NCBI GenBank assembly: GCA_017513245.1
Contig: JAFXGK010000007.1
Location: 62,001-126,000 of the forward strand
Source of the DNA: Clostridia bacterium
GTDB taxonomy: Bacteria; Bacillota; Clostridia; Oscillospirales; Acutalibacteraceae
Direction of reading: 5' to 3'
Length of the DNA: 64,000 bases
In this document: piece after piece, positions 1 to 64,000 of the stretch
Layout: each line of letters opens with the position of its first letter
Numbering within the stretch: the stretch's first letter is position 1
Translations under genes and position numbers: made by a program
Notes under the pieces: model-generated
The model's input: the letters and a program-made list of their open reading frames with translations, nothing else
What the model was told of the DNA's origin: nothing
The model's database searches: none

Positions 1-615
1 ATAAAAGTACAGTCCGTCCTCGCCGCCGAAGAGCGCCGTGTGCGGCTCAAAAAGCACCTCTTTTTCGAGTGACGCCATTTCATCGGGGCGAATATAGGGA
101 GGATTGCTTACGATAACGTCGTATTTTCCTTCACCCGGAAGCTCGATATCGCCCTGGCGTGGCCTCACTCGAGAACGGTTTAGTTCAATGTTTCGCTCAA
201 GGTAGGAATAGGCTTCGGGATATTTTTCGAGCGCCTCAACCCTCGCGTTTTTGCAGTTTTTATCTATCGCGACGGCAACGCAGCCGCTACCTGAACACAG
301 GTCGATAACCTTAAGTTCTCGCTCCCCGATAAACTCGATTGCCGTATCACAAAGATGCTCGGTATCAGGCCGCGGAATAAGCACGCCGGGGCCGACGTAA
401 AAGGGTAGGGAATAGAACTCCCATATGCCGAGGACGTACTGAAGCGGCTCGCCCGAAAGCCGTCGCTCTACAAGCTCCGACAGTTCGAGAAAATCGACCT
501 CTTCCATATCGTCCTTTAAATATTCTATAAGCTGGGCGGCTTCAAACCGCGCCGAGGCTATGCCCGCCTCGTGCAGTTTTTTGGCCGTTCTTTTAAAGGC
601 CTCGTGTCCGTTCAT
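1..615 (-). CDS. prmC: Peptide chain release factor N5-glutamine methyltransferase (PrmC/HemK), C-terminus cut by window edge
   Basis: PrmC methylates the glutamine of the GGQ motif in release factors RF1 and RF2, using S-adenosylmethionine in the cytoplasm. The first 205 codons are visible and the rest lies left of base 1. The diagnostic NPPY substrate-binding motif is encoded near 90-105 on the minus strand (read as VSNPPYI). The start ATG (615-613) overlaps the stop of the DUF1385 gene in an ATGA, so the two are translationally coupled. A DUF1385 gene directly before prmC is a common Firmicutes order. The identification is firm; only the C-terminal part is unseen. Confidence 0.93.
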   Translation of the reverse strand, partial: MNGHEAFKRTAKKLHEAGIASARFEAAQLIEYLKDDMEEVDFLELSELVERRLSGEPLQYVLGIWEFYSLPFYVGPGVLIPRPDTEHLCDTAIEFIGERELKVIDLCSGSGCVAVAIDKNCKNARVEALEKYPEAYSYLERNIELNRSRVRPRQGDIELPGEGKYDVIVSNPPYIRPDEMASLEKEVLFEPHTALFGGEDGLYFY

Positions 616-1580
616 TCGGCGTCCTCGCTCGGCAGGGGAATTTTCTCCTCCTCGGGTAGAACGTCGTTCACGGCGGCTATCGCTATTTCAATCATACCGT
701 CCTCGGGCTCCTTGGTGGTAATACGCTGAAGCCAAAGTCCGGGCGCCGCGATAATTCGGGTTAAGAAGTTATCGTATCGGCCGCAGATTTTAAGCAGCTC
801 GTAGCCTACGCCGCAGATAAAGGGCACCATTGCGATTTTTACAAGCACCCAGAACCAGCGGTTGGCATAAACGTCCTCAAAAACAAGCTGTATTACTGTT
901 GAAAAAATGAAACCCACAAGAATCATAAGAATCATAAACGAGGTTCCGCAACGGGGGTGAAAACGCTTTTGCTTTCTTACGTTTTCTACCGTGAGCGGCA
1001 GCCCCGCCTCAAAGCAGAAAATAGTCTTGTGCTCGGCGCCGTGATACATAAATACGCGCTTTATATCCTTCATATAGGATACAATCCAAACGTAGAAAAC
1101 GAAAACCGACATTTTTATGACCTGCTCGATAAGCGAGCGCGCCCAAACGGGCAACGGTCGGCCCGCAAGATAGGTGATACCGTCTACCGCCAGTCGCGGC
1201 AGCAGCATAAAGAGCACCACCGCAAGGCCTACGCCAAGTACTGCGGCCAGCACGGTTACGACTCCCATGGCAACCTTCGAAAGCTTGGTCACCTTTTTCT
1301 CACCGTTTTCGTCCTCTTCCTCAACCTCGGTGAAGCCCGATTTGTCGGCCGAGAGCATAAGCGCCTTGTAGCCCTGTATCATCGCTTCTATAAAGTTTAC
1401 AATTCCCCTTAAAAAGGGAAGTTTCAGCGGTTTTATCTTATCCTTAATTGAGGTGGAATTCATCTCAGTCAGGTCAATCTGCCCGTCGGGCATTCGCACC
1501 GCCATGGTGGTCTTTTCGGGACCCTTCATCATTATTCCTTCGATAAGGGCCTGACCGCCTACCGATATTTTTTTACTCAT
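612..1580 (-). CDS. DUF1385 family membrane protein (YqhQ-like)
   Basis: A 322-residue protein starting MSKKISVGGQALIEGIMMKG, the typical opening of the DUF1385/YqhQ family, whose biochemical function is unknown to me. There are hydrophobic segments around residues 105-130, 150-170, 215-235 and 240-260, and a conserved GAEHKTIFCFEAG stretch near residue 180, so it is an integral membrane protein. The start has a GGAGACG ribosome site. It overlaps the end of the histidine kinase by 8 bases and the start of prmC by 4, which places it inside one operon. It has an acidic tail. Family assignment is confident; no function can be given. Confidence 0.88.
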   Translation of the reverse strand: MSKKISVGGQALIEGIMMKGPEKTTMAVRMPDGQIDLTEMNSTSIKDKIKPLKLPFLRGIVNFIEAMIQGYKALMLSADKSGFTEVEEEDENGEKKVTKLSKVAMGVVTVLAAVLGVGLAVVLFMLLPRLAVDGITYLAGRPLPVWARSLIEQVIKMSVFVFYVWIVSYMKDIKRVFMYHGAEHKTIFCFEAGLPLTVENVRKQKRFHPRCGTSFMILMILVGFIFSTVIQLVFEDVYANRWFWVLVKIAMVPFICGVGYELLKICGRYDNFLTRIIAAPGLWLQRITTKEPEDGMIEIAIAAVNDVLPEEEKIPLPSEDAE

Positions 1581-3063
1581 CTTTCGTCTCCTCGGTGTCG
1601 GCTGTAACCTCGACCTCGCTGGCCGGGGGAATTATTTCTTCTACAATCTCCTCCTCGGGAACAATGGAGGGAAGCGCCACCGTAACCGTGGTGCCTTCGC
1701 CCTCTTTACTCTCGATAAAGAGCAGACCGTTATGCTGTTTTACAATCTCGTCCGCAACCGCAAGGCCTATGCCCGAGCCACGAACCTTTTTGTTGGATTT
1801 AAAGAACTTTTCCTTTACGCGGTCGATATCCTGCGCAGGGATACCAACGCCCGTATCGGTTACCTTGGTTATAACAACGCCCTCTTCCTCGTACTGCGAA
1901 ATAATAACGTTGCCGCCCTTTTCGGTGTACTTGATGGCGTTATCTATAATATTGATGTATACCTGCTTTAAACGGTCGCGGTCGCCCTCAACAAAAAGCG
2001 TGTTGGGGACGGGGAAGAAGGAAAGGTCAATTTCCTGCTGCTTGGCAAGCTCGTAATACATATCAACTGCGTCGGACAGCGTTTTGCCGATATCAAGACT
2101 TCCCGTTTCGATTTTCAGCCGTCCCGACTGGATGCGCGAGAAATCAAGCAATTCTTCAACAAGGCCCGAAAGACGCTCGCTCTCGGCCAGCACAACGTCG
2201 AGACCCTTTTTAACGATTTCGTCATCGGTTCCGACCGACATTTTTGCCGTTTCGCCCCAACCGCGTATTGCGGTAAGCGGCGTGCGAAGCTCGTGCGATA
2301 CCGAAGAGATAAAATCGTTTTTCATCTGCTCGGCCGATTTAAGCTCGCTGGCCATAAAGTTGATGGAATCGCAAAGCTGCGCGATTTCACTCTCTTTCGG
2401 CACGGCTATACGGGTATCAAAATCGCCCATCGCAATCTTGCGGGCCATTTTGCTAACCTCCTCAACCGGACGTACGATCGAGCGTATGAAATACACTCCC
2501 GAAACCCAGCAAAGGAAGAGAAAAGCGAGTCCTATAAGCACGCAAATAAGGCAGGTAAGCAACAGCTTGCTGTCGGCGGGCCTCAGCGATACAACCCAGC
2601 GCACCGCACCGTTAGAACCGTTTCCGAAATCGGTAAGAACGGTGGTTTCGGCCATTACCTTTTCGCCTGCGGCATTCTTACCTATCCATTTTACGGGGCC
2701 GCCGTTCTGCATAGCGCTTTTATAGTCGGGCATTTCTTCTGCCGTCGGCTCAAAGCCGTTGGATGCAAATATTACGGTACCGCTTCGGTCTATAATTTGA
2801 AGCTCGAGCTTATCCTTATGCTCAAACTGTTCAACGTATTCTTTTGCGGTGTCCGAAAAGTTTTCGTAATCGCAGGTAGCCAGCAAGGAAAGGTCCTTCG
2901 TGTATTCTCTGGCGGCGCTGTGTACCGAGTTGTAGTAGCGTGTCTGAAGGCTCAGGCACAGTACGGTTTCGAGTATTATTACCGCGGCGGCCATAACGAG
3001 AAATACGTTTAAAAACCAGTGCGACGAGATGCTCTTGCGGGTAACCTTTATTTCAAGCTCCAT
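1573..3063 (-). CDS. Membrane sensor histidine kinase, HAMP-HisKA-HATPase
   Basis: A 496-residue sensor kinase. In order: transmembrane helix (about 17-40), extracellular sensor region (41-165), second helix (about 167-193), HAMP linker (194-245), HisKA dimerisation domain with the phospho-accepting His257 in SVSHELRTPLTAIRGW, then a HATPase domain with N-box NIIDNAIKYTEKGG and G-boxes DTGVGI and GSGIGLAV. The chosen ATG at 3063 has an AGGAGGT site 5 bases before it. A longer reading from 3105 would overlap the regulator gene and lacks such a site. It should phosphorylate the regulator encoded just upstream. Its signal is unknown; the adjacent lipoprotein is an obvious candidate input. Confidence 0.93.
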   Translation of the reverse strand: MELEIKVTRKSISSHWFLNVFLVMAAAVIILETVLCLSLQTRYYNSVHSAAREYTKDLSLLATCDYENFSDTAKEYVEQFEHKDKLELQIIDRSGTVIFASNGFEPTAEEMPDYKSAMQNGGPVKWIGKNAAGEKVMAETTVLTDFGNGSNGAVRWVVSLRPADSKLLLTCLICVLIGLAFLFLCWVSGVYFIRSIVRPVEEVSKMARKIAMGDFDTRIAVPKESEIAQLCDSINFMASELKSAEQMKNDFISSVSHELRTPLTAIRGWGETAKMSVGTDDEIVKKGLDVVLAESERLSGLVEELLDFSRIQSGRLKIETGSLDIGKTLSDAVDMYYELAKQQEIDLSFFPVPNTLFVEGDRDRLKQVYINIIDNAIKYTEKGGNVIISQYEEEGVVITKVTDTGVGIPAQDIDRVKEKFFKSNKKVRGSGIGLAVADEIVKQHNGLLFIESKEGEGTTVTVALPSIVPEEEIVEEIIPPASEVEVTADTEETKDE

Positions 3064-3086
3064 CTCTACCTCCTGCTTGTCTTTTT

Positions 3087-3791
3087 TTACTCTGCCGTGT
3101 TCCATTTATATCCCATACCCCAAACGGTAACAAGATTTTTCGGTTTGGAGGGGTCTTCCTCGATCTTCATACGCAGACGACGGATATTTACGTCTACTAT
3201 TTTTTCTTCGCCGTAGTAAGCCTCGCCCCAAACCTTGACGAGGATATCACCGCGACCGAGCGCAGTATCGGGATTTGTAAAGAAGTATTCGATTATCTGG
3301 AACTCAACCTGCGTGAGCTCGATATCCTTGTTGTTCTTCGAAAGTGTGCGCTTGCGGATGTTGAGTGTAAAATCTCCAAGGCGAATTTCATCGCTGCTGC
3401 CGTTTTTCTTGGTACTGTTGTGCATATCCACGCGACGGTAAAGCGAATCAACACGCGCCAAAAGCTCGCTCGGGCTGAAGGGCTTGGTTATATAATCGTC
3501 GGCGCCCATCATAAGGCCGCTTATTTTATCCATTTCCTGTGTACGGGCGGTAAGCATTATAATGCCGAGTTCGCCTGTACGGCGGCGAAGCTCTTTACAA
3601 AGGTCAAACCCGTCCATTCCGGGAAGCGAGATATCGAGCAGGGCGATATCGAAATCGTTTTCGTGCTCAAAAAGCTCAAGCGCCTCCTCGGCCGAGCCGG
3701 CCTCAACCGTCTCGTAGCCTGCACGATTAAGATTTATTGCTTCGAAGCCGCGGATTGCAGCCTCGTCTTCAACTATTAAAATCTTTTTCAT
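3087..3791 (-). CDS. OmpR/PhoB-family response regulator
   Basis: A 234-residue two-domain regulator. The receiver domain (1-120) has the acidic pocket E8/D9, the phosphorylated Asp53 in LLDISLPG, Thr81 and Lys103 in ITKPFSP. The C-terminal winged helix (about 135-232) ends in the usual VDVNIRRLRMKIE and VWGMGYKW motifs of OmpR/PhoB DNA-binding domains. The ATG overlaps the stop of the lipoprotein gene (ATGA at 3791-3788) and the kinase follows 23 bases later, so the three are co-transcribed. Targets cannot be seen from sequence. Confidence 0.95.
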   Translation of the reverse strand: MKKILIVEDEAAIRGFEAINLNRAGYETVEAGSAEEALELFEHENDFDIALLDISLPGMDGFDLCKELRRRTGELGIIMLTARTQEMDKISGLMMGADDYITKPFSPSELLARVDSLYRRVDMHNSTKKNGSSDEIRLGDFTLNIRKRTLSKNNKDIELTQVEFQIIEYFFTNPDTALGRGDILVKVWGEAYYGEEKIVDVNIRRLRMKIEEDPSKPKNLVTVWGMGYKWNTAE

Positions 3792-5110
3792 TTTGACTTT
3801 TCTCCTTGCTCGAAAAATTTAACTGTTTTGGCTATTTCTTCGGCTGTGCGTGCCTCTGCGCCCCCGTATCCCGAAACCTGCACCGTGAGAACCGTGTATG
3901 CGTTTTCGGCGGCGAGCACCCAACCATCCTCAGGGGTATAGTCTTCTTTTCTTGTTTCCTTTACCTTAAAGAGAACGTCGCCTTTTTTCTTGTTTTCGGT
4001 GTCATAAAGGCTTACGGTTTTAATTTTTCCGTCCCGTGTTGTGAGCAGTGTTACCTTATCCTGCAACGGTTTGGGTATCTCGACGTAGTATCCGTCGGCC
4101 GTATCGGTTATGGACGTGAGGGTCACAACCAGTCCTTTGCCGTTGTAGGCGCACCATTTTGTAATGTATTCGCGTTCGCCCTCGGACATATTTTCAAATC
4201 CGGGCGCTACCCCGTGCATGGGGATATCGGGCGAGCCGTCGCCGTTTATATCACGAACACCGTCGGTAAACGGACGCTCGGTGAGAGTCGTACCGTTTTG
4301 AATATCGAACATCGGGTTTAAAAGGTTCTCGCCCGAAAGGAAAAGTATTTCGGTTATAAGGCCTGAGCCCTTTTTGCCGTCAAGATACACGGCGGTTTTT
4401 CCGTCCAACAACTTGGACACGCTAACGCTTTGGTAGCCGCTTATCGTTCCGTTGGTCGGAACCGAGGCACGCTCGTTTACACCCGCGTCGGTAATTTCGA
4501 GCAGTCTGGCGGTTCCCATCTGCTCAGAGGTGTTGAGGTGAATCACAAGAAGCTCGTTTTTCTGGTCTGTGTCAAGGTCACAGCATAAAAATTCGGTATA
4601 CTTTTCTTCGGCGCGCTGTAAAAGCAGCGTTCCGTCAAAGCTATATACCGAAACCTGCTTATCCACGGTTCCCAGCACGCTCCAGCCGACGATTATTTCG
4701 TTCTTTCCGTCGGCGTTAAGGTCGCAAAACGTAACCTTCTCGACGCCCGAAGCCAGCGTTTGCGCATCCTTAGATGCCTTCCATCTGCCACTCGTCTTTG
4801 AAAGCACGGCAATGTGCATATTGGTTATGTTTTCGGCGGTGGTGCTGTAGAAGGCTATTGCTTCTTCCTCTCCGTCGCCGTCTATATCGTAGCGAACTAT
4901 AGCCGAACGGTAATCACCGTCGGTTGGATATTTAAGGGTGTAGTCGCCCGTGATTAATTCCTTCAGCGCTTCCTTTATTTCAGAAACCTCGCCGCCCGAT
5001 TTAGGCGCCCTTAAGAGTTCCTCTCCGGTTGACAACAGACTGCAGCCCGATAAAAGCATGCACAAAATGACTACCATACACAAAAACGCTGACTTTTTTA
5101 TTGCTTTCAC
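3788..5110 (-). CDS. Lipoprotein with FG-GAP/VCBS-like repeats, first gene of a two-component operon
   Basis: A protein of about 440 residues with a lipoprotein signal: basic start, hydrophobic stretch, then lipobox LLSGC. Repeated Asp-rich motifs such as DIDGDGEEEAI, DLNADGKNEIIVGW and DINGDGSPDIPMHG resemble the calcium-binding loops of FG-GAP/VCBS beta-propeller repeats, so I expect a surface-anchored propeller-like domain. GTG at 5110 was chosen because GGAAGGGAGGGGTGA lies just before it; the longer frame starts with TTG at 5134. It is translationally coupled to the response regulator, suggesting a sensor-accessory or target role. Exact function is unknown. Confidence 0.82.
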   Translation of the reverse strand: MKAIKKSAFLCMVVILCMLLSGCSLLSTGEELLRAPKSGGEVSEIKEALKELITGDYTLKYPTDGDYRSAIVRYDIDGDGEEEAIAFYSTTAENITNMHIAVLSKTSGRWKASKDAQTLASGVEKVTFCDLNADGKNEIIVGWSVLGTVDKQVSVYSFDGTLLLQRAEEKYTEFLCCDLDTDQKNELLVIHLNTSEQMGTARLLEITDAGVNERASVPTNGTISGYQSVSVSKLLDGKTAVYLDGKKGSGLITEILFLSGENLLNPMFDIQNGTTLTERPFTDGVRDINGDGSPDIPMHGVAPGFENMSEGEREYITKWCAYNGKGLVVTLTSITDTADGYYVEIPKPLQDKVTLLTTRDGKIKTVSLYDTENKKKGDVLFKVKETRKEDYTPEDGWVLAAENAYTVLTVQVSGYGGAEARTAEEIAKTVKFFEQGEKSK

Positions 5111-5240
5111 GGAGTCACCCCTCCCTTCCGACAAGAATATATACCTATACAGATACAGTATAACATATTAAAAAATAAATTTAAATATAAATTTTAAATT
5201 TTATATTAAATAAAAATAAAAATCAAAAAATAAGATTCTA

Positions 5241-5550
5241 CTCCTCTGTTCATACACCCCTCTGAACGATGATGGCTGTTGCTCTTGACTCAACGCAGCC
5301 GGTCGTTCAGGTGTTTCCCTTTGTTATTGGCTTTTGAGTGGTCAAGCGGAGCTTGGCGAGGGGAATAAAGAGAGCAAGATAAAGGCAAAATTTAATAAAA
5401 CCACTCCGCATTTCACGCCGCAGGTCGCCGTGCGACCGAGCAGAAATGCGAGTTTTATCATACTTTACCTGCGAACTAAGGGGGCGATCGAAAAGCCCCC
5501 TTCCCACAGCATTTCTTTGTAACTTTCTTCATGCCTGAAGAAAGTTAGTC
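5241..5550. repeat. Partial copy (C) of a structured interspersed repeat; no gene here
   Basis: This intergenic stretch matches the right-hand part of the two repeats at 34118-34626 and 35473-35981, beginning at the segment with ACACCCCTCTGAACGA and ending with the AACTTTCTTCA / TGAAGAAAGTT hairpin near 5521-5546. The AAGGGGGC / GCCCCCTT stem and the CGCATTTC / GAAATGCG stem are also kept. The left-hand part of the element is missing. Open frames across it reproduce frames in the other copies but have no plausible protein features, so I treat it as non-coding repeat DNA. Bases 5135-5240 are AT-rich with no gene seen. Confidence 0.85.
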
Positions 5551-5583
5551 TGCAAAAACCCTTTTCATGCCTTTTATAAAACC

Positions 5584-5622
5584 AAACAAAAATCCCCTCC
5601 CGAAAACGGGAGGGGTGATTTT
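5584..5622 (-). terminator. Terminator of the DUF3048 gene
   Basis: A 9-bp perfect stem, CCCCTCCCG (5594-5602) with CGGGAGGGG (5607-5615). On the minus strand it is followed by GATTTTTG. It lies directly after the stop codon at 5625. Confidence 0.85.
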
Positions 5623-5624
5623 TG

Positions 5625-6674
5625 CTAGTCGATTACAACTTCCATTGCAGTGTCAATCAAGCATATGTAGCTGTTACCTGCGTTGGCCGAAAATGCCGTA
5701 CCGTCGCTGTTTTTAAAGGTTATCGGGTCGCCGGTGGAGGCCTTTGACCAGGTTATCTCCTCGCAGCCGCCCTTGGTGAAATAATAGCCGTTTCCGCCCG
5801 AAAGTTTTACGTCGCGGTGACCCTTGTTATCGGTGCCGGTGCAATTATGTGCGGTAACGGTTGTATAAAGCACGTAAACGTTGGTAAATTCGGCAGTTTC
5901 ACCGGTTAAATAATCGGTCCAGTTTTTGCCGTCTTTAAACTGCTTTGTGTACTTGCCGGTTTCGGTGTTGTAGGTGAAATTTGTGCCGTACGATGCCGAG
6001 AAATTAACCTTTACGGAGTTGCCGGGTGCTGTGGGGGTTTTTGTCTCGTCGGCGGCAAGGAAATTTATCCACTTGTTGTCTGTGGTTTTGGTATCCCAAC
6101 CGAGGTCGGAAAATCCCTTTGCGAGTTTTTCGCCCGAAGTGTACATAGTGTGCTCGCTGGCAAGTCCGTTCTTCTGGCGGAAGCCGTAGTTCGAGTATCT
6201 TCCGGTGTTTATATCGAAGGTGTCAACACCTAAACGCTTTTTAAGCTGGTGGAAGTGATAAGCGTCGTATCCTGCGTGAACGTAGTTTGCGTTATGGCCG
6301 TAAGCAAGCTCTAAAAATACCTGACGGGCCGAACGAACGGTTCCGATCTGGGGAAGGGCGGAAATATTGTTTGTAAGGGCCAAAAGACGGGTGATGCCGC
6401 CCTCAACGGGAGCCTCGTAAACAACGTCGAATTTGCCAAGTCCCGTCTGCACCTTTTGCGCGGAATTAAGGTTATTTATAGTAACTGCGGTAGCCTTATT
6501 TTCGGCTAAGGAAAGGTCCATTTCAAGACCTGTAAGGGGGTTTATTGCGGTAACCGGCTTAGGCGGTTCACTCTCAACCGATGAGGTATCTGCAGGCTTG
6601 CTTTCGCCGCCGCATGCAGCAAAAAGTAAAACCATACATAAACATAAAACCATTGCTAAAATTTTCTTTGCCAA
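5625..6674 (-). CDS. DUF3048 family lipoprotein (YerB-like)
   Basis: About 349 residues with a lipoprotein signal (hydrophobic segment, then LLFAACGG), so it is tethered outside the membrane. The body has the DUF3048 pattern: NPLTGLEMDLSLAENKATAV near the start, then VVYEAPVEGGITRLLAL and IGTVRSARQVFLELA, with the second domain after about residue 210. YerB-type proteins are extracytoplasmic and their biochemical role is not established. TTG at 6674 is preferred because AAGGGG lies 9 bases before it; an ATG at 6683 touches the same site and has no spacing. It is monocistronic, with its own terminator. Confidence 0.87.
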   Translation of the reverse strand: MAKKILAMVLCLCMVLLFAACGGESKPADTSSVESEPPKPVTAINPLTGLEMDLSLAENKATAVTINNLNSAQKVQTGLGKFDVVYEAPVEGGITRLLALTNNISALPQIGTVRSARQVFLELAYGHNANYVHAGYDAYHFHQLKKRLGVDTFDINTGRYSNYGFRQKNGLASEHTMYTSGEKLAKGFSDLGWDTKTTDNKWINFLAADETKTPTAPGNSVKVNFSASYGTNFTYNTETGKYTKQFKDGKNWTDYLTGETAEFTNVYVLYTTVTAHNCTGTDNKGHRDVKLSGGNGYYFTKGGCEEITWSKASTGDPITFKNSDGTAFSANAGNSYICLIDTAMEVVID

Positions 6675-6845
6675 AACAAACATCCCCTTAAGGTTTAAAC
6701 TTAAAGTAATTATAATACATATTCATTTCTAATTCAAGAGCAACCACAAAATATTGTGTGGAAAAATAAGTAAATTTTTTGTATCTGTCGCTAAGACAAG
6801 AGTCTTGCTCCCTCCTTTTCGAATCTTCTTCTCCTTTTACAAAAT

Positions 6846-6881
6846 TAAAAAGACTACCTCTGATGAAGTAGTCTTTTTAAT
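6846..6881 (-). terminator. Hairpin terminator after a decayed tRNA end
   Basis: AAAAAGACTAC pairs with GTAGTCTTTTT around a short loop, with T-rich flanks on the minus strand. It sits right after the CCA-like end of the tRNA remnant at 6882-6912, in the same arrangement as the terminator after the intact tRNA. Bases 6684-6845 hold nothing recognisable beyond the AT-rich upstream part of the DUF3048 gene. Confidence 0.7.
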
Positions 6882-6912
6882 GGCGCGCGGAAGAATATAC
6901 TCTGCGCCGACG
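6882..6912 (-). pseudogene. Probable decayed 3' end of a tRNA-Arg-like gene
   Basis: Read on the minus strand this 31-base stretch aligns without gaps to the last 31 bases of the intact tRNA-Arg at 7083-7113. It keeps GTCGG at its start, TTCT in the middle and the terminal GCGCGCCA including CCA, at roughly 22 of 31 positions by eye. No matching 5' half is obvious directly upstream. A strong hairpin (TTTTTTCG...CGAAAAAA, about 6914-6947) follows instead. Confidence 0.5.
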
Positions 6913-7043
6913 GTTTTTTCGATCGCTCCGAGCGATTGCGAAAAAACTCGTCGTGCTCGAGACTACACAGTCGGCATTACCTGCGCGGCAATGCCGCTGC
7001 TTCGACGCCCTCCCTTCGGGAGTTCGCATTTTTATAAAAACAA

Positions 7044-7080
7044 AATAAATAAGACCACACCAAAATGGTATGGTCTTATT
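7044..7080 (-). terminator. Terminator of tRNA-Arg
   Basis: AAATAAGACCATACC pairs with GGTGTGGTCTTATTT in the minus-strand transcript and ends in a T-rich tract. It begins 3 bases after the tRNA CCA end. Confidence 0.8.
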
Positions 7081-7082
7081 TA

Positions 7083-7159
7083 TGGCGCGCTGAAGAAGAT
7101 TCGAACTCCCGACCTTCTGGTCCGTAGCCAGACGCTCTATCCAGCTGAGCTATCAGCGC
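7083..7159 (-). tRNA. tRNA-Arg (anticodon ACG)
   Basis: A complete 77-nt cloverleaf with encoded CCA. The acceptor stem GCGCTGA pairs with TCAGCGC, followed by discriminator G and CCA. The D arm is GCTC/GAGC, the anticodon stem TCTGG/CCAGA holds loop CTACGGA with anticodon ACG, and the T arm carries the invariant GTTCGAAT. A34 of such tRNAs is normally converted to inosine by TadA, and tadA is present at 17367-17816. A terminator follows. Four truncated copies of its 5' half lie upstream on the same strand. Confidence 0.97.
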
Positions 7160-7191
7160 AAATTTAATTTTTTTTGATAATTCAGTTATCC

Positions 7192-7467
7192 TGTTCTGCG
7201 GTCCGTAGCCAGACGCAGACAGCTGAGCTATCAGCGCAAATTTAATTTTTTTTGATAATTCAGTTTTTCTGTTCCGCGGTCCGTAGCCGGACGCAGACAG
7301 CTGAGCTATCAGCGCAAGTTTAAATTTTTTTGATAATTCAGTTTTTCTGTTCCGCGGTCCGTAGCCGGACGCAGACAGCTGAGCTATCAGCGCAAATTTC
7401 TTTTTATGCACTCATCTCTTCTGTTCCGCGGTCCGTAGCCAGACGCAGACAGCTGAGCTATCAGCGC
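7192..7467 (-). repeat. Four tandem truncated tRNA-Arg copies, 78-bp period
   Basis: The 5' half of the tRNA-Arg (acceptor 5' strand, D stem, anticodon loop with ACG) recurs four times upstream of the intact gene. The GCGCTGA 5' ends are at 7159 (intact), 7237, 7315, 7393 and 7467, i.e. steps of 78, 78, 78 and 74. Each copy keeps GCGCTGATAGCTCAGCTG and GGCTACGGACC or near variants. After the anticodon stem it changes to a GCGGAACAG-type ending and an A/T-rich spacer, so T arm, acceptor 3' strand and CCA are missing. No copy can fold as a tRNA. Bases 7468-7547 show no gene. Confidence 0.88.
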
Positions 7468-7547
7468 ATACACGAATTTGTGCCAAAGTATAATACCACA
7501 TTCTTTTTTAAAAATCAATACCTTTTTTAAAATATTTTTTTGTAAGT

Positions 7548-7576
7548 TTTACACTGTTTCTATATATTAATATTAT
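7548..7576 (+). promoter_or_regulatory. Candidate dnaA promoter
   Basis: TTTACA (7548-7553), a 17-base spacer and TATTAT (7571-7576), about 115 bases before the dnaA start. The surroundings are extremely AT-rich, so chance matches are likely. Confidence 0.4.
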
Positions 7577-7691
7577 ATAAATATATAATTTTTATTACAT
7601 TATTATATTATTATTAAGATTTATATTGAAAAATGTTAATAAGTGTGATAATATTACATTGTATTATTATGCGTATGGGGAGATGTTTATT

Positions 7692-9008
7692 TTGAACATA
7701 GAATCGTTAAATGATATATGGAACGCCGTATGTGAAGAAATAAAAGCATCAGGCGAGGTTACCGAAGCGGGCTTTAATCTCTGGATAAAAGATCTTAAGC
7801 CGGTCGAGCTTCGTCAGGACGGTTTTATTCTTTCAACCTCGGGCGATATAAAAAAGAACGTTGTTGAAACAACTTATATGCCTATTCTCACCTCTTCTCT
7901 TAAAAATATAATCGGAATTGAAACCACAATTAAGGTTATGGTTGAGGATAAGAGTGGCAATTTAATCGTCCCCGAAACCGATAATGCCGTATTCTTCGAT
8001 AAGGCCTTTACCTTTGATAACTTTATTGTAGGCTCTACCAACCGTTTTGCGCACGCTGCCGCCATGGCCGTTGCGGACAACCCCTTTATCATATATAACC
8101 CTCTCGTTATCTACGGTAAATCGGGCGTTGGTAAGACCCACCTTATGCTGGCTATTAAAAATCATATATTAAGCCGCAATCCCGAAAAGAAGATAGTTTA
8201 CACCAGCGGCGAGGACTTTACAAATCAGCTGGTTACCTCTCTTCGTGACGGAACTATTGAAAATTTCCGCGAAAAATTCCGCACAGCCGACGTTTTACTG
8301 ATGGACGATATTCACTTTATTGCCGGCAAAGAACAAACGCAGGAAGAATTTTTCAACACTTTTAACACACTTTATCAGAACAACAAGCAAATCGTAGTAA
8401 CCCTCGACCGTCCGGTTATGGAGGTTAAGACACTCGAAGAGCGTATTCGTTCTCGTCTTGAAAGCGGTCTTTTGGCCGATATCTCCTCGCCCGATTTTGA
8501 AACGCGAGTAGGTATCGTTAAAACCAAATCGGAACTTTTAAATATTACCCTTTCCGAAAACATTATTTACTACATCGCCGAGCATATCAGAGCAAACACC
8601 CGTCAGCTCGAAGGCGTAGTTAAAAAGTTGCAGGCTTATATAATGTTCCAAAAGAAGTCTCCCACAATACCGGTCGTTCAGGGCTTTATTCGCGACATTG
8701 TAAACGATCCTAAAAAGGAGCCTATTAAAATCGAGCAGATTATAAGCGAGGTTGCCCGAAACTATTCCATTCAGGAAACCGATATTCTTTCTCAGCGCAG
8801 AACTGCAAATATCGCCCTCGCACGTCAGGTTGCAATGTATATTGCGAAGGAAACCACCGAGCTTTCTTATAAAGCCATCGGCGAGAGTTTCGGCAAAGAC
8901 CATACCACTGTTCTTTACGCCTGCCGCGAGATTGAAAAGAAAATAAAGCAGGATCCCTTCGAAAAAGAAGTAATAGAAGAGATTATAAAAAACATTAAGG
9001 GTGAATAG
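7692..9008 (+). CDS. dnaA: Chromosomal replication initiator protein DnaA
   Basis: DnaA binds DnaA boxes at oriC and opens the origin duplex. From the chosen start it has 438 residues: domain I (MNIESLNDIWNAVCEEI..., 1-80), a short linker, the AAA+ domain with Walker A GKSGVGKTH and Walker B LLMDDIHF, and domain IV with the signature DHTTVLYACREIEKK near the C-terminus. TTG at 7692 is preferred because GGGGAG (7677-7682) is spaced 9 bases from it; an in-frame ATG at 7683 abuts the same site. It is followed by the origin and dnaN. Confidence 0.98.
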   Translation: MNIESLNDIWNAVCEEIKASGEVTEAGFNLWIKDLKPVELRQDGFILSTSGDIKKNVVETTYMPILTSSLKNIIGIETTIKVMVEDKSGNLIVPETDNAVFFDKAFTFDNFIVGSTNRFAHAAAMAVADNPFIIYNPLVIYGKSGVGKTHLMLAIKNHILSRNPEKKIVYTSGEDFTNQLVTSLRDGTIENFREKFRTADVLLMDDIHFIAGKEQTQEEFFNTFNTLYQNNKQIVVTLDRPVMEVKTLEERIRSRLESGLLADISSPDFETRVGIVKTKSELLNITLSENIIYYIAEHIRANTRQLEGVVKKLQAYIMFQKKSPTIPVVQGFIRDIVNDPKKEPIKIEQIISEVARNYSIQETDILSQRRTANIALARQVAMYIAKETTELSYKAIGESFGKDHTTVLYACREIEKKIKQDPFEKEVIEEIIKNIKGE

Positions 9009-9035
9009 GTTACCTTCGTTTACATAATAAGCGAT

Positions 9036-9213
9036 TTTTCCACATTATTAACATTAATTAAGAGGCAACTTATTAACACCCTCTTTAACAACCCTTAAAC
9101 TGCTAAATTATCCACAATTTATTAAAAAATTGCTAAAGCCTTAAAAAAGGCTTGTCCTTACGGGGTTTCGGGCTTTTTCACACAACTCACACCCCCTACT
9201 ACTAGTACTAATA
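9036..9213 (+). other. oriC: Replication origin (oriC): DnaA-box cluster and DnaA-trio unwinding element
   Basis: The dnaA-dnaN gap (9009-9247) holds one perfect DnaA box, TTATCCACA (9108-9116), and near matches at 9036-9044 (TTTTCCACA), 9045-9053 and 9070-9078 (both TTATTAACA). At its right end two adjacent box-like 9-mers (9174-9182 and 9183-9191) run into CCCCC (9192-9196). Then comes CTA-CTA-CTA-GTA-CTA-ATA, which on the other strand reads 3'-GAT repeats, the DnaA-trio pattern of the Bacillus basal unwinding system. AT-rich DNA follows. Position and pattern both support a functional origin. Confidence 0.85.
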
Positions 9214-9247
9214 TCTATAAGAAAAAATTTTCTTTGGAGGAATAAAA

Positions 9248-10348
9248 ATGATTATTTCGGTTGAGAGAACAAAATTATGCGAAACGGTTGGAAATTTATC
9301 CCGTGTTGTTTCTTCCAAGACCACCGTTCCGGTGCTTGAGGGTATCCTTATTTGCACCGAAAACGGCCAGATTTCGCTTTCGGCCTATAACCTTGAAAAC
9401 GGTTTAACCAAAAAGATTGATGCAACAATTGAAGAGGCAGGCCAGATTGTAATTTCCGCAAAGGTATTTAACAGCATTCTTCATTCCTTAAAGGGTGATT
9501 TTGTACGTATTAAGACCGACGACCGTCTTATGTGCCATATTGAGAGCGATACGGCAGTATTTGATATTATGGGAATGGCAGCGGTTGATTTTCCCGAAAT
9601 TCCGACAATTGCCGACGGTAAAAGAATAAGTATCACCGCAGGAATTTTAAAGGAAATGGTAAGAGAAACCATTTTTGCCGTAGCTCCCACCGAGGGAACA
9701 AGACCCATCCTTACCGGCCTTGATTTTGAAATTGAAGAGGGCTCTTTAAAGATAGTTGCGATCGACGGTTACCGTCTTGCAATACGTAAGGAAAAGGTTA
9801 ATTTAAACGAAAATATGCAGTTTGTTGTTTCGGGCCGTGCAGTTGCCGAAATAGTAAAAATTATTTCCGACGAGGATGCCGATATTAATATGACCATCGG
9901 TCGCAGACATATCTGCTTCTTGGTTGAGGGTTATACCTTTATTGCACCGCTGCTTGACGGTGATTTTATCGACTATAAGCGTACAATTCCCGCTGCATTC
10001 TCGCAGACCATGGTTGTTGACACACGCGACCTTATAGAGGTAATTGAGAGAATTTCTCTTATTATTAATGATAACTTCACAACCCCCGTTCGCTGCATAA
10101 TAGGCGAAGAGGAAACTGTTTTCAGCTGCGCAACCTCGGTTGGTCGCGCAACCGAAAAGGCAGCCATAAAACTCGAAGGCGCACCTTTTGAAATAGGTCT
10201 TAACAGCAAATATTTGCTCGAGGCTTTACGCGCTTGCGACTATGAAAAGGTTAAAATTTCCTTTAACGGCGGCTCGGCTGCAGTAGTTATAACCCCCGAG
10301 GTTGACGATACCTGCACCTATATGATAATGCCGATGAGGTTAAAGTAA
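9248..10348 (+). CDS. dnaN: DNA polymerase III beta subunit (sliding clamp)
   Basis: The ring-shaped processivity clamp of DNA polymerase III, 366 residues made of three similar domains. It starts MIISVERTKLCETVGNLSRV and ends with the typical clamp tail TCTYMIMPMRLK. TGGAGG lies 7 bases before the ATG at 9248. The stop overlaps the yaaA start (TAATG), so translation is coupled into the dnaN-yaaA-recF-remB row. Confidence 0.98.
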   Translation: MIISVERTKLCETVGNLSRVVSSKTTVPVLEGILICTENGQISLSAYNLENGLTKKIDATIEEAGQIVISAKVFNSILHSLKGDFVRIKTDDRLMCHIESDTAVFDIMGMAAVDFPEIPTIADGKRISITAGILKEMVRETIFAVAPTEGTRPILTGLDFEIEEGSLKIVAIDGYRLAIRKEKVNLNENMQFVVSGRAVAEIVKIISDEDADINMTIGRRHICFLVEGYTFIAPLLDGDFIDYKRTIPAAFSQTMVVDTRDLIEVIERISLIINDNFTTPVRCIIGEEETVFSCATSVGRATEKAAIKLEGAPFEIGLNSKYLLEALRACDYEKVKISFNGGSAAVVITPEVDDTCTYMIMPMRLK

Positions 10349-10554
10349 TGGAAAAAATTTCTATAAACGGCGAATATATAAAACTTGACAGTCTTCTAAA
10401 GCTTGCGGGACTGGTTTATACCGGCGGTCAGGCAAAAATGGAGATTTTGGACGGCAACGTTAAGGTAAACGGTGAAGTTTGTCTTATGCGCGGCAAAAAA
10501 ATTCACAGAGGCGATACCGTTTCGTTTGACGGCGCCGAAATAACAGTAGAATAA
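10348..10554 (+). CDS. yaaA: S4-domain RNA-binding protein YaaA
   Basis: A 68-residue protein that is essentially one S4 RNA-binding fold, with the motif IKLDSLLKLAGLVYTGGQAK followed by GNVKVNGEVCLMRGKKI. Small S4 proteins between dnaN and recF are a standard Firmicutes arrangement; a role in ribosome assembly or RNA binding is assumed rather than proven. Its start overlaps the dnaN stop by one base and its stop directly abuts the recF ATG. Confidence 0.93.
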   Translation: MEKISINGEYIKLDSLLKLAGLVYTGGQAKMEILDGNVKVNGEVCLMRGKKIHRGDTVSFDGAEITVE

Positions 10555-11619
10555 ATGATTGTAAAAAAGGTTTTAATTAAAAACTTCCGAAATATAGAAA
10601 ACATCGAAATTCTGCCCGATGAGAAGATGAACGTTTTCTACGGACCTAACGCACAGGGAAAAACCAATCTTTTAGAGGCTATATGGCTTTTTACGGGGGC
10701 TAAAAGCTTTCGCGGAGCCAAGGACAGTGAATTTGTAAAATTCGGCACCACAGAGGGCTTTATAAAAACCGAATTTTTTAAAGACGGAGCCGAAATGGAG
10801 GCCGAAATTAAGATTGGAGAGAGAAGAAAAGCTTATCTAAACGGCAATTCTCTTGCTTCCCCGGGCGCCCTTGCGGGAAAATTTTGCGCGATAGTTTTTT
10901 CGCCGCAGGATATTTCACTTATAAAGGACGGTCCTTCGGTAAGACGGCGCTTTTTAGACACGGCTATATTTCAGATATACCCGAAATACGTCGAAATAAT
11001 GCGCAAATATACGCGTGCCGTTCAGCAGCGAAATGCCGCAATCAAGGATTCTTATTATCATCCGTCACTTTTGTCGCTTATCGACGTTTTTGACGCCGAA
11101 ATAGTGGAAAACGGCAAAAAGATAATCGAGTATCGCAAGCGTTATATCGATTATTTAAAAACCGAGGTTCCGAAGATTTATTCGGGCATTTCGGAAAACA
11201 AAGAATCGCTTGATATCAGCTACGCCTTAAACTGCTCGGCAGAACTTTTAGAGGAAAGGCTTAAGGCCGCGCGCCGCGAAGATATGAAAACCGGTATTAC
11301 GAGCGTTGGTCCCCATCGTGACGATATTGATTTTTCTATAAACGGCATTTCGGCCCGTCTTTACGGTTCGCAGGGACAAAAGCGTTCTGCGGCTCTGTCA
11401 CTCAAGCTTGCCGAGGCCGAAATACTCAATAAACAGACCGGTTCGCGCGCAATAGCATTGCTCGACGACGTTATGAGCGAGCTGGACCCTGCAAGGCAGG
11501 ATTACGTGCTTAACCATATTAAAGACTGGCAGGTATTTATAACCTGCTGTGACCCCTCGAATACAAAAAATCTGTCGGCAGGCAGAATTTTTAAAATTGA
11601 GAACGGAGAGATAAAATAA
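10555..11619 (+). CDS. recF: DNA replication and repair protein RecF
   Basis: An SMC-like ATPase of 354 residues that helps load RecA on gapped DNA with RecO and RecR. It has Walker A GPNAQGKTN near residue 31, an ABC-type signature region GSQGQKRSAALSLKLAEAE, and Walker B with D-loop ALLDDVMSELD. The length is usual for the family. The ATG follows the yaaA stop with no gap and its own stop overlaps the next start (TAATG). Confidence 0.97.
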   Translation: MIVKKVLIKNFRNIENIEILPDEKMNVFYGPNAQGKTNLLEAIWLFTGAKSFRGAKDSEFVKFGTTEGFIKTEFFKDGAEMEAEIKIGERRKAYLNGNSLASPGALAGKFCAIVFSPQDISLIKDGPSVRRRFLDTAIFQIYPKYVEIMRKYTRAVQQRNAAIKDSYYHPSLLSLIDVFDAEIVENGKKIIEYRKRYIDYLKTEVPKIYSGISENKESLDISYALNCSAELLEERLKAARREDMKTGITSVGPHRDDIDFSINGISARLYGSQGQKRSAALSLKLAEAEILNKQTGSRAIALLDDVMSELDPARQDYVLNHIKDWQVFITCCDPSNTKNLSAGRIFKIENGEIK

Positions 11620-11879
11620 TGTATCTTCACGTAGGAAAAGACGTTATCCTTAAAACCGAAGATATAGTCGGAATCTTCGACCTCGATACTGCAACGGTCG
11701 GGAAATCAACCCGAAATTACCTTGCAAAAAGCGAAAAAAACGGCGAGGTTATAAACGTAACCACCGAGCTGCCGAAATCGTTTATAGTATGTAATCACGG
11801 CGAGGGAAAAAAGGTTTACATATCGCAAATATCAACAGCCACGCTTGAAAAGCGTTCCGAATATAAAAAAATAAGGTAA
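11619..11879 (+). CDS. remB: RemB family regulator (DUF370, extracellular matrix regulator)
   Basis: An 86-residue DUF370 protein starting MYLHVGKDVILKTEDIVGIF, matching the YaaB/RemB group found between recF and gyrB in Firmicutes. In Bacillus the related RemA and RemB control biofilm matrix genes; RemA is a DNA-binding oligomer. Whether the role is the same here is inferred from family and position only. It overlaps recF by one base and is followed by gyrB after 13 bases. Confidence 0.9.
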   Translation: MYLHVGKDVILKTEDIVGIFDLDTATVGKSTRNYLAKSEKNGEVINVTTELPKSFIVCNHGEGKKVYISQISTATLEKRSEYKKIR

Positions 11880-11892
11880 TGAGGAGAGAAAA

Positions 11893-13833
11893 ATGAGTAT
11901 CGAAACCAACACACCCATAACCGAAAATTACGACGAAAATTCAATACAAGTACTTGAAGGACTTGAAGCCGTAAGAAAGAGACCCGGTATGTACATCGGC
12001 TCGACAGGCGAACGCGGTCTGCACCACCTGGTATACGAAATCGTAGACAACTCCATCGACGAGGCACTTGCAGGCTACTGCGATAAAATCGTTGTTGAAC
12101 TGCTCGATGACGGCGTTGTTCGCGTTGTCGATAACGGACGCGGTATTCCGGTTGGTATCAATCCGCAAAAAGGCATTCCCACCGTTACGGTTGTATTTAC
12201 AATTCTGCACGCAGGCGGTAAGTTCGGCGGCGGCGGATATAAGGTTTCCGGCGGTCTTCACGGCGTTGGTGCTTCGGTTGTTAATGCTCTTTCCTCTTGG
12301 CTGGAGGTTGAGGTTAAGGACGGCAAGAACGTTTATAAACAGCGCTACGAAAAGGGCGTTATTGTAACCGACCTTGAAAAAATCGGCGATACAAACGAAA
12401 CCGGTACAACCGTCACCTTCAAGCCCGACGGTAAAATCTTTACCGATACCACCGTATACGACTACGATACGCTTAAAACCCGTCTTCGCGAGCAGGCATT
12501 TTTGAATGCAGGCATCCGTATTGAACTTGTGGACAAGCGTACCGACGTTTTCGAACCCAAGAGCGACGAATTTTATTACGAGGGCGGTATCAGGAGCTAC
12601 GTAGACTTCCTGCTTGAGGGCATGAAAAAAGAAAGTCTTAACAGTGAGGTTATCTATCTTTCGGGCGCGCGTGGCGATGAAACTGCCGAGATCGCACTCA
12701 TTTGGTCTACCGCATACGATACCAAGGTAATGTCCTTTGCAAATACTTTGCACACCATCGACGGCGGTACCCACGAACAGGGCTTTAAGCAGAGCCTTGC
12801 AAATACCGTTAATAAATACGCTTTCGATTTCAAGCACCTCAAAGAGGGTAACCCCCGCTTAAAGGGTGAAGATATTACCGAAGGCTTGGTTGCCGTTGTA
12901 AGCGTAAAGCTGGCCGACGCACAGTTTGAATCGCAGACCAAGGCCAAGCTCGGTAACACCTCTATCGGTAAACTCGTTCGCGATATCGTAAACGACAAGC
13001 TTTACCAGTTCCTCGAGGAGCATCCGCAGGAGGCAAAAATCATAATCGACAAGTCGATTGCCTCTTCAAACGCCCGTGAGGCTGCTCAAAAGGCCCGCGA
13101 TGCCACAAGAAACAAGTCGGGTATCGGCGGCAGAACCCGTATGCCCGAAAAACTTAAGGACTGCATATCCAACGACCCCGAAAAGACCGAAATCTTCATC
13201 GTCGAGGGTGATTCGGCAGGCGGCAGCGCCGTTGAAGGCAGAAACAGCACCTATCAGGCAATACTCCCGCTTTGGGGTAAAATGCTCAACGTTGAAAAGG
13301 CAAGGGTTGATAAGGTTTACGGAAACGATAAGCTGACCCCCGTTGTTATAGCGCTCGGAACCGGAATCGGCGAAAACTTTGATATAACCCGTCTGCGCTA
13401 TGATAAAATAGTTATCATGGCCGATGCCGACGTTGACGGTTCGCATATTCGCACACTTTTACTTACCTTCTTCTTCCGCTATATGCCCGAGCTTATCGAA
13501 ACGGGACATATCTATCTTGCTCAGCCCCCGCTTTATCGCGTTATGAAGGGCAAAACTTATTTTGACGCCTTCACAGAGGAAGACAGAGATAAGTATATAG
13601 AGCAGCTTGGCGGCAACGTTGAAATTCAGAGATATAAGGGTCTCGGTGAGATGAATCCCGATCAGCTTTGGGAAACAACTCTCGACCCCGAGCGCAGAAC
13701 GCTTCTCCGTGTTAACATGGCCGACGCAGAGCTTGCCGACGAAACCTTCACTATGCTTATGGGCGACGAGGTTGAACCGCGCCGCAGGTTTATAGAAGAA
13801 AACGCAGTATTTGCGACCGATTTGGATATTTAA
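11893..13833 (+). CDS. gyrB: DNA gyrase subunit B
   Basis: The ATPase subunit of DNA gyrase, 646 residues. The GHKL ATPase domain shows RKRPGMYIGST, EIVDNSIDEA and the glycine-rich GGLHGVGASVVNALS. The TOPRIM metal-binding motifs are EGDSAGGSA (about 438) and DADVDGSHI (about 510). The C-terminal region RYKGLGEMNPDQLWETT is typical. GAGGAG precedes the ATG. gyrA follows after 12 bases, supporting a gyrBA unit at the end of the replication block. Confidence 0.98.
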   Translation: MSIETNTPITENYDENSIQVLEGLEAVRKRPGMYIGSTGERGLHHLVYEIVDNSIDEALAGYCDKIVVELLDDGVVRVVDNGRGIPVGINPQKGIPTVTVVFTILHAGGKFGGGGYKVSGGLHGVGASVVNALSSWLEVEVKDGKNVYKQRYEKGVIVTDLEKIGDTNETGTTVTFKPDGKIFTDTTVYDYDTLKTRLREQAFLNAGIRIELVDKRTDVFEPKSDEFYYEGGIRSYVDFLLEGMKKESLNSEVIYLSGARGDETAEIALIWSTAYDTKVMSFANTLHTIDGGTHEQGFKQSLANTVNKYAFDFKHLKEGNPRLKGEDITEGLVAVVSVKLADAQFESQTKAKLGNTSIGKLVRDIVNDKLYQFLEEHPQEAKIIIDKSIASSNAREAAQKARDATRNKSGIGGRTRMPEKLKDCISNDPEKTEIFIVEGDSAGGSAVEGRNSTYQAILPLWGKMLNVEKARVDKVYGNDKLTPVVIALGTGIGENFDITRLRYDKIVIMADADVDGSHIRTLLLTFFFRYMPELIETGHIYLAQPPLYRVMKGKTYFDAFTEEDRDKYIEQLGGNVEIQRYKGLGEMNPDQLWETTLDPERRTLLRVNMADAELADETFTMLMGDEVEPRRRFIEENAVFATDLDI

Positions 13834-13845
13834 GGAGGGATAGAA

Positions 13846-16380
13846 ATGGCAAAAGAAAAGATTTATTGGCCGGAAGATGAATTAACCAATATTCATCCGG
13901 TTGAAATAGTTGATGAAGTTAAGCAGTGTATGCTTCAATATTCAATGTCGGTTCTTGTCGGCCGTGCTATCCCCGACGTTCGCGACGGATTAAAGCCGGT
14001 TCACAGAAGAATTCTCTATACTATGTATGAGAATGGTCTTTCTCCCGATAAAAAGCACAGAAAGTGCGCCGATACGGTAGGTTCCGTGCTTGGTAGATAC
14101 CATCCGCACGGTGACGCCAGCGTTTACGACGCGATGGTTCGTATGGCGCAGGATTTCTCGCTTCGTTATCCGCTTATTGACGGACAGGGAAACTTCGGTA
14201 ATATTGATGGTTTCCCTGCCGCTGCATATCGTTATACCGAGTCTAAACTCAATCGTCTCTCCTACGGTATGCTTGACGATATTGAAAAAGAAACCGTTGA
14301 TTTTAGCCCTAACTATGATAACCGTCTTGAAGAGCCGGTTGTTTTACCGGTTCGCTTCCCGCAGTTGCTCGTAAACGGTTCTTCGGGTATTGCCGTTGGT
14401 ATGGCAACCGAAATTCCGCCGCACAACCTCGGCGAGGTAATCGACGGTATGTGTTGCCTGATTGATAATCCCGAGGCGGATTTATCCGAGCTTTGTCAGC
14501 ACATTAAGGGACCCGACTTCCCAACGGGCGGCGTCATTATGGGTCGCTCGGGCATTCGTGCCGCCTATGCAACAGGACGCGGCAAGATAATAGTTCGCGG
14601 TAAGGCAGAAATCGAGGAAACAAACGGCGGCAAGTTCCGCATTGTTATAACCGAAATTCCCTATAAGGTAAAGAAGCAGGATTTAGTTAAAAATCTTTAT
14701 GATTTGGCCGCCGAGAAACGCATCGAGGGCATCGACGACGTTGTTGACTACTCCTCCAAGCGCGACGGTGGTATCAGAATCATCGTTGACCTTAAAAAGG
14801 ATGCTAATCCTCAGGTTGTTCTTAACAAAATTTATAAGAACACCGCATTACAGACCACCTTCGGCGCAATTTTACTTGCTATCGTTAACGGTAAGCCCCA
14901 GCTTCTCACCTTAAAGGAGATGCTCCAAAACTGCATCGACTTCCAGTGTGATATTATCCGCCGCAGAACCCTGTTTGATAAGCGCAAGGCTGAAGAGCGC
15001 GCCCATATTTTAGAGGGTCTTAAGAAGGCGCTCGACTTTATCGACGAGGTTATCGCCATCATCCGAAACAGCAAAACCATTCTCGAGAGTAAGGAAGCCC
15101 TCTCCGAGCGCTTCGGACTCGACGATATCCAGACTACCGCCATCGTTCAGATGCAGCTCGGCCGTCTGGCAGGTATGGAAAAGCAGAAGATTGAAGACGA
15201 GCTTGCCGAAAAGCTTGCATTTATTAAGGAATGCGAAGAAATTCTCGGCAGCCAGGCGAGAATTCTCGACATCGTTAAGACCGAGAGCTTAAACCTTCGC
15301 GATAAGTTCGCCGACGACCGCCGCACTGAAATCAGTGACGTTGCAGGCGAGGTTGACATCGAAGACCTTATCCCCAACGACGAGTGCGTTATCACCAAAA
15401 CCGAAAACGGCTACATCAAGCGTACCGTATCGGACACCTACTCTGTTCAGCATAAGGGCGGCCGCGGCATAACCGGTATGACCACCCGCGAGGAGGACGC
15501 CGTTGAAAGTATGTTTATCTGCGACGCCCACGACCCGATTATGATGTTCAGCAACCTCGGCCGCGTATACCGTATGAAGGCATACGAAATTCCCGAGGGA
15601 AGCCGTCAGTCCAAGGGTATGAACATTGTAAATCTCCTGCCGCTTATGGCCGGCGAGAAGATAACCCACATAGTGCCCGTTAAGGATGCCGACGAAAACT
15701 CCTACGTTGTAATGGTAACCGATAAGGGTACCATCAAACGTACCAAGCTTTCGGCATATAAGAATACCCGTTCTACCGGCATTATTGCCATTAATCTTGA
15801 AGATGGCGAGGAACTCGCATTCGTTAAGATTACCGGCGGCGAAAGCGAACTGCTTATTGCCACCAAGAAGGGTAAATCTATCCGCATCGACGAGCGCGAT
15901 GCCAGAGAAATGGGCAGAACAGCCCACGGCGTACGCGCCATTAAACTCCGCGAGGGTGACTGCGTAGTCGGCATGACCGAAATCACCGACGAAAGCATTA
16001 TCCTCACCGTAACCGAAACGGGATACGGACGTCGCTCGAACGCCGCCGACTACCGCTTACAGAGCCGTGGCGGTCAGGGCGTAACCAACTACAACGTACA
16101 AAAGTACGGTGACGTTGCAACCGTTCTCTCGGTAACCGAGGATGAGGATATCATCATGATAGCCTCCAACGGTATTATTATCCGTATCGCGGTTAACGAA
16201 ATAAGCACCTTCGCCCGTCCTGCAAAGGGTGTTCGCGTAATGCGCGTGGCCGAGGGTGAGAAGATCCTTTCTATCGTAACTGCTGACCATTCCGATGAGG
16301 AAGAATCGGCAGAGCTACCCGCCGAGGATGCCGAAAACGAGGCAGAAAATGCCGAAACCGAGGCTCCGGCAGAGGAATAA
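13846..16380 (+). CDS. gyrA: DNA gyrase subunit A
   Basis: The DNA cleavage and wrapping subunit of gyrase, 844 residues. The catalytic tyrosine is Tyr130 in AAYRYTESKL. The six-bladed C-terminal domain carries a GyrA-box variant (QHKGGRG, about 534), which favours gyrase over topoisomerase IV. The protein ends in a long acidic tail rich in Glu and Ala. The quinolone-contact helix reads HPHGDASVYD, with Ala91 where Escherichia coli GyrA has Ser83. It follows gyrB with a GGAGGG ribosome site. Confidence 0.98.
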   Translation: MAKEKIYWPEDELTNIHPVEIVDEVKQCMLQYSMSVLVGRAIPDVRDGLKPVHRRILYTMYENGLSPDKKHRKCADTVGSVLGRYHPHGDASVYDAMVRMAQDFSLRYPLIDGQGNFGNIDGFPAAAYRYTESKLNRLSYGMLDDIEKETVDFSPNYDNRLEEPVVLPVRFPQLLVNGSSGIAVGMATEIPPHNLGEVIDGMCCLIDNPEADLSELCQHIKGPDFPTGGVIMGRSGIRAAYATGRGKIIVRGKAEIEETNGGKFRIVITEIPYKVKKQDLVKNLYDLAAEKRIEGIDDVVDYSSKRDGGIRIIVDLKKDANPQVVLNKIYKNTALQTTFGAILLAIVNGKPQLLTLKEMLQNCIDFQCDIIRRRTLFDKRKAEERAHILEGLKKALDFIDEVIAIIRNSKTILESKEALSERFGLDDIQTTAIVQMQLGRLAGMEKQKIEDELAEKLAFIKECEEILGSQARILDIVKTESLNLRDKFADDRRTEISDVAGEVDIEDLIPNDECVITKTENGYIKRTVSDTYSVQHKGGRGITGMTTREEDAVESMFICDAHDPIMMFSNLGRVYRMKAYEIPEGSRQSKGMNIVNLLPLMAGEKITHIVPVKDADENSYVVMVTDKGTIKRTKLSAYKNTRSTGIIAINLEDGEELAFVKITGGESELLIATKKGKSIRIDERDAREMGRTAHGVRAIKLREGDCVVGMTEITDESIILTVTETGYGRRSNAADYRLQSRGGQGVTNYNVQKYGDVATVLSVTEDEDIIMIASNGIIIRIAVNEISTFARPAKGVRVMRVAEGEKILSIVTADHSDEEESAELPAEDAENEAENAETEAPAEE

Positions 16381-16404
16381 TTAAATTTTTGAGGTAATTT
16401 TTTG

Positions 16405-17367
16405 ATGCTTTCCTTTCAGCAAAACCTTGAAAGACAAGAAATCAAAAAAATAAGGAAGGCGGCGAACTGTATAGGCGCCGCCTATGCCTTTATGTTTGTG
16501 TGGCTATGGCTGTTTGAACTTATGCTCATAAGTTCGAGCGGCTTTGCTCGCTTTATCTATAACGTGGCAAGCGACGACGTCTATTCCTCGATTATAGATA
16601 TAGTTTTTTCTATCGTGGTCTTTATACCGCCTTATATTTTGGCGGCAAAACTCTCGGGCGAGGGCGCAAGGTGTCTAAACTACCGCGCCCCCAAAAAGGG
16701 AAGCTTTCTGCCGCTTCTGTTTATGGGCTTCGGCATCTGCCAGATAGGCGAAATTGCAACGAATATGTTTGCAAACTCGGTGTATATTGTCGGTATCGAG
16801 CCGGTTATGGGCACCGTCACCTACAAAACGGGCTTTTTCGGCGTTATGATGGCAATAATCTCGACCGCCGTGATGCCTGCACTGGTAGAGGAGTTTGCAA
16901 TGCGCGGTGTCGCGCAGGGACTTTTGCGACGTTTCGGCGACGGCTTTGCGATATTCGCATCGGCCGTTATATTCGGTTTAATGCACGGCAACCTCGTTCA
17001 AGCCCCCTTCGCCTTCGTGGTGGGACTGGGACTGGGCTTTGTAGCCGTAAAGGGCGGCTCGGTTTTCGTAGCCGTTGCGGTGCATTTTCTTAACAACCTT
17101 GTATCGGTCGGCTTTTATTACCTTTCACTGCGCCTCGACACCACAACCCAAAATGCCGTTTACGCCTGCTATGCCGCATTTGCGCTGCTCATAGGAGTTT
17201 TGGGCTTTGCCCTTTATAAAGATAAGGGCGAACTTCTCCGCCTCGACACATCGGACACCAAAAATTCCTTTACGCGCAAGCTGCTTGCCTTCTTTACGGC
17301 TCCCATAATGGTAATAGCACTCATTTTAACCCTGTTGCAGATATTACAGGTGCAGGGAGGAGCATAA
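16405..17367 (+). CDS. CPBP family intramembrane metalloprotease
   Basis: About 320 residues and strongly hydrophobic, with roughly eight membrane segments. The CPBP (Abi/CAAX-protease-like) motifs are visible in order: EEFAMRG (about 161), FGLMHGN and HFLNNL, which supply the metal-binding and catalytic Glu and His residues of this family. Substrate unknown. A TTG at 16402 is an alternative start; both lie after GAGG at 16391. Its stop overlaps the tadA ATG, so the two are coupled. Confidence 0.88.
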   Translation: MLSFQQNLERQEIKKIRKAANCIGAAYAFMFVWLWLFELMLISSSGFARFIYNVASDDVYSSIIDIVFSIVVFIPPYILAAKLSGEGARCLNYRAPKKGSFLPLLFMGFGICQIGEIATNMFANSVYIVGIEPVMGTVTYKTGFFGVMMAIISTAVMPALVEEFAMRGVAQGLLRRFGDGFAIFASAVIFGLMHGNLVQAPFAFVVGLGLGFVAVKGGSVFVAVAVHFLNNLVSVGFYYLSLRLDTTTQNAVYACYAAFALLIGVLGFALYKDKGELLRLDTSDTKNSFTRKLLAFFTAPIMVIALILTLLQILQVQGGA

Positions 17368-17816
17368 TGAACGCAGTTTTTATGGATAGGGCAATCGCCC
17401 TTGCAAAAAAGGCCGCCGAGCTTGGCGAGGTGCCGGTCGGCGCCGTTGTGGTAAAGAACGGTAAGATAATAGGCGAGGGCTACAACCTTCGCGAAAAATT
17501 TTCGAGCCCCACGGCTCACGCCGAAATAGCCGCGATAGAAGCAGCTGCAAAAGCGCTTGGCGACTGGCGGCTTGACGGCTGCAGCCTCTACGTAACCCTC
17601 GAGCCCTGCCCCATGTGCGCAGGCGCTATTATAAACGCCCGCATAGCCGAGGTTGTGTTCGGCGCGTATGATAAACGCGCAGGCTCCTGCTCGGGTGATT
17701 CGGTTGTTGACCTTTTTTCCTGCGGATATGACCATCGTCCGGCCGTCTATGGCGGCATAAGAGAAGAGGAATGTCTTAAAATTCTTGCCGATTTCTTTAA
17801 AAGCCTAAGAGATTGA
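17367..17816 (+). CDS. tadA: tRNA adenosine(34) deaminase TadA
   Basis: A zinc deaminase of 149 residues that turns A34 of tRNA-Arg(ACG) into inosine so one tRNA reads several CGN codons. The zinc and proton-transfer signature is HAE (51-53) with PCPMC (Cys81, Cys84). GGAGGAGC precedes the ATG. A tRNA-Arg with exactly this ACG anticodon lies at 7083-7159. The gene is followed by a parS site. Confidence 0.96.
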   Translation: MNAVFMDRAIALAKKAAELGEVPVGAVVVKNGKIIGEGYNLREKFSSPTAHAEIAAIEAAAKALGDWRLDGCSLYVTLEPCPMCAGAIINARIAEVVFGAYDKRAGSCSGDSVVDLFSCGYDHRPAVYGGIREEECLKILADFFKSLRD

Positions 17817-17844
17817 CAATATTTGACAAAAAACGACAATTTAA

Positions 17845-17860
17845 TGTTCCACGTGGAACA
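17845..17860. other. parS: parS centromere-like site 1
   Basis: TGTTCCACGTGGAACA, a perfect 16-base palindrome that fits the parS consensus TGTTNCACGTGAAACA except for one base symmetrical to the variable position. It lies between tadA and the queG-like gene, about 6 kb from parA. ParB should nucleate here. Confidence 0.92.
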
Positions 17861-17885
17861 ATCAATATAAAAAGGGGGACCTAAA

Positions 17886-18698
17886 ATGCAAGACGTATCT
17901 CGTTTGATTCGCGGTTGTATTGGGGTCCCTTTTGGTTTTTGCTCTTTTTCGGCGGTTGCCGACCACCTGCTCGATTGTCGAGCGAAAGAGCGCCTGCCAA
18001 AACACGCAAAAACCGTTATCTGCTTTGCCTTTCCCTATAAGGTAAAGGACGAAGCGCCCAAAAACATATCCCGTTATGCGGCGGTACCCGATTATCACGG
18101 CATTTGCACAGAAAAACTCGAAAAAGTGGCATCAGAACTTAAAAAGGCCTACCCTGAAAATGAGTTTTCCTACTTTGCCGATAATTCTCCCATCCCCGAG
18201 GTTTACGCTTCGGTTATGGCCGGACTTGGGGTTCGCGGCAAAAACGGCCTTCTTATAACCGAGGATTACGGAAGTTTTGTTTTCCTCGGCGAAATAGTAA
18301 CCGATATGGAAATCGCGTGCGCCGAAAGCGTAAAACACTGTAAGGACTGCGGACTCTGCCTCAGCGCTTGTCCCGTAGGACTTGATAAAAGCCGATGCCT
18401 TTCGGCCGTTACCCAAAAGAAGGCGCCCCTCACGGAAGAGGAAGAAGCGTTAATAAAGAAAAACGGCACCGTCTGGGGCTGTGACGCGTGTCAAAACGTC
18501 TGCCCGCACAACAGTGCCGCAAAGGTTACCGATATACTCGAATTTTCGTCGGGCTACCGCGACAGATATATACCGCACGAGGATATAAACGGCCGCGCAT
18601 ACGCCTGGCGCGGCGAAAAGGTGATTCTCCGTAACGCGCTACTTTTTGATGATATCGCGCAGATCGTCGCTGCTGAGGCAGCCGCCGATAAAGACTAA
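17886..18698 (+). CDS. queG: Short epoxyqueuosine reductase-like iron-sulfur protein (QueG family)
   Basis: A 270-residue QueG-type protein, which in full-length form reduces epoxyqueuosine to queuosine in tRNA using cobalamin and two 4Fe-4S clusters. The DUF1730 part (about 40-140) ends in AGLGVRGKNGLLI and FLGEIVTD, with Asp99 in DNSPIPE at the position of the family's catalytic acid. The ferredoxin part has C152xxCxxCxxxC162 and C199xxCxxxC206P. It lacks the C-terminal HEAT-repeat region of the ~380-residue enzymes, so the exact substrate is less certain. Its last 60 bases overlap the end of spoVB on the other strand. Confidence 0.82.
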   Translation: MQDVSRLIRGCIGVPFGFCSFSAVADHLLDCRAKERLPKHAKTVICFAFPYKVKDEAPKNISRYAAVPDYHGICTEKLEKVASELKKAYPENEFSYFADNSPIPEVYASVMAGLGVRGKNGLLITEDYGSFVFLGEIVTDMEIACAESVKHCKDCGLCLSACPVGLDKSRCLSAVTQKKAPLTEEEEALIKKNGTVWGCDACQNVCPHNSAAKVTDILEFSSGYRDRYIPHEDINGRAYAWRGEKVILRNALLFDDIAQIVAAEAAADKD

Positions 18699-20147
18699 GG
18701 CAATATACAAAACACCGGACACCGAGGCCGCAAGCAAAACCTGCCCAAAAACCGATAAAGGCAGACTGCCGCACAGCACTGCCGAAGGAAGGCAGGAAAA
18801 AACGGCGAAAACGAAGGGCTTTAGCACCCATTTTTGAATATTAAACGGCAGTTCTGCAATTTTCACCACCTTAACAACGCGCCAAACCGCCGTTAGCAGA
18901 TTGCTTATCACCATAACGATTAAAAAACCGCGCATACCGAAGGACGGCACGAAAATCCAAATGAGTCCTATGCGGCTGGCCGAATCAAAAACCGACAGCC
19001 GAAAAACAAAGCTTTGCTTATCAAGGCCTTTAAGCATACCGTCGCAAACGCTGTCTATATACATAAGCGGCACAAGAGGCGAGAGCGCCCGCAGCAAAAA
19101 ACCAACGTCGCGTTCACCATAAATCAGCGCGCCTAACTGATTTGCGAGGATAAAAAAGAGTCCCGCCAGAAGAAAGGACGAAACAAAGGTGATGGTTATC
19201 ACCTTTTCGGCTATGTAACGGATTTTATACTTTTGACCGAGGGACAAAGCCTCGCTCATCTCGGGTATCAGCAGGGTAGATACCGAGTTTAAAAACGACG
19301 ACGGAAAGAATATAAGCGGCAGCGCCATGCCCTTTATCATACCGAATTGTGAAAGTCCGGCGCCGCCAAAAATCGATAAAGCTTTGGGAACCAATATGTT
19401 TTCGATGGTTCGAAGCAGAGAATTTAAGTATCTGCCGCCCGTAATTGGCGCCGCAATGGAGATAATTTTTCGTATCCCGTGAGGAAGGGGTTTTTCGCCC
19501 GAGGAACGGATTTTTCTGCGGTCCAGAAGATAGGAAAGATAAATATAGAGGAAAGAAAGTCCTTCGGCCACGGTATCGCCCAGAAAGACTGCCGCGCAGG
19601 CATAAGAAATACCGCGTGATAAAAACGCAGAGGACAGAAAAACAACTATCAAAATCCTTGCTGCCTGCTCAACTACCTGGGAAATGCTCGAGGAGAGTGT
19701 TTTTCGTCGGGCCATAAAATATCCGCGCAGGCAGGACGATACACCCATAAACGGCAGCGAAAACCCAAGAATTCTTATAGCGGCGGCCGCGCGGCTGTCA
19801 GAAAGCAGGTTGTTTGCTATAAAATCCGCGCCGAAAAAGGAAATGATAAGCGAAACGGCCGAAATGAGTAGCGAGAGCAAAATTCCCTTTTTGAGAATTG
19901 CCTTAGCGCCCTGCGGCGTGCCGAGAGCCAGCTCGTCGGCAACCAGCCGCGTAACGGCGGTAGAAATTCCGCCCGATGCGAAGGTAGAAAACAAAACGTA
20001 TACCGAAAGCGTAAGCTGATAGAGGCCGATTCCCTCGCTGCCGACCGCTTTTGCAAGCCAAACCTTGAAAATTATGCCTGCAAGGCGTAAAATAAGGGCG
20101 GTAACGGTCAGCACCGCCGCATTTTTAATAAAAATTACCCTCTTCAA
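18639..20147 (-). CDS. spoVB: Polysaccharide/lipid flippase of the MATE-MOP superfamily, SpoVB-like
   Basis: A 502-residue membrane protein with about 14 hydrophobic segments. The N-terminus (NAAVLTVTALILRLAGIIFK, then AVGSEGIGLYQL) is typical of the SpoVB/MurJ-like branch of the MOP exporter superfamily. Members move lipid-linked cell-wall or polysaccharide precursors; SpoVB acts in spore cortex formation. The start appears to be TTG at 20147 after GGGGGTG. It converges on queG with a 60-base coding overlap and is divergent from rarA. Assignment to SpoVB rather than a general flippase is probable, not certain. Confidence 0.8.
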   Translation of the reverse strand: MKRVIFIKNAAVLTVTALILRLAGIIFKVWLAKAVGSEGIGLYQLTLSVYVLFSTFASGGISTAVTRLVADELALGTPQGAKAILKKGILLSLLISAVSLIISFFGADFIANNLLSDSRAAAAIRILGFSLPFMGVSSCLRGYFMARRKTLSSSISQVVEQAARILIVVFLSSAFLSRGISYACAAVFLGDTVAEGLSFLYIYLSYLLDRRKIRSSGEKPLPHGIRKIISIAAPITGGRYLNSLLRTIENILVPKALSIFGGAGLSQFGMIKGMALPLIFFPSSFLNSVSTLLIPEMSEALSLGQKYKIRYIAEKVITITFVSSFLLAGLFFILANQLGALIYGERDVGFLLRALSPLVPLMYIDSVCDGMLKGLDKQSFVFRLSVFDSASRIGLIWIFVPSFGMRGFLIVMVISNLLTAVWRVVKVVKIAELPFNIQKWVLKPFVFAVFSCLPSAVLCGSLPLSVFGQVLLAASVSGVLYIALVFIGGCLSSDDLRDIIKK

Positions 20148-20209
20148 GCAAACACCCCCATTAACCTTATGAAAAATGGGATATCAATATACCGCAAAGG
20201 ATGATAGCA

Positions 20210-21472
20210 ATGGCAACTCCGCTTGCAGAAAAAATAAGACCGCAAAGCATCGACGAAATCGTGGGCCAAAAGCACCTGCTGGGCGAAGGCAAGGCGCTTC
20301 GCCGTATAATCGAGTCGGGCGAGATACCGAATCTCATCTTCTACGGCCCTTCGGGCGTGGGAAAAACTACGGTTGCAAACATAATTGCGGCCCGTTGCGG
20401 CAAAAAGCTCTACCGTCTTAACGCGACAACCGCCTCAATCTCTGATATTAAAGATATAATTTCGGGGCTTGGCGGCATTGAGGGCGTCGGCGGAGTGGTA
20501 CTTTATCTCGATGAGATTCAGTACTTCAACAAAAAGCAGCAGCAGATCCTGCTCGAATACATCGAACGCGGCGACATAACCCTTATTGCGTCCACCACGG
20601 AGAACCCGTATTTTTACGTTTACGGCGCAATTCTCAGCCGAAGCACCGTTTTTGAGTTCAAAACCGTAACCGCTGAGGAAATTATTCCGGCGGTTCGCAG
20701 AGCTTTTGGTATTATCGGCGAAAAGCGTGGCATAAATATTAATATAGACGACAATACCGTCCGCGCGATAGCCTTTGGCTGCGGCGGTGACGTTCGCAAG
20801 GCCATAAATGCGGTCGAGCTTTGTGCCCTTACCGCGCCCGAGCAGGACGGCGTTCTTACGGTGACCGAGGAACTCTGCCGTGAACTTTCGCAAAAGAGCG
20901 CCATGCGCTATGACAAAGGCGGCGACGAGCATTACGATATTATCTCGGCATACCAAAAATCCATGCGCGGCTCTGATCCCGACGCGGCACTGCACTATCT
21001 GGCCCGACTTTTAGAGGCTGATGACCTGCCCTCGGCCTGCCGCAGACTGCTCGTTTGCGCAAACGAGGACGTGGGCCTCGCCTATCCGTCTATTATCCCG
21101 ATAGTAAAGGCCGCGGTTGATACCGCGCTGCAGCTAGGCCTGCCCGAAGCCCGAATTCCCCTGGCGAACGCGGTGGTTTTGGTGGCTACCGCCCCTAAAT
21201 CGACCTCGGGGTATGACGGCATAAACGCTGCTATGGCCGACGTTGCTGCAGGCTTGGGAGGAGAGATTCCCAGAGCGCTTAAAAATAAGCACTACGACGG
21301 CGCCGATAATAAAAACCCCGGCCAGTTTTATAAGTATCCGCACTCCTTCCCGAACCACTACGTTAAGCAGCAGTATCTGCCCGACGAGCTGAAGGATAGA
21401 CAGTATTATAAATACGGGGACAACAAAACCGAGCAAAAATTCAAGGAATATTGGGATAAAATTAAAAAATAA
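20210..21472 (+). CDS. rarA: Replication-associated recombination protein RarA (MgsA)
   Basis: An AAA+ ATPase of 420 residues related to clamp loaders and RuvB, acting at stalled replication forks. It starts MATPLAEKIRPQSIDEIVGQ, has Walker A GPSGVGKTT (46-54), Walker B YLDEIQYF near 100, and the C-terminal tetramerisation region with YPHSFPNHYVKQQYLPDEL. ATG at 20210 is chosen because AAAGG lies 9 bases before it; an upstream in-frame ATG at 20201 is too close to that site. Confidence 0.95.
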   Translation: MATPLAEKIRPQSIDEIVGQKHLLGEGKALRRIIESGEIPNLIFYGPSGVGKTTVANIIAARCGKKLYRLNATTASISDIKDIISGLGGIEGVGGVVLYLDEIQYFNKKQQQILLEYIERGDITLIASTTENPYFYVYGAILSRSTVFEFKTVTAEEIIPAVRRAFGIIGEKRGININIDDNTVRAIAFGCGGDVRKAINAVELCALTAPEQDGVLTVTEELCRELSQKSAMRYDKGGDEHYDIISAYQKSMRGSDPDAALHYLARLLEADDLPSACRRLLVCANEDVGLAYPSIIPIVKAAVDTALQLGLPEARIPLANAVVLVATAPKSTSGYDGINAAMADVAAGLGGEIPRALKNKHYDGADNKNPGQFYKYPHSFPNHYVKQQYLPDELKDRQYYKYGDNKTEQKFKEYWDKIKK

Positions 21473-21492
21473 ACGCTTTTGGAGGGAGCAGG

Positions 21493-21921
21493 GTGAAGGA
21501 ATATTCGCTGCCCGTGCGAACGCTGTTGCTTTGGCGAATTCGCCTGACAGCAGTTGCCGCGCCTATCATTGCGGCTGTCCTTTGCCTGCGCCCGAAAGAG
21601 ATATTTGTTGCGGCGGCAGGCTTTTTGTCTGCCGCTTTTTTGTTTTTCTTGCTTTATTACCTGCCAAAACTGCACAAAAGCTATAAAATAGTGCTGGGAG
21701 ATGGGTTTTTAGCGGTGTTTTACGGGGCTTTTATAAAAACAGAAAAAATTATTCCCCAAAATCGCACAATAATATCGCACCGCTCCGTAACGCCTCTGTT
21801 GCGATTAATGAAGCTGGAGCGGTTATGCTTTTCGGCCGTGAGAAAAAACTGCCCGATTGCTCCCGTTGACGGGGGCGCGGCCAAAGAAATATTAAACCAC
21901 GTAGGAGGGTGCGATGATTAA
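21493..21921 (+). CDS. Small bacterial PH-domain membrane protein (YdbS-like)
   Basis: A 142-residue protein with two hydrophobic segments (about 10-30 and 35-55) followed by a beta-rich region of the bPH2 type (YKIVLGDGFLAVFYGAFIKTEKII...). Paired small and large bPH2 genes, as in Bacillus ydbS-ydbT, are common; function is unknown beyond membrane association. GTG start with GGAGGGAGCAGG upstream. Its end overlaps the start of the larger partner by 8 bases. Confidence 0.7.
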   Translation: MKEYSLPVRTLLLWRIRLTAVAAPIIAAVLCLRPKEIFVAAAGFLSAAFLFFLLYYLPKLHKSYKIVLGDGFLAVFYGAFIKTEKIIPQNRTIISHRSVTPLLRLMKLERLCFSAVRKNCPIAPVDGGAAKEILNHVGGCDD

Positions 21922-23293
21922 ACTGAGAGCGCATCCGCTGACGGCGGTGGGCTTTATTGCGCCGTTTTGGGCAATTTTTTTATTGCCGGTGCTGCGAAGA
22001 TTTTTAAGCGGAAGCCACACCGTCGCGTTTGTTGCCGAGGGTTTGATGCTCGCGTTTGTGATTTTGCAGGGCTTTTTTCGTGCGAGGGCATTGGAAATAA
22101 TCGTTAGCGCCGAAAAAATTTGTTTACGGCGCGGTGTAATACGAAAAGAAGAGGTGTTTTTTGCGAAGAACGCCGTTTCCTGCTTGGGCGTTCGCGAAAA
22201 CCCTTTGCTTTCGCTCTTTTCGACGGTTTCGGTGCAAATTAATACCGAAGCCGGCAGATGGCGTTCCGATTACAAAATAATACTGAAAAAGCGCGACGCC
22301 GAGCGCCTCAGAAAGAGCCTCGGCATGGGAATGGGAGTAAAAAGCATTCGCATGGGGGCCGAGCGCATAACGCTTATGTCGGCGGCAATGTCGTCGGCCG
22401 CGGTGGGCGTTTTGTTGGCGGCTCCCATGATAGCGCGGCTCGTACGTCTGCTTGATATCGGAATATCGAATCTTTTGTTGGAAACTGCGCGAAAAACCGT
22501 AATTTCCTCAAGCCTTATTTACTTTGCCATGCTGTTTATTTTCTTTTACTGCGTTTCGTTTGTGTCGCTGCTTATACGAAGCCTAATAATGAAGGTCGGC
22601 TTTTCGGACGATTCGATATGTGTTTCGTCGGGGCTTTTGCCGCGAAGATACACCTTTTTGAAAAAAGACGCCGTAAACATAATAAGTTTGGAGCAAAAAC
22701 CGCTGCTTCGTCTCACAAAAAGGGTGCTTATCCGTGTGGGAGTTGCCGGGTGCGGCGGCAAGCGGCAGGACGATGTTGTCGTTCCCATAGCACGGAAGAG
22801 CGAAATCGAGCCGTTTTTGCAAACCCTTTTTTCGTTATCTTTGCCGTCATGCGGTATTTCGCCGGGGAAGGGTACGCGTTACCGTTTTGTTCGGTTGCCG
22901 CTGTTTTTTCTCGTCACAGTGCCTACGGCCGCGATTATATCAGGGGTTTATGTGCCAAAAATCGCCGCCGCGGCTGTGCCGATGGCTGTGATTTCCCTTT
23001 TGTTTTTTGCTTATTTGTCTAATTTATCGCTTAAAAGCAGCAAAGCAACCCTGCTTTCGTCGGGAGGTGGGTATTTATTCGCCGCAGGAGCACGAGGTAT
23101 GTCGTTTCGAAGGGTGTTTTGTCGGGGCGACCGCATAGGAATGTTTAAAATCCGCCGCTGGCCGAAGGATCTAAAGAACGGCAGTTGCGTGCTTACGGTT
23201 TTTGTTCGCAGCAAGCGCAGTGAGCGCATAAAGCTAAAGTTTATAGATTTTGCCGCAACGGAGGAATATTGCCGCGCTTTTTGGAAAAGATGA
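21914..23293 (+). CDS. Large bacterial PH-domain membrane protein (YdbT-like)
   Basis: A 459-residue membrane protein with paired hydrophobic segments near 10-60, 155-215 and 320-365, each pair followed by a beta-rich bPH2-like repeat. The motif RRGVIRKEEVFFAKNAVSCL in the first repeat is echoed later by SSGLLPRRYTFLKKDAVNII. This layout matches the YdbT family of repeated bPH2 membrane proteins. It overlaps its small partner by 8 bases and precedes spoVAE after 18 bases, so the three may share a transcript. No function can be assigned. Confidence 0.72.
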   Translation: MIKLRAHPLTAVGFIAPFWAIFLLPVLRRFLSGSHTVAFVAEGLMLAFVILQGFFRARALEIIVSAEKICLRRGVIRKEEVFFAKNAVSCLGVRENPLLSLFSTVSVQINTEAGRWRSDYKIILKKRDAERLRKSLGMGMGVKSIRMGAERITLMSAAMSSAAVGVLLAAPMIARLVRLLDIGISNLLLETARKTVISSSLIYFAMLFIFFYCVSFVSLLIRSLIMKVGFSDDSICVSSGLLPRRYTFLKKDAVNIISLEQKPLLRLTKRVLIRVGVAGCGGKRQDDVVVPIARKSEIEPFLQTLFSLSLPSCGISPGKGTRYRFVRLPLFFLVTVPTAAIISGVYVPKIAAAAVPMAVISLLFFAYLSNLSLKSSKATLLSSGGGYLFAAGARGMSFRRVFCRGDRIGMFKIRRWPKDLKNGSCVLTVFVRSKRSERIKLKFIDFAATEEYCRAFWKR

Positions 23294-23311
23294 AAACAAG
23301 AGGTGACGACG

Positions 23312-23674
23312 ATGTTTTTGAGGTGTATGTTGGCGTTTTTGGTGGGCGGAGTTATCTGTCTTATCGGTCAGGTGCTTATCGATTACACAAAACTCACTCC
23401 CGCAAGAATACTGGTATCCTTCGTGTGTGCCGGTGTGGCGCTTACCGCGCTCGGCCTATACGAGCCGCTGGTTGATTTCGCAGGCTGCGGCGCCACGGTG
23501 CCGCTTACCGGATTCGGGTACAGTCTGGCAAAGGGCGTAGAAAAGGCGGTTGCCGAGCAGGGACTGCTCGGAGCGCTAACGGGTGGGCTCACCGCCACCG
23601 CAGGAGGTATAGCGGCGGCAATACTGTTTGCTTTTTTAGGCTCGCTCGCATCAAAATCGAAACCAAAGGCATAA
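23312..23674 (+). CDS. spoVAE: Stage V sporulation protein AE (SpoVAE/SpoVAEB-like)
   Basis: A 120-residue hydrophobic protein with about four membrane segments. The phrases GGVICLIGQVLIDYTKLTPA, DFAGCGATVPLTGFG and KAVAEQGLLGALTGGL are characteristic of the SpoVAC/SpoVAEB family, which forms part of the channel moving dipicolinic acid into the developing spore. The ATG at 23312 has AAGAGGTG 6 bases before it; a GTG at 23303 is an alternative. Unusually, spoVAC and spoVAD are not beside it. It supports the idea that the host makes spores. Confidence 0.85.
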   Translation: MFLRCMLAFLVGGVICLIGQVLIDYTKLTPARILVSFVCAGVALTALGLYEPLVDFAGCGATVPLTGFGYSLAKGVEKAVAEQGLLGALTGGLTATAGGIAAAILFAFLGSLASKSKPKA

Positions 23675-23693
23675 TCTAGGTTCCACGCGGTAT

Positions 23694-23709
23694 TGTTCCA
23701 CGTGGAACT
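23694..23709. other. parS: parS centromere-like site 2, upstream of parA promoter
   Basis: TGTTCCACGTGGAACT matches parS site 1 at 15 of 16 bases. A degenerate copy (GGTTCCACGCGG, 23679-23690) lies just before it. The site ends 5 bases before the likely -35 box of parA, so bound ParB could also influence parAB transcription. Confidence 0.9.
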
Positions 23710-23714
23710 TTTTC

Positions 23715-23743
23715 TTTACATCTCGGGCTTGGGGATATATAAT
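23715..23743 (+). promoter_or_regulatory. Promoter of parA-parB
   Basis: TTTACA (23715-23720), 17-base spacer, TATAAT (23738-23743). The parA start is 26 bases downstream. Confidence 0.75.
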
Positions 23744-23769
23744 AGTTTTAGACTCAAAAGGAGATGGCT

Positions 23770-24534
23770 ATGGGAAAGATAGTTTCGATTTTTAACCAAA
23801 AAGGCGGCGTAGGCAAGACAACTACCGCCGTTAATCTGGCCGCAGGCCTTGGACTTGCAGGCAAAAAGGTGTTGCTTGTCGACGTGGATCCCCAGGGAAA
23901 TACCACCAGCGGCTTTGGAATAAACAAGCAGAAAACGCTCTCGTCCTACGAGGTGCTTATCGGTACTGCCTCGGCTGACAGCGCAATAATTGCCACCGAG
24001 TATAAAAACGTATCGGTGCTTCCGTCTAAAAGTGACCTCGCCGGAGCAGAGATCGAGCTAACCGAGCTTGATCGCCGTGAAAGCCGCCTCAAGACTGCGC
24101 TTTTGCCGCTTCGCGAGCGCTACGATTTTATATTTATTGATTGTCCGCCGTCGCTCGGCCTTATTTCCATCAATGCGCTTAACGCCAGCGATTCGGTGCT
24201 TGTCCCCATTCAGTGCGAGTTCTACGCAATGGAGGGACTTTCGCAACTGATGGCAACAATCCGTCAGGTAAAGCGCGCCTACAATCCGATGCTCGAGCTT
24301 GAGGGCGTTGTGCTTACCATGTTTGACGGACGCCTTAACCTGACACAGCAGGTAGTGGGCGAAATAAAAAAGTATTTTGCCAAAAAGCTTTATGCAACCG
24401 CCATTCCGCGAACCGTCCGCCTATCGGAGGCGCCGAGTTTTGGAATGCCTATCCAGTATTTTGATAAACGCTCAAAGGGCGCCGACGCCTACAACAAATT
24501 GGCAAAAGAATTTTTGAAGAACAACAGAAAGTAG
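23770..24534 (+). CDS. parA: Chromosome-partitioning ATPase ParA (Soj)
   Basis: A deviant-Walker ATPase of 254 residues that binds DNA nonspecifically when ATP-bound and is driven by ParB at parS. It starts MGKIVSIFNQKGGVGKTTTA, giving the KGGVGKTT Walker A with its signature lysine. VDVDPQGNTTSGFG and FIFIDCPPSLG follow. ATG at 23770 is chosen because AAGGAG is 6 bases before it; an ATG at 23764 touches that site. parB follows after 7 bases. Confidence 0.97.
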   Translation: MGKIVSIFNQKGGVGKTTTAVNLAAGLGLAGKKVLLVDVDPQGNTTSGFGINKQKTLSSYEVLIGTASADSAIIATEYKNVSVLPSKSDLAGAEIELTELDRRESRLKTALLPLRERYDFIFIDCPPSLGLISINALNASDSVLVPIQCEFYAMEGLSQLMATIRQVKRAYNPMLELEGVVLTMFDGRLNLTQQVVGEIKKYFAKKLYATAIPRTVRLSEAPSFGMPIQYFDKRSKGADAYNKLAKEFLKNNRK

Positions 24535-24541
24535 GGGTTTT

Positions 24542-25381
24542 ATGAAAAAAAGCGGACTCGGAAGAGGTCTTGATTCCCTTTTTAACCAAAATAATACAGA
24601 TTCCGACAGCATTCTCGAGGTGCGCCTCACCGAGATTGAGCCTAATAAAAATCAGCCGCGCCGTGATTTTGACGAGCAGTCGATAGCCGAACTGGCCGAC
24701 AGCATTCGTGAGCACGGACTGCTGCAGCCGATACTGGTTCGCCCCACCGAAAGCGGAACCTACCAGATAATCGCGGGCGAACGCCGTTGGCGCGCAAGCC
24801 GACTGGCCGAGCTTACCACCGTGCCGGTAATTATAAAGAATATGGACGATCGTAAAACGATGGAGGTTTCGATTATCGAAAACCTTCAGCGAGAGGATTT
24901 AAACCCCGTTGAAGAGGCTTTGGGATTTAAATCGCTTATAGATACATACGGTCTTACGCAGGAGGAGGCCGCGGGACGCGTAGGCAAATCGCGCAGCGCA
25001 ATTGCAAACGCACTTCGCCTCTTGGCGCTCGACGACGATTCGCTTGCCGCGCTCCGCGAGGGTTCGATAACAACCGGCCATGCAAAGGCGCTCCTTTCTG
25101 CACCTGCCGAGCGCAGAGCAGGTCTTTTGGCCCTGGCCCGACAGGGCGCTTCGGTTCGCCAGATAGAGGGCCTTGCAAAAATGACCGAAAAGCCGAAGAA
25201 GGCAACCCAGCTTCGTAAGGATAAATATTATAGCGAAGTGGAAATTGCGCTTAAAAATGCATTACACCGTCCCGTAAAGATTTCGGTTTCCGAAAACGGA
25301 AAGGGAACCCTTACGGTTGAGTTTTATAACAACGATGAGCTTACCAATCTGGCACATCGTATAGCAGGAGAAAAATGGTAA
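24542..25381 (+). CDS. parB: Chromosome-partitioning protein ParB (Spo0J)
   Basis: A CTP-dependent DNA clamp of 279 residues. The N-terminal GLGRGLDSLF is the ParA-stimulating peptide. The CTP-binding pocket shows GERRWRA and ENLQREDLNPVEEA. The parS-reading helix-turn-helix spans about 138-165 (LTQEEAAGRVGKSRSAIANAL). The C-terminal dimerisation part ends EFYNNDELTNLAHRI. Two parS sites lie at 17845 and 23694. A terminator follows directly. Confidence 0.97.
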   Translation: MKKSGLGRGLDSLFNQNNTDSDSILEVRLTEIEPNKNQPRRDFDEQSIAELADSIREHGLLQPILVRPTESGTYQIIAGERRWRASRLAELTTVPVIIKNMDDRKTMEVSIIENLQREDLNPVEEALGFKSLIDTYGLTQEEAAGRVGKSRSAIANALRLLALDDDSLAALREGSITTGHAKALLSAPAERRAGLLALARQGASVRQIEGLAKMTEKPKKATQLRKDKYYSEVEIALKNALHRPVKISVSENGKGTLTVEFYNNDELTNLAHRIAGEKW

Positions 25382-25382
25382 A

Positions 25383-25414
25383 AAAGAAGGGCTATATAGG
25401 CCCTTCTTTTTTGT
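25383..25414 (+). terminator. Terminator of parAB
   Basis: AAGAAGGGC (25385-25393) pairs with GCCCTTCTT (25401-25409), followed by a run of T. It starts right after the parB stop. Confidence 0.9.
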
Positions 25415-25666
25415 TACAAATTACGAATAAATTTTTTCTCCTGAGGTTTACATAATGTATTTCAAAAAGTTATTATTTTGTGGGAAGTAGTTAAACTTAT
25501 TAACCGAGTTATTAACACTTTTGCAGTGAAAAACGCGATTAAATCGTTTGAGAACCCCTTAAAAAGTGGAAATGTTAGTGGAAAAGTTGAATTATTTTTT
25601 AGGTTATTATAATTTACATAACAACATTTTTTGGTGCGAAAAAGGTTAATTTTTTGTTATTTTTGT
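25415..25666. other. AT-rich gap without a gene
   Basis: No open frame with a ribosome site is visible. There are loose DnaA-box-like words (GTTATTAACAC near 25510, TTTTCCACT on the minus strand near 25580) but no perfect box and no cluster comparable to 9036-9213. Confidence 0.5.
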
Positions 25667-25702
25667 AATAAAAAAAGATCCGCAGAATATTTCTGCGGAT
25701 CG
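25667..25702 (-). terminator. Terminator of the gene at 25712-26464
   Basis: GATCCGCAGAA (25677-25687) pairs with TTCTGCGGATC (25691-25701). On the minus strand it is followed by seven T residues. Confidence 0.9.
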
Positions 25703-25711
25703 ACTAAAATT

Positions 25712-26464
25712 TTATGCATCCAGACCGTATATTTCGCGTAAGAAGCGGTCCTTTCTTGTGCGCATGGCAATGTGGCGAACGGGCTTTTTAAGATAGGGGA
25801 AATCCTCAAGTCCTTCGAGCATGGCGGCGGTTTTTACCGGGTCGCCCTTAATGGCGCCGCCGAGGATAACAACGATAACGGTGTTGCCGACGTTGCGGTC
25901 ACCGCGAACGTAAAGGTCGTTTAAGGAATCGTAAATCTTCTTAAGCTTTTTCTTATTGTTTTCCTCAAGCAGCTGGGCGATTTCCTTTGCTGCGGTCTCG
26001 AGGAAGAAGTTTATGTAGAGGAATTCGCCATCCTCTGCCATACGCTCCTTATAAAGGTCCTTATATGCAGGGAAGATAGCAAGAATTTTGTTGCAGAGCT
26101 CGCCTATGTCTGCGGTATCGCCGCCGCTCTTCTGGGGGAGAGAAATATCGTTTGCACGACGGGACTTTCGGGGATTGATACCTAAAAGGGAGGTTACGGT
26201 ATCGTTAAAGTCGATACCAACCGCTACAGCGTCACTTTCGCGCTGGGTAGAGTCGAAGAGGTAGCAGGCGGCAACAGAATAGGAGCCAACCTCGCCTGCG
26301 GTAACCTCTGCGGTAAGCAGGTTAAAGAGTTCGCGGCTCTCGTCATATTCAACCTTTACGGCGCGGCTGTCGTTTGTGAAGACACCGTCCTTTTCGGTAT
26401 AACCGTTATCGGTAAGTGTGGGACGAATCTCGCCCAAAACTGCATCTATAATTTTCTGTTCCAT
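25712..26464 (-). CDS. Conserved hypothetical protein, 250 residues
   Basis: I do not recognise this family. It has no signal peptide or membrane segment and looks like a soluble cytoplasmic protein with an alpha/beta N-terminal part (1-80) and a mostly helical C-terminal part (115-250) rich in Lys and Glu, for example LLEENNKKKLKKIYDSLNDL. The region NVGNTVIVVILGGAIKGD is a hydrophobic strand-turn. It is monocistronic, with its own terminator, and is divergent from rsmA. Codon use matches its neighbours, so it is a genuine gene of the host. Confidence 0.75.
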   Translation of the reverse strand: MEQKIIDAVLGEIRPTLTDNGYTEKDGVFTNDSRAVKVEYDESRELFNLLTAEVTAGEVGSYSVAACYLFDSTQRESDAVAVGIDFNDTVTSLLGINPRKSRRANDISLPQKSGGDTADIGELCNKILAIFPAYKDLYKERMAEDGEFLYINFFLETAAKEIAQLLEENNKKKLKKIYDSLNDLYVRGDRNVGNTVIVVILGGAIKGDPVKTAAMLEGLEDFPYLKKPVRHIAMRTRKDRFLREIYGLDA

Positions 26465-26553
26465 TTTATATACTCCTGTGATTATAATACAGGGTAATTA
26501 TATCACAAGTTTATGGCGAAAGCAATAAAGGAAGAGAAAAAAGTTATTGTCGC

Positions 26554-26582
26554 TTGTAAAAGAGGGTAAAATGTGATATCAT
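26554..26582 (+). promoter_or_regulatory. Promoter of rsmA
   Basis: TTGTAA (26554-26559), 17-base spacer, TATCAT (26577-26582), 25 bases before the rsmA start. Confidence 0.65.
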
Positions 26583-26607
26583 ACTTTGAGTAAAAGGGGT
26601 GAGCAAA

Positions 26608-27468
26608 GTGGAGCTTGCAAACGCTGCAACCGTCAAAAAGCTGATGGGAAACGACGTTTTCTTTAAAAAAAGTCTGGGACAAAACTTTATAATCGATAAT
26701 ACCGTCTGCCCCCGTATGGCCGAGGCGGTAGCGGATAAGGATACCGGCGTGCTCGAAATAGGCCCCGGCATCGGCGTTCTGACGCGTGAGCTCGGCGCCG
26801 TTGCAAAACGGGTGGTTACGGTTGAACTCGACCGAAGCCTTGAGCCTATCCTTGCGCAGACGCTTTGTGACCTCGAAAACGTTAAGGTGATTTTCGGCGA
26901 TGCGATGAAGCTCGACCTTCACGCCCTCATAGCCGAGAACTTTGCCGACTGCAGCCGCGTCTCGGTTTGTGCGAACCTACCTTATTATATAACCTCCCCC
27001 ATTATTATGAAGCTGCTCGAAAGCCGCCTGCCGATTGAAAAAATCGTGGTTATGGTCCAGAAGGAGGCCGCCGAGCGTCTGTGCGCCGAGGTGTCATCCC
27101 GTGAGGCCGGCGCGGTTACCGTTGCGGTAAACTACTATGCCGAAGGCGAGATTCTTTTCGGTGTAGGACGGGACAGTTTTATGCCTCCGCCCAAGGTTGA
27201 CAGCGCCGTAATCAGTCTTTCGGTGCGTAAGCAGCCGCCCGTGGCGGTGCCCGACGAGGACAAGTTCTTTGCCCTTATAAAGGCCTGCTTCGCCCAGCGG
27301 AGAAAGACACTGCTTAACACCGTTTCTTCCACGCTCCATATAGAAAAAAGCGCCCTTGCCGAGTGCTTAAACGAGCTTTCCCTGCCCGAAACTGTTCGCG
27401 CAGAAAAGCTAACGATGGAGCAGCTCGCCGCACTTTCACAATTGCTACACGAAAAACAAATATATTAA
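26608..27468 (+). CDS. rsmA: 16S rRNA dimethyladenosine transferase RsmA (KsgA)
   Basis: A methyltransferase of 286 residues that dimethylates two adjacent adenines in helix 45 of 16S rRNA during small-subunit maturation. It shows KSLGQNFIID (21-30), SAM motif I LEIGPGIGVLTREL (49-62) and the catalytic NLPYYITSPI (123-132). The C-terminal domain has CFAQRRKTLLNTV. The GTG at 26608 lies 5 bases after GGTGA; a GTG at 26599 is possible but inside the ribosome site. Confidence 0.96.
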   Translation: MELANAATVKKLMGNDVFFKKSLGQNFIIDNTVCPRMAEAVADKDTGVLEIGPGIGVLTRELGAVAKRVVTVELDRSLEPILAQTLCDLENVKVIFGDAMKLDLHALIAENFADCSRVSVCANLPYYITSPIIMKLLESRLPIEKIVVMVQKEAAERLCAEVSSREAGAVTVAVNYYAEGEILFGVGRDSFMPPPKVDSAVISLSVRKQPPVAVPDEDKFFALIKACFAQRRKTLLNTVSSTLHIEKSALAECLNELSLPETVRAEKLTMEQLAALSQLLHEKQIY

Positions 27469-27489
27469 AAACCGCTGTTTTAAGCCGTT

Positions 27490-27530
27490 TAAAGAGCCCA
27501 TTCTACCGGCAGTAGAGTGGGCTTTTTTAA
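27490..27530 (+). terminator. Terminator of rsmA
   Basis: AGCCCATTCTAC pairs with GTAGAGTGGGCT (one G-U pair) around a 5-base loop, followed by six T residues. Confidence 0.88.
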
Positions 27531-27630
27531 TTCTACAACGGGTTTTTTGTGTGTTCAGTGACTTTTTTGGGAATAAATAGTATGATGTAGGGGAAATAAT
27601 TTTGGCGATGCGCCGAAGGAGAGTTTTTCG

Positions 27631-28497
27631 ATGAACAACTATACGATTATTACCGATTCCACCTGCGATCTTTCGGATGAAAAGATAGCAGAGCTCGGCC
27701 TTGTTGTGGCAGAGGGCGGCTTTACCCTGGCCGACGGCACCGAGCACACCGGCAAGACCATAGATACCAAAACTTTCTATAAATATCTTCGAGAGGGAGG
27801 CTCTGCAAAGACCGCCGCAATCAACTCCTCGGTATACGAGGAGCTGTTCCGTGCGGAACTTGAGAAGGGAAACGACGTAGTTCACCTCGGATTTTCTTCG
27901 GGACTCAGCGCAACCTATAACTGCGCGCGTCTTGCAGCCGAGGAGCTGGCAGAGGAGTACCCCGATCGCAAGATTTACGTTGTCGATACCCTTTGCGCAT
28001 CGCTCGGTCACGGCCTTCTCGTATACCTTTGCGCACAGAAGAAGGCTTCCGGCGCATCGGCCGAAGAGGTATACGCTTATGCAGAGGAAATTAAGAACAA
28101 CATAGTTCACCGTTTTACGGTTGACGACCTTTATTTCTTAAAGCGCGGCGGCAGAGTAAGCTCAACTACGGCTTTCGTAGGCTCTCTGCTTAACATTAAG
28201 CCGCTCTTGCACGTTGATTACGAAGGAAAATTAAGCGTTGTAGCGAAGGCTCGCGGCAGAAAGGCTGCAATCGAAGCAATGGTTGATTATATGGGAAAGA
28301 GCGCAGAAAACGTTACTGCCGACACCCCCGTATTTATCTGCCACGGCGACTGCCTTGAGGATGCAGAGACCATGGCTCAAATGGTTAAGGAGCGCTTCGG
28401 CGTCAAGGAAGTTTATATTAACTGTCTCGGAGCATTTATAGGAGCACATTCGGGTCCCGGAACCCTCGCACTTTTCTTTGTTGGTAAGGATAGATAG
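27631..28497 (+). CDS. DegV family fatty-acid-binding protein
   Basis: A 288-residue member of the DegV family, whose proteins bind a fatty acid and, in some Firmicutes, hand it to the fatty-acid kinase system. It starts MNNYTIITDSTCDLSDE, with the family TDSTCDL motif. GFSSGLSATYNCAR and DTLCASLGHGLLV line the lipid pocket, and GAFIGAHSGPGTLALFFVG closes the C-terminus. The hemolysin III gene follows after one base and is probably co-transcribed. Confidence 0.93.
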   Translation: MNNYTIITDSTCDLSDEKIAELGLVVAEGGFTLADGTEHTGKTIDTKTFYKYLREGGSAKTAAINSSVYEELFRAELEKGNDVVHLGFSSGLSATYNCARLAAEELAEEYPDRKIYVVDTLCASLGHGLLVYLCAQKKASGASAEEVYAYAEEIKNNIVHRFTVDDLYFLKRGGRVSSTTAFVGSLLNIKPLLHVDYEGKLSVVAKARGRKAAIEAMVDYMGKSAENVTADTPVFICHGDCLEDAETMAQMVKERFGVKEVYINCLGAFIGAHSGPGTLALFFVGKDR

Positions 28498-28498
28498 A

Positions 28499-29170
28499 AT
28501 GACACGAACAAAACTCGCAAACAGACCTCTGCCCGATTATACTCGCGGCGAGGAGCTGTTTAATATGATAAGCCATATCGTGGGCGGAGCGCTGGGTATT
28601 GCCGTGCTGGTATCCTCGGTTGCTCTGTCGGCCCTGCGCGGTGACGTTTGGGCGATAGTCGCCTGCAGTATTTATGGCGTTTCGATGGTTGCCCTTTATA
28701 CTATGTCGAGCGTCTACCACGGCCTTCGCGACGGAATGGCAAAGCGCGTGCTGCAGGTGATTGACCACTGCACGATATACTTTTTGATAGCCGGCACCTA
28801 TACCCCCATACTTTTATGCGCCATGCGCAGGCAAAGCCCTGCGGTTGCGTGGGTCGTGTTCGGAATCGAGTGGGGTCTTACGGCGCTTGCGGTTACCCTT
28901 ACGGCGATTGACCTTAAAAAATATCAGACCTTTTCGATGGTTTGCTACATCGGTATGGGCTGGTGCATAATAATGGCCATCAAGCCCACCATAGCGGCCC
29001 TCACCATGGACGGATTTTTATGGATTCTCGCAGGCGGAATTGCCTATACCGTCGGTTCGGTGCTTTACGGCGTCGGCAAAAAGGTGCGCTATATGCACTC
29101 GGTTTTCCATCTGTTTGTTATAGCGGGCAGTTTTTTACAGTTTATCGGCATAATTTTTTACGCATTATAA
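28499..29170 (+). CDS. Hemolysin III family membrane protein (YqfA-like, PAQR superfamily)
   Basis: About 223 residues with seven membrane segments. The conserved zinc-site residues of the family are visible: ISHIVGGALG near the start, SSVYHGLRD, IDHCTIYFLIAGTYTP, and HSVFHLFVIAG at the end. The family name comes from a Bacillus cereus hemolysin; most members are of unknown physiological role. ATG at 28499 follows the degV stop after one base and an AAGGAT site. Confidence 0.9.
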   Translation: MTRTKLANRPLPDYTRGEELFNMISHIVGGALGIAVLVSSVALSALRGDVWAIVACSIYGVSMVALYTMSSVYHGLRDGMAKRVLQVIDHCTIYFLIAGTYTPILLCAMRRQSPAVAWVVFGIEWGLTALAVTLTAIDLKKYQTFSMVCYIGMGWCIIMAIKPTIAALTMDGFLWILAGGIAYTVGSVLYGVGKKVRYMHSVFHLFVIAGSFLQFIGIIFYAL

Positions 29171-29208
29171 AAAAACAACCCCTCGGTCGTAACCGAGGGG
29201 ATTTTTCT
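29171..29208. terminator. Bidirectional terminator between convergent genes
   Basis: CCCCTCGGT (29179-29187) pairs with ACCGAGGGG (29192-29200), flanked by A-rich and T-rich tracts that serve both the hemolysin III gene and the MgtC gene. Confidence 0.9.
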
Positions 29209-29922
29209 TTAGATAGAGAAGCCAACGATATTTTCGTTGTGCTCAAAGATGTCAACCAAATCCGAGAAGGGAATTTCCTTCGTAGACTTAACGGTAAGCT
29301 TAAAGGTTACGGTGTTGTCGGCATTTTTGGTTGCGTGACAGCGGTGGATTTCAAGGCCGCGCTTTTCGAGCTCTTTGCTTATCCTATCGATAATATCGGG
29401 CGAGTAGATAGCGGTTATCGAAATATCGGCGGCTACAAGACTGTCAAGACGGCCGATAAACTTGTGCAGTACGAGCTGAATGATGGCAAGCAGCAGGGTT
29501 GCAGCAATACCAACGATATAAAGGCCTGCGCCGAGAGCAAGACCGATACCCGCAGTAGCCCAGATACCTGCCGAGGTGGTAAGGCCCTTAATAGAATTAC
29601 CTCGGACGAAGATAACGCCTGCACCGAGGAAGGATATTCCCGTTACAACGCAGGAAGCGATACGCGAGCCGTCAACGTTTACGCCGCATACGAGCATATC
29701 GTAGAAGCCGTACTTAGAAACGGCCATCATAAGGGCGGCGCCGAGGGCAACGATTGTATGCGTTCTTATGCCGGCTTCCTTTAAGCGAACGGTACGCTCA
29801 AGACCGATTATAGCACCGCAAAGGCAGGCTATAGTGATGCGAAGGACGAGTTCAAGCATTAATTTGGTTGTCGGTTCCATAGTTGCAAATTTTGCCGCTA
29901 TGTCCAATACTTCATTTTCCAT
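29209..29922 (-). CDS. MgtC/SapB family membrane protein
   Basis: A 237-residue protein with the MgtC transmembrane core: RITIACLCGAIIGLERTVR, then KEAGIRTHTIVALGAALMM, SYFLGAGVIF-like ISFLGAGVIFVRG and LTTSAGIWATAGIGLALGAG. A cytoplasmic C-terminal domain (about 165-237) resembles an ACT fold. Members are linked to magnesium homeostasis or inhibition of an ATP synthase in pathogens, but most Gram-positive relatives are uncharacterised. No magnesium riboswitch is visible upstream. Confidence 0.9.
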   Translation of the reverse strand: MENEVLDIAAKFATMEPTTKLMLELVLRITIACLCGAIIGLERTVRLKEAGIRTHTIVALGAALMMAVSKYGFYDMLVCGVNVDGSRIASCVVTGISFLGAGVIFVRGNSIKGLTTSAGIWATAGIGLALGAGLYIVGIAATLLLAIIQLVLHKFIGRLDSLVAADISITAIYSPDIIDRISKELEKRGLEIHRCHATKNADNTVTFKLTVKSTKEIPFSDLVDIFEHNENIVGFSI

Positions 29923-30027
29923 ACCGAAAATCTCCTATCGTTATAAAATAATATCACTTATTGTATCACAAAAAAAACAAAAAGCAAGTAAAATTTTATA
30001 CAACTTTTTTATAGCTTTTGTACAAAC

Positions 30028-30068
30028 AAAAAAGAGGAGTTTTCCGTGGAAAACTCCTCTTTTTTTCG
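30028..30068 (-). terminator. Terminator of the sugar-isomerase gene
   Basis: AGAGGAGTTTTCC (30033-30045) and GGAAAACTCCTCT (30048-30060) form a long perfect stem with T-rich flanks, directly after the gene end. Confidence 0.9.
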
Positions 30069-30072
30069 TTTA

Positions 30073-31524
30073 TTAAAGTTTAACAACAACCGATTCGATG
30101 CCGAGAACGTCGGCAATCTTCTTTAAGGTCTTGGCGTGGTGGCCGATGCCGAGTGCGTAGTGGTGGGTCGGACCCTCCATAACCCAAGCCTTGATGTAAT
30201 CACGGGTGTTGGGCTCGAAGAAGCCGCGGGTGTTGGTGTTGCCGGTGGGCGGAATGGGGCCCTCCTTGGAATAACCTTCGCCGATAACGAACTTAAATGC
30301 GCCGGTCTCGGTCTGGGTTATGCCGAGCATGGTGATGGGGCCTTCCTTGAGCTTGAACTCAACCGAAGCGCCGCTGCCGGGCTTGCCGTGGAACTTTGTA
30401 AGGCTGCGGAGAATGGGCTTGCCGTTTGCGATTGCAAGGTGGTGAGGTCCGTCGTGGCCTATAAGGATAAAGTCCTCGGCGAAATCGAAGGGATGAAGCT
30501 CTGCAAAGCTGCCGCCGATGTTAAGACGGTCCATAATAAGCATAGCGATGCAGGTCTTGATATCAAACTCGCCGCACATGGGGGTGCCCTGTGCGTTAAG
30601 AATGGAGTTACCAACGATGAAGGAGGTAGCAACACGGCGCTGAATAGTGTCGGGCTGACCTTCGTAGTAGTAGGCAAGGCCGGTAAGACCGAACTTTTCT
30701 ACCAGGCGGTCAAGCGCTGCAGCACCGCGAGCCGATTCGTAAAGGTCCTTATCGGTAAGCTTGCGGGTAACGGGGTCGCTCTTGGGGTCGGGCATTTCGA
30801 ACTCTGCCTTGATAATCTCGGTCTTGGCGGCGATTTCCTCGTCGGTTACGGCCTCGAAGCAGGCAACTGCGTCGTCAATCTCGATAAGCGGAACGTGAAC
30901 GCCGAAGGCGCTGGAAATAGCGGTCGGGTCGGCGTGCATATCGTACATAGCCTCAAGAACGTGACCCATAAGGCCCATACGAGCGCCCTTTAAGGAATGC
31001 AGAACCTTTGCGATTTCACACCACTCGCGAAGTTCCTCGTGAGCAGGGTCGTTTTCATCGTAGAGGGTGCCGATAACAACGTCAGAAACCTTCTTGCCCA
31101 TACGGATGGCAACGCCGGTAAACTCGGGAACCGAGCAGATGTTATCGTTTTCGAGCTGCATAAAGGTGCAGGCCTTGTTATAGTCGAGAGCCTTAAGAGG
31201 CTGAAGAGCAACTAAAACTACGGGGATATTCATCTCGCGAACGATGGGGGCGAAAACCGAGCTGGTGGCGTAGGTAATCATATTGGTGAAAAGAACGTCA
31301 AGCTTGTCACCCTGCATTTTGGCAACGGCGTCGTATGCCTTCTCGCTGGAATCGATCATGCCGTAGTCAACGACCTCAACGCCAAAGGACTCAATGAGCT
31401 TAATGGTGTCGTTGTGGTAAACCATCATATTATCGAGCAGTCCGGGGAACTGATCCCAATAGGTTGCGTGTGCAACAGAGTAGAAACCAACGCGTCCGGT
31501 GCGGGGATTTTTTCTTTCGATCAT
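30073..31524 (-). CDS. L-fucose/L-arabinose isomerase family protein
   Basis: A 483-residue protein starting MIERKNPRTGRVGFYSVAHA. It has the alpha/beta N-terminal domain of the arabinose/fucose isomerase superfamily and conserved stretches such as NMITYATSSVFAPIVREMNI, LMGHVLEAMYDMHADPTAIS and GQPDTIQRRVATSFIVG. Likely role: aldose-ketose interconversion in sugar use, with the sugar unknown. The start at 31524 has TGGGAAGGAA upstream; the open frame extends 50 codons further, across the control region, without support. An AraC-type regulator is encoded divergently. Confidence 0.82.
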   Translation of the reverse strand: MIERKNPRTGRVGFYSVAHATYWDQFPGLLDNMMVYHNDTIKLIESFGVEVVDYGMIDSSEKAYDAVAKMQGDKLDVLFTNMITYATSSVFAPIVREMNIPVVLVALQPLKALDYNKACTFMQLENDNICSVPEFTGVAIRMGKKVSDVVIGTLYDENDPAHEELREWCEIAKVLHSLKGARMGLMGHVLEAMYDMHADPTAISSAFGVHVPLIEIDDAVACFEAVTDEEIAAKTEIIKAEFEMPDPKSDPVTRKLTDKDLYESARGAAALDRLVEKFGLTGLAYYYEGQPDTIQRRVATSFIVGNSILNAQGTPMCGEFDIKTCIAMLIMDRLNIGGSFAELHPFDFAEDFILIGHDGPHHLAIANGKPILRSLTKFHGKPGSGASVEFKLKEGPITMLGITQTETGAFKFVIGEGYSKEGPIPPTGNTNTRGFFEPNTRDYIKAWVMEGPTHHYALGIGHHAKTLKKIADVLGIESVVVKL

Positions 31525-31555
31525 AATAATTTCCTTCCCAATCAAAGATTTTATA

Positions 31556-31583
31556 TTGCATTTATAACACAAAGAGGTATAAT
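31556..31583 (+). promoter_or_regulatory. Promoter of the AraC-type regulator in the divergent control region
   Basis: TTGCAT (31556-31561), 16-base spacer, TATAAT (31578-31583). The 118-base gap between the two divergent genes must also hold the isomerase promoter and any regulator site. Confidence 0.6.
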
Positions 31584-31642
31584 ATTTAAGAGCCTTGTTA
31601 AATATTAAACTGTCGAAAATAAACATTACGAGGAGAACGGCT

Positions 31643-32506
31643 ATGACAAACTCACTTTTGTATAGCGAAATCAAACCCTTTATCCGCTACGCCCAGCGAC
31701 TCGTTGTGACCGAGTTATCGGCCTTTAAAAATCTTACCGCCTATGACAATCGGTTTTTCTATTGCGGCGGCGGCGGCGGGGTGATAACGGTCGACGGCGA
31801 AGCCTACCCGATGAAAAAGGGCTGCATAATAATATGGCGCTCGGGCCACACCTATTCGCTCGAGAGCGAGGCAGACAGCGAGATGCTCCTTTTAGGCTTT
31901 AACTTCGATTACACGGCAAAAAACAGCTGTCTTTCGGCGCCTATTCCTCCTGCGGGAGCAGATTTCAACCCCTCGGCGGTGCTCGAGCAGGTGTCGTTTT
32001 CAGACGCCGTTATTCTCAACCGCGTTATACATATAAATAATATGCACCTTTTGGAGGAGCCCATAAAGGATATCTGCCGCGAGTTCGACGCGCGACGTTC
32101 CTTTTACGAGACCAAAATTTCGGGTCTTTTCGTTTCGGTCCTTACCGAGACCATGCGCGAATGTATGCTCGAGCGCGATAATATTCGTCGCTCCAAGGGC
32201 AAGGTGAACGAGGTGCTGCAGTATATAGCCGACCACCACGCCGAAGAGCTCGACAATATTACGCTCGGTCGCCTTTTCGGCTACCATCCCAATTATATAA
32301 ATCATCTGGTGGTGCAGCACACGGGTATGTCGTTACATAAGTATCTGCTTTCCTACCGTGTTAACAAGGCGATAGAGCTACTGCAGACCACCGACCTGCC
32401 CGTTTCCGAGATATCCGAGAAGGTTGGATTTTCGGATTACAATCATTTTCTTAAATATTTCAAGCAGGCAACCGGCTACACCACAAAAGCCTTCCGCGTA
32501 AGATAA
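31643..32506 (+). CDS. AraC-family transcriptional regulator
   Basis: A 287-residue activator-type regulator. The N-terminal half is a cupin-like sensing domain (FFYCGGGGGVITVDGEAYPM, GCIIIWRSGHTYSLESEAD). The C-terminal 100 residues contain the two AraC helix-turn-helix motifs: ITLGRLFGYHPNYINHLVVQ, then LPVSEISEKVGFSDYNHFLK ending YFKQATGYTTKAFR. AGGAGA precedes the ATG at 31643. Divergent placement suggests it controls the isomerase gene in response to a sugar. Confidence 0.92.
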   Translation: MTNSLLYSEIKPFIRYAQRLVVTELSAFKNLTAYDNRFFYCGGGGGVITVDGEAYPMKKGCIIIWRSGHTYSLESEADSEMLLLGFNFDYTAKNSCLSAPIPPAGADFNPSAVLEQVSFSDAVILNRVIHINNMHLLEEPIKDICREFDARRSFYETKISGLFVSVLTETMRECMLERDNIRRSKGKVNEVLQYIADHHAEELDNITLGRLFGYHPNYINHLVVQHTGMSLHKYLLSYRVNKAIELLQTTDLPVSEISEKVGFSDYNHFLKYFKQATGYTTKAFRVR

Positions 32507-32524
32507 AAATTTTGTAGTTTTCGG

Positions 32525-32553
32525 TTGCAGTAAGCGACAGATTGTGATACAAT
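32525..32553 (+). promoter_or_regulatory. Promoter of the DUF1846 gene
   Basis: TTGCAG (32525-32530), 17-base spacer, TACAAT (32548-32553). Confidence 0.65.
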
Positions 32554-32581
32554 TAGTTGTGATTTGAGATGGGGTGACACT

Positions 32582-34081
32582 ATGCAAAAAAAGGGTTTTG
32601 ACAACCAACTTTATATGGACAAGCAGCGAGAGAACATTCTCTCCCGTATAGCCCGTTTTAACGGTAAACTGTACCTTGAGTTCGGCGGCAAGCTTTTTGA
32701 CGATTTCCACGCGTCGCGAGTTCTGCCCGGCTTTGAGCCCGATGCCAAGATTCGTATGCTGCAGACCATGAAGGACCAGGTTGAAATCATTTTCTGCCTT
32801 TCGGCCGAAAACATTGAAAAAAGTAAGATTCGCGCCGACCTCGGCATCAGCTACGATATGGACCTTCTTCGCCAAATCGACCTTGTTAAGGGAATGAACA
32901 TCGAGGTAAACAGCATAGTTATCACCAAATACGGCGGCCAGCCCGCAGCCGACCAGTTTATGCGCGTGTTGGATGCCCGCGGCCTAAAGTATTACGTGCA
33001 CAAGCCCATCCCGGGATATCCCCACAACGTTGATTACATCGTAAGCGACAAGGGCTACGGCGCCAACCCCTATATTGAAACCACCAAGCCGCTGGTTGTT
33101 GTAACCGCGCCGGGTCCCGGAAGCGGCAAGCTTGCAACCTGTCTTTCTCAGGTGTATCACGAGTACAAGCGCGGCATAACCGCAGGCTACGGCAAGTACG
33201 AAACCTTCCCCATCTGGAATATTCCGCTTAATCATCCCGTTAACCTTGCATACGAGGCCGCAACGGCCGACCTGCAGGACGTTAATATGATCGACCCCTA
33301 TCATCTCGAGCACTACGGCGTTACCACCGTTAACTACAACCGTGACGTTGAGGCTTTCCCGATAGTACACCGTATCCTCACCAAGATTACGGGTGACGAT
33401 AAATTTTACTGCAGCCCCACCGATATGGGCGTAAATATGGCCGGCTACGGAATTTTTGATGACGAAGCCTGCCGCGAGGCCAGCCGCCAAGAGGTTATTC
33501 GCAGATATCTGCGCGGCCTTGCCGACCATAAGCAGGGCAAGGAGCCGATTGAAACGGTGCTCAAGCTTCGCAACATAATGGAGCAGCTTGAAATAACCGA
33601 GGACGCCCGTCCTGTTGTAGCGCCTGCCCGTCGCAAGAGCGCTGCCTGCGGCAACGTGCCTGCGGCGGCAATCGAACTGCCCGACGGCCGCGTTATAACC
33701 GGTAAGGCTTCGACGCTTATGAGTGCGTCGAGCGGCGCCCTTTTAAACAGTATTAAGGTGCTGGCCGATATACCTAAATCGACCCTTCTTATGAGTCCCG
33801 CCGTACTCGAACCTCTGCTTTCGCTTAAGAACGAGCTTTTGGGCGGCAGCAGCAGCGGCATCAGCGTGCTCAAGACCGATGACGTACTTTCGGCGCTTTA
33901 CATCTGCGCGGTTACAGACCCCGTTGCAAAGAGGGCGGTTGAGCAGCTGCCTAAACTTCGCGGCTGCGAACTGCATTCGACCCATATTCTGAATTCGGGT
34001 GATGAATCGGTTCTCCGCAAGATGCGCATGAACGTAACAACCGATACCCGTTTCGCAAGCGAAAAACTGTATAACGCATAA
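32582..34081 (+). CDS. DUF1846 family protein
   Basis: A 499-residue soluble protein beginning MQKKGFDNQLYMDKQRENIL, the standard opening of DUF1846. VVTAPGPGSGKLATCLSQVY resembles a nucleotide-binding loop, and TSPTDMGVNMAGYGIFDD-like sequence (CSPTDMGVNMAGYG) is strongly conserved in the family. Its function is unknown to me. GGGGTGA lies 5 bases before the ATG at 32582. It is monocistronic and its terminator is also the left border of repeat copy A. Confidence 0.9.
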   Translation: MQKKGFDNQLYMDKQRENILSRIARFNGKLYLEFGGKLFDDFHASRVLPGFEPDAKIRMLQTMKDQVEIIFCLSAENIEKSKIRADLGISYDMDLLRQIDLVKGMNIEVNSIVITKYGGQPAADQFMRVLDARGLKYYVHKPIPGYPHNVDYIVSDKGYGANPYIETTKPLVVVTAPGPGSGKLATCLSQVYHEYKRGITAGYGKYETFPIWNIPLNHPVNLAYEAATADLQDVNMIDPYHLEHYGVTTVNYNRDVEAFPIVHRILTKITGDDKFYCSPTDMGVNMAGYGIFDDEACREASRQEVIRRYLRGLADHKQGKEPIETVLKLRNIMEQLEITEDARPVVAPARRKSAACGNVPAAAIELPDGRVITGKASTLMSASSGALLNSIKVLADIPKSTLLMSPAVLEPLLSLKNELLGGSSSGISVLKTDDVLSALYICAVTDPVAKRAVEQLPKLRGCELHSTHILNSGDESVLRKMRMNVTTDTRFASEKLYNA

Positions 34082-34084
34082 AAA

Positions 34085-34115
34085 CAAAGCCTTCCAGTTT
34101 TTTGGAAGGCTTTTA
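34085..34115. terminator. Terminator after DUF1846 gene; left border of repeat A
   Basis: AAGCCTTCC pairs with GGAAGGCTT, followed by TTT. The same stem type (AAGCC...GGCTT) borders every full repeat copy: 34629-34658, 35438-35470 and 35980-36010. Confidence 0.88.
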
Positions 34116-34117
34116 TA

Positions 34118-34626
34118 TTTTCATTTAGTTTTTATAAACTACCGCTCACGCCGCGGGGGCGTTTCCTTTCTCGTTGCGCGGAGAAAGGAAACAAAGACGC
34201 GCTAAGGGGGTTTCGATCCCCCCTCGCTCAGGAAGGAATAGTCTTTTTGAAAGCATTTCGGCGAAACGTCTTTCGCCGAAATAAACCTTTTTAACGCAGA
34301 CACCTTTTTTCTCCCCTCGCACACCCCTGAACGACGAAGGCTGTCGCCCTCGACCCACCATAGCCGGTCGTCCGGGTGGTTTCCTTTATTATTAGTTTTT
34401 GAGTGGTCAAGCGGAGCTTGGCGAAGGGGATAAAGAGAGCAAGATAAAAGCAAAATGACAATAAAAGTGTTCCGCATTTCACGCCGCAGGTCGCCGTGCG
34501 ACCGAGCAGAAATGCGAATGTTATCGTGCTTTTCCTGCGAACTAAGGGGGCGATCGAAAAGCCCCCTTACCACAGCATTTCTTTGTAACTTTCTTCATGC
34601 TTGAAGAAAGTTAGCCCACATTAAAA
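34118..34626. repeat. Structured interspersed repeat, full copy A
   Basis: About 510 bases, nearly identical to 35473-35981. It contains at least seven stems: 12 bp GTTTCCTTTCTC/GAGAAAGGAAAC (34161-34172, 34181-34192); AGGGGG/CCCCCT (34205-34224); 12 bp ATTTCGGCGAAA/TTTCGCCGAAAT with a 4-base loop (34255-34282); CAAGC/GCTTG (34408-34420); CGCATTTC/GAAATGCG enclosing GGTCG/CGACC (34473-34516); AAGGGGGC/GCCCCCTT (34544-34568); and 11 bp AACTTTCTTCA/TGAAGAAAGTT (34587-34612). Open frames inside lack protein features and ribosome sites. No transposase is present. Confidence 0.93.
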
Positions 34627-34628
34627 CT

Positions 34629-34658
34629 AAAAGCCCTCCCATTGTTGGGAAGGCTTTT
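34629..34658 (-). terminator. Terminator of the SLOG gene; right border of repeat A
   Basis: AGCCCTCCC pairs with the GGGAAGGCTT arm, with T-rich flanks on either side. It serves the minus-strand gene ending at 34657. Confidence 0.8.
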
Positions 34659-35085
34659 AAATATTAATTACTATTTTGTTTTTCTTTTCAGCTATTTCTT
34701 TATATTTTGCCGCTCCGCCAAAAACAGTTTTAACGTGTGTTATTACGTAGTCGGACTTTTCTATCATTAGCCGATTTCGCTTGTCGATTGCAAAACGCGG
34801 AGGAGTGTTTTTTGGCAGAGAAAAATAAACGGTATCAGAAAAATCAATGACGTCAGATTTGGTTTTTTCAGATGGCAAATATGCCAAAACGACATAGTAT
34901 TTAATGTGGGTGTGCGTTTCCTTTAAGTCTTTTAAAATGCTCCTCACGAGGAAATCAAAACGGCCGTTGTTGCCAACGTAAAAAAGCGTCACGTTTTTAT
35001 TGATAATTAAGTCAGTAATTATATTGCGCAACTCCGTTTCAATTTCGGCCTCTGTGTTTCTGTGACCAAAAAACGTGCAGACCAA
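34657..35085 (-). CDS. SLOG-domain protein (DUF1273/YpsA-like)
   Basis: A 142-residue Rossmann-like SLOG protein: CTFFGHRNT at the start, VTLFYVGNNGRFDFLVRSIL, a variable loop, then PPRFAIDKRNRLMIEKSDYV and GGAAKYKEIAEKKNKIVINI. SLOG proteins are thought to bind or process nucleotide-derived ligands; some act in biological conflict systems. TTG at 35085 follows GGGGTGG. A longer in-frame reading to 35478 would run over the control region and the divergent gene and is rejected. It is divergent from an XRE regulator, and both sit between two copies of the structured repeat. Its role here is unknown. Confidence 0.8.
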   Translation of the reverse strand: MVCTFFGHRNTEAEIETELRNIITDLIINKNVTLFYVGNNGRFDFLVRSILKDLKETHTHIKYYVVLAYLPSEKTKSDVIDFSDTVYFSLPKNTPPRFAIDKRNRLMIEKSDYVITHVKTVFGGAAKYKEIAEKKNKIVINI

Positions 35086-35100
35086 GTAACCACCCCAAAG

Positions 35101-35174
35101 TTGACCAGTATAGCGGTCAATATTTTGTTTCAGTATAGCATACAATACCAATAGTTGCAACCAATACTGGTCAA
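35101..35174. promoter_or_regulatory. Divergent control region with inverted and direct repeats (operator)
   Basis: TTGACCAGTAT (35101-35111) and ATACTGGTCAA (35164-35174) are exact inverted repeats at the two ends of the gap. A local inverted repeat TTGACC/GGTCAA spans 35101-35120. CAGTATAGC occurs twice (35106-35114, 35131-35139). On the minus strand TTGCAA (35155-35160), 17 bases and TATACT (35132-35137) make a good promoter for the SLOG gene, which the repeats overlap. The XRE protein encoded next to it is the obvious binder. Confidence 0.75.
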
Positions 35175-35195
35175 AACCGTTGGAGAGGTGTCTTG

Positions 35196-35435
35196 ATGGA
35201 ACAAAAAATAAGACGCGATTTGAATATGGGCGATAACCTTCGCCGCCTTCGTTATGCGGCAGGTCTTTCGCAAGAAAAGCTGTGTGCAGAACTGCAGCGA
35301 CAAGGCTGCGATATTGGAAGAACAACCTATGCGAAATATGAAAGCGGAGAGCTGAATATTCGTGCAAGTGTTCTTGTAAAACTAAAGAAAATTTATAATT
35401 GCTCTTTTGATGATTTCTTTTTAGATTTGGATTAA
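35196..35435 (+). CDS. XRE-family helix-turn-helix regulator
   Basis: A 79-residue single-domain regulator. The helix-turn-helix covers about residues 12-66: NLRRLRYAAGLSQEKLCAEL, then IGRTTYAKYESGELNIRASV, the usual Cro/CI-type motif. A short acidic tail FFLDLD follows. ATG at 35196 is 5 bases after GGAGAGGTG; a TTG at 35193 is an alternative. It probably represses itself and the divergent SLOG gene through the inverted repeats between them. Confidence 0.88.
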   Translation: MEQKIRRDLNMGDNLRRLRYAAGLSQEKLCAELQRQGCDIGRTTYAKYESGELNIRASVLVKLKKIYNCSFDDFFLDLD

Positions 35436-35437
35436 AA

Positions 35438-35470
35438 GTAAAAGCCTTCCCGTTTTTGGGAGGGCTTTCT
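35438..35470 (+). terminator. Terminator of the XRE gene; left border of repeat B
   Basis: AAAGCCTTCCC pairs with GGGAGGGCTTT just after the XRE stop. Confidence 0.85.
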
Positions 35471-35472
35471 GT

Positions 35473-35981
35473 TTTCATTTAGTTTTTATAAACTACCGCT
35501 CACGCCGCGGGGGCGTTTCCTTTCTCGTTGCGCGGAGAAAGGAAACAAAGACGCGCTAAGGGGGTTTCGATCCCCCCTCGCTCGGGAAGGAAAAGTCTTT
35601 TGGAAAACATTTCGGCGAAACGTCTTTCGCCGAAATAAACCTTTTTAACGCAGACGTCTTTTTTCTCCCCTCGCACACCCCTGAACGACGAAGGCTGTCG
35701 CCCTCGACCCACCATAGCCGGTCGTTCGGGTGGTTTCCTTTATTATTGGCTTTTGAGCGGTCAAGCGGAGCTTGGCGAAGGGGATAAAGAGAGCAAGATA
35801 AAGGAAAGCGGCAATAAAAACACTCCGCATTTCACGCCGCAGGCCGCCGTGCGACCGAGCAGAAATGCGAATGTTATCGTGCTTTTCCTGCGAACTAAGG
35901 GGGCGATCGAAAAGCCCCCTTCCCCCAGCATTTCTTTGTAACTTTCTTCATGCTTGAAGAAAGTTAGCCTACATTAAAATT
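35473..35981. repeat. Structured interspersed repeat, full copy B
   Basis: A direct repeat of 34118-34626 in the same orientation, with scattered single-base changes and small differences near 35810-35825. All long stems seen in copy A are preserved. The changes I can see fall mostly in loops and linkers, except one in the inner GGTCG stem (GGCCG here). Confidence 0.93.
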
Positions 35982-36012
35982 AAAAGCCCTCCCGATTGGG
36001 AAGGCTTTTGTT
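35980..36012 (-). terminator. Terminator at the end of the long minus-strand operon; right border of repeat B
   Basis: AAAGCCCTCCC pairs with the GGGAAGGCTTTT arm and lies directly after the stop of the DUF815 gene at 36013. Confidence 0.8.
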
Positions 36013-37215
36013 TTACATTATATTGATTCCTTCGCCGTCGGTTGACTGCAACGAATCAACAAACTGCCTTGCGGCACGGGGACTGCGGCCACCGCGAGCA
36101 AGAGCAAACTGCTCGGCATCCTGATAGAGCTTTTGCGGCTCGAAATCAAGGCCGCGCTGAACGGCAAGGCTTCTGACAATGTCAAGATAGGTCGCCTTGT
36201 CGGGTCGGCGGAAGGTAATTCGGATTCCGAAACGGTCGGAAAGCGATAAAATCTCCTGCAGGGTATCGTTAAAGTGGATATCGTCGCCCTCGCGGTCGGC
36301 AAAACTCTCTTTTACGAGATGGCGGCGGTTGCTGGTTGCATAGATTGCAACGTTCTGCGACTTGGCCGATACCGAGCCCTCTAAAATCGCCTTAAGGGCG
36401 CTGTAGTTATCGTCATCCTTGCCGAAGGAAAGGTCGTCGATAAACAGTATAAACTTAAGGGGGTTGGCGTTTAGTTCGTCAAGCAGGGCAGGGATAGAGT
36501 GAAGCTGTTCCTTGCGCACCTCAAGGATGCGAAGGCCCTCGTTCCACAGTTCGTTAACGATAGCCTTAACGGTAGAGGATTTACCCGTGCCAGCATCACC
36601 CGTAAGCAGGATGTTTGCGGCCGGCTTGCCCGAAAGCAGCGCGCGAGTATTATCGAGAATGATTTTCTGCTCGCGCTCATAGTCGACAAGGCTCGAAAGC
36701 GCCACCGGGTCGGGATGGTAAACGGGGGTAATCTTTCCGTCGTCCGACAGGTAGAACATACGGTGCTTGGCGTAGATGCCGTAGCCGTATTTGCCGATGT
36801 TTTCGGCGCGTTCAAGGTAGGCCGCCTCTAAATCAACCCTTTGAGAAGAAAACTTCGGCAGATAGTCGGGGCCGTTGCCTATAAGTTCGTCGGGTGTTAA
36901 GGATGCCACGGCCGAAAGGGTTATAAGCTCCTCCTTTACGGCGCGGGAAAGGTTTTCGTCGGGTGTTTTTCCGCTGCCGACGGTTCTGATATATACGTTT
37001 TCGTCGTTATAGACTAAGGTCTTTACGTATTCGGTGAGGTTGCCGCCGACCGAATAAAGGCGCGACACAAGCTCCGAATATGCCGAAACGCATGCGAGCT
37101 CGTCGCCGCCCACCTGCGAGAGGTAGAGCAAAAGGCATTCGAGCACCTCATCGTCGAGAAGGCGCCTGAAGACCGAAAGAGAAAACAGTCTTTTTTGAAG
37201 TTCGGATAAATTCAT
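36013..37215 (-). CDS. DUF815 family AAA+ ATP-binding protein
   Basis: A 400-residue protein with an AAA+ core: Walker A LLTGDAGTGKSSTVKA (about 203-218), Walker B FILFIDDLSF, then a sensor-like IYATSNRRHLV. DUF815 ATPases are widespread and lack an assigned function. The gene begins 12 bases after the ilvD stop, so it is probably read from the branched-chain amino-acid operon, although a metabolic link is not evident. Confidence 0.88.
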   Translation of the reverse strand: MNLSELQKRLFSLSVFRRLLDDEVLECLLLYLSQVGGDELACVSAYSELVSRLYSVGGNLTEYVKTLVYNDENVYIRTVGSGKTPDENLSRAVKEELITLSAVASLTPDELIGNGPDYLPKFSSQRVDLEAAYLERAENIGKYGYGIYAKHRMFYLSDDGKITPVYHPDPVALSSLVDYEREQKIILDNTRALLSGKPAANILLTGDAGTGKSSTVKAIVNELWNEGLRILEVRKEQLHSIPALLDELNANPLKFILFIDDLSFGKDDDNYSALKAILEGSVSAKSQNVAIYATSNRRHLVKESFADREGDDIHFNDTLQEILSLSDRFGIRITFRRPDKATYLDIVRSLAVQRGLDFEPQKLYQDAEQFALARGGRSPRAARQFVDSLQSTDGEGINIM

Positions 37216-37227
37216 AAAAACCAGTCC

Positions 37228-38883
37228 TTAGTTAAGGATTGCGCCGGTGGCGCCACTCGAAACGGCGGCAGCGTAGCGCTTTAAGTATCCCGAAAGAGGC
37301 TTCAGTTTAGGAACGAAATTCTTCATTCTCTCGGCATATTCCTCGTCGGAAATCTTTATTTCAAGACGGTTTTCGGGGATATCAATGCTTATGATATCAC
37401 CCTCGCGAACGATGCCGATGGGACCGCCGCTTGCAGCCTCGGGCGAAACGTGACCGATAGAGGCGCCGCGGGTTGCGCCGCTGAAGCGACCGTCGGTAAT
37501 GAGGGCAACGCTCTCGCCAAGTCCCATACCCATAATTGCCGAGGTGGGATTAAGCATCTCGCGCATACCGGGACCGCCCTTCGGACCCTCGTAACGGATA
37601 ACAACAACGTCGCCGGGGTTGATAAGACCTGCGTTTATAGCGGCCTGAGCCTCTTCCTCGCTTTCAAATACGCGGGCGGGACCCTCGTGGCGAAGCATCT
37701 TTTCGCTTACTGCGCTGCGCTTAACAACACAGCCGTCGGGAGCGAGGTTGCCGCGAAGCACGGCAATACCGCCGGTTTCGCTGAAGGGGTTATCAATAGG
37801 GCGAATAACGTTGTGGTCGAGGTTGATTGCGCCCGCGATGTTTTCAGCTACGGTCTTGCCGGTTGCGGTTATGCAGTCGGTATTAAGCAGACCCTTTTTA
37901 TTAAGCTCGTTCATAACGGCGTAAACACCGCCGGCCTCGTCAAGCTCCTCCATATAGGTGCGACCTGCAGGTGCAAGGTGGCAGAGGTTAGGCGTCTTGG
38001 AGCTGATTTCGTTTGCAATGTCGAGGTTTATATCAATCTCGCATTCGTGAGCGATAGCGGGCAGGTGGAGCATGCTGTTGGTCGAACAGCCGAGCGCCAT
38101 ATCAACCGTAAGGGCATTCATAAATGCCTTTTCGGTCATAATATCGCGCGGACGGATATTCTTCTCCCACAGCTCCATAACCTTCATACCTGCGTGCTTT
38201 GCAAGCTCGATTCGAGCCGAATAAACAGCCGGAATGGTGCCGTTTCCGCGAAGGCCCATACCGAGAACCTCGGTAAGGCAGTTCATGGAGTTGGCGGTGT
38301 ACATGCCCGAGCAGGAACCGCAGGTGGGGCAGGACTTGCACTCGTATTCGGTAAGCTTTTTTTCGGTGCACTTGCCTGCGGAATAAGCGCCAACCGCCTC
38401 GAACATCGAGGAAAGGCTGGTCTTGTGACCGTCAACATGGCCTGCCATCATCGGGCCGCCGCTTACAAAAATGGTGGGAATATTAAGGCGTGCTGCAGCC
38501 ATTAAAAGGCCGGGCACGTTTTTATCACAGTTGGGAATCATAACAAGGGCGTCAAAGCCGTGCGCGCGAACCATAGCCTCGGTCGAATCGGCAATAAGGT
38601 CGCGAGTTATGAGCGAATATTTCATTCCCTCGTGACCCATAGCGATACCGTCGCAAACGGCAATGGCAGGGAACACGATGGGGGTACCGCCTGCCATGGC
38701 AACACCAAGGCGAACGGCTTCGGTAATCTTGTCGATGTTCATGTGTCCCGGAACGATTTCGTTATAGGAGCTGACGATACCGATAAGGGGACGGTCGAGT
38801 TCCTCCTTGGTCATTCCGAGAGCATGATAAAGTGCGCGGTGAGGAGCGTTTCCTGCGCCGTGCTTTATAGCGTCACTTTTCAT
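37228..38883 (-). CDS. ilvD: Dihydroxy-acid dehydratase
   Basis: An iron-sulfur dehydratase of 551 residues that converts 2,3-dihydroxy-isovalerate and -methylvalerate to the keto acids for valine, leucine and isoleucine. Cluster ligands and signatures are visible: [38 protein letters not shown] and [20 protein letters not shown]. It starts [20 protein letters not shown] with AAAGGAAC upstream. It is the last biosynthetic gene of the T-box-controlled operon. Confidence 0.98.
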
Positions 38884-38949
38884 ATAAAAGTTCCTTTCAA
38901 AAGGCGGTTATGGGGAAGACCCGAAAGAGCCTTCCCCGAATTATAATTA

Positions 38950-39975
<1,026 letters not shown>

Positions 39976-39988
39976 TTACCTCTTTCGT

Positions 39989-40495
39989 TTATATAATTGT
40001 TACCTTGCGGATGGTTGTGTCGCCGCGTTCGAGCGAAACAACACCTGTTCGGCAGATTTCAAGAATTTCGAAATCATCCATAAGACGGATGAAATCATCG
40101 ATGCGACGGCTTTCGTCGGTCATCTGGAGCATAATGGAATCGCGGCTGTAGTCAACCGTCTTCACGTGGAAGGCCTCGGCGGCTGCGCGAATTTCGGGGT
40201 ACTGCTCGGGCGAGTTTTTAACCTTTATGAGCATAAGCTCGCGGCTTACCGAGGTTTCACCCTCGATTTCCTTTACCGAGCAAACGTCGGGCAGCTTGTA
40301 AAGCTGGTTTACGAGCTGGTCCTTTGCGTTCTTTTCGCCCTCGAACTGAACGGTAATTCGCGAAAGCTCGATAGACTCGGTTTCACTAACCGTTAAGCTG
40401 TTAATATTGAACTGGCGGCGACGGAACATGCTGGTTACGCGGTTAAGCACACCAAACTGGTTTCGAACCAGAACTGCTACTGTGTATCTCTGCAT
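39989..40495 (-). CDS. ilvN: Acetolactate synthase small (regulatory) subunit
   Basis: A 168-residue regulatory partner of IlvB. The N-terminal ACT domain (MQRYTVAVLVRNQFGVLNRV, then FNINSLTVSETE) is the valine-feedback site in this family, and a second ferredoxin-like domain follows. ATG at 40495 is chosen because GGTGG lies about 9 bases before it; a GTG at 40504 would overlap ilvB by 8 bases. Confidence 0.96.
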   Translation of the reverse strand: MQRYTVAVLVRNQFGVLNRVTSMFRRRQFNINSLTVSETESIELSRITVQFEGEKNAKDQLVNQLYKLPDVCSVKEIEGETSVSRELMLIKVKNSPEQYPEIRAAAEAFHVKTVDYSRDSIMLQMTDESRRIDDFIRLMDDFEILEICRTGVVSLERGDTTIRKVTII

Positions 40496-40496
40496 A

Positions 40497-42164
40497 TCAG
40501 TCACCCACCTTTACAATCATATCGTCCATACTGCCGCCGGGCGGTAACATGGGAAGAACAAATTCGTCCTTGTCAATCATACATTCAACAAGGTAAGGAC
40601 CGTCGGCCGCGAAGGCGTTAAGCAGCGCCTTATCGAGTTCCTCTACCGTAGTAGCGGTCTCGCCGTGGGCGCCGAAGGCCTCGGCAAGTTTTACGAAGTT
40701 TGTCTTGCGGTCGAGCACGGTCTGCGAATAGTGTTTATCAAAGAAAAGGGTCTGCCACTGGCGAACCATTCCGAGAACGCCGTTATTAAGCAGTAAAATT
40801 ACTACGGGGCAGTTTTGTGAAACTGCGGTTGCAAGCTCCTGCAGACACATACCGAAGCTGCCGTCACCCGTAACGAGAACGGTTTTCTCGCCGGTTGCTA
40901 TCTGCGCGCCGATTGCGGCGCCGAGACCGAAGCCCATCGTGCCCAGACCGCCGCTCGAAATAAATCTGCGGGGATTCTTAAGGCTTATGTTCTGCGCGGT
41001 CCACATCTGATGCTGGCCAACGTCGGTAGCAACGGGAGTGTTGTACTTTAAGTGGCGGTTAAGCGTTAAAATTGCGTTTCGCGGTGTCATTCCGGCGCGG
41101 TTGTCGAGGGTGTCCTTCTCCTCTATTCGCCAGCGGGCAATCTTTTTCTGCCAGTCGGGCTTTTGGCCGCCCGAGAGTTTGGGTATCAGCTTTTCGAGCG
41201 TGAGCTTAATATCGCCGCGAAGGCCAACGTTGGCCGAAACGGTTTTGGAAAGCTCGGCGCCGTCGATATCGATATGTACGATTTTTGCGCGTGTTGCAAA
41301 TTTTTCGCGGTTGCCCGTAACTCGGTCGTTAAAGCGAACACCGAGCGCGATTATACAGTCGGCGTTGTGCATTGCGGTCGAGGAAGCGTAGTGTCCGTGC
41401 ATACCCTGCATTCCGAGGAAGCGGGGATGGTCGGTCGGAACGCCCGAAAGACCCATCATCGAACAGCCGATGGGGGCATCAAGCTTCTCTGCGAGGGCTA
41501 AAAGCTCCTCTTTTGCGCCGCTCGCAAGCAGACCGCCGCCGAAGTAGATAAAGGGCTGCTTCGAATCGTTGATAACTGCGGCTGCCTGGTCGATGCGCTT
41601 ATCTCTTGCCGCGTGGGGCGCTTCGGGAACGACGCGCTCGGCAGGGGTGTATTCGTATTTTGCAATCTGGATATCTTTGGGGATATCAATAAGTACGGGG
41701 CCGGGTCTGCCCGAGAGGGCGAGCTTAAAGGCCTCGCGTACGGTATCGGCCAAATCTTCAATTCGGCCAACGAAGTAGTTGTGTTTGGTAATCGGCAGGG
41801 TAATACCGGTAATATCTATTTCCTGAAAACTATCGGTACCGATTTGTGAACTGGGAACGTTGCCCGTAATGGCAACCATCGGAACAGAATCGAGGTATGC
41901 CGTTGCGATTCCCGTTACCAGGTTGGTCGCGCCCGGACCCGACGTTGCGATAACAACGCCGACCTCGCCGGTTGCGCGAGCGTAGCCGTCGGCGGCGTGA
42001 GCCGCACCCTGCTCGTGCGCTGTAAGCACGTGATTTAATTTGTCGCGATACTTATAAAGCGAATCGTAAACATTGAGTATCTGACCGCCGGGATATCCGA
42101 AAACGGTTTTACATCCCTGCTCAATCAGAGTTTCAACCAAAATGTCTGCGCCTGATAAGAGCAT
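40497..42164 (-). CDS. ilvB: Acetolactate synthase large (catalytic) subunit
   Basis: A thiamine-diphosphate enzyme of 555 residues that condenses pyruvate with pyruvate or 2-oxobutyrate. The catalytic glutamate sits in TAHEQGAAHAADGYARATG (about 50). The thiamine-diphosphate motif is GDGSFGMCLQELATAVSQN with LLLNNGVLGM following. Its regulatory subunit overlaps or abuts downstream. The second substrate, 2-oxobutyrate, would come from IlvA of the same operon. Confidence 0.98.
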   Translation of the reverse strand: MLLSGADILVETLIEQGCKTVFGYPGGQILNVYDSLYKYRDKLNHVLTAHEQGAAHAADGYARATGEVGVVIATSGPGATNLVTGIATAYLDSVPMVAITGNVPSSQIGTDSFQEIDITGITLPITKHNYFVGRIEDLADTVREAFKLALSGRPGPVLIDIPKDIQIAKYEYTPAERVVPEAPHAARDKRIDQAAAVINDSKQPFIYFGGGLLASGAKEELLALAEKLDAPIGCSMMGLSGVPTDHPRFLGMQGMHGHYASSTAMHNADCIIALGVRFNDRVTGNREKFATRAKIVHIDIDGAELSKTVSANVGLRGDIKLTLEKLIPKLSGGQKPDWQKKIARWRIEEKDTLDNRAGMTPRNAILTLNRHLKYNTPVATDVGQHQMWTAQNISLKNPRRFISSGGLGTMGFGLGAAIGAQIATGEKTVLVTGDGSFGMCLQELATAVSQNCPVVILLLNNGVLGMVRQWQTLFFDKHYSQTVLDRKTNFVKLAEAFGAHGETATTVEELDKALLNAFAADGPYLVECMIDKDEFVLPMLPPGGSMDDMIVKVGD

Positions 42165-42165
42165 G

Positions 42166-43266
42166 TTATCTTCCTTTCGTTAAATTCTCCTTAATTAAGT
42201 TGCCCATCTCGCGGCAACCAACTTTTTGACACTTCTTTTGCTCGTTTTCGTCTGCGGGCATAATGTCTGCTGTGCGGTAACCCTTGTCGAGGACTGCGCC
42301 GACGGCGGACTCAATAGCGTCAGCTTCATCTGCGAGGTCAAAGCTGAAGCGCAGCATCATAGCCGCAGAGAGAATAGTGCCTATCGGGTTTGCAATGTCC
42401 ATTCCCGCAATGTCGGGGGCCGAGCCGTGAATAGGCTCGTATAGGCCGCAAGTGCCGTCACCCAGACTGGAGGAGGGAATCATTCCGATCGAACCCGTTA
42501 TCATCGATGCCTCGTCCGAGAGGATATCACCGAACATATTCTCGGTGACCACTACGTCGAACTGGGCAGGATTTTTAACAATCTGCATTGCGCAGTTGTC
42601 AACCAGCATATCCGTAAGCTCAACTTCGGGATATTCCTCGGCCAAGCGGTGCATTGTAGCCTTCCAAAGTCGGCTTGAATCAAGCACGTTGCTCTTTTCT
42701 ACCGAGCAAAGCTTTTTGCCGCGTTTTAGTGCCGTTTCAAAACCGATGCGGCCGATGCGCTCAATTTCACTCTCGCTGTAGCGAAGCTCGTCCACCGCAA
42801 CCTTTTCGCCGTCAACCTCGTTTGTGGTGTGGCTGCCGAAGTAGATTCCGCCTATAAGCTCGCGCACGATAATAAAATCAATGCCGCGGCTGACGATATC
42901 GGCGTTTAAGGGAGAAGCGGATGCAAGCTGAGGCCAAATCTTGGCAGGACGGTTGTTGCTGTAAACACCCATTCCCTCGCGAAGACGTAAAAGGCCCTTT
43001 TCGGGACGCTTATCGCCCGGCATCGAGTTCCATTTGTTGCCGCCTACGGCACCTAAAAGCACGCTGTCGGATGCGAGGCACTTATCGAGCTCGCTCTGCG
43101 GCAGGGGGTCGCCGTATTTGTCGATGGCGCAACCGCCCATATCGGCGTCGGTATAGTTCCATTTATGTCCGTAAAGCTCGGCTACGCGGTCGAGAACCCC
43201 GATTGCCTCGTTTGCTATTTCGGGGCCGATTCCGTCGCCCCTGATTACTGCTATATTCTTTTCCAT
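42166..43266 (-). CDS. leuB: 3-isopropylmalate dehydrogenase
   Basis: An NAD-dependent decarboxylating dehydrogenase of 366 residues in leucine synthesis. It begins KNIAVIRGDGIGPEIANEA, has the substrate-binding RLREGMGVYSNNRPAK, and the metal and NAD region NMFGDILSDEASMITGSIGM then EPIHGSAPDIAGMDIANPIG. It lies between leuD (4-base gap) and ilvB (1-base gap). Confidence 0.98.
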   Translation of the reverse strand: MEKNIAVIRGDGIGPEIANEAIGVLDRVAELYGHKWNYTDADMGGCAIDKYGDPLPQSELDKCLASDSVLLGAVGGNKWNSMPGDKRPEKGLLRLREGMGVYSNNRPAKIWPQLASASPLNADIVSRGIDFIIVRELIGGIYFGSHTTNEVDGEKVAVDELRYSESEIERIGRIGFETALKRGKKLCSVEKSNVLDSSRLWKATMHRLAEEYPEVELTDMLVDNCAMQIVKNPAQFDVVVTENMFGDILSDEASMITGSIGMIPSSSLGDGTCGLYEPIHGSAPDIAGMDIANPIGTILSAAMMLRFSFDLADEADAIESAVGAVLDKGYRTADIMPADENEQKKCQKVGCREMGNLIKENLTKGR

Positions 43267-43270
43267 TTTT

Positions 43271-43753
43271 TTAACCTCTCAGAGATGCTAAAAGTCCGCC
43301 CTTTTCAATAATACTCTGAATAAAGGGAGGGAAGGGCTCGGCCTTGAAGGTTTGGCCCGTTGTCACGTCGGTGATGATGCCGGTTGTGAAGTCGATGGAA
43401 ACCTCGTCGCCGTCGGCGATGGCCTCAGCGGCCTCGGGGCACTCGAGAATCGGCATACCGATGTTGATTGCGTTGCGGTAGAAGATTCGGGCAAAGCTCT
43501 TGGCGATTACGCAACCGCAGCCGCAGGTCTTAATAACCAGCGGAGCGTGCTCACGTGAGGAGCCGCAGCCGAAATTATAGCCCGCAACGATAACGTCACC
43601 CGGCTTTACGCGTTTAACAAAGGTGTCGTCAATATCCTCCATACAGTGGAGAGCCAACTCCTCTGCCTTAGGGGTGTTAAGATAGCGAGCAGGGATAATA
43701 ACGTCGGTGTCAACATTATCGGGGTATTTAAAAACCTTACCTTGAGTATTCAT
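43271..43753 (-). CDS. leuD: 3-isopropylmalate dehydratase small subunit
   Basis: A 160-residue swivel-domain subunit of isopropylmalate isomerase. It shows [18 protein letters not shown] near the start and the substrate loop [24 protein letters not shown] precedes the ATG. It follows leuC after 3 bases and pairs with it as a heterodimer. Confidence 0.97.
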
Positions 43754-43756
43754 TTT

Positions 43757-45013
43757 TTATACCTCCTGCTGGGTGATGTAGCCGGTGAGCGCGCTGGCCG
43801 CCGCGGTAGCGGGGGATGCGAGATAAACCTCGCTCTCAACGTGACCCATACGGCCTACGAAGTTACGGTTGGTGGTGGCGATACACTTTTCGCCTGCGGC
43901 AAGAATTCCCATATAGCCGCCGAGGCAGGGTCCGCAGGTGGGGGTCGAAACAACGGCGCCGGCGTCTATAAACGCGGTAACGTAGCCGCGCTCAACACAC
44001 TCGCGGTAGATCTGCATGGTGGCAGGGATTATAATGCAGCGAACGCCGTCGGCAACCTTGTTGCCGCGAAGTACGCGGTATGCGGTTTCCATATCTTCCA
44101 TACGGCCGTTGGTGCAGCTGCCGATAACAACCTGGTCGATCTTAATATCCGAAAGTTCCTTAGCGGGACGGGTGTTTTCGGGCAGGTGGGGACAAGCAAC
44201 AATCGGGGTAATATCCGAAAGGTTAATATCCATAACGCTGTCATAAACTGCGTCTTCGTCTGCGGCGAAGATTTTGGGCTCGCGCTCGCAGCGACCCTTC
44301 ATATATTCGAGGGTTACGTCGTCAACGGGGAAGATACCGTTTTTGGCGCCTGCCTCGATTGCCATGTTGCAGATGCAGAGGCGGTCGTCCATCGAAAGGG
44401 TCTTTACGCCCTCTCCCGTGAACTCCATACTGCGGTAGAGCGCGCCGTCAACGCCGATTTTACCTATTATGTAAAGTATAACGTCCTTGCCGCTGCAGTT
44501 TGCAGGAAGCTTGCCCGTGAGGTTAAACTTCATTGCCGAGGGCACCTTAAACCAGGCGGTACCCGTAGCCATTCCTGCGGCCATATCGGTCGAGCCGACA
44601 CCGGTCGAGAATGCGCCGAGCGCGCCGTAGGTGCAGGTGTGGGAGTCGGCGCCTATTATGCAGTCGCCTGCGGTAACTACACCCTGCTCGGGCAGAAGCG
44701 CGTGCTCGATTCCCATTTTGCCGACGTCGTAAAAATGACTTACGCAGTGGCTGCAAGCAAATTCGCGGCAGGTTTTGGACTGTTCGGCGGCCTTAATGTC
44801 CTTGTTGGGGACAAAGTGGTCGAGCACAATTGCGATGCGGTCCTTATCAAAGACCGAATTAAAGCCGGCCTTTTTAAATTCGTTTACCGCGACGGGGGTT
44901 GTTATATCGTTGCCGAGCACGATATCGAGCTTGGCAGAAATAAGCTGACCGGCAGAAACCGAGTCGAGTCCTGCATGGGCGGCTAATATTTTTTGGGTCA
45001 TGGTCATTCCCAT
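43757..45013 (-). CDS. leuC: 3-isopropylmalate dehydratase large subunit
   Basis: An aconitase-type 4Fe-4S subunit of 418 residues. [20 protein letters not shown] and [20 protein letters not shown] are typical, and two of the cluster cysteines are in [24 protein letters not shown] is 9 bases before the ATG at 45013. Its length fits the short, archaeal/clostridial LeuC branch rather than the ~465-residue enterobacterial one. Confidence 0.97.
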
Positions 45014-45032
45014 TGAGAGTTCCTCCTAAAAC

Positions 45033-46694
45033 TTAGCTTAAAAGAGAGTTGTATGCGCTGACGAGCGCATCGGCACCTGCGCGGATAATATCGGTATCGG
45101 CGCCTGCGCCCCAATAAACCTTACCTTCCTGCTCAATGCTGATGTAAGCAACGGCGGTGCTGTTCGAGCCTTCGCCTTCAAGGCTGTGCTCGGTGTAGTC
45201 GCGCAGTTTGCACTCCTTGCCCGTAAAGGTTTTGAGTGCGGTGGATACGGCGTTAAGCGAACCGTTGCCTACGGTGTGCAGGGTCTGCGATTCTTCGCCG
45301 CGCGCGAGGGTGATAAACAGTTCAACGCCCTCGGCGCCCTGTGTGAAGTGCATTTTCTTTATAGAGATGGGAGCCTGACGGTTAAGGTAGGTTTCCTTAA
45401 ATATGGTAAGAATGTCCTCAACCTTAAGCTCTCTGTGCTCGTGGTCGGAAATGCTCTTGCAAAGGTAGCTTAAATGCTCGCGCATCTTAGGCGGCAGGCT
45501 GTAGCCGTAGGTCTGCTCAAGCAGATAACCGATTCCGCCCTTGCCGCTCTGGGAATTTACGCGGATAACGTCGGCGTCGTAGGTGCGGCTGATATCGGTC
45601 GGGTCGATCGGAATATAGGGAACGGTCCAACCGTGGAGGTGCTTTTCGCCTCTCCAGTTCATACCCTTGGCAATAGCGTCCTGATGGCTGCCCGAGAATG
45701 CGGCAAACACCAGCGCGCCTGCATAGGGCGAACGCTCGTACACGTGCATACCGGTGCACTTTTCGTAGGTTTCTACGATGATTGGCATATCCGAAAGGTC
45801 GAGCATGGGGTCGATACCGTGGGAATACATATTCATAGCGAGCGTGATAATGTCAACGTTGCCGGTTCGCTCGCCGTTGCCGAAAAGGGTTCCCTCTACG
45901 CGGTCTGCGCCCGCAAGAAGGGCAAGTTCGGTATCGGCAACGCCCGTTCCGCGGTCGTTATGCGGATGGAGTGAAACGGTAACGTGCTCGCGGTACTTAA
46001 GATTTTCACACATATATTCAACCTGACTTGCGTAAACGTGCGGCATACTCATAGCCACCGTTACGGGCAGGTTAATTATTACGTTGTTGTCGGCCGAGGG
46101 CTCTAAAATATCGAGCACGGCGTTACAAACCTCGAGCGCATATTCGGGCTCGGTGCCGGTAAAGCTTTCGGGCGAATATTCGAAGCGGAAGTTGCCCTCG
46201 TATTCGGCGGCCAGTTTTTTAACCAGCTTCGCACCGTCGATTGCAATCTGCTTGATCTCTTCTTTGGACTTCTTAAACACCTGCTCGCGCTGAGCAACGC
46301 TGGTGGAATTGTAAAAATGGATAACCGCGTTGGGCGCGCCCTTGCAGGCCTCAAAGGTTTTGCGGATGATATGCTCGCGGCTCTGTGTCAGCACCTGAAC
46401 GGTAACGTCGTCGGGAATCATATCGTTTTCTATAAGAGTGCGCAAAAATTCATATTCGGTTTCGCTTGCGGCAGGGAAACCAACCTCAATTTCCTTAAAG
46501 CCGAGTTTGAGAAGAAGCTTATAAAATTCGAGCTTCTGCTCAAGACTCATAGGGATAACGAGGCTCTGGTTGCCGTCGCGCAGGTCAACACTGCACCACT
46601 GCGGAGCCTTTTCTATATGGTCCTTTTCGACCCATTTGTTATGTACGCCGGGTGCGCGGAAATAACCCACTCCGTATTTGCTTGCATCCATCAT
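45033..46694 (-). CDS. leuA: 2-isopropylmalate synthase, long (IPMS2-type)
   Basis: A 553-residue enzyme condensing acetyl-CoA with 2-oxoisovalerate, the first committed step to leucine. The N-terminal TIM barrel starts WCSVDLRDGNQSLVIPM and has the metal-binding HPHNDRGTGVADTELALLAG. The C-terminal LeuA dimer regulatory domain (about 430-550) should bind leucine. The opening KYGVGYFRAPGVHNKWVEK places it in the class shared with actinobacteria and fungi rather than the Bacillus LeuA class. Confidence 0.96.
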   Translation of the reverse strand: MMDASKYGVGYFRAPGVHNKWVEKDHIEKAPQWCSVDLRDGNQSLVIPMSLEQKLEFYKLLLKLGFKEIEVGFPAASETEYEFLRTLIENDMIPDDVTVQVLTQSREHIIRKTFEACKGAPNAVIHFYNSTSVAQREQVFKKSKEEIKQIAIDGAKLVKKLAAEYEGNFRFEYSPESFTGTEPEYALEVCNAVLDILEPSADNNVIINLPVTVAMSMPHVYASQVEYMCENLKYREHVTVSLHPHNDRGTGVADTELALLAGADRVEGTLFGNGERTGNVDIITLAMNMYSHGIDPMLDLSDMPIIVETYEKCTGMHVYERSPYAGALVFAAFSGSHQDAIAKGMNWRGEKHLHGWTVPYIPIDPTDISRTYDADVIRVNSQSGKGGIGYLLEQTYGYSLPPKMREHLSYLCKSISDHEHRELKVEDILTIFKETYLNRQAPISIKKMHFTQGAEGVELFITLARGEESQTLHTVGNGSLNAVSTALKTFTGKECKLRDYTEHSLEGEGSNSTAVAYISIEQEGKVYWGAGADTDIIRAGADALVSAYNSLLS

Positions 46695-46708
46695 TTTGGA
46701 GATTCTCC

Positions 46709-47089
46709 TTAATCTATATATGCTATGGTCTCAACCTCGACCAAAACGCCCTTGGGCAAAGCCTTTGCGGCAACGCAGCTGCGCGCAGGCTTACCCTCAA
46801 AGTAGCGGGCGTATACCGCGTTGAATGCGGCAAAGTCGGCCATATCGGCCAAAAAGCAGGTGGTCTTTACAACCTTGCTAAGGTCGCTGCCTGCGGCACA
46901 TAGCACGGCGGAAAGATTTTTGCAAACCTGCTCGGTCTGCGCCTCGATTCCCTCGGCCTCAACGTTTCCGCTGGCGGGGTTTATTGCAATCTGGCCCGAG
47001 GTGAAAACAAAGTTTCCTGCAACTACGGCCTGCGAATAGGGGCCGATGGCCTCGGGAGCGTTATTTGTATGTACCTTGTTTACTTCCAT
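46709..47089 (-). CDS. ridA: RidA family enamine/imine deaminase
   Basis: A 126-residue YjgF/YER057c/UK114 protein. RidA hydrolyses reactive 2-aminoacrylate and related enamines released by threonine/serine dehydratase. It starts MEVNKVHTNNAPEAIGPYSQ and carries the active-site arginine region near KPARSCVAAKALPKGVLVEV. It lies 2 bases after ilvA, a placement that fits detoxification of IlvA intermediates. Confidence 0.95.
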   Translation of the reverse strand: MEVNKVHTNNAPEAIGPYSQAVVAGNFVFTSGQIAINPASGNVEAEGIEAQTEQVCKNLSAVLCAAGSDLSKVVKTTCFLADMADFAAFNAVYARYFEGKPARSCVAAKALPKGVLVEVETIAYID

Positions 47090-47091
47090 TT

Positions 47092-48291
47092 TTATCCCTC
47101 AACAATCTTGAAGCCCTCGTTTTTCAGGGCAGTGGTGATTTCCTGTACGTGCTCGTAGTTACGGGTCTCCATAACAACACGGAGATAACAGCCCGTAACA
47201 CTCTCGGTGGCCGAGTTGCGCTCGTGGTGAACGCTGGTTACGTTGCCGCCGCAATCGGCTATGATGCGCGAAACGTCCTTAAGCTGACCGGGCTTGTCGA
47301 TAAGCTCGATAAGCAGGCTGCTTGTGCGGCCGGTCTTCATAAGACCGCGCTCAATAACGCGCGAAAGAATGGTAACGTCGATATTACCGCCCGAAACGAG
47401 AGATACAACCTTCTTGCCCTTTATCGGGAACTTGTCGAACATAGCGGCCGCAACCGAAACGGCGCCTGCGCCCTCGGCAATCATCTTCTGCTTTTCGATA
47501 AGGGCGAGTATAGCCGATGCGATTTCGTCTTCCGAAACGGTGGCAATATCGTCAACGTAATTCTTGATAATTTCAAAGGTGTTTTCGCCCGGCTGCTTAA
47601 CTGCAATACCGTCGGCGATGGTCGAAACCGACGGAAGGGTTTCAATCTTGCCGCTCTTTATCGAGTTGTACATGCTGGGGGCGCCTGCCGCCTGAACACC
47701 GTAAATCTTAATCGAGGGACGGATGGACTTAAGGGCATAAGCCACGCCCGAAATAAGTCCGCCGCCGCCGATGGGAACGATAACGGCATCAACGTCGTCA
47801 AGGTCGTTTGCAATTTCAAGACCGATGGTGCCCTGACCTGCGATAACGTTTTCATCGTCAAAGGGATGAACGAAGGTATAACCCTTCTCGTCACGAAGTT
47901 CAAGCGCGCGCTGATAAGCGTCGTCATAGCAGCCCTCAACAAGGCAAACCTTGGCGCCGTAGGCCTTGGTGGCCTCAACCTTAGAGATTGGTGCGCTGTC
48001 GGGCAGACAGATAAGCGAATCAATTCCGTTCTTGGTAGCCGCAAGGGCAACGCCCTGAGCGTGGTTTCCTGCCGAGCAGGCAATAACGCCGCGACGCTTT
48101 TCCTCCTCCGACAGCATGGCGATTTTGTATCCCGAGCCACGAAGCTTAAACGAGCCCGTGTTCTGTAGGTTTTCGGGCTTTAGATATAGTTCACATTCGT
48201 CGGCGATGCCGGGTGCGCGTACAACCGGTGTTGCACGAACGATGTCCTTCAGCACTACCGATGCGTGGAAAATTTTATCAAGTGTTAACAT
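47092..48291 (-). CDS. ilvA: Threonine dehydratase (threonine ammonia-lyase) with ACT domain
   Basis: A pyridoxal-phosphate enzyme of 399 residues that makes 2-oxobutyrate for isoleucine. The cofactor lysine is Lys49 in NTGSFKLRG, and the phosphate-binding glycine loop is PIGGGGLISG. The C-terminal 70 residues form an ACT domain (SLLIELIDKPGQLKDVSRII). It is the first gene after the T-box leader. The length matches the single-ACT TdcB/IlvA form, so feedback behaviour may differ from the long enterobacterial IlvA. Confidence 0.96.
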   Translation of the reverse strand: MLTLDKIFHASVVLKDIVRATPVVRAPGIADECELYLKPENLQNTGSFKLRGSGYKIAMLSEEEKRRGVIACSAGNHAQGVALAATKNGIDSLICLPDSAPISKVEATKAYGAKVCLVEGCYDDAYQRALELRDEKGYTFVHPFDDENVIAGQGTIGLEIANDLDDVDAVIVPIGGGGLISGVAYALKSIRPSIKIYGVQAAGAPSMYNSIKSGKIETLPSVSTIADGIAVKQPGENTFEIIKNYVDDIATVSEDEIASAILALIEKQKMIAEGAGAVSVAAAMFDKFPIKGKKVVSLVSGGNIDVTILSRVIERGLMKTGRTSSLLIELIDKPGQLKDVSRIIADCGGNVTSVHHERNSATESVTGCYLRVVMETRNYEHVQEITTALKNEGFKIVEG

Positions 48292-48369
48292 AAATTGCCT
48301 CCTAAAAAGGAATATTCAATATATTATATAATAAAATAATAAAAATTTAAAGAGGGAAAACGCATATTT

Positions 48370-48655
48370 CTTAAAAAAATAAGACCCTGCCTCTAATTTA
48401 AAGAGACAGGATCTTTATAATTACTCATAAAAATCTTGCGGTACCACTCTTTTTGCCGCCGTAGGCGACCACTCACCGTGACAAATATCACTCCCCGAAA
48501 TAACGGTCAGGCACCGTCCGGCTTAATAGGAAAATTCCGTTAGGCACGGCCGTTCAGAGGCGAGCTTGCAATAGGTCCTTCCGTCGGCTCGCAGCAACCG
48601 CCGACTCTCTGATTTGCGGGAGAAATTGCTTATTCCTCATCAAAACGTTTGAAGG
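48370..48655 (-). promoter_or_regulatory. T-box riboswitch leader of the ilv-leu operon, probable Leu (CUC) specifier
   Basis: In the minus-strand RNA: stem I base CGUU/AACG, a kink-turn (UGAUGA at about 48641-48636 with CUGA), the specifier loop flanked by GAGG/CCUC and GCAAU/AUUGC stems with CUC (48564-48562), and distal AGAGAG plus GGUUGCUG motifs. The conserved T-box AGAGTGGTACCGC is at 48450-48438. A terminator hairpin (48383-48417) with seven T residues follows. Uncharged tRNA-Leu should favour antitermination. The operon content agrees with leucine sensing. The codon reading is by eye. Confidence 0.93.
48383..48417 (-). terminator. T-box regulated terminator
   Basis: AAGATCCTGTCTCT pairs with AGAGGCAGGGTCTT, followed by ATTTTTTT on the minus strand. 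It competes with the antiterminator that contains the T-box sequence. Confidence 0.92.
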
Positions 48656-48656
48656 A

Positions 48657-48685
48657 ATAATACCATAAAAAGCGGCGCTTGTCAA
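48657..48685 (-). promoter_or_regulatory. Promoter of the T-box/ilv-leu operon
   Basis: Minus-strand TTGACA (48685-48680), 17-base spacer, TATTAT (48662-48657); near-consensus sigma-A type. Confidence 0.9.
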
Positions 48686-48713
48686 CGCTTTTTTGCTTTT
48701 AAGCGCTAAAACG

Positions 48714-49427
48714 CTAAATTTTTGGTAAAACTAACTCAAAATCACCTTTTTTAAGCGCCGTCGCTAGTGCAATTTCGTCGCGCACGCGGTGTGAAAAAGC
48801 CACTCCCGAAGCGACATCAAAGTCGGTGTGGTGCAAATCGCTTCCCGCTATTAAAATTTTGTCGCTGTTTTCGTATTCCTCGGCCGCACGAGCATTGTCC
48901 TCGGGGCGGTTGCAAAGGTTAAAGACCTCAACTGCGTCAAAAGGTGAGCGGTCGGGCACAAAGCCGGGGTCGGTTATATACGGGCGGTCGCGATAGGGGT
49001 GCGCAAAGGCAATAACCGCGCCGCACTTATCGGCTTCGCGGCGCCAGGCCGCAAGCATCTCCTCGCGGTAGGGGGGCTTGTTCATCTCGGGGGCAAACAG
49101 GTAGGTGTGCTCGAGCAAAAACTGCGGAGTTATGCCGTAAACCAAAAACTCCTTGCCGCTGCCGTAGTTTTCTTCAAGGCCGAAAAGCAGGTCAAAATCG
49201 AGTTCTTTGGCGGTCTTCTGTCCCTCAAAAAAGGGGGCACAAAACTGACGCACAAATTCCTCGGGCGGGAGGGTGCGGTCGATGCGGGTATTTCCGTGGA
49301 AAAAGTGGTTGGTGATAACGGCGCCCGAAAAGCCGAGCGAATGATATTTTCTTATCATCTCGTCAACCGTGTTTTTGCCGCAAGCACTTGCTTCCGACGT
49401 ATGCATATGAAGCTCGTATTTAAACAT
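48714..49427 (-). CDS. PHP-domain phosphoesterase
   Basis: A 237-residue member of the PHP metal-dependent phosphoesterase family. Metal ligands are visible in ELHMHTSEASACGK at the start, IAFAHPYRDRP and IAGSDLHHTDFDVASG near the end. Substrate unknown; relatives include histidinol-phosphatase-like and nuclease-like enzymes. ATG at 49427 follows GGAGGTGC. The open frame continues 114 codons upstream across the neighbouring small gene, which is not credible as coding. It is divergent from the small cysteine-rich gene. Confidence 0.87.
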   Translation of the reverse strand: MFKYELHMHTSEASACGKNTVDEMIRKYHSLGFSGAVITNHFFHGNTRIDRTLPPEEFVRQFCAPFFEGQKTAKELDFDLLFGLEENYGSGKEFLVYGITPQFLLEHTYLFAPEMNKPPYREEMLAAWRREADKCGAVIAFAHPYRDRPYITDPGFVPDRSPFDAVEVFNLCNRPEDNARAAEEYENSDKILIAGSDLHHTDFDVASGVAFSHRVRDEIALATALKKGDFELVLPKI

Positions 49428-49481
49428 AAAAAGCACCTCCGCCACATTTAGTTTACTACTTTTATTTTTAATGTCAAGGTA

Positions 49482-49509
49482 TTGATTTATATAAAAAATA
49501 TGGTAAAAT
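49482..49509 (+). promoter_or_regulatory. Promoter of the FTR-like gene
   Basis: TTGATT (49482-49487), 16-base spacer, TAAAAT (49504-49509), 26 bases before the TTG start. Confidence 0.5.
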
Positions 49510-49535
49510 AAAATCATAAAAAGGAGGCGGATTTT

Positions 49536-49733
49536 TTGAAAATATATTTTAACCCTGACAAGCAGGTGGTAGAAAAAATTCGCGAAGGTCTCCGCCGCAA
49601 GGAGGGCTACTGTCCCTGCAAGCTGCCGAGAACCGAAGAAAACGTCTGTATGTGCGAGGAGTTTCGCGCCCAGATAGCCGACGAAGATTTTGAAGGCTTC
49701 TGCCACTGCAGGCTGTACTACAAAGAAAAATAG
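49536..49733 (+). CDS. Ferredoxin-thioredoxin reductase catalytic-subunit-like small protein
   Basis: A 65-residue cysteine-rich protein with three CxC pairs, YCPCKLP, VCMCEEF and FCHCRLY. This is the arrangement that holds a 4Fe-4S cluster and redox disulfide in the catalytic subunit of ferredoxin-thioredoxin reductase. It is shorter than the plant and cyanobacterial subunit and stands alone, so its redox partner is unknown. The start is TTG at 49536 with AAGGAGG 8 bases upstream. The next gene follows after 17 bases. Confidence 0.82.
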   Translation: MKIYFNPDKQVVEKIREGLRRKEGYCPCKLPRTEENVCMCEEFRAQIADEDFEGFCHCRLYYKEK

Positions 49734-49750
49734 AGAGGGGACGCACAAAA

Positions 49751-50398
49751 ATGAAAGGCAAACTCGCAAAATTCCTTAAAGACATTCGCAAGGAGTACAT
49801 CATTTCCTCGGCGGTAATCATCGTTTTGGGAATTATACTTGCTTTCTTCCCGAAGGCCAGCACCGAAATGCTCGGTTATCTCGTGGCGGCATTTTTCCTT
49901 ATTTGCGGCGCTGTTGCGGCCGTAAACCACTTCAAAACTGAAGAGAAAAATTTCCTCTCGTGGGCGGCGCTCATAGCTGGTGCGTTACTTATGATACTAG
50001 GCATTTTCCTCTTTGTTAAGCCGCTCATAATTGCTAATATACTCTGGCTTATTTTCGGCGTTGTGCTGGTAGTGGACGGCGTTTACAAACTTCTTAACGC
50101 CATCACCCTTGCAAAAAGCGGGGCCGACCGTTGGTGGACGGTGCTTATCACCGCCGCTGTGTGCGCAATTCTCGGTTTTATAATCGTCTTCAAGCACGAA
50201 ATGGTGGCAATCGGCTTTGTTCGCTTTATCGGTATCGCCTTTATCGTTGACGGTGCCTGTGATCTGTTCGCAACAGGCTATCTTTCGAGCGTTATTAAGG
50301 TGCTCGAGCGTGCCGCCGAAGCAGAGGACAAGCCCGAGGTAGAGCTTATTGAAACCGACGATGAAATCGAGGTTGAAATCGTAGAACCCGAAGAATAA
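49751..50398 (+). CDS. HdeD-like DUF308 membrane protein
   Basis: A 215-residue protein with six membrane segments in three repeated pairs (for example IISSAVIIVLGIILAFFP, then LIAGALLMILGIFLFVKPL), the DUF308/HdeD pattern. It ends in a long acidic tail rich in Glu and Val. HdeD is tied to acid resistance in enterobacteria; in Firmicutes the role is unknown. It probably shares a transcript with the FTR-like gene. Confidence 0.85.
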   Translation: MKGKLAKFLKDIRKEYIISSAVIIVLGIILAFFPKASTEMLGYLVAAFFLICGAVAAVNHFKTEEKNFLSWAALIAGALLMILGIFLFVKPLIIANILWLIFGVVLVVDGVYKLLNAITLAKSGADRWWTVLITAAVCAILGFIIVFKHEMVAIGFVRFIGIAFIVDGACDLFATGYLSSVIKVLERAAEAEDKPEVELIETDDEIEVEIVEPEE

Positions 50399-50401
50399 AA
50401 A

Positions 50402-50437
50402 TCAAAACCGCAGGTAACGACACCTGCGGTTTTTTAT
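50402..50437. terminator. Bidirectional terminator
   Basis: AACCGCAGGT pairs with ACCTGCGGTT around a 6-base loop, flanked by A- and T-rich tracts, between the convergent DUF308 and acetyltransferase genes. Confidence 0.9.
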
Positions 50438-50438
50438 T

Positions 50439-51242
50439 TTAATCAAGCATTAAATTTAAGTATACGGGCTGAGTGAAACCGATGCCGTAGGCGTACGGGC
50501 GGTCAAAACGGTCACCGGGCAGCAGGGCGGTTATTTTGTCGCCGCCAAAGGCCTTCTGCGCGGCTGCCGCAACGAGAGGAAGGGCGCGGTCGCTCGCGGA
50601 GGTTTCCTTAATAAAGCTCTCGCCCCCGTCGCGAACGCAAAGCAGCACACCCTCTTCCTCGCCTACCTTATATTTAAAGGCGCGTCCGCCGAAAAAGGTT
50701 TCGTGCAGCAGGGCGTATTCGATGGAGGAACGGTCCCAAATAACGGGTCGGCGGCCCTCAAAGCCCTTATCGCGAAGCGCTTTATATTCCTCGCTTGAAA
50801 CCTCAAAAAGCTCGGCGGCTTCGGCAGTGTCACAGCCCTCGAAAACCACCTTTTTATAGTAAGCGCAGGGCGAAAATCCGGCCTTTTCGTAAAACGGGAA
50901 AAGCGATTCGTTTTCGGGCAGCAGAAGCACCCTTGCGCCGCGGTTTTCGGCAACGTTTACGGCATAGTTTAAAAGTCGGGTGCCTATGCCCTCGCCCCTG
51001 CGGTCGGAGGCAACGCAAACGCCGTAAATATAAAAGCAGGGCGCATTTTCTACCTCGCAGGGCAGTAAAAAAGCCATGCCGACCATGCGGTCATCTTCCT
51101 CTGCGAGCAGGGTGTTTTCACACACGAAATGGTGCTCGAAAAACATATTAACAAAGCCCAAGGTATCGTCAAAGCAGTTGAGAAACAGACGCTTCAGCGA
51201 CAGTTCGTCCTTTGGGGTCGAGGGTCGAAAATTTATGCTCAC
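50439..51242 (-). CDS. GNAT family N-acetyltransferase
   Basis: A 267-residue protein whose N-terminal 150 residues form a GNAT domain, with the acetyl-CoA loop YGVCVASDRRGEGIGTRLLN and AGFSPCAYYKKVVFEG. The C-terminal half is a second, weakly conserved domain. Substrate unknown. The start is GTG at 51242 after AAGGAGGC. A promoter (51273-51301) lies just upstream, back to back with the folT promoter. Confidence 0.88.
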   Translation of the reverse strand: MSINFRPSTPKDELSLKRLFLNCFDDTLGFVNMFFEHHFVCENTLLAEEDDRMVGMAFLLPCEVENAPCFYIYGVCVASDRRGEGIGTRLLNYAVNVAENRGARVLLLPENESLFPFYEKAGFSPCAYYKKVVFEGCDTAEAAELFEVSSEEYKALRDKGFEGRRPVIWDRSSIEYALLHETFFGGRAFKYKVGEEEGVLLCVRDGGESFIKETSASDRALPLVAAAAQKAFGGDKITALLPGDRFDRPYAYGIGFTQPVYLNLMLD

Positions 51243-51272
51243 GGCAGAGCCTCCTTTTTGCAGATCTTCTCT

Positions 51273-51301
51273 ATTTTAGCATACACGAAAAAAATTTACA
51301 A
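51273..51301 (-). promoter_or_regulatory. Promoter of the acetyltransferase gene
   Basis: Minus-strand TTGTAA (51301-51296), 17-base spacer, TAAAAT (51278-51273). Confidence 0.65.
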
Positions 51302-51319
51302 TATGCGCGGCAGGATATA

Positions 51320-51348
51320 TTGACAAAAAACCGCGACGGCAGTATAAT
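51320..51348 (+). promoter_or_regulatory. Promoter of the THF riboswitch/folT unit
   Basis: TTGACA (51320-51325), 17-base spacer, TATAAT (51343-51348): both boxes match the sigma-A consensus exactly. Confidence 0.92.
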
Positions 51349-51361
51349 TACACCATAAATT

Positions 51362-51454
51362 GCAGAGTAGATATGCGAGCGTAAAGTGCTTTTCGGACGG
51401 GGAGTTGCCGAAAAGACGAAGGTTTTCCGCGGTTCGCTTATCGCATCCCGCTGC
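51362..51454 (+). promoter_or_regulatory. Tetrahydrofolate (THF-I) riboswitch
   Basis: The leader carries the conserved THF aptamer words in order: P1 GCAG/CTGC, AGAGTAGAT, GCGTAAAGTG, GGGGAGT, GACGAAGG, CCGCGGT and CGCATCCCG. Downstream, AACTTCCTAT (51465-51474) can pair with ATAGGAGGTT (51494-51503) and hide the AGGAGG ribosome site of the next gene. CCGAAA (51454-51459) can pair with TTTCGG (51476-51481) as an alternative. This suggests translational repression when folate is plentiful. The gene product is a folate-type transporter component, which agrees. Confidence 0.92.
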
Positions 51455-51509
51455 CGAAAAAGGAAACTTCCTATATTTCGGACTATGTCGGGAATAGGAG
51501 GTTATTTTT

Positions 51510-52055
51510 ATGTCAAAAACACAAAAGCGTTTAAAACTCATCTGTCTGTCGGCCATGATGGCGGCAATTTTCGTCGTGCTCGATTATTTTTCGGACGCCG
51601 TCAGCCTTCCGCTCGGGAACCATAAAATTTCGTTTAACGGTCTTCCGATACTCATAGTTTCGATTTTCGGAGGTCCTGTTTGGGGAGCCGTAACCGGCCT
51701 CGTCGGCAGTTTTATCAGCCAACTGCGGTGGGGACTTGAGGCTATGACTGCGCTTTGGATTTTGCCCGAGGTTGCAAGAGGCTTTTTAATGGGAATCATT
51801 TTTGTCGCCCTCAAGAGAAGAACAAAGCCGTGGAGCCTTGGAATCGGCGTTGTTACAAGCTCGGTCGCCGTCACCCTTTTAAACACCTTGGCGCTAATCG
51901 TTAACTATTATGTTTATGGAGTCGGAAAAGGGCTATACGTTCTGCTCGTCGTTGAACTGCCGACTCGGCTGCTGCTCGGAATTTTAACTGCAGTTTTGAT
52001 GACAATCGTTCTCTCGATTATTACTCCACCGCTAAAAAAGGTTATAAAACTATAA
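51510..52055 (+). CDS. folT: ECF transporter S component, folate type (FolT-like)
   Basis: A 181-residue hydrophobic substrate-binding subunit of an energy-coupling-factor importer, with about six membrane segments. The region GNHKISFNGLPILIVSIFGG and GAVTGLVGSFISQLRWG is typical of FolT-type S components. The shared ECF energising module (two ATPases and a T subunit) is not in this window, as expected for a group II system. The THF riboswitch in its leader strongly supports folate as substrate. The ATG has AGGAGG 8 bases upstream. Confidence 0.9.
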   Translation: MSKTQKRLKLICLSAMMAAIFVVLDYFSDAVSLPLGNHKISFNGLPILIVSIFGGPVWGAVTGLVGSFISQLRWGLEAMTALWILPEVARGFLMGIIFVALKRRTKPWSLGIGVVTSSVAVTLLNTLALIVNYYVYGVGKGLYVLLVVELPTRLLLGILTAVLMTIVLSIITPPLKKVIKL

Positions 52056-52059
52056 AAAC

Positions 52060-52092
52060 AAAAAGCCTTCCCAAAACGGGAAGGCTTTTATT
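52060..52092. terminator. Bidirectional terminator between folT and gdhA
   Basis: AAAGCCTTCCC pairs with GGGAAGGCTTT. It is the same stem type as the borders of the structured repeats, but no repeat copy is present here. Confidence 0.9.
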
Positions 52093-52108
52093 GTTTTCGT
52101 TTTGGCTA

Positions 52109-53461
52109 TTAGCAAATGCCCTGTGCCATCATAGCATCGGCAACCTTTTCGAAGCCTGCGATGTTGGCGCCGGCAATAAGGTCACCCTCCATGCCGTACT
52201 TCTTAGCAGCGGCAGAGGAGGTCTTGAAGATGTCGGTCATAATCTGGTGGAGCTTTGCATCAACCTCTTCGGCAGTCCAGCTGTAGCGCATGGAGTTCTG
52301 GCTCATTTCGAGACCCGAAACAGCAACGCCGCCGGCGTTAACAGCCTTGGAGGGAGCGATTACAACGCCGTTTGCCTTTAAGTATGCAACAGCCTCCTCG
52401 GTTGTGGGCATGTTAGCAACCTCAACGTAGTACTTAACGCCGTTAGCAACAATGTTTTTAGCGTCGTCAAGCGAAACCTCATTCTGGGTTGCGCAAGGCA
52501 TAACAACGTCGGCCTTTTCGCCCCAGGGACGCTTGCCCTCGAAATAGGGAACGCCGAACTTATCGGCATAATCCTTAACCTTGTCGCGGCCGGAAGCGCG
52601 CATCTCGAGCATGAAGTTAATCTTCTCCTCGGTTGCTACGCCGTCCTTATCATATATATATCCGTCGGGACCCGAGATGGTAACAACCTTACCACCAAGC
52701 TCGGTAACCTTCTTAACGGTACCCCAAGCAACGTTGCCGAAGCCCGAAACAGCAAAGGTCTTGCCCTTGATATCCTCACCGAAGGACTTAAGAAGCTCAA
52801 CGGTGTAGTAAACTGCGCCAAAGCCGGTAGCCTCGGGACGGATAAGCGAACCGCCGTAGGAACGGCCCTTACCGGTTAAAACGCCAACATATTCGTTGCG
52901 AAGACGCTTATACTGACCAAAGAGGTAACCAATCTCGCGAGCGCCAACGCCGATGTCGCCTGCGGGAACGTCGGTATCTGCGCCGATGTGCTTGGAAAGC
53001 TCGGTCATAAAGCTCTGGCAGAAACGCATAATTTCTCCGTCGCTGCGGCCGCGGGGATCGAAGTCCGAGCCGCCCTTACCGCCGCCCATGGGCAGGCCGG
53101 TGAGGCTGTTCTTGAAGGTCTGTTCAAAACCTAAGAACTTCATAATAGATGCGTTTACAGAGGGATGGAAGCGAAGACCGCCCTTGTAGGGTCCGATTGC
53201 CGAGTTGAACTGAACACGGAAACCACGGTTAACCTGAACGGTGCCGTTGTCATCAACCCACGGAACACGGAAGGTGATCATACGCTCGGGCTCAACTATT
53301 CTTTCAATAACGCCGGCCTTTTCATAGGCGGGGTTCTGATCGATAACGGGCTCTAACGATTCCAAAACCTCGAGAACTGCCTGCAAAAACTCAGGTTCGC
53401 CTGCGTTTCTGTGGGCAACGGTTTCGTATACCTTTTTTAAATATTCGTTGTGAAGTTTCAT
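52109..53461 (-). CDS. gdhA: Glutamate dehydrogenase, hexameric family I
   Basis: A 450-residue enzyme interconverting glutamate and 2-oxoglutarate plus ammonia. The substrate lysines lie in GPYKGGLRFHP (Lys93) and LPMGGGKGGSDFDP (Lys129), and the Rossmann part has VSGFGNVAWGTVKKV. This matches the 450-residue, usually NADP-linked assimilatory form; cofactor choice is inferred. ATG at 53461 has AAGGAGGT upstream; an 18-codon longer frame runs through the promoter. Confidence 0.97.
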   Translation of the reverse strand: MKLHNEYLKKVYETVAHRNAGEPEFLQAVLEVLESLEPVIDQNPAYEKAGVIERIVEPERMITFRVPWVDDNGTVQVNRGFRVQFNSAIGPYKGGLRFHPSVNASIMKFLGFEQTFKNSLTGLPMGGGKGGSDFDPRGRSDGEIMRFCQSFMTELSKHIGADTDVPAGDIGVGAREIGYLFGQYKRLRNEYVGVLTGKGRSYGGSLIRPEATGFGAVYYTVELLKSFGEDIKGKTFAVSGFGNVAWGTVKKVTELGGKVVTISGPDGYIYDKDGVATEEKINFMLEMRASGRDKVKDYADKFGVPYFEGKRPWGEKADVVMPCATQNEVSLDDAKNIVANGVKYYVEVANMPTTEEAVAYLKANGVVIAPSKAVNAGGVAVSGLEMSQNSMRYSWTAEEVDAKLHQIMTDIFKTSSAAAKKYGMEGDLIAGANIAGFEKVADAMMAQGIC

Positions 53462-53489
53462 AATATGTAACCTCCTTAAAAAATTACAG

Positions 53490-53522
53490 TGAAAGTTTAT
53501 CACTTTCAAGCGCAAAAGTCAA
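53490..53522 (-). promoter_or_regulatory. gdhA promoter with overlapping palindrome
   Basis: Minus-strand TTGACT (53522-53517), 17-base spacer, TAAACT (53499-53494). The palindrome TGAAAGT-TTATC-ACTTTCA (53490-53508) overlaps the -10 box and could be an operator. Confidence 0.75.
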
Positions 53523-53561
53523 CGAAAAAATGCGAGAATTTACATATTTTTTGAGCTTTTA

Positions 53562-53590
53562 TTGAATTGCGGAAAAATATATGATAATAT
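53562..53590 (+). promoter_or_regulatory. Promoter of the mnmE operon
   Basis: TTGAAT (53562-53567), 17-base spacer, TAATAT (53585-53590), 23 bases before the mnmE start. Confidence 0.6.
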
Positions 53591-53612
53591 ATTTTATTGA
53601 GGTGATAACGAA

Positions 53613-54965
53613 ATGAGTACCACAATTGCGGCAATATCAACCCCTCAGGGCGAGGGCGGAATAGGCACCGTTCGCCTGTCGGGGGAGAATGCGGCACAGA
53701 TTGCCGACCGGGTATTTACCTCGGTTTCGGGCAAGAAAATAGCCGACGCAAAGGGCTATACCGCGTTGCTCGGCAAGGTAGGAAACGGGGACGGCGACAT
53801 TGACGAAGCTGTAGCCCTCATTTTTGTTGCACCCAAAAGCTATACGGGTGAAAACGTGGTAGAACTGTCGGTTCACGGCGGCGCCACCGTTACACGTCTT
53901 TTATTGCGCGCAGTGCTTGATGCAGGCGCTGTTCCCGCAGGGGCCGGCGAATTTACAAGACGCGCCTACGAAAACGGGAAACTCGACCTCGCCGCGGCCG
54001 AAAGCGTTATGTCCATCATTTCGGCGCAGGGTGGGCAGGATCTTCGTCTGGCTCTGGCGGCCAAAACCGGTCGCATTTCGTCCGAAATAGCAAAAATCAG
54101 AGAAAAACTTTTGGCAGTGGATGCAGGTATGTCGGTCTTTGCCGACTATCCCGATGAGGACCTGCCCGAATTCGACCCCGAGACCATCCGCGAAAGTCTA
54201 TCGCTCGTGGTCGATTCGCTCGATACGCTGCTTAAAAATTACGATAAAGGAAAAATCCTTCGCGAGGGCCTTTCGGTTGCCATAATCGGCGCTCCTAACG
54301 TTGGAAAATCTACCCTTATGAACCTTCTTTCGGGCGATAATCGCTCGATTGTAACCCCCATAGCGGGAACCACGCGAGATATAATTGAGGAGTCGGTCCG
54401 CGTCGGGGACCTTACCCTTCGTCTGGCCGATACCGCAGGCGTCCGCGAAACGGGTGACGCGGTTGAGGAAATCGGCGTAACGCTGGCGTGTGAGCGTGCA
54501 AAAAGCGCCGAGCTAATACTCGCCGTGTTCGATTCTTCCCGCGAAATGAGCGAGGACGACCGTAAAATACTTGCCCTTATCGGTGAAGGCCCTGCCATTG
54601 CCGTAATAAACAAGACCGATCTGCCGCAAAAACTTGACGACAGAGAAATAGCCCTCGAGAAGGTATATATTTCGGCCAAAAAGGGGGACGACAGTGCCCT
54701 TGCGGCCAAGATAGCCGAGGTTGTGGGCACCGCCGAACTGGGTGCGGACCGCGCCGTACTGCAAAGCGAGCGTCAGCGAGCCTGCGCATACCGTGCAAGA
54801 CAGAGCGTTTTGGAAGCGCTCGATACGTTGGACAGCGGCTATACTCTCGATGCCGTCGGTATCTGTGCGGATGAGGCGCTCTCGGCGCTCTTGGAACTTA
54901 CCGGCGAACGCGTAACCGATGCGGTAGCAGATGAAGTGTTCAGCCGTTTTTGTGTAGGAAAGTAG
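53613..54965 (+). CDS. mnmE: tRNA uridine-5-carboxymethylaminomethyl modification GTPase MnmE
   Basis: A 450-residue GTPase that, with MnmG, modifies the wobble uridine of several tRNAs. The N-terminal folate-binding domain starts TIAAISTPQGEGGIGTVRLS. The inserted G domain has GAPNVGKSTLMNLLS, GTTRDIIEESV, DTAGVRE and NKTD. The C-terminus ends in the catalytic cysteine motif FCVGK. mnmG follows after 7 bases. Confidence 0.98.
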   Translation: MSTTIAAISTPQGEGGIGTVRLSGENAAQIADRVFTSVSGKKIADAKGYTALLGKVGNGDGDIDEAVALIFVAPKSYTGENVVELSVHGGATVTRLLLRAVLDAGAVPAGAGEFTRRAYENGKLDLAAAESVMSIISAQGGQDLRLALAAKTGRISSEIAKIREKLLAVDAGMSVFADYPDEDLPEFDPETIRESLSLVVDSLDTLLKNYDKGKILREGLSVAIIGAPNVGKSTLMNLLSGDNRSIVTPIAGTTRDIIEESVRVGDLTLRLADTAGVRETGDAVEEIGVTLACERAKSAELILAVFDSSREMSEDDRKILALIGEGPAIAVINKTDLPQKLDDREIALEKVYISAKKGDDSALAAKIAEVVGTAELGADRAVLQSERQRACAYRARQSVLEALDTLDSGYTLDAVGICADEALSALLELTGERVTDAVADEVFSRFCVGK

Positions 54966-54972
54966 GAAGAAG

Positions 54973-56856
54973 ATGCAGAAGTATCAAGCAGGAAAATACG
55001 ACGTTGCCGTAATCGGCGCAGGCCACGCGGGTATTGAAGCCGCTCTTGCCGCCGCCCGATTGGGGGTAAACACCGTAATTTTCACAATAAATCTGGACTG
55101 GGTCGGAAATATGCCCTGCAACCCCTCAATAGGCGGTACCGCCAAGGGTCATCTCGTGCGCGAGATTGATGCGCTCGGCGGAGAGATGGGCAAGGCGGCC
55201 GACAAAAATATGCTGCAGAGCCGAATGCTCAATTTGGGCAAGGGTCCTGCGGTACATTCTCTGCGCGCGCAGATAGACCGCCGTGACTACAGCGCCTATA
55301 TGAAGCACGTTATAGAAAAGCAGGAAAATCTTGATATAAAGCAGGCCGAAGTAATCGACCTTTACCGTGAGGAGGACGGCTGGCACCTCGTAACCAAACT
55401 GGGAGCAGAGTACGTAAGCCGCACCGTAATTTTGGCAACCGGAACCTTTCTTGGCGGCCGCATATACGTAGGCGAGGTAAACTACGAGGGCGGACCCGAC
55501 GGTACCTTTGCCGCAACCGAGTTGTCTGCGGCTCTTTATAAGCTCTCGTTGCCGCTTCGCCGTTTCAAAACGGGCACCCCTGCCCGCGCGCTTCGCAGCA
55601 GCATAGATTTTTCAAAAATGGAGGTGCAAGAGGGCGACCCGAAAATCGTACCCTTCAGCTATTCGACCACCGAAAACGGCGAAAACCGCGTGGTTTGCCA
55701 CATAGCCTATACGGGCGATGAAACCAAAAAAATCATTCTCGACAATCTGCATCGCTCTCCGCTTTTTTCGGGCGAAATTAAGGGCGCAGGCCCCCGTTAT
55801 TGCCCCAGCATTGAGGATAAAATCGTTCGCTTTGCCGATAAAGAGCGCCATCAGATATTCGTTGAGCCTTGCGGCCTCAATACAGAGGAAATGTACCTTC
55901 AGGGTATGTCCTCCAGCCTGCCCGAAGAGGTGCAGTTGGCCATATATAAATCGGTTAAGGGCATGGAAAAAATAAAGATAATGCGCAACGCCTATGCAAT
56001 CGAATACGACTGCGTTAACCCCACCGCGCTCTACCACACCCTTGAGGTTAAGGAGCAAGAAGGTCTTTACGGCGCAGGCCAGTTTAACGGTTCCTCGGGC
56101 TATGAGGAGGCCGCCGCGCAAGGCCTTATCGCAGGCATAAACGCCGCCCACAAGGTGCTCGGCCGCCAACCGCTCACGCTCGACCGTTCGGGCTCCTATA
56201 TCGGAACGCTTATCGACGACCTTGTAACCAAAGGCTGCTCCGACCCCTACCGTATGATGACCTCGCGTTCGGAATACAGGCTGCTGCTTCGTCAGGACAA
56301 TGCCGACGAGCGCCTTATGCCTACCGGCCGCGAAATAGGCCTTGTAAAAGACGAGGCGTGGGAGGCGTTTATCCTTCGCTCTGAGCAGAAAGAAAACGAA
56401 ATCAAGCGCCTTTTGGCAACCACTGTTTCGCCGAGCGAGGAACTTAACGCGTTTTTAGAATCAGTCGGCACCTCGCCCATCGTTACGGGAGTAAGACTTA
56501 GTGAGCTTATTCGCCGTCCGCAGGTGAGCTATGAGGCGCTTGCGCCGTTTGATACCGAGCGACCCGACCTGCCCGACGGCGTTTGTTCTTCGGTTGAAAC
56601 CGAGATAAAATACGAGGGCTATATAGCAAAGCAGAAGGCCAAAGTGCGTGAGATGAAGCGCCTCGAAAACCGCATAATTCCGCCCGATATCGACTACGAT
56701 TCGATAACGGGACTTCGCCTTGAGGCTAAGGAAAAATTAAAGAAAATTCGCCCGGAGAGCCTCGGACAAGCCTCGAGAATTTCGGGCGTAAGCCCTGCCG
56801 ATATTTCGGTGCTCATTATCTACACGGGGGAGAGGGATAAAAATGACCGAGTTTAA
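54973..56856 (+). CDS. mnmG: tRNA uridine-5-carboxymethylaminomethyl modification enzyme MnmG (GidA)
   Basis: An FAD protein of 627 residues and the MnmE partner. It opens with YDVAVIGAGHAGIEAALAAA, then NPSIGGTAKGHLVREIDALG, and later FKTGTPARA and TSRSEYRLLLRQDNAD, all hallmark blocks. NAD- and tRNA-binding regions follow the usual order and the length is standard. Its 3' end overlaps rsmG by 14 bases. Confidence 0.98.
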   Translation: MQKYQAGKYDVAVIGAGHAGIEAALAAARLGVNTVIFTINLDWVGNMPCNPSIGGTAKGHLVREIDALGGEMGKAADKNMLQSRMLNLGKGPAVHSLRAQIDRRDYSAYMKHVIEKQENLDIKQAEVIDLYREEDGWHLVTKLGAEYVSRTVILATGTFLGGRIYVGEVNYEGGPDGTFAATELSAALYKLSLPLRRFKTGTPARALRSSIDFSKMEVQEGDPKIVPFSYSTTENGENRVVCHIAYTGDETKKIILDNLHRSPLFSGEIKGAGPRYCPSIEDKIVRFADKERHQIFVEPCGLNTEEMYLQGMSSSLPEEVQLAIYKSVKGMEKIKIMRNAYAIEYDCVNPTALYHTLEVKEQEGLYGAGQFNGSSGYEEAAAQGLIAGINAAHKVLGRQPLTLDRSGSYIGTLIDDLVTKGCSDPYRMMTSRSEYRLLLRQDNADERLMPTGREIGLVKDEAWEAFILRSEQKENEIKRLLATTVSPSEELNAFLESVGTSPIVTGVRLSELIRRPQVSYEALAPFDTERPDLPDGVCSSVETEIKYEGYIAKQKAKVREMKRLENRIIPPDIDYDSITGLRLEAKEKLKKIRPESLGQASRISGVSPADISVLIIYTGERDKNDRV

Positions 56857-57556
56857 TATGCAAAAGCTGCGCGAGCTCTGCGCCGATTTTATCGAGCTTG
56901 ATGATACCGCCCTCACAAGGCTTTCGAAATACGGAAACCTGCTCCTTGAGTGGAATGAAAAAATCAACCTCACCGCCATAACCGACCCCGACGAGGTTCT
57001 TATAAAGCATTTTTACGATTGCCTTTTGTTCCTTAAAAAGGTAGACGTTCCGCAGGGCGCCAAGGTTATCGACGTCGGCACGGGCGCAGGCTTTCCCGGT
57101 ATGGTGCTGGCCATTGCCCGACCCGATATAAAGCTTTGTCTGCTCGACAGTTTAAACAAAAGGGTAAACTTCCTCTGCGAGGTGCTCAGAGAACTCGGTC
57201 TTTCGGCCGAGGCGGTGCATCTGCGTGCCGAGGAGGGGGCAAGAAAAGCCGAATACCGTGAGCAGTACGATATTGCCTGCGCGCGAGCCGTAGCGGCGCT
57301 GCCGACCCTTGCCGAATACTGTCTGCCCTATGTAAAAGAGGGAGGTTCCTTCATAGCGATGAAGGGTCCTGCCGCGGCAGAGGAGCTTAAGGCGGCCTAC
57401 ACCGCGCTCAAAACACTGGGAGGCGATAAGGGCACGCTGGCGGAAGAAAAACTGCCCGACGGAAGCGAAAGATGCTTTGTTTTTGTGAAAAAGATTTCGC
57501 AAACCCCGACAAAATATCCGCGTCAATCTGCAAAAATAGCAAAACAGCCGCTTTAA
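56843..57556 (+). CDS. rsmG: 16S rRNA (guanine-527 N7) methyltransferase RsmG (GidB)
   Basis: A 237-residue SAM-dependent methyltransferase acting on G527 of 16S rRNA; its loss gives low-level streptomycin resistance in several bacteria. It has LLEWNEKINLTAITDPDEV and the SAM motif VIDVGTGAGFPGMVLAIARP. It overlaps mnmG by 14 bases. The last codons run into the transcription terminator, so the stop codon lies in the hairpin loop. Confidence 0.97.
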   Translation: MTEFNMQKLRELCADFIELDDTALTRLSKYGNLLLEWNEKINLTAITDPDEVLIKHFYDCLLFLKKVDVPQGAKVIDVGTGAGFPGMVLAIARPDIKLCLLDSLNKRVNFLCEVLRELGLSAEAVHLRAEEGARKAEYREQYDIACARAVAALPTLAEYCLPYVKEGGSFIAMKGPAAAEELKAAYTALKTLGGDKGTLAEEKLPDGSERCFVFVKKISQTPTKYPRQSAKIAKQPL

Positions 57557-57571
57557 ACGGCTGTTTTTTTA
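57540..57571 (+). terminator. Terminator of mnmE-mnmG-rsmG
   Basis: AACAGCCG pairs with CGGCTGTT around CTTTAAA, then seven T residues. It contains the rsmG stop codon in its loop. Confidence 0.88.
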
Positions 57572-57656
57572 TTATAAGAGGTCGAAAACCGCGATGGAAA
57601 ACTCTGGCAAATGGGACAGGCCCGAGCTATAATGAGGGCAGAAAGGCGGTGACGGT

Positions 57657-58472
57657 ATGATAGCATTAAGAAAGAAGAAAGAAAAAGATGCCTACCTTGC
57701 CGAAATACCGCTTTCGGAAATCGAAAAAAGCCCCGACCAAACCCGAAAAAGCTTTGATGAATACGAGCTCTCGCTTTTGGCGGCAAGCATAAAAGAAAAC
57801 GGCCTTTTACAGCCCATCACGGTAAGAAAAACCGACCGCGGCTATATGCTTATAGCGGGCGAACGTCGAGTGAGAGCCGCCCTCTCGGCAGGACTTAAAA
57901 CACTGCCTGCGATTATAATGGACAGCACCGACCGAGCCGCCGCGATTTTCACCCTGCTCGAAAATCTTCAGCGCAGCGATCTTACGATATTCGAGGAGGC
58001 CGAGGGAATAAAGCGCCTTATAACGGTTTACGGCGTATCACAGTGCGACGCCGCCGCACGGCTGGGAATGGCTCAGTCAACCCTTTCTAACAAGCTTAGA
58101 ATACTTCGTTTATCGCCCGAGCAGCGGACGCGGATAGAGGCAGCGGCCCTCACCGAGCGACACGCAAGAGCGCTACTGCGACTGCCCGACTCGCAACGCG
58201 ATGAGGTGCTTGACCGCATAATAGCCGAGGAACTGCGCGCGGCGCAGACCGAGCAGTTGGTAGAAGAACTGCTAAAGCCCCAAAAGCCTCAAAAGGCGGG
58301 CTGCAAATCGTCAATCGGTGACGTTAGACTTTTTGCCAACAGCCTTTCAAAAATAGTTGATACCATGATACGGGCAGGCTACTCGGCCAAAACCCGCAAA
58401 AACGAAACCGACAGCTATATAGAATACACCGTGCGAATCGACAAACAGAGCGCGCAGCTGCGGTTGTTTTAA
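57657..58472 (+). CDS. noc: ParB/Noc-like nucleoid protein (second ParB paralogue)
   Basis: A 271-residue ParB-fold protein. The CTP-binding motifs are GERRVRAALSAG and ENLQRSDLTIFEEAEGI, and the helix-turn-helix is VSQCDAAARLGMAQSTLSNK. Position after rsmG is where noc sits in Bacillus. Unlike the ParB at 24542 it lacks the N-terminal GRGLDSLF peptide that engages ParA, so a ParA role is unlikely. It also lacks an obvious membrane-binding amphipathic N-terminus as in Bacillus Noc. Assignment as Noc proper is therefore tentative. A separate promoter-like TATAAT (57628-57633) precedes it. Confidence 0.8.
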   Translation: MIALRKKKEKDAYLAEIPLSEIEKSPDQTRKSFDEYELSLLAASIKENGLLQPITVRKTDRGYMLIAGERRVRAALSAGLKTLPAIIMDSTDRAAAIFTLLENLQRSDLTIFEEAEGIKRLITVYGVSQCDAAARLGMAQSTLSNKLRILRLSPEQRTRIEAAALTERHARALLRLPDSQRDEVLDRIIAEELRAAQTEQLVEELLKPQKPQKAGCKSSIGDVRLFANSLSKIVDTMIRAGYSAKTRKNETDSYIEYTVRIDKQSAQLRLF

Positions 58473-58522
58473 TCTTTGTCCACCCATATTCATCCCCATA
58501 CAGCCTTTCCCCTAAAGGCAGC

Positions 58523-58567
58523 AAACGCCGTGCAGGTATATCCTGTACGGCGTTTGTGGTTTTTTTG
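58523..58567. terminator. Terminator between convergent genes
   Basis: AAACGCCGTGCAGG pairs with TCCTGTACGGCGTTT (one G-U), with a T tract on the right. It probably serves the Noc-like gene and its convergent neighbour. Confidence 0.8.
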
Positions 58568-58570
58568 TGT

Positions 58571-59458
58571 TTATTTTTTGCGTCGCCGTCTGTCACCGCC
58601 CGAAACAAACTGACCGCTCATTTCGTGGTATGTGGTATTGCTTTCGAGCTTGGGGGTGTTGCGTTTGCGACGAATAATATTCTTTTTCGAGTAAAGCGAG
58701 AAAACGTAGCACAACGAGAAGACCGAGGTAGTTATGGGAAGAACAAAGGTGTTGGGGTCGCTGTGAACGTAGTCGCCCTTTCCTATGAGTATTGCTGCAA
58801 TCTGCGGAACAAAGCAACAGTTTGCGATTATATAAACCGCGATTGCGGCAGGGAACAGACGATAAGCGCTGCGGCCGGGACGAATGCCGTTTTCGAGCTT
58901 TAAGAAAAGCAGAGCAAAGACAAGCGCAAGGCAAAGGAAAGCAATGTAGAAAACGTTATCCGCAATGGCCGAAACGGCGCTATATGCCGTAAAGGTCGTA
59001 ACCAGCTTGAAGGCGAAGAAGAGAAGAACGGGTATATAAATCATCTTCGGCGCTTTTGCTAGTGCGGGAACCGCACCGCGAAGAATATAAGCCAAGAGCG
59101 AAACCGCGGCAAGTACGGCCAGGATGCGGGTTAAAAAAATCAGCACGCCTGCGCTCGAAACGTAGTCTACGAAAAAGGCCTCAAAAAGGCAACCGACAGC
59201 CAAAAAGCCTGCACCAACCTTGGGGGCAATGGCGTTATCGGGAGGACCGGCAGGATTGCGGCGGGTAAAGAAAGAAATAACCGCGGAGCAAAATACCGCC
59301 AATACGATAAATACCGAAAGCGCAATGGCGCCGGTCTTACCGTCGGGGGTGAAAAAGCCGGTGTTCTTTTCGGTCAAATATAAAAGCTGTGCAGCGCGGG
59401 CGTATACCGCGGCAAGAGAAGAAAGCGCTAAGAAAAATACAATTCTGGCAAACTTCAA
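58571..59458 (-). CDS. Unknown multi-pass membrane protein, 295 residues
   Basis: I do not recognise this family. It has about eight hydrophobic segments (around 5-25, 43-65, 80-95, 102-125, 135-160, 163-185, 200-222 and 232-255) and a basic cytoplasmic tail ending GGDRRRRKK. No catalytic motif is evident. It appears monocistronic, lying between the convergent Noc-like gene and the divergent SpoIID-like gene. Confidence 0.72.
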   Translation of the reverse strand: MKFARIVFFLALSSLAAVYARAAQLLYLTEKNTGFFTPDGKTGAIALSVFIVLAVFCSAVISFFTRRNPAGPPDNAIAPKVGAGFLAVGCLFEAFFVDYVSSAGVLIFLTRILAVLAAVSLLAYILRGAVPALAKAPKMIYIPVLLFFAFKLVTTFTAYSAVSAIADNVFYIAFLCLALVFALLFLKLENGIRPGRSAYRLFPAAIAVYIIANCCFVPQIAAILIGKGDYVHSDPNTFVLPITTSVFSLCYVFSLYSKKNIIRRKRNTPKLESNTTYHEMSGQFVSGGDRRRRKK

Positions 59459-59577
59459 AAAAACACATCCGTTCTGTTCGTGAATTAAAATCAGACTAAA
59501 TGCATAATATTGGACAAGGGTATTATTAATTATATTTTATACTTATTTCGTTAAAATGTCAATAAAGGAGTAATAAG

Positions 59578-60495
59578 ATGCGAAATCTCTATTCGTCGCT
59601 TTTGGGAATTGTGTTTTTTTCTCTTTTGCTTTTTCCGCTTTTGGCAGGTGTCGGCGAGGGAAAAACACCTATGTCGCCAATAGCAATAGAGCCCTTTTCT
59701 GAGGACGACGTTTTTATGCTGAAAATCGGTGAAGAACTTGAAAAAGTATCGGCCGAGGACTATATTTGCGGTGTTGTAGCGGCCGAAATGCCGGCGCTCT
59801 ACGAGGCGGAAGCGCTTAAAGCTCAGGCGGTGGCCGCCTATACCTATGCCGTTCGCGTCAGGCAGGGCGGCGAGGCAATATCGCCCGATTATTCGGTACA
59901 TCAGGCCTATATAGATAAGTCGGCGCGGCAGGAAAAATGGGGTGAGAACGCCGATTTATACGAAACGAAAATTCGCGATGCCATTGCCGCCGTGCGAGGG
60001 CTTATAATCACCTACGACGGTGAACCGATAACCGCGGCCTACCACGCGATTTCGGCAGGGCAGACCGAATCGGCCGAAAACGTTTGGGGCCGAAAACTGC
60101 CGTATCTTTGCAGTGTTAAAAGCGAGGATGATAAAACCCACGAAAATTATAAAAGCGTGGCGGCCTATTCAAGCGACGAGCTTTGTAAAAAGTTAAAGAT
60201 AGAAAAGCCCAAAGACCCCACCGTAAAAACTGCCGTTTCCGCAAGTGAATCCGGCTACGTGCTAAAGTTTTCGGTGTTTGATAAGGAGTTTACGGGCAGT
60301 GCCGTACGCGAGGCGCTTTCGCTTCGGTCGACCAACTTTACGGTTGAATACAAGGATGACGTTTTTACCTTTACGGTGCTCGGCTACGGTCACGGCGTAG
60401 GCATGAGTCAATACGGCGCAAACTGCATGGCCAAAAAGGGCAGCACCTTCCGCGAGATTTTGCTGCATTACTACCCCGGCTGTGAGATAAAATAA
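59578..60495 (+). CDS. SpoIID/LytB-domain protein
   Basis: A 305-residue protein with an N-terminal membrane anchor or signal (about 5-25) and a SpoIID domain: YICGVVAAEMPALYEAEALK, AQAVAAYTYAVRVRQGG, HAISAGQTESAENVWG and the closing YGHGVGMSQYGANCMAKKG. SpoIID is a lytic transglycosylase that degrades denuded peptidoglycan during spore engulfment. It may be SpoIID itself or a LytB-type paralogue; its usual partner genes are not adjacent. A terminator follows. Confidence 0.88.
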   Translation: MRNLYSSLLGIVFFSLLLFPLLAGVGEGKTPMSPIAIEPFSEDDVFMLKIGEELEKVSAEDYICGVVAAEMPALYEAEALKAQAVAAYTYAVRVRQGGEAISPDYSVHQAYIDKSARQEKWGENADLYETKIRDAIAAVRGLIITYDGEPITAAYHAISAGQTESAENVWGRKLPYLCSVKSEDDKTHENYKSVAAYSSDELCKKLKIEKPKDPTVKTAVSASESGYVLKFSVFDKEFTGSAVREALSLRSTNFTVEYKDDVFTFTVLGYGHGVGMSQYGANCMAKKGSTFREILLHYYPGCEIK

Positions 60496-60496
60496 A

Positions 60497-60524
60497 AAGA
60501 GCCCCGAGAGGCTCTTTTTATTTT
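60497..60524. terminator. Bidirectional terminator
   Basis: AAAAGAGCC pairs with GGCTCTTTTT around a short loop between the convergent SpoIID-like and ung genes. Confidence 0.8.
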
Positions 60525-61189
60525 TCTATTCTCCAGTCGATCGGCTGCTGGCCGGAAGACGCAAGCAACTCGTTACAGCGTGAAAAATGGCGGCAACCGA
60601 AGAAGCCGCGATAGGCCGAAAGCGGGCTTGGGTGTGGGCAGGTCAGCTTTTTGTGGATGGGGTTTGTAATTATTTCACACTTTTTTCTCGCAGGCGCACC
60701 CCACAGCAAAAAGACGATGGGGGTTTCCTTTTTGTTGAGCTCGGAAATCACCCTGTCGGTGAAGGTTTCCCACCCCTTATCCTTGTGGCTTGCGGCGGCG
60801 CCGCGGCGAACCGTGAGGGTGTTGTTAAGCAGAAGCACTCCCTGCTTTGCCCAGGCGGTAAGCTCACCCGTTTTGGCAGGCGGAATTCCGAGGTCACTAT
60901 AAAGCTCTGCGTAAATGTTTTTAAGGCTCGGCGGCAGGGGTGTCGGCTCGCGCACCGAAAAGCAAAGCCCGTGCGCCTGACCCGGTTCGTGGTAGGGGTC
61001 TTGCCCGATTATGCAAACGCGGCAATCCTTGAAAGAAGTGTATCGCAGAGCATTAAAAATATCGTTCATGTGAGGGTATATTTCGCGTGTGGAATATTCC
61101 TTCTTGAGAAATTCGCGCAGTTCGAGATAATAAGGCTTTTGCCATTCGTCGGCAAGAATATTATCCCAATCATTTCCGAGATTTACCAC
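60518..61189 (-). CDS. ung: Uracil-DNA glycosylase, family 1
   Basis: A base-excision repair enzyme of 223 residues removing uracil from DNA. Motif GQDPYHEPGQAHGLCFSV holds the catalytic Asp, LLNNTLTVRRG is the uracil-recognition segment, and HPSPLSAYRG is the leucine/histidine loop. The start is GTG at 61189 with AAAGGAGGGG upstream. Its 3' end runs into the shared terminator. Confidence 0.97.
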   Translation of the reverse strand: MVNLGNDWDNILADEWQKPYYLELREFLKKEYSTREIYPHMNDIFNALRYTSFKDCRVCIIGQDPYHEPGQAHGLCFSVREPTPLPPSLKNIYAELYSDLGIPPAKTGELTAWAKQGVLLLNNTLTVRRGAAASHKDKGWETFTDRVISELNKKETPIVFLLWGAPARKKCEIITNPIHKKLTCPHPSPLSAYRGFFGCRHFSRCNELLASSGQQPIDWRIEK

Positions 61190-61317
61190 TAAAACCCCTC
61201 CTTTTGTATAGTTTAAGTTTACCACGGTGCAAAAAATTTGTCAATTTAACCTATTACGCAAAGCCCGAAAATATGGTAAAATAATAGTAGAAAATTGCCG
61301 CGAGGAGATGAGGCTTT

Positions 61318-61818
61318 GTGTTTGATATAGGTGATACTGTTTTATACGGCGCTACCGGTGTTTGCAAGATTGACGGCACGGTTGAGCGCGAGATATTCGG
61401 CGAAAAGAAGGAATACTTTGTGCTGAAGCCCGTCTCGCAGGACAAGTCCACCGTCTTCGTTCCGACCGATAACGAGGCTCTTCGCGCCAAAATGCGAAAA
61501 ATCCTCTCGGCCGACGAAATTGACGCTATAATAAAAGAGGTAAAAACCCTGCCCGACATCTGGGAAGAAAACGACGCTCTTCGCCGCGAAATGTACAGCG
61601 AAATTATCCACAGCGGTGACCGTAAAAAGGTTATGTTGCTCATACGCACTCTCTATACGGTTCAGCAGCAACGCTACAAGGAGGGCAAGCGTCTTCATCT
61701 TTCGGATGACCGCTTTTTATCCGAGGCCGAACGCCTGCTTTACGACGAGTTTTCTATCGTTTTGGGCATTGAAAATTCCGACGTAGTGCCCTATATAATT
61801 GCAAAAACGGAAAAATAA
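61318..61818 (+). CDS. CarD/CdnL-family transcriptional regulator
   Basis: A 166-residue protein with an N-terminal RNA-polymerase-interaction domain (FDIGDTVLYGATGVCKIDGT) and a helical C-terminal DNA-binding domain (RRKILSADEIDAII-like, LPDIWEENDALRREMYSEII). CarD proteins bind the polymerase beta subunit and stabilise open promoter complexes. The start is GTG after GAGGAGATGAGG. It is monocistronic with its own terminator. Confidence 0.92.
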   Translation: MFDIGDTVLYGATGVCKIDGTVEREIFGEKKEYFVLKPVSQDKSTVFVPTDNEALRAKMRKILSADEIDAIIKEVKTLPDIWEENDALRREMYSEIIHSGDRKKVMLLIRTLYTVQQQRYKEGKRLHLSDDRFLSEAERLLYDEFSIVLGIENSDVVPYIIAKTEK

Positions 61819-61845
61819 AAAGAGCCCAAAAGGGCTCTTTTTTAT
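61815..61845. terminator. Bidirectional terminator
   Basis: AAAAGAGCCC pairs with GGGCTCTTTT around AAAA, between the convergent CarD-like and membrane-protein genes. Confidence 0.88.
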
Positions 61846-62345
61846 TTGCCTGTAAGAGAGGCGATTTCTTTTTTCCTTTTGCGAAGGCCTATAAAAGACC
61901 CGAACAAAAGCGACGGAATATAAAGCAAAAGCTCTTCCCCTAAAAGGCACAAGTGCGACACCCATTTCGGGGCGAATTCATAAGCGTCCTGCACGCCGAA
62001 ATATAAAACGCGCGCCAGTTGTTCGGCTCCGCTTGCGGTATAAACCGCAAAACCGAAAAGATTTGCCACAAGGTGCTGCACGGCAAAGGTAATAAGCAGC
62101 GCCAAAAGGAAATTTACCTTTTTAATCGACCGTTCTTCATAGGCGAATCGGCGCATGCCGAAAAACAGTCCCATACAGGAACCGAAAGCAAGAAAAGCAA
62201 AGGAAAACAACTCTTCCTCGTAAGGGGAGGGAGCGACCGCTCCGCGAGTGGGGGTAGTGGCAATCGCCAAAATCAAAACACCCAGCCAAAGAGACGCGGC
62301 CGTTATTATTAAAAAATTCGGCAGATAGGAAAGTTTTTGTTTCAT
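61842..62345 (-). CDS. Unknown small membrane protein, 167 residues
   Basis: Four hydrophobic segments (about 10-32, 45-65, 75-100 and 130-155) and a basic C-terminal tail GLRKRKKEIASLTGK. I recognise no family. It starts 12 bases after the hydroxyacid dehydrogenase stop and so is probably its operon partner. Confidence 0.7.
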   Translation of the reverse strand: MKQKLSYLPNFLIITAASLWLGVLILAIATTPTRGAVAPSPYEEELFSFAFLAFGSCMGLFFGMRRFAYEERSIKKVNFLLALLITFAVQHLVANLFGFAVYTASGAEQLARVLYFGVQDAYEFAPKWVSHLCLLGEELLLYIPSLLFGSFIGLRKRKKEIASLTGK

Positions 62346-62357
62346 AACGGGACTCCC

Positions 62358-63305
62358 TTATTTCACAACGTTTTGGGGTTCGCCGCGAAGAAAGGCTTTT
62401 ATGTTTTCCTCAACGATATCCATAAGTCGGCGGCGGGTTTCAACACCGGCCCAGGCGATATGCGGTGTAATGAGGCAGTTGTCAACGCCGTAAAGAGGAC
62501 AATCCTCCTCCATCGGCTCTTTACGCAAAACGTCGAGTCCCGCACCGCTCAAATGGCCGCATTCGAGTGCGGTGCGCAGAGCGAACTCATCTACAAGCGG
62601 ACCTCTTGCCGTATTGATAAAATACGCGCCCTGTTTCATTTTTCTAAAGGCGGCGCCATCCATCATATCGGCCGAATCGGCGTTTAAGGGGCAGTGAAGG
62701 GTTACGATATCGCTTTCGCGAAGCAGGGTATCAAAATCAACCTGACGAACGCTTTCGTCCTCGATTTTGCTGCGGTTAAGGGCGAGTATATTCATACCGA
62801 AGGCGCGGGCGATAGCGGCAACCTTTTTGCCTATGCTTCCGTAGCCCACAATGCCTATGGTCTTGCCCGATAATTCGAGCAGCGGCAGAGGAAAATACGA
62901 AAAGGTCCTGCTTTTTATCCAGTCGCCCTCGAGCACGGTTTTGTTGTATTCGCCAACGCGGTTAAGAAGCGCCAAAATGAGCGCAAAGGTATGTTGTGCA
63001 ACGGCGTCGGTCGAATAGCCGGGCACGTTGCAAACAGTGATACCGTGGGCGTTTGTATATTCAAGGTCAACGTTATTAAATCCGGTCGCAAACAGCCCGA
63101 TATATTTAACCTTCGGGGCGTTTTTGAGAACGTCCCCCGACATATTGCTTTTGTTGCAAATTATAATATCGGCGTCACGAATACGCTCTATAAGTTCTTC
63201 GGGAGAAGAAAGCGAATAAACCTCGGTTTCGCCCAGCGCTTTTATGCCGTCGAGCGATATGTTTTCGTCGCACACCGTTTGCGCGTCGGTTATAACGATT
63301 TTCAT
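62358..63305 (-). CDS. D-isomer-specific 2-hydroxyacid dehydrogenase (HprA-like)
   Basis: A 315-residue NAD-dependent dehydrogenase. The Rossmann motif GIVGYGSIGKKVAAIARAFG lies near residue 150. The catalytic Arg is in NTARGPLVDE, the Glu in DVLRKEPMEE and the His in ITPHIAW. Sequence style fits glycerate or hydroxypyruvate reductase-like members; substrate not determined. A strong promoter (63329-63357) drives it, back to back with the metY-like promoter. Confidence 0.92.
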   Translation of the reverse strand: MKIVITDAQTVCDENISLDGIKALGETEVYSLSSPEELIERIRDADIIICNKSNMSGDVLKNAPKVKYIGLFATGFNNVDLEYTNAHGITVCNVPGYSTDAVAQHTFALILALLNRVGEYNKTVLEGDWIKSRTFSYFPLPLLELSGKTIGIVGYGSIGKKVAAIARAFGMNILALNRSKIEDESVRQVDFDTLLRESDIVTLHCPLNADSADMMDGAAFRKMKQGAYFINTARGPLVDEFALRTALECGHLSGAGLDVLRKEPMEEDCPLYGVDNCLITPHIAWAGVETRRRLMDIVEENIKAFLRGEPQNVVK

Positions 63306-63328
63306 TTAAAGTCACCTCGCATAATATA

Positions 63329-63357
63329 ATAATATTTACTAATATCACTTTTGTCAA
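63329..63357 (-). promoter_or_regulatory. Promoter of the 2-hydroxyacid dehydrogenase gene
   Basis: Minus-strand TTGACA (63357-63352), 17-base spacer, TATTAT (63334-63329). Confidence 0.85.
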
Positions 63358-63362
63358 TTGCA

Positions 63363-63391
63363 TTGACAAAGAAAATGCGCGTTGCTATAAT
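63363..63391 (+). promoter_or_regulatory. Promoter of the metY-like gene
   Basis: TTGACA (63363-63368), 17-base spacer, TATAAT (63386-63391): perfect sigma-A boxes. Its -35 lies 5 bases from the divergent -35, forming the palindrome TTGTCAA-ttgca-TTGACAA (63351-63369). Confidence 0.9.
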
Positions 63392-63418
63392 AGAGAGAGT
63401 TAAAAAGGAGGGTTTGTT

Positions 63419-64000
63419 ATGAACCGTAAAATAGAAACAACCTGCGTACAGGGCGGTTACACCCCCGGAAACGGTGAGCCCCGTCAGATTCCGATTATAC
63501 AGAGCACAACCTTTAAATACGGCAGCAGTGCCGATATGGGTAAGCTTTTCGATTTAGAGGCAAGCGGATATTTCTATTCCCGCCTGCAAAACCCGACCTG
63601 CGATACAGTCGCAGCCAAGATTTGCGAGATGGAGGGCGGCACCGCCGCAATGCTGACCTCTTCGGGTCAGGCTGCAAGCTTCTTCGCAATTTTCAACATC
63701 GCTAACGTTGGCGACCATATCGTTTGCAGCTCCGCTATCTACGGCGGAACCTTTAACCTCTTCTCGGTTACCATGAAGAAGATGGGTATTGATTTTACCT
63801 TTATTTCTCCCGACTGCTCGGATGAGGAGTTAGAGGCCGCATTCCGACCCAACACCAAGGCGGTTTTCGGTGAGACCATAGCAAACCCCGCATTAACCGT
63901 TCTTGATATTGAGCGCTTTGCAAACGCCGCACACGTACACGGCGTTCCGCTTATCATTGACAACACCTTTGCAACCCCCATTAACTGCCGTCCCTTCGAG
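63419..64000 (+). CDS. metY: O-acetylhomoserine sulfhydrylase-like PLP enzyme, C-terminus beyond window
   Basis: The first 194 codons of a Cys/Met-metabolism PLP enzyme. It shows ETTCVQGGYTPGNGEPRQIP, the substrate-phosphate region YFYSRLQNPTCDTVAAK, TSSGQAASFFAIFNI and VPLIIDNTFATPINCRPFE just before the expected cofactor lysine, which lies beyond base 64000. The opening and VQGGYTPG style fit O-acetylhomoserine sulfhydrylase, which makes homocysteine with sulfide; cystathionine gamma-synthase or lyase cannot be fully excluded. AAGGAGGG is 6 bases before the ATG. No S-box leader is present. Confidence 0.88.
   Translation, partial: MNRKIETTCVQGGYTPGNGEPRQIPIIQSTTFKYGSSADMGKLFDLEASGYFYSRLQNPTCDTVAAKICEMEGGTAAMLTSSGQAASFFAIFNIANVGDHIVCSSAIYGGTFNLFSVTMKKMGIDFTFISPDCSDEELEAAFRPNTKAVFGETIANPALTVLDIERFANAAHVHGVPLIIDNTFATPINCRPFE

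Follow-up and report, generated by a model that had tools for sequence, protein, structure and literature searches.

The window, the whole 64-kb stretch of DNA analysed here, contains two intergenic copies of an element of ~510 bp, each flanked by convergent genes (Table 1). Copies 1 and 2 are alignable end to end and are 94–95% identical (blastn), with a mean column identity of 95% and ungapped blocks of 300 nt and 194 nt at 93% identity. This confirms the pair of near-identical repeats described in an earlier sequence-only reading, which had overlooked a third, truncated copy. Counting stems of at least 8 perfect pairs with loops of 3–14 nt, copy 1 plus its borders has five (12, 12, 12, 11 and 9 bp, the 11-bp stem being the left terminator) and copy 2 has four; 200 dinucleotide shuffles of copy 1 average 0.18 such stems and never exceed 2. 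The seven or more perfect stems originally claimed would require shorter ones. Differences between the two copies do fall mostly outside the stems, as had been noticed, affecting 1 of 90 stem positions and 19 of the 365 other positions compared, and the folding z-scores are −10.0 for the + strand and −10.3 for the − strand. Neither of the two ORFs tested inside copy 1 matches a Pfam family, in agreement with the absence of a credible protein. The AAGCC..GGCTT hairpins are real at all four borders, and the pattern occurs at five sites in the 1.7-Mb draft genome, four of which are the borders of copies 1 and 2.

Table 1. Positions of the element copies, their end modules and their hairpins in the 64-kb window
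Feature	Position	Strand	Source
Copy 1	34118..34640		
T1, bidirectional terminator-like hairpin, 11-bp stem, copy 1 left border	34086..34113	.	
Short terminal inverted repeat TTTAGTTTTTAT, left end of copy 1	34124..34135	+	read in sequence
H0, small GC hairpin ACGCC-GCGGG-GGCGT, left end of copy 1	34148..34162	.	sequence, hairpin scan
Left S2 hairpin, copy 1, 12 bp, purine arm GAGAAAGGAAAC	34161..34192	− (predicted functional strand, outward)	detector, covariance model
Left linker AAAGA, mirror of purine-arm AGAAA; outward UCUUU is the predicted third strand	34193..34197	−	arm-linker comparison
Left S1 pseudoknot strand CGCGC, partner loop GCGCG at 34176–34180	34198..34202	−	detector
Internal hairpin, perfect 12 bp, copy 1	34255..34282	.	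stem scan
Internal hairpin, 9 bp, TAAGGGGGC/GCCCCCTTA, copy 1 right half	34543..34569	.	stem scan
Right S1 strand AGCAT, partner ATGCT at 34597–34601 (pseudoknot), copy 1	34574..34578	+	detector, covariance model
Right linker, outward UUCUUUG, predicted parallel third strand on purine-arm AAGAAA	34579..34585	+	arm-linker comparison
Right S2 hairpin, copy 1, 12 bp	34586..34613	+ (outward)	detector, covariance model
T2, bidirectional terminator-like hairpin, copy 1 right border	34627..34660	.	
Copy 2	35472..35993	+	sequence alignment, blastn
T3, terminator-like hairpin, copy 2 left border	35441..35468	.	
Copy 2 left module: S2 35515–35546, linker 35547–35551, S1 strand 35552–35556	35515..35556	−	detector, covariance model
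Copy 2 right module: S1 strand 35927–35931, third strand 35932–35938, S2 35939–35966	35927..35966	+	
T4, terminator-like hairpin, copy 2 right border	35982..36009	.	
Copy 3, only right half of element, truncated, 88% identical	5255..5548	+	sequence alignment
Copy 3 right module: S1 strand 5508–5512 (one mismatch), third strand 5513–5519, S2 5520–5547	5508..5547	+	

At either end of a full copy lies a module, the two being inverted relative to each other. In each module, the loop of a 12-bp hairpin (S2) pairs with a segment past a purine linker (S1) in a pseudoknot. The earlier statement that the repeats have no long terminal inverted repeats is therefore misleading, since the two ends carry the same structural module in inverted orientation, plus a short terminal inverted repeat (TTTAGTTTTTAT on the left of copy 1, with ATTAAAACTAAA as its right-end partner). 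With a detector that implements this definition, the window gives exactly five modules, and 10 mononucleotide-shuffled windows give none. The five include the inward-facing pairs 34161+/34613− and 35515+/35966−, and copy 3 retains one end; the loop pairs with the downstream segment over 5 nt in four modules and over 4 nt in copy 3. The same five modules are the top five window matches of a covariance model (R1) trained on 42 modules, all outside this genome, with E values of 3.9e-5 to 1e-3 and all on the outward strand, the best match elsewhere in the window having an E value of 0.8.

Among 106 distinct loops, 41 pair over at least 5 nt with the downstream segment (mean 6.1 and maximum 15 in 1000 shuffles). 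In the 42 modules, pairing cells amount to 89.1% versus 79.7 ± 1.0% in shuffles and at most 59.5% in slid controls, and double-change cells number 79 versus 37.6 ± 4.3, neither value being reached in 500 shuffles. At each of the five S1 pairs, both partners vary. Paired cells make up only 64.8% of S1, and no excess over shuffles appears in two of the five covariation measures. At the level of sequence, these comparisons demonstrate covariation of the pseudoknot and the architecture of the module, and covariation of the structure, which the sequence-only reading suggested looking for in the stems, is present in the wider family.

The types of mismatch differ between the strands. In the three outer S2 pairs of 179 modules, C·A/A·C versus G·T/T·G mismatches number 51 versus 0 at the outermost pair, and 1 versus 2 and 5 versus 1 at the others. 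In the S1 pseudoknot the numbers are 15 versus 3, with 24 of the 42 single mismatches being of neither type, and at the loop-closing position G·T/T·G exceed A·C by 4 to 1. This bias indicates that the folded strand is the one reading outward from the element, and we infer that the molecule which folds is RNA, not single-stranded DNA.

The linker mirrors the purine arm of the hairpin and is not a direct repeat of it, a rule with which 60 of the 61 linkers scored in linker-free scans comply. Arms with 3, 4, 4 and 5 A residues after the G are accompanied by linkers with 3, 4, 4 and 5 A residues before the G in 30 of 30, 16 of 16, 5 of 6 and 9 of 9 cases, respectively. Over 22 arm types, the summed match is 153 to the reversed arm and 138 to the arm itself (maximum of 5000 permutations, 136); the mirror reading is better in 12 types and the direct one in 2 (L152 and L047), the others being equal. 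The corresponding numbers for 47 distinct arm-linker pairs are 19 and 9, others again being equal. The module samples were gathered with patterns that fix the hairpin arms, the broadest of which also fixes CAAAGA. A direct repeat is thus disfavoured by the arm-type comparison and the linker-free scans. Both window ends satisfy the mirror rule (AAAGA/AGAAA on the left, AAAGAA/AAGAAA on the right), the longest match at the right end having the same length for the mirror and the direct reading.

A linker that mirrors the purine arm is the hallmark of a pyrimidine third strand running parallel in a major-groove triple helix, and from this rule we predict triplex formation in the end modules. A 7-nt loop across a 12-bp stem would be a tight fit, and C+·G-C triples require protonation. 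In telomerase RNA, the third strand of the pseudoknot also lies in L1. The ENEs of MALAT1 and PAN are triple-helix elements at the 3′ ends of RNAs, and the U·A-U triples predicted here would likewise lie near the 3′ end of the element's RNA. Unlike an ENE, the element is bacterial, and has an H-type pseudoknot with its third strand in L1 and with both ends in inverted order. An ENE has also been reported in the RNA of a plant retrotransposon (PMC12501189).

Further copies, which the sequence-only reading proposed searching for, are present in the same genome, in other genera and in other phyla. The dispersed elements extend from the lineage of the window itself as far as Burkholderiales and phage contigs, with inward module pairs 401–667 bp apart in Burkholderiales, Pseudomonas and others. 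Modules within 3 kb of each other form 25 such inward pairs versus 4 outward and 4 tandem arrangements; across 120 loci with 132 modules, 82 modules are without an inward partner according to the detector, and 23 loci are without a qualifying module. High-copy genomes carry 276 (one Burkholderia genome), 111 and 65 modules, and the reversed control gives 0 in all 11 genomes.

In a family scan, the left-end motif has 82 matches in 11 of 200 genomes (5 matches in 4 genomes for the reversed control pattern). By inspection, those in eight genomes are real (this genome, G000, and G011, G166, G102, G212, G105, G064 and G181, in the last of which later module and model scans recovered the second element end). 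The matches in G138, G016 and G136 look like chance coding matches, and all four motif matches in viral contigs are chance coding; the phage and plasmid collections searched with the window element gave no match. Plain blastn with the window element hits 1 of 60 relatives, its own genome only, and 18 of 398 family genomes at E ≤ 0.01; the loci inspected in other genomes comprise three real ones (L011, L014 and L016) and one chance match (L013). On 19 motif or blastn loci, model R1 gives E < 0.01 in L055, L046, L035 and L011, weak matches in L014 and L043 (0.55), 0.09 at the chance locus L036 and nothing in the other 12. The model misses the elements of G011 and G166 and some of G102, which were assigned to the family by eye, and therefore does not span the family. 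A hairpin scan matched 36 of 394 order genomes, a total left out of our counts because many of these matches are other hairpins.

In draft genomes, contig ends are a frequent location of copies, as might be expected if these were a chance or assembly repeat or the decayed remains of the ends of a known insertion sequence. We consider such an origin very unlikely, since other copies lie inside complete replicons, the same ends recur across many genera and the shuffle and reversed-pattern module controls are empty. Furthermore, the IS30-like and IS66-like genes found with the element (families named by eye) interrupt it, in two copies, rather than ending where it does.

At threshold, Rfam contains no match for the element in the window, RF02421 included; the Rfam matches elsewhere in the window are a THF riboswitch and a tRNA. 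On ten other loci, only RF02421 was found, exceeding the gathering score in one, the Caballeronia element, where it matches both ends on the outward strand with 48.6 and 43.3 bits (gathering score 44). The model begins in the S2 purine arm and runs through H0 and the terminal repeat of that element: RF02421 (Bp1_684), the Burkholderia sRNA Bp1_Cand684_SIPHT, is the outer end of such an element. According to the available part of its description, this sRNA was detected by RT-PCR and has matches in several phyla with unrelated flanking genes (PMC3521395). The model covers the outer part of one end only, and neither it nor that part of the description includes the pseudoknot, the third strand, the inverted partner or the repeat nature. 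Searches of open-access PMC literature and of Rfam yielded no description of the element beyond this end fragment filed as an sRNA, and it is apparently an undescribed, widespread bacterial intergenic DNA element of about 0.5 kb. GOLLD, ROOL, OLE and HEARO are large structured bacterial RNAs of several hundred nt encoded in intergenic regions. The element resembles them in its length, high degree of structure and intergenic location; unlike them, it has inverted-end symmetry and dispersed copies, and Rfam gives no match to any of them in the window.

The convergent genes and bidirectional terminators around both window copies, the concentration of four of the genome's five such hairpins at their borders and the existence of the RF02421 transcript would all fit a two-way 3′-end cassette that serves the host, in which triplex pseudoknot and terminator end and protect RNA and insulate convergent genes, spread being incidental. 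We regard this as unlikely. Neighbour orientation is not conserved around 25 module pairs (6 are (+,−), 13 co-directional, 1 (−,+) and 5 with one side missing, by crude ORF calls), up to 276 modules per genome and a patchy presence exceed the needs of insulation, the Caballeronia ends are A-rich outward and not U-rich, and insertion sequences interrupt two copies. No protein family is shared by the neighbours, the largest accounting for 3 of 118 scanned proteins (of 168 prepared).

MITEs and REPIN/BIME repeats are short, non-coding and intergenic, with inverted ends and many copies, and the element is like them in each respect. Unlike MITEs, it shows no target duplication (0 of 20 C. fortuita elements have an exact duplication of at least 4 nt near the estimated border), and no cognate transposase ends were found; unlike both MITEs and REPINs, its ends are ~50-nt pseudoknot modules common to several phyla. 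A search for an autonomous copy between distant ends gave two candidates, both of which are insertions into the element. REPINs are inverted hairpin pairs moved in trans, and REPs are defined by short palindromes tagged with GTAG/CGTC. This organisation would also be expected of a REPIN-like element mobilised by a Y1 (RAYT) transposase, and a same-genus genome (G002) has a Y1 transposase gene (Y1_Tnp) at the syntenic site instead of the element. However, Y1_Tnp (PF01797) has no match in 7 of 19 genomes, including this one (92% complete) and the high-copy G011 and G166, which largely refutes RAYT as the mover, and such tagged palindromes are not seen in the element ends, making this origin extremely improbable.

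Four of five P. caribensis sites are common to three strains, suggesting that movement is slow. P. phymatum is without the element at the two sites examined, with flanks that are not cleanly joined, and so provides no clean empty site. One P. caribensis strain carries the stretch flanked by two copies in the orientation opposite to that in two other strains, indicating that copies recombine. Intramolecular DNA triplexes need mirror repeats. Such repeats, the strong fold on both strands and the inversion could all reflect action at the DNA level. In a mechanism resembling ssDNA transposition, outward single strands, or H-DNA in the duplex, would fold into the pseudoknot or triplex and serve as substrates for a recombinase or for a replication or repair enzyme. 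This explanation seems improbable to us, as the one-strand mismatch bias fits a folded single strand and not a duplex, and ordinary homologous recombination accounts for the inversion.

We therefore lean towards widespread, ~0.5-kb non-coding intergenic elements with no enzyme of their own, which have inverted, predicted triplex-pseudoknot ends and spread within genomes. Such elements are probably non-autonomous and mobile, and their ends probably encode a structured strand. Among the options first offered (structured RNA, non-autonomous mobile element, or recombination or termination module), the first two thus merge into one, partly supported reading. Each module on the outward strand would fold into an H-type pseudoknot, in which a segment inside the element pairs with the hairpin loop (S1, ~4–6 bp), a pyrimidine and a purine arm form S2 (~11–14 bp), and a 5–9-nt pyrimidine loop (UUUCUUU type) occupies the major groove of S2, parallel to the purine arm, presumably through U·A-U and C+·G-C triples. 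Because the ends are inverted, a strand or transcript that traverses the element, whichever way it runs, would end with a pseudoknot, followed by the terminator hairpin in the window or by the A-rich stretch that lies outward of the end in the Caballeronia and Paraburkholderia elements inspected. The structure may protect or tag the 3′ end, and a trans-acting enzyme may copy the elements that carry it. A bolder version, which we put forward only tentatively, is that these are pan-bacterial selfish RNA elements reverse-transcribed in trans, a bacterial counterpart of SINEs: whichever strand it was read from, the RNA would finish with a triple-helix pseudoknot (plus an A-rich tail in some hosts), and a host or mobile reverse transcriptase would copy it back into DNA. 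The A-rich outward ends are only a hint of such RNA copying.

These dispersed elements, with more than 100 modules in some genomes, have one common end structure that is open to experimental test. If the triple helix forms, bacteria would have a natural RNA (or DNA) triplex of wide occurrence, which follows a simple mirror rule that is testable by mutation. The element would recast RF02421, an sRNA family of unknown role, and its ends offer a marker for finding the enzyme that copies it. It also helps to account for breaks between contigs in draft assemblies and for an inversion specific to one strain.

The two near-identical intergenic repeats of ~510 bp described in the sequence-only reading were confirmed in the window, whose source genome is a 1.7-Mb draft in 51 contigs, and the search it proposed for further copies in its own and related genomes yielded a third copy and repeats in other genera (table below). 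Copy 1 with its borders contains five perfect stems of at least 8 bp (12, 12, 12, 11 and 9 bp; mean of 200 shuffles 0.18), and each strand of a copy folds ~10 standard deviations better than shuffles. As had been claimed, differences between copies 1 and 2 lie mostly outside the stems (1/90 stem positions, 19/365 elsewhere), and the two ORFs tested within copy 1 have no Pfam match, in agreement with the absence of a credible protein. The AAGCC...GGCTT terminators reported at both borders are present for copies 1 and 2, as AAAGCCYTCC..GGRAGGCTTT hairpins on either side, a pattern with a single further occurrence in the genome. Between the two copies lie a hypothetical gene and a Cro/C1-type HTH gene, and the outer neighbours are genes for a DUF1846 protein and a DUF815 ATPase.

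Coordinates of the repeat copies and associated features (L numbers are sequence loci)
Feature	Location	Description
Copy 1 of the ~510-bp intergenic repeat	window 34118-34640	94-95% identical to copy 2
Copy 2 of the ~510-bp intergenic repeat	window 35472-35993	94-95% identical to copy 1
Copy 3, truncated	window 5255-5548	88% identical
Branched-chain amino acid synthesis genes	window 37228-42164	ilvD-, ilvC-, ilvN- and ilvB-like by eye; adjoin the repeat region
THF riboswitch (RF01831)	window 51361-51455	86.5 bits
Small derivative	G000:C9:30665-30690 (-), L004 1450-1560	end-like hairpin and linker fused to an element-middle fragment (26 identical bases); looks as if formed via internal deletion
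Y1 (RAYT-like) transposase gene	L325 about 866-1363 (G002:C44)	in a same-genus genome, with GTAGGGCAGGGGCTTGCTCCTGCCG hairpins, at the gap occupied by the two repeats in the window
RF02421 matches, Caballeronia element	L066 6058-6175 and 6713-6820	
Segment between two elements, P. caribensis MBA4	L249 about 24800-27400	inverted relative to two other strains (L247, L248)

Read inward, the end module has four parts: a small GC hairpin, H0 (window form ACGCC-GCGGG-GGCGT); a second hairpin, H1 (stem S2), whose 11-14 bp join a pyrimidine 5' arm to a purine 3' arm; a linker of purines; and a stretch complementary to the loop of H1. This loop pairing (S1) was not imposed by the search pattern, in which the loop and downstream sequence were unconstrained; a pairing run of at least 5 nt occurs in 41/106 distinct loops (1000 shuffles: mean 6.1, maximum 15). 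In a set of 42 ungapped modules each of the five S1 pairs shows changes on both sides, paired cells reach 89.1% versus 79.7 +- 1.0% in shuffles (64.8% for S1 by itself, at most 59.5% for slid partners as a control), and 79 cells are changed on both sides versus 37.6 +- 4.3. In these modules neither the count of pairs with changes on both sides nor the number of pair types exceeds shuffles. A detector that relies solely on stem length, linker motif and loop pairing reports exactly five modules for the window and zero for ten shuffled windows. A covariance model built from the 42 outside modules ranks these five at the top, every one on the outward strand, followed by their hairpins on the opposite strand, the best match elsewhere in the window having an E of 0.8; the model misses some elements otherwise assigned to the family.

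The linker reads as the purine arm reversed: arm AAAGAAAAAG is found with linker AAAAAGAAA, AAGAAAAAG with AAAAAGAA, and GAGAAAGG (window left) with AAAGA. Summed over 22 arm types, the match totals 153 for the reversed arm and 138 for the arm as it stands, and 5000 permutations never exceed 136. To test this rule, viral contigs were scanned with four arm types and the linker left unconstrained. Wherever a C-A..A-G-A..A linker was present, the A run before its G was compared with that after the arm G; the two were equal in 30/30 cases for the canonical arm and in 16/16, 5/6 and 9/9 for the other three. Among the 292 hairpin sides read, 218 were without this linker and 13 had a linker lacking G; because both sides of every hairpin were read, most sides are not expected to be modules. 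On the outward strand the linker is predicted to form a run of pyrimidines that lies parallel to the purine arm, U facing A and C facing G, an arrangement like that of a pyrimidine-motif major-groove triplex. The predicted placement is also that of telomerase RNA, which has its third strand in L1 of an H-type pseudoknot. A weak point of the triple-helix reading is the tight loop geometry it predicts. In the related genome G181, arm AGAGAAAG with outward loop TCTCTTTC again gives the predicted third strand, and loop pairing is not evident there.

Mismatch types favour the outward strand as the probable folded strand, since C.A and A.C, which are G.U or G.T wobbles on that strand, outnumber G.T and T.G at the outermost S2 pair and in S1. 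Counted over 179 modules, the three outer S2 pairs give 51 versus 0, 1 versus 2 and 5 versus 1, and the single internal mismatches of S1 (n=42) comprise 15 C.A/A.C-type, 3 G.T/T.G-type and 24 of other kinds; at the loop-closing position there is 1 versus 4. RF02421 (Bp1_684), catalogued as an sRNA of Burkholderia, is the repeat family's outer end at either side: in the Caballeronia element it matches both ends, reading along the outward strand from the purine arm of S2 towards the outside, one end above the gathering score and the other just below. The source paper describes the candidate as detected by RT-PCR, which does not prove strand, and sequenced, with oligo(dT)-primed cDNA, and as matching several phyla with unrelated neighbours (PMC3521395). 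The wobble pairs fit both single-stranded DNA and RNA as the folded molecule, and RNA is the more likely because of the sRNA evidence.

Searches with the motif of the left end uncovered repeats in further genera of the family; 11/200 genomes matched, 8 of them real by inspection (reversed control: 5 matches in 4 genomes). These repeats share the plan of the window copies and have a different hairpin sequence; matches number 19, 29, 21 and 4 in the related genomes G011, G166, G212 and G102, many at contig ends. By eye, the G011 elements (L040, L048, L058, L061) look like mosaics, internal parts of one appearing reverse-complemented in another, and their flanks carry additional short repeats. 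A pattern for the commonest hairpin form matched at least 120 stretches in GTDB genomes and 33 in IMG/VR. Among the GTDB matches listed are Burkholderiales, Pseudomonas, Lysobacter, Pasteurellaceae, Quinella, Selenomonas, Clostridia, Bacteroidota, a Spirochaetota and Desulfuromonadales; several from Bacteroidota, Clostridia and Bacilli are weak, and those with a pseudoknot run of at least 5 nt include Pseudomonadota, Quinella, other Selenomonadales and the Spirochaetota and Desulfuromonas records. The stricter detector finds a module in 97/120 of the listed loci, 132 modules in all, of which 82 are unpaired and the others form 25 inward pairs at spacings of 401-667 bp; within 3 kb, 26 arrangements point inward (one of them at 2807 bp), 4 point outward and 2+2 are tandem. 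With the exact pattern, a Burkholderia genome has 276 modules, Caballeronia fortuita 111, C. glathei 65 and eight others 1-18 (reversed control: 0 in all 11), and Paraburkholderia and Caballeronia megaplasmids hold at least 333 places across 18 records.

Together, the repeat is most likely a dispersed, non-autonomous element, its ends serving on the outward strand as recognition and 3'-end structures; with inverted ends, each strand would end in an identical pseudoknot. Its copy number, patchy distribution and partial copies, and the absence of linked genes, lead us to infer that an enzyme acting in trans copies it. No copying enzyme was found, and no protein family is common to the 118 flanking proteins scanned (largest, 3/118). 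The 40 ends of 20 C. fortuita elements resemble one another until ~57-66 nt outside H1, beyond which they diverge; their outermost outward part is A-rich (57% versus 32% further out), and no exact target duplication of at least 4 nt was seen at these 20. Turnover is slow, which, with the many single modules, is among the weak points of the mobile-element reading. Four of five P. caribensis element sites are common to three strains, and the fifth is in two strains, at the synteny end with the third (MBA4). Orthologous elements there are 76-95% identical, the lowest pair 85% if read inverted; 10/16 of the 400-bp flanks are at 92-100% identity and 6/16 align poorly because of indels or rearrangement. 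Two element copies are interrupted by IS30- and IS66-like genes (families by eye), and the genomes compared offered no clean empty site. We class the element as a new kind because of its shared triple-helix pseudoknot ends; Rfam and the open-access PMC literature held no description beyond RF02421, and an earlier account elsewhere is possible.

REPIN-like movement by a Y1 transposase is unlikely, since 7/19 genomes examined are without the gene, including the window's genome and two high-copy genomes. In the same-genus genome G002, the syntenic gap lacks the element and has a Y1 transposase gene and different terminators instead, and this gap, shared with the window, suggests an insertion-prone site.
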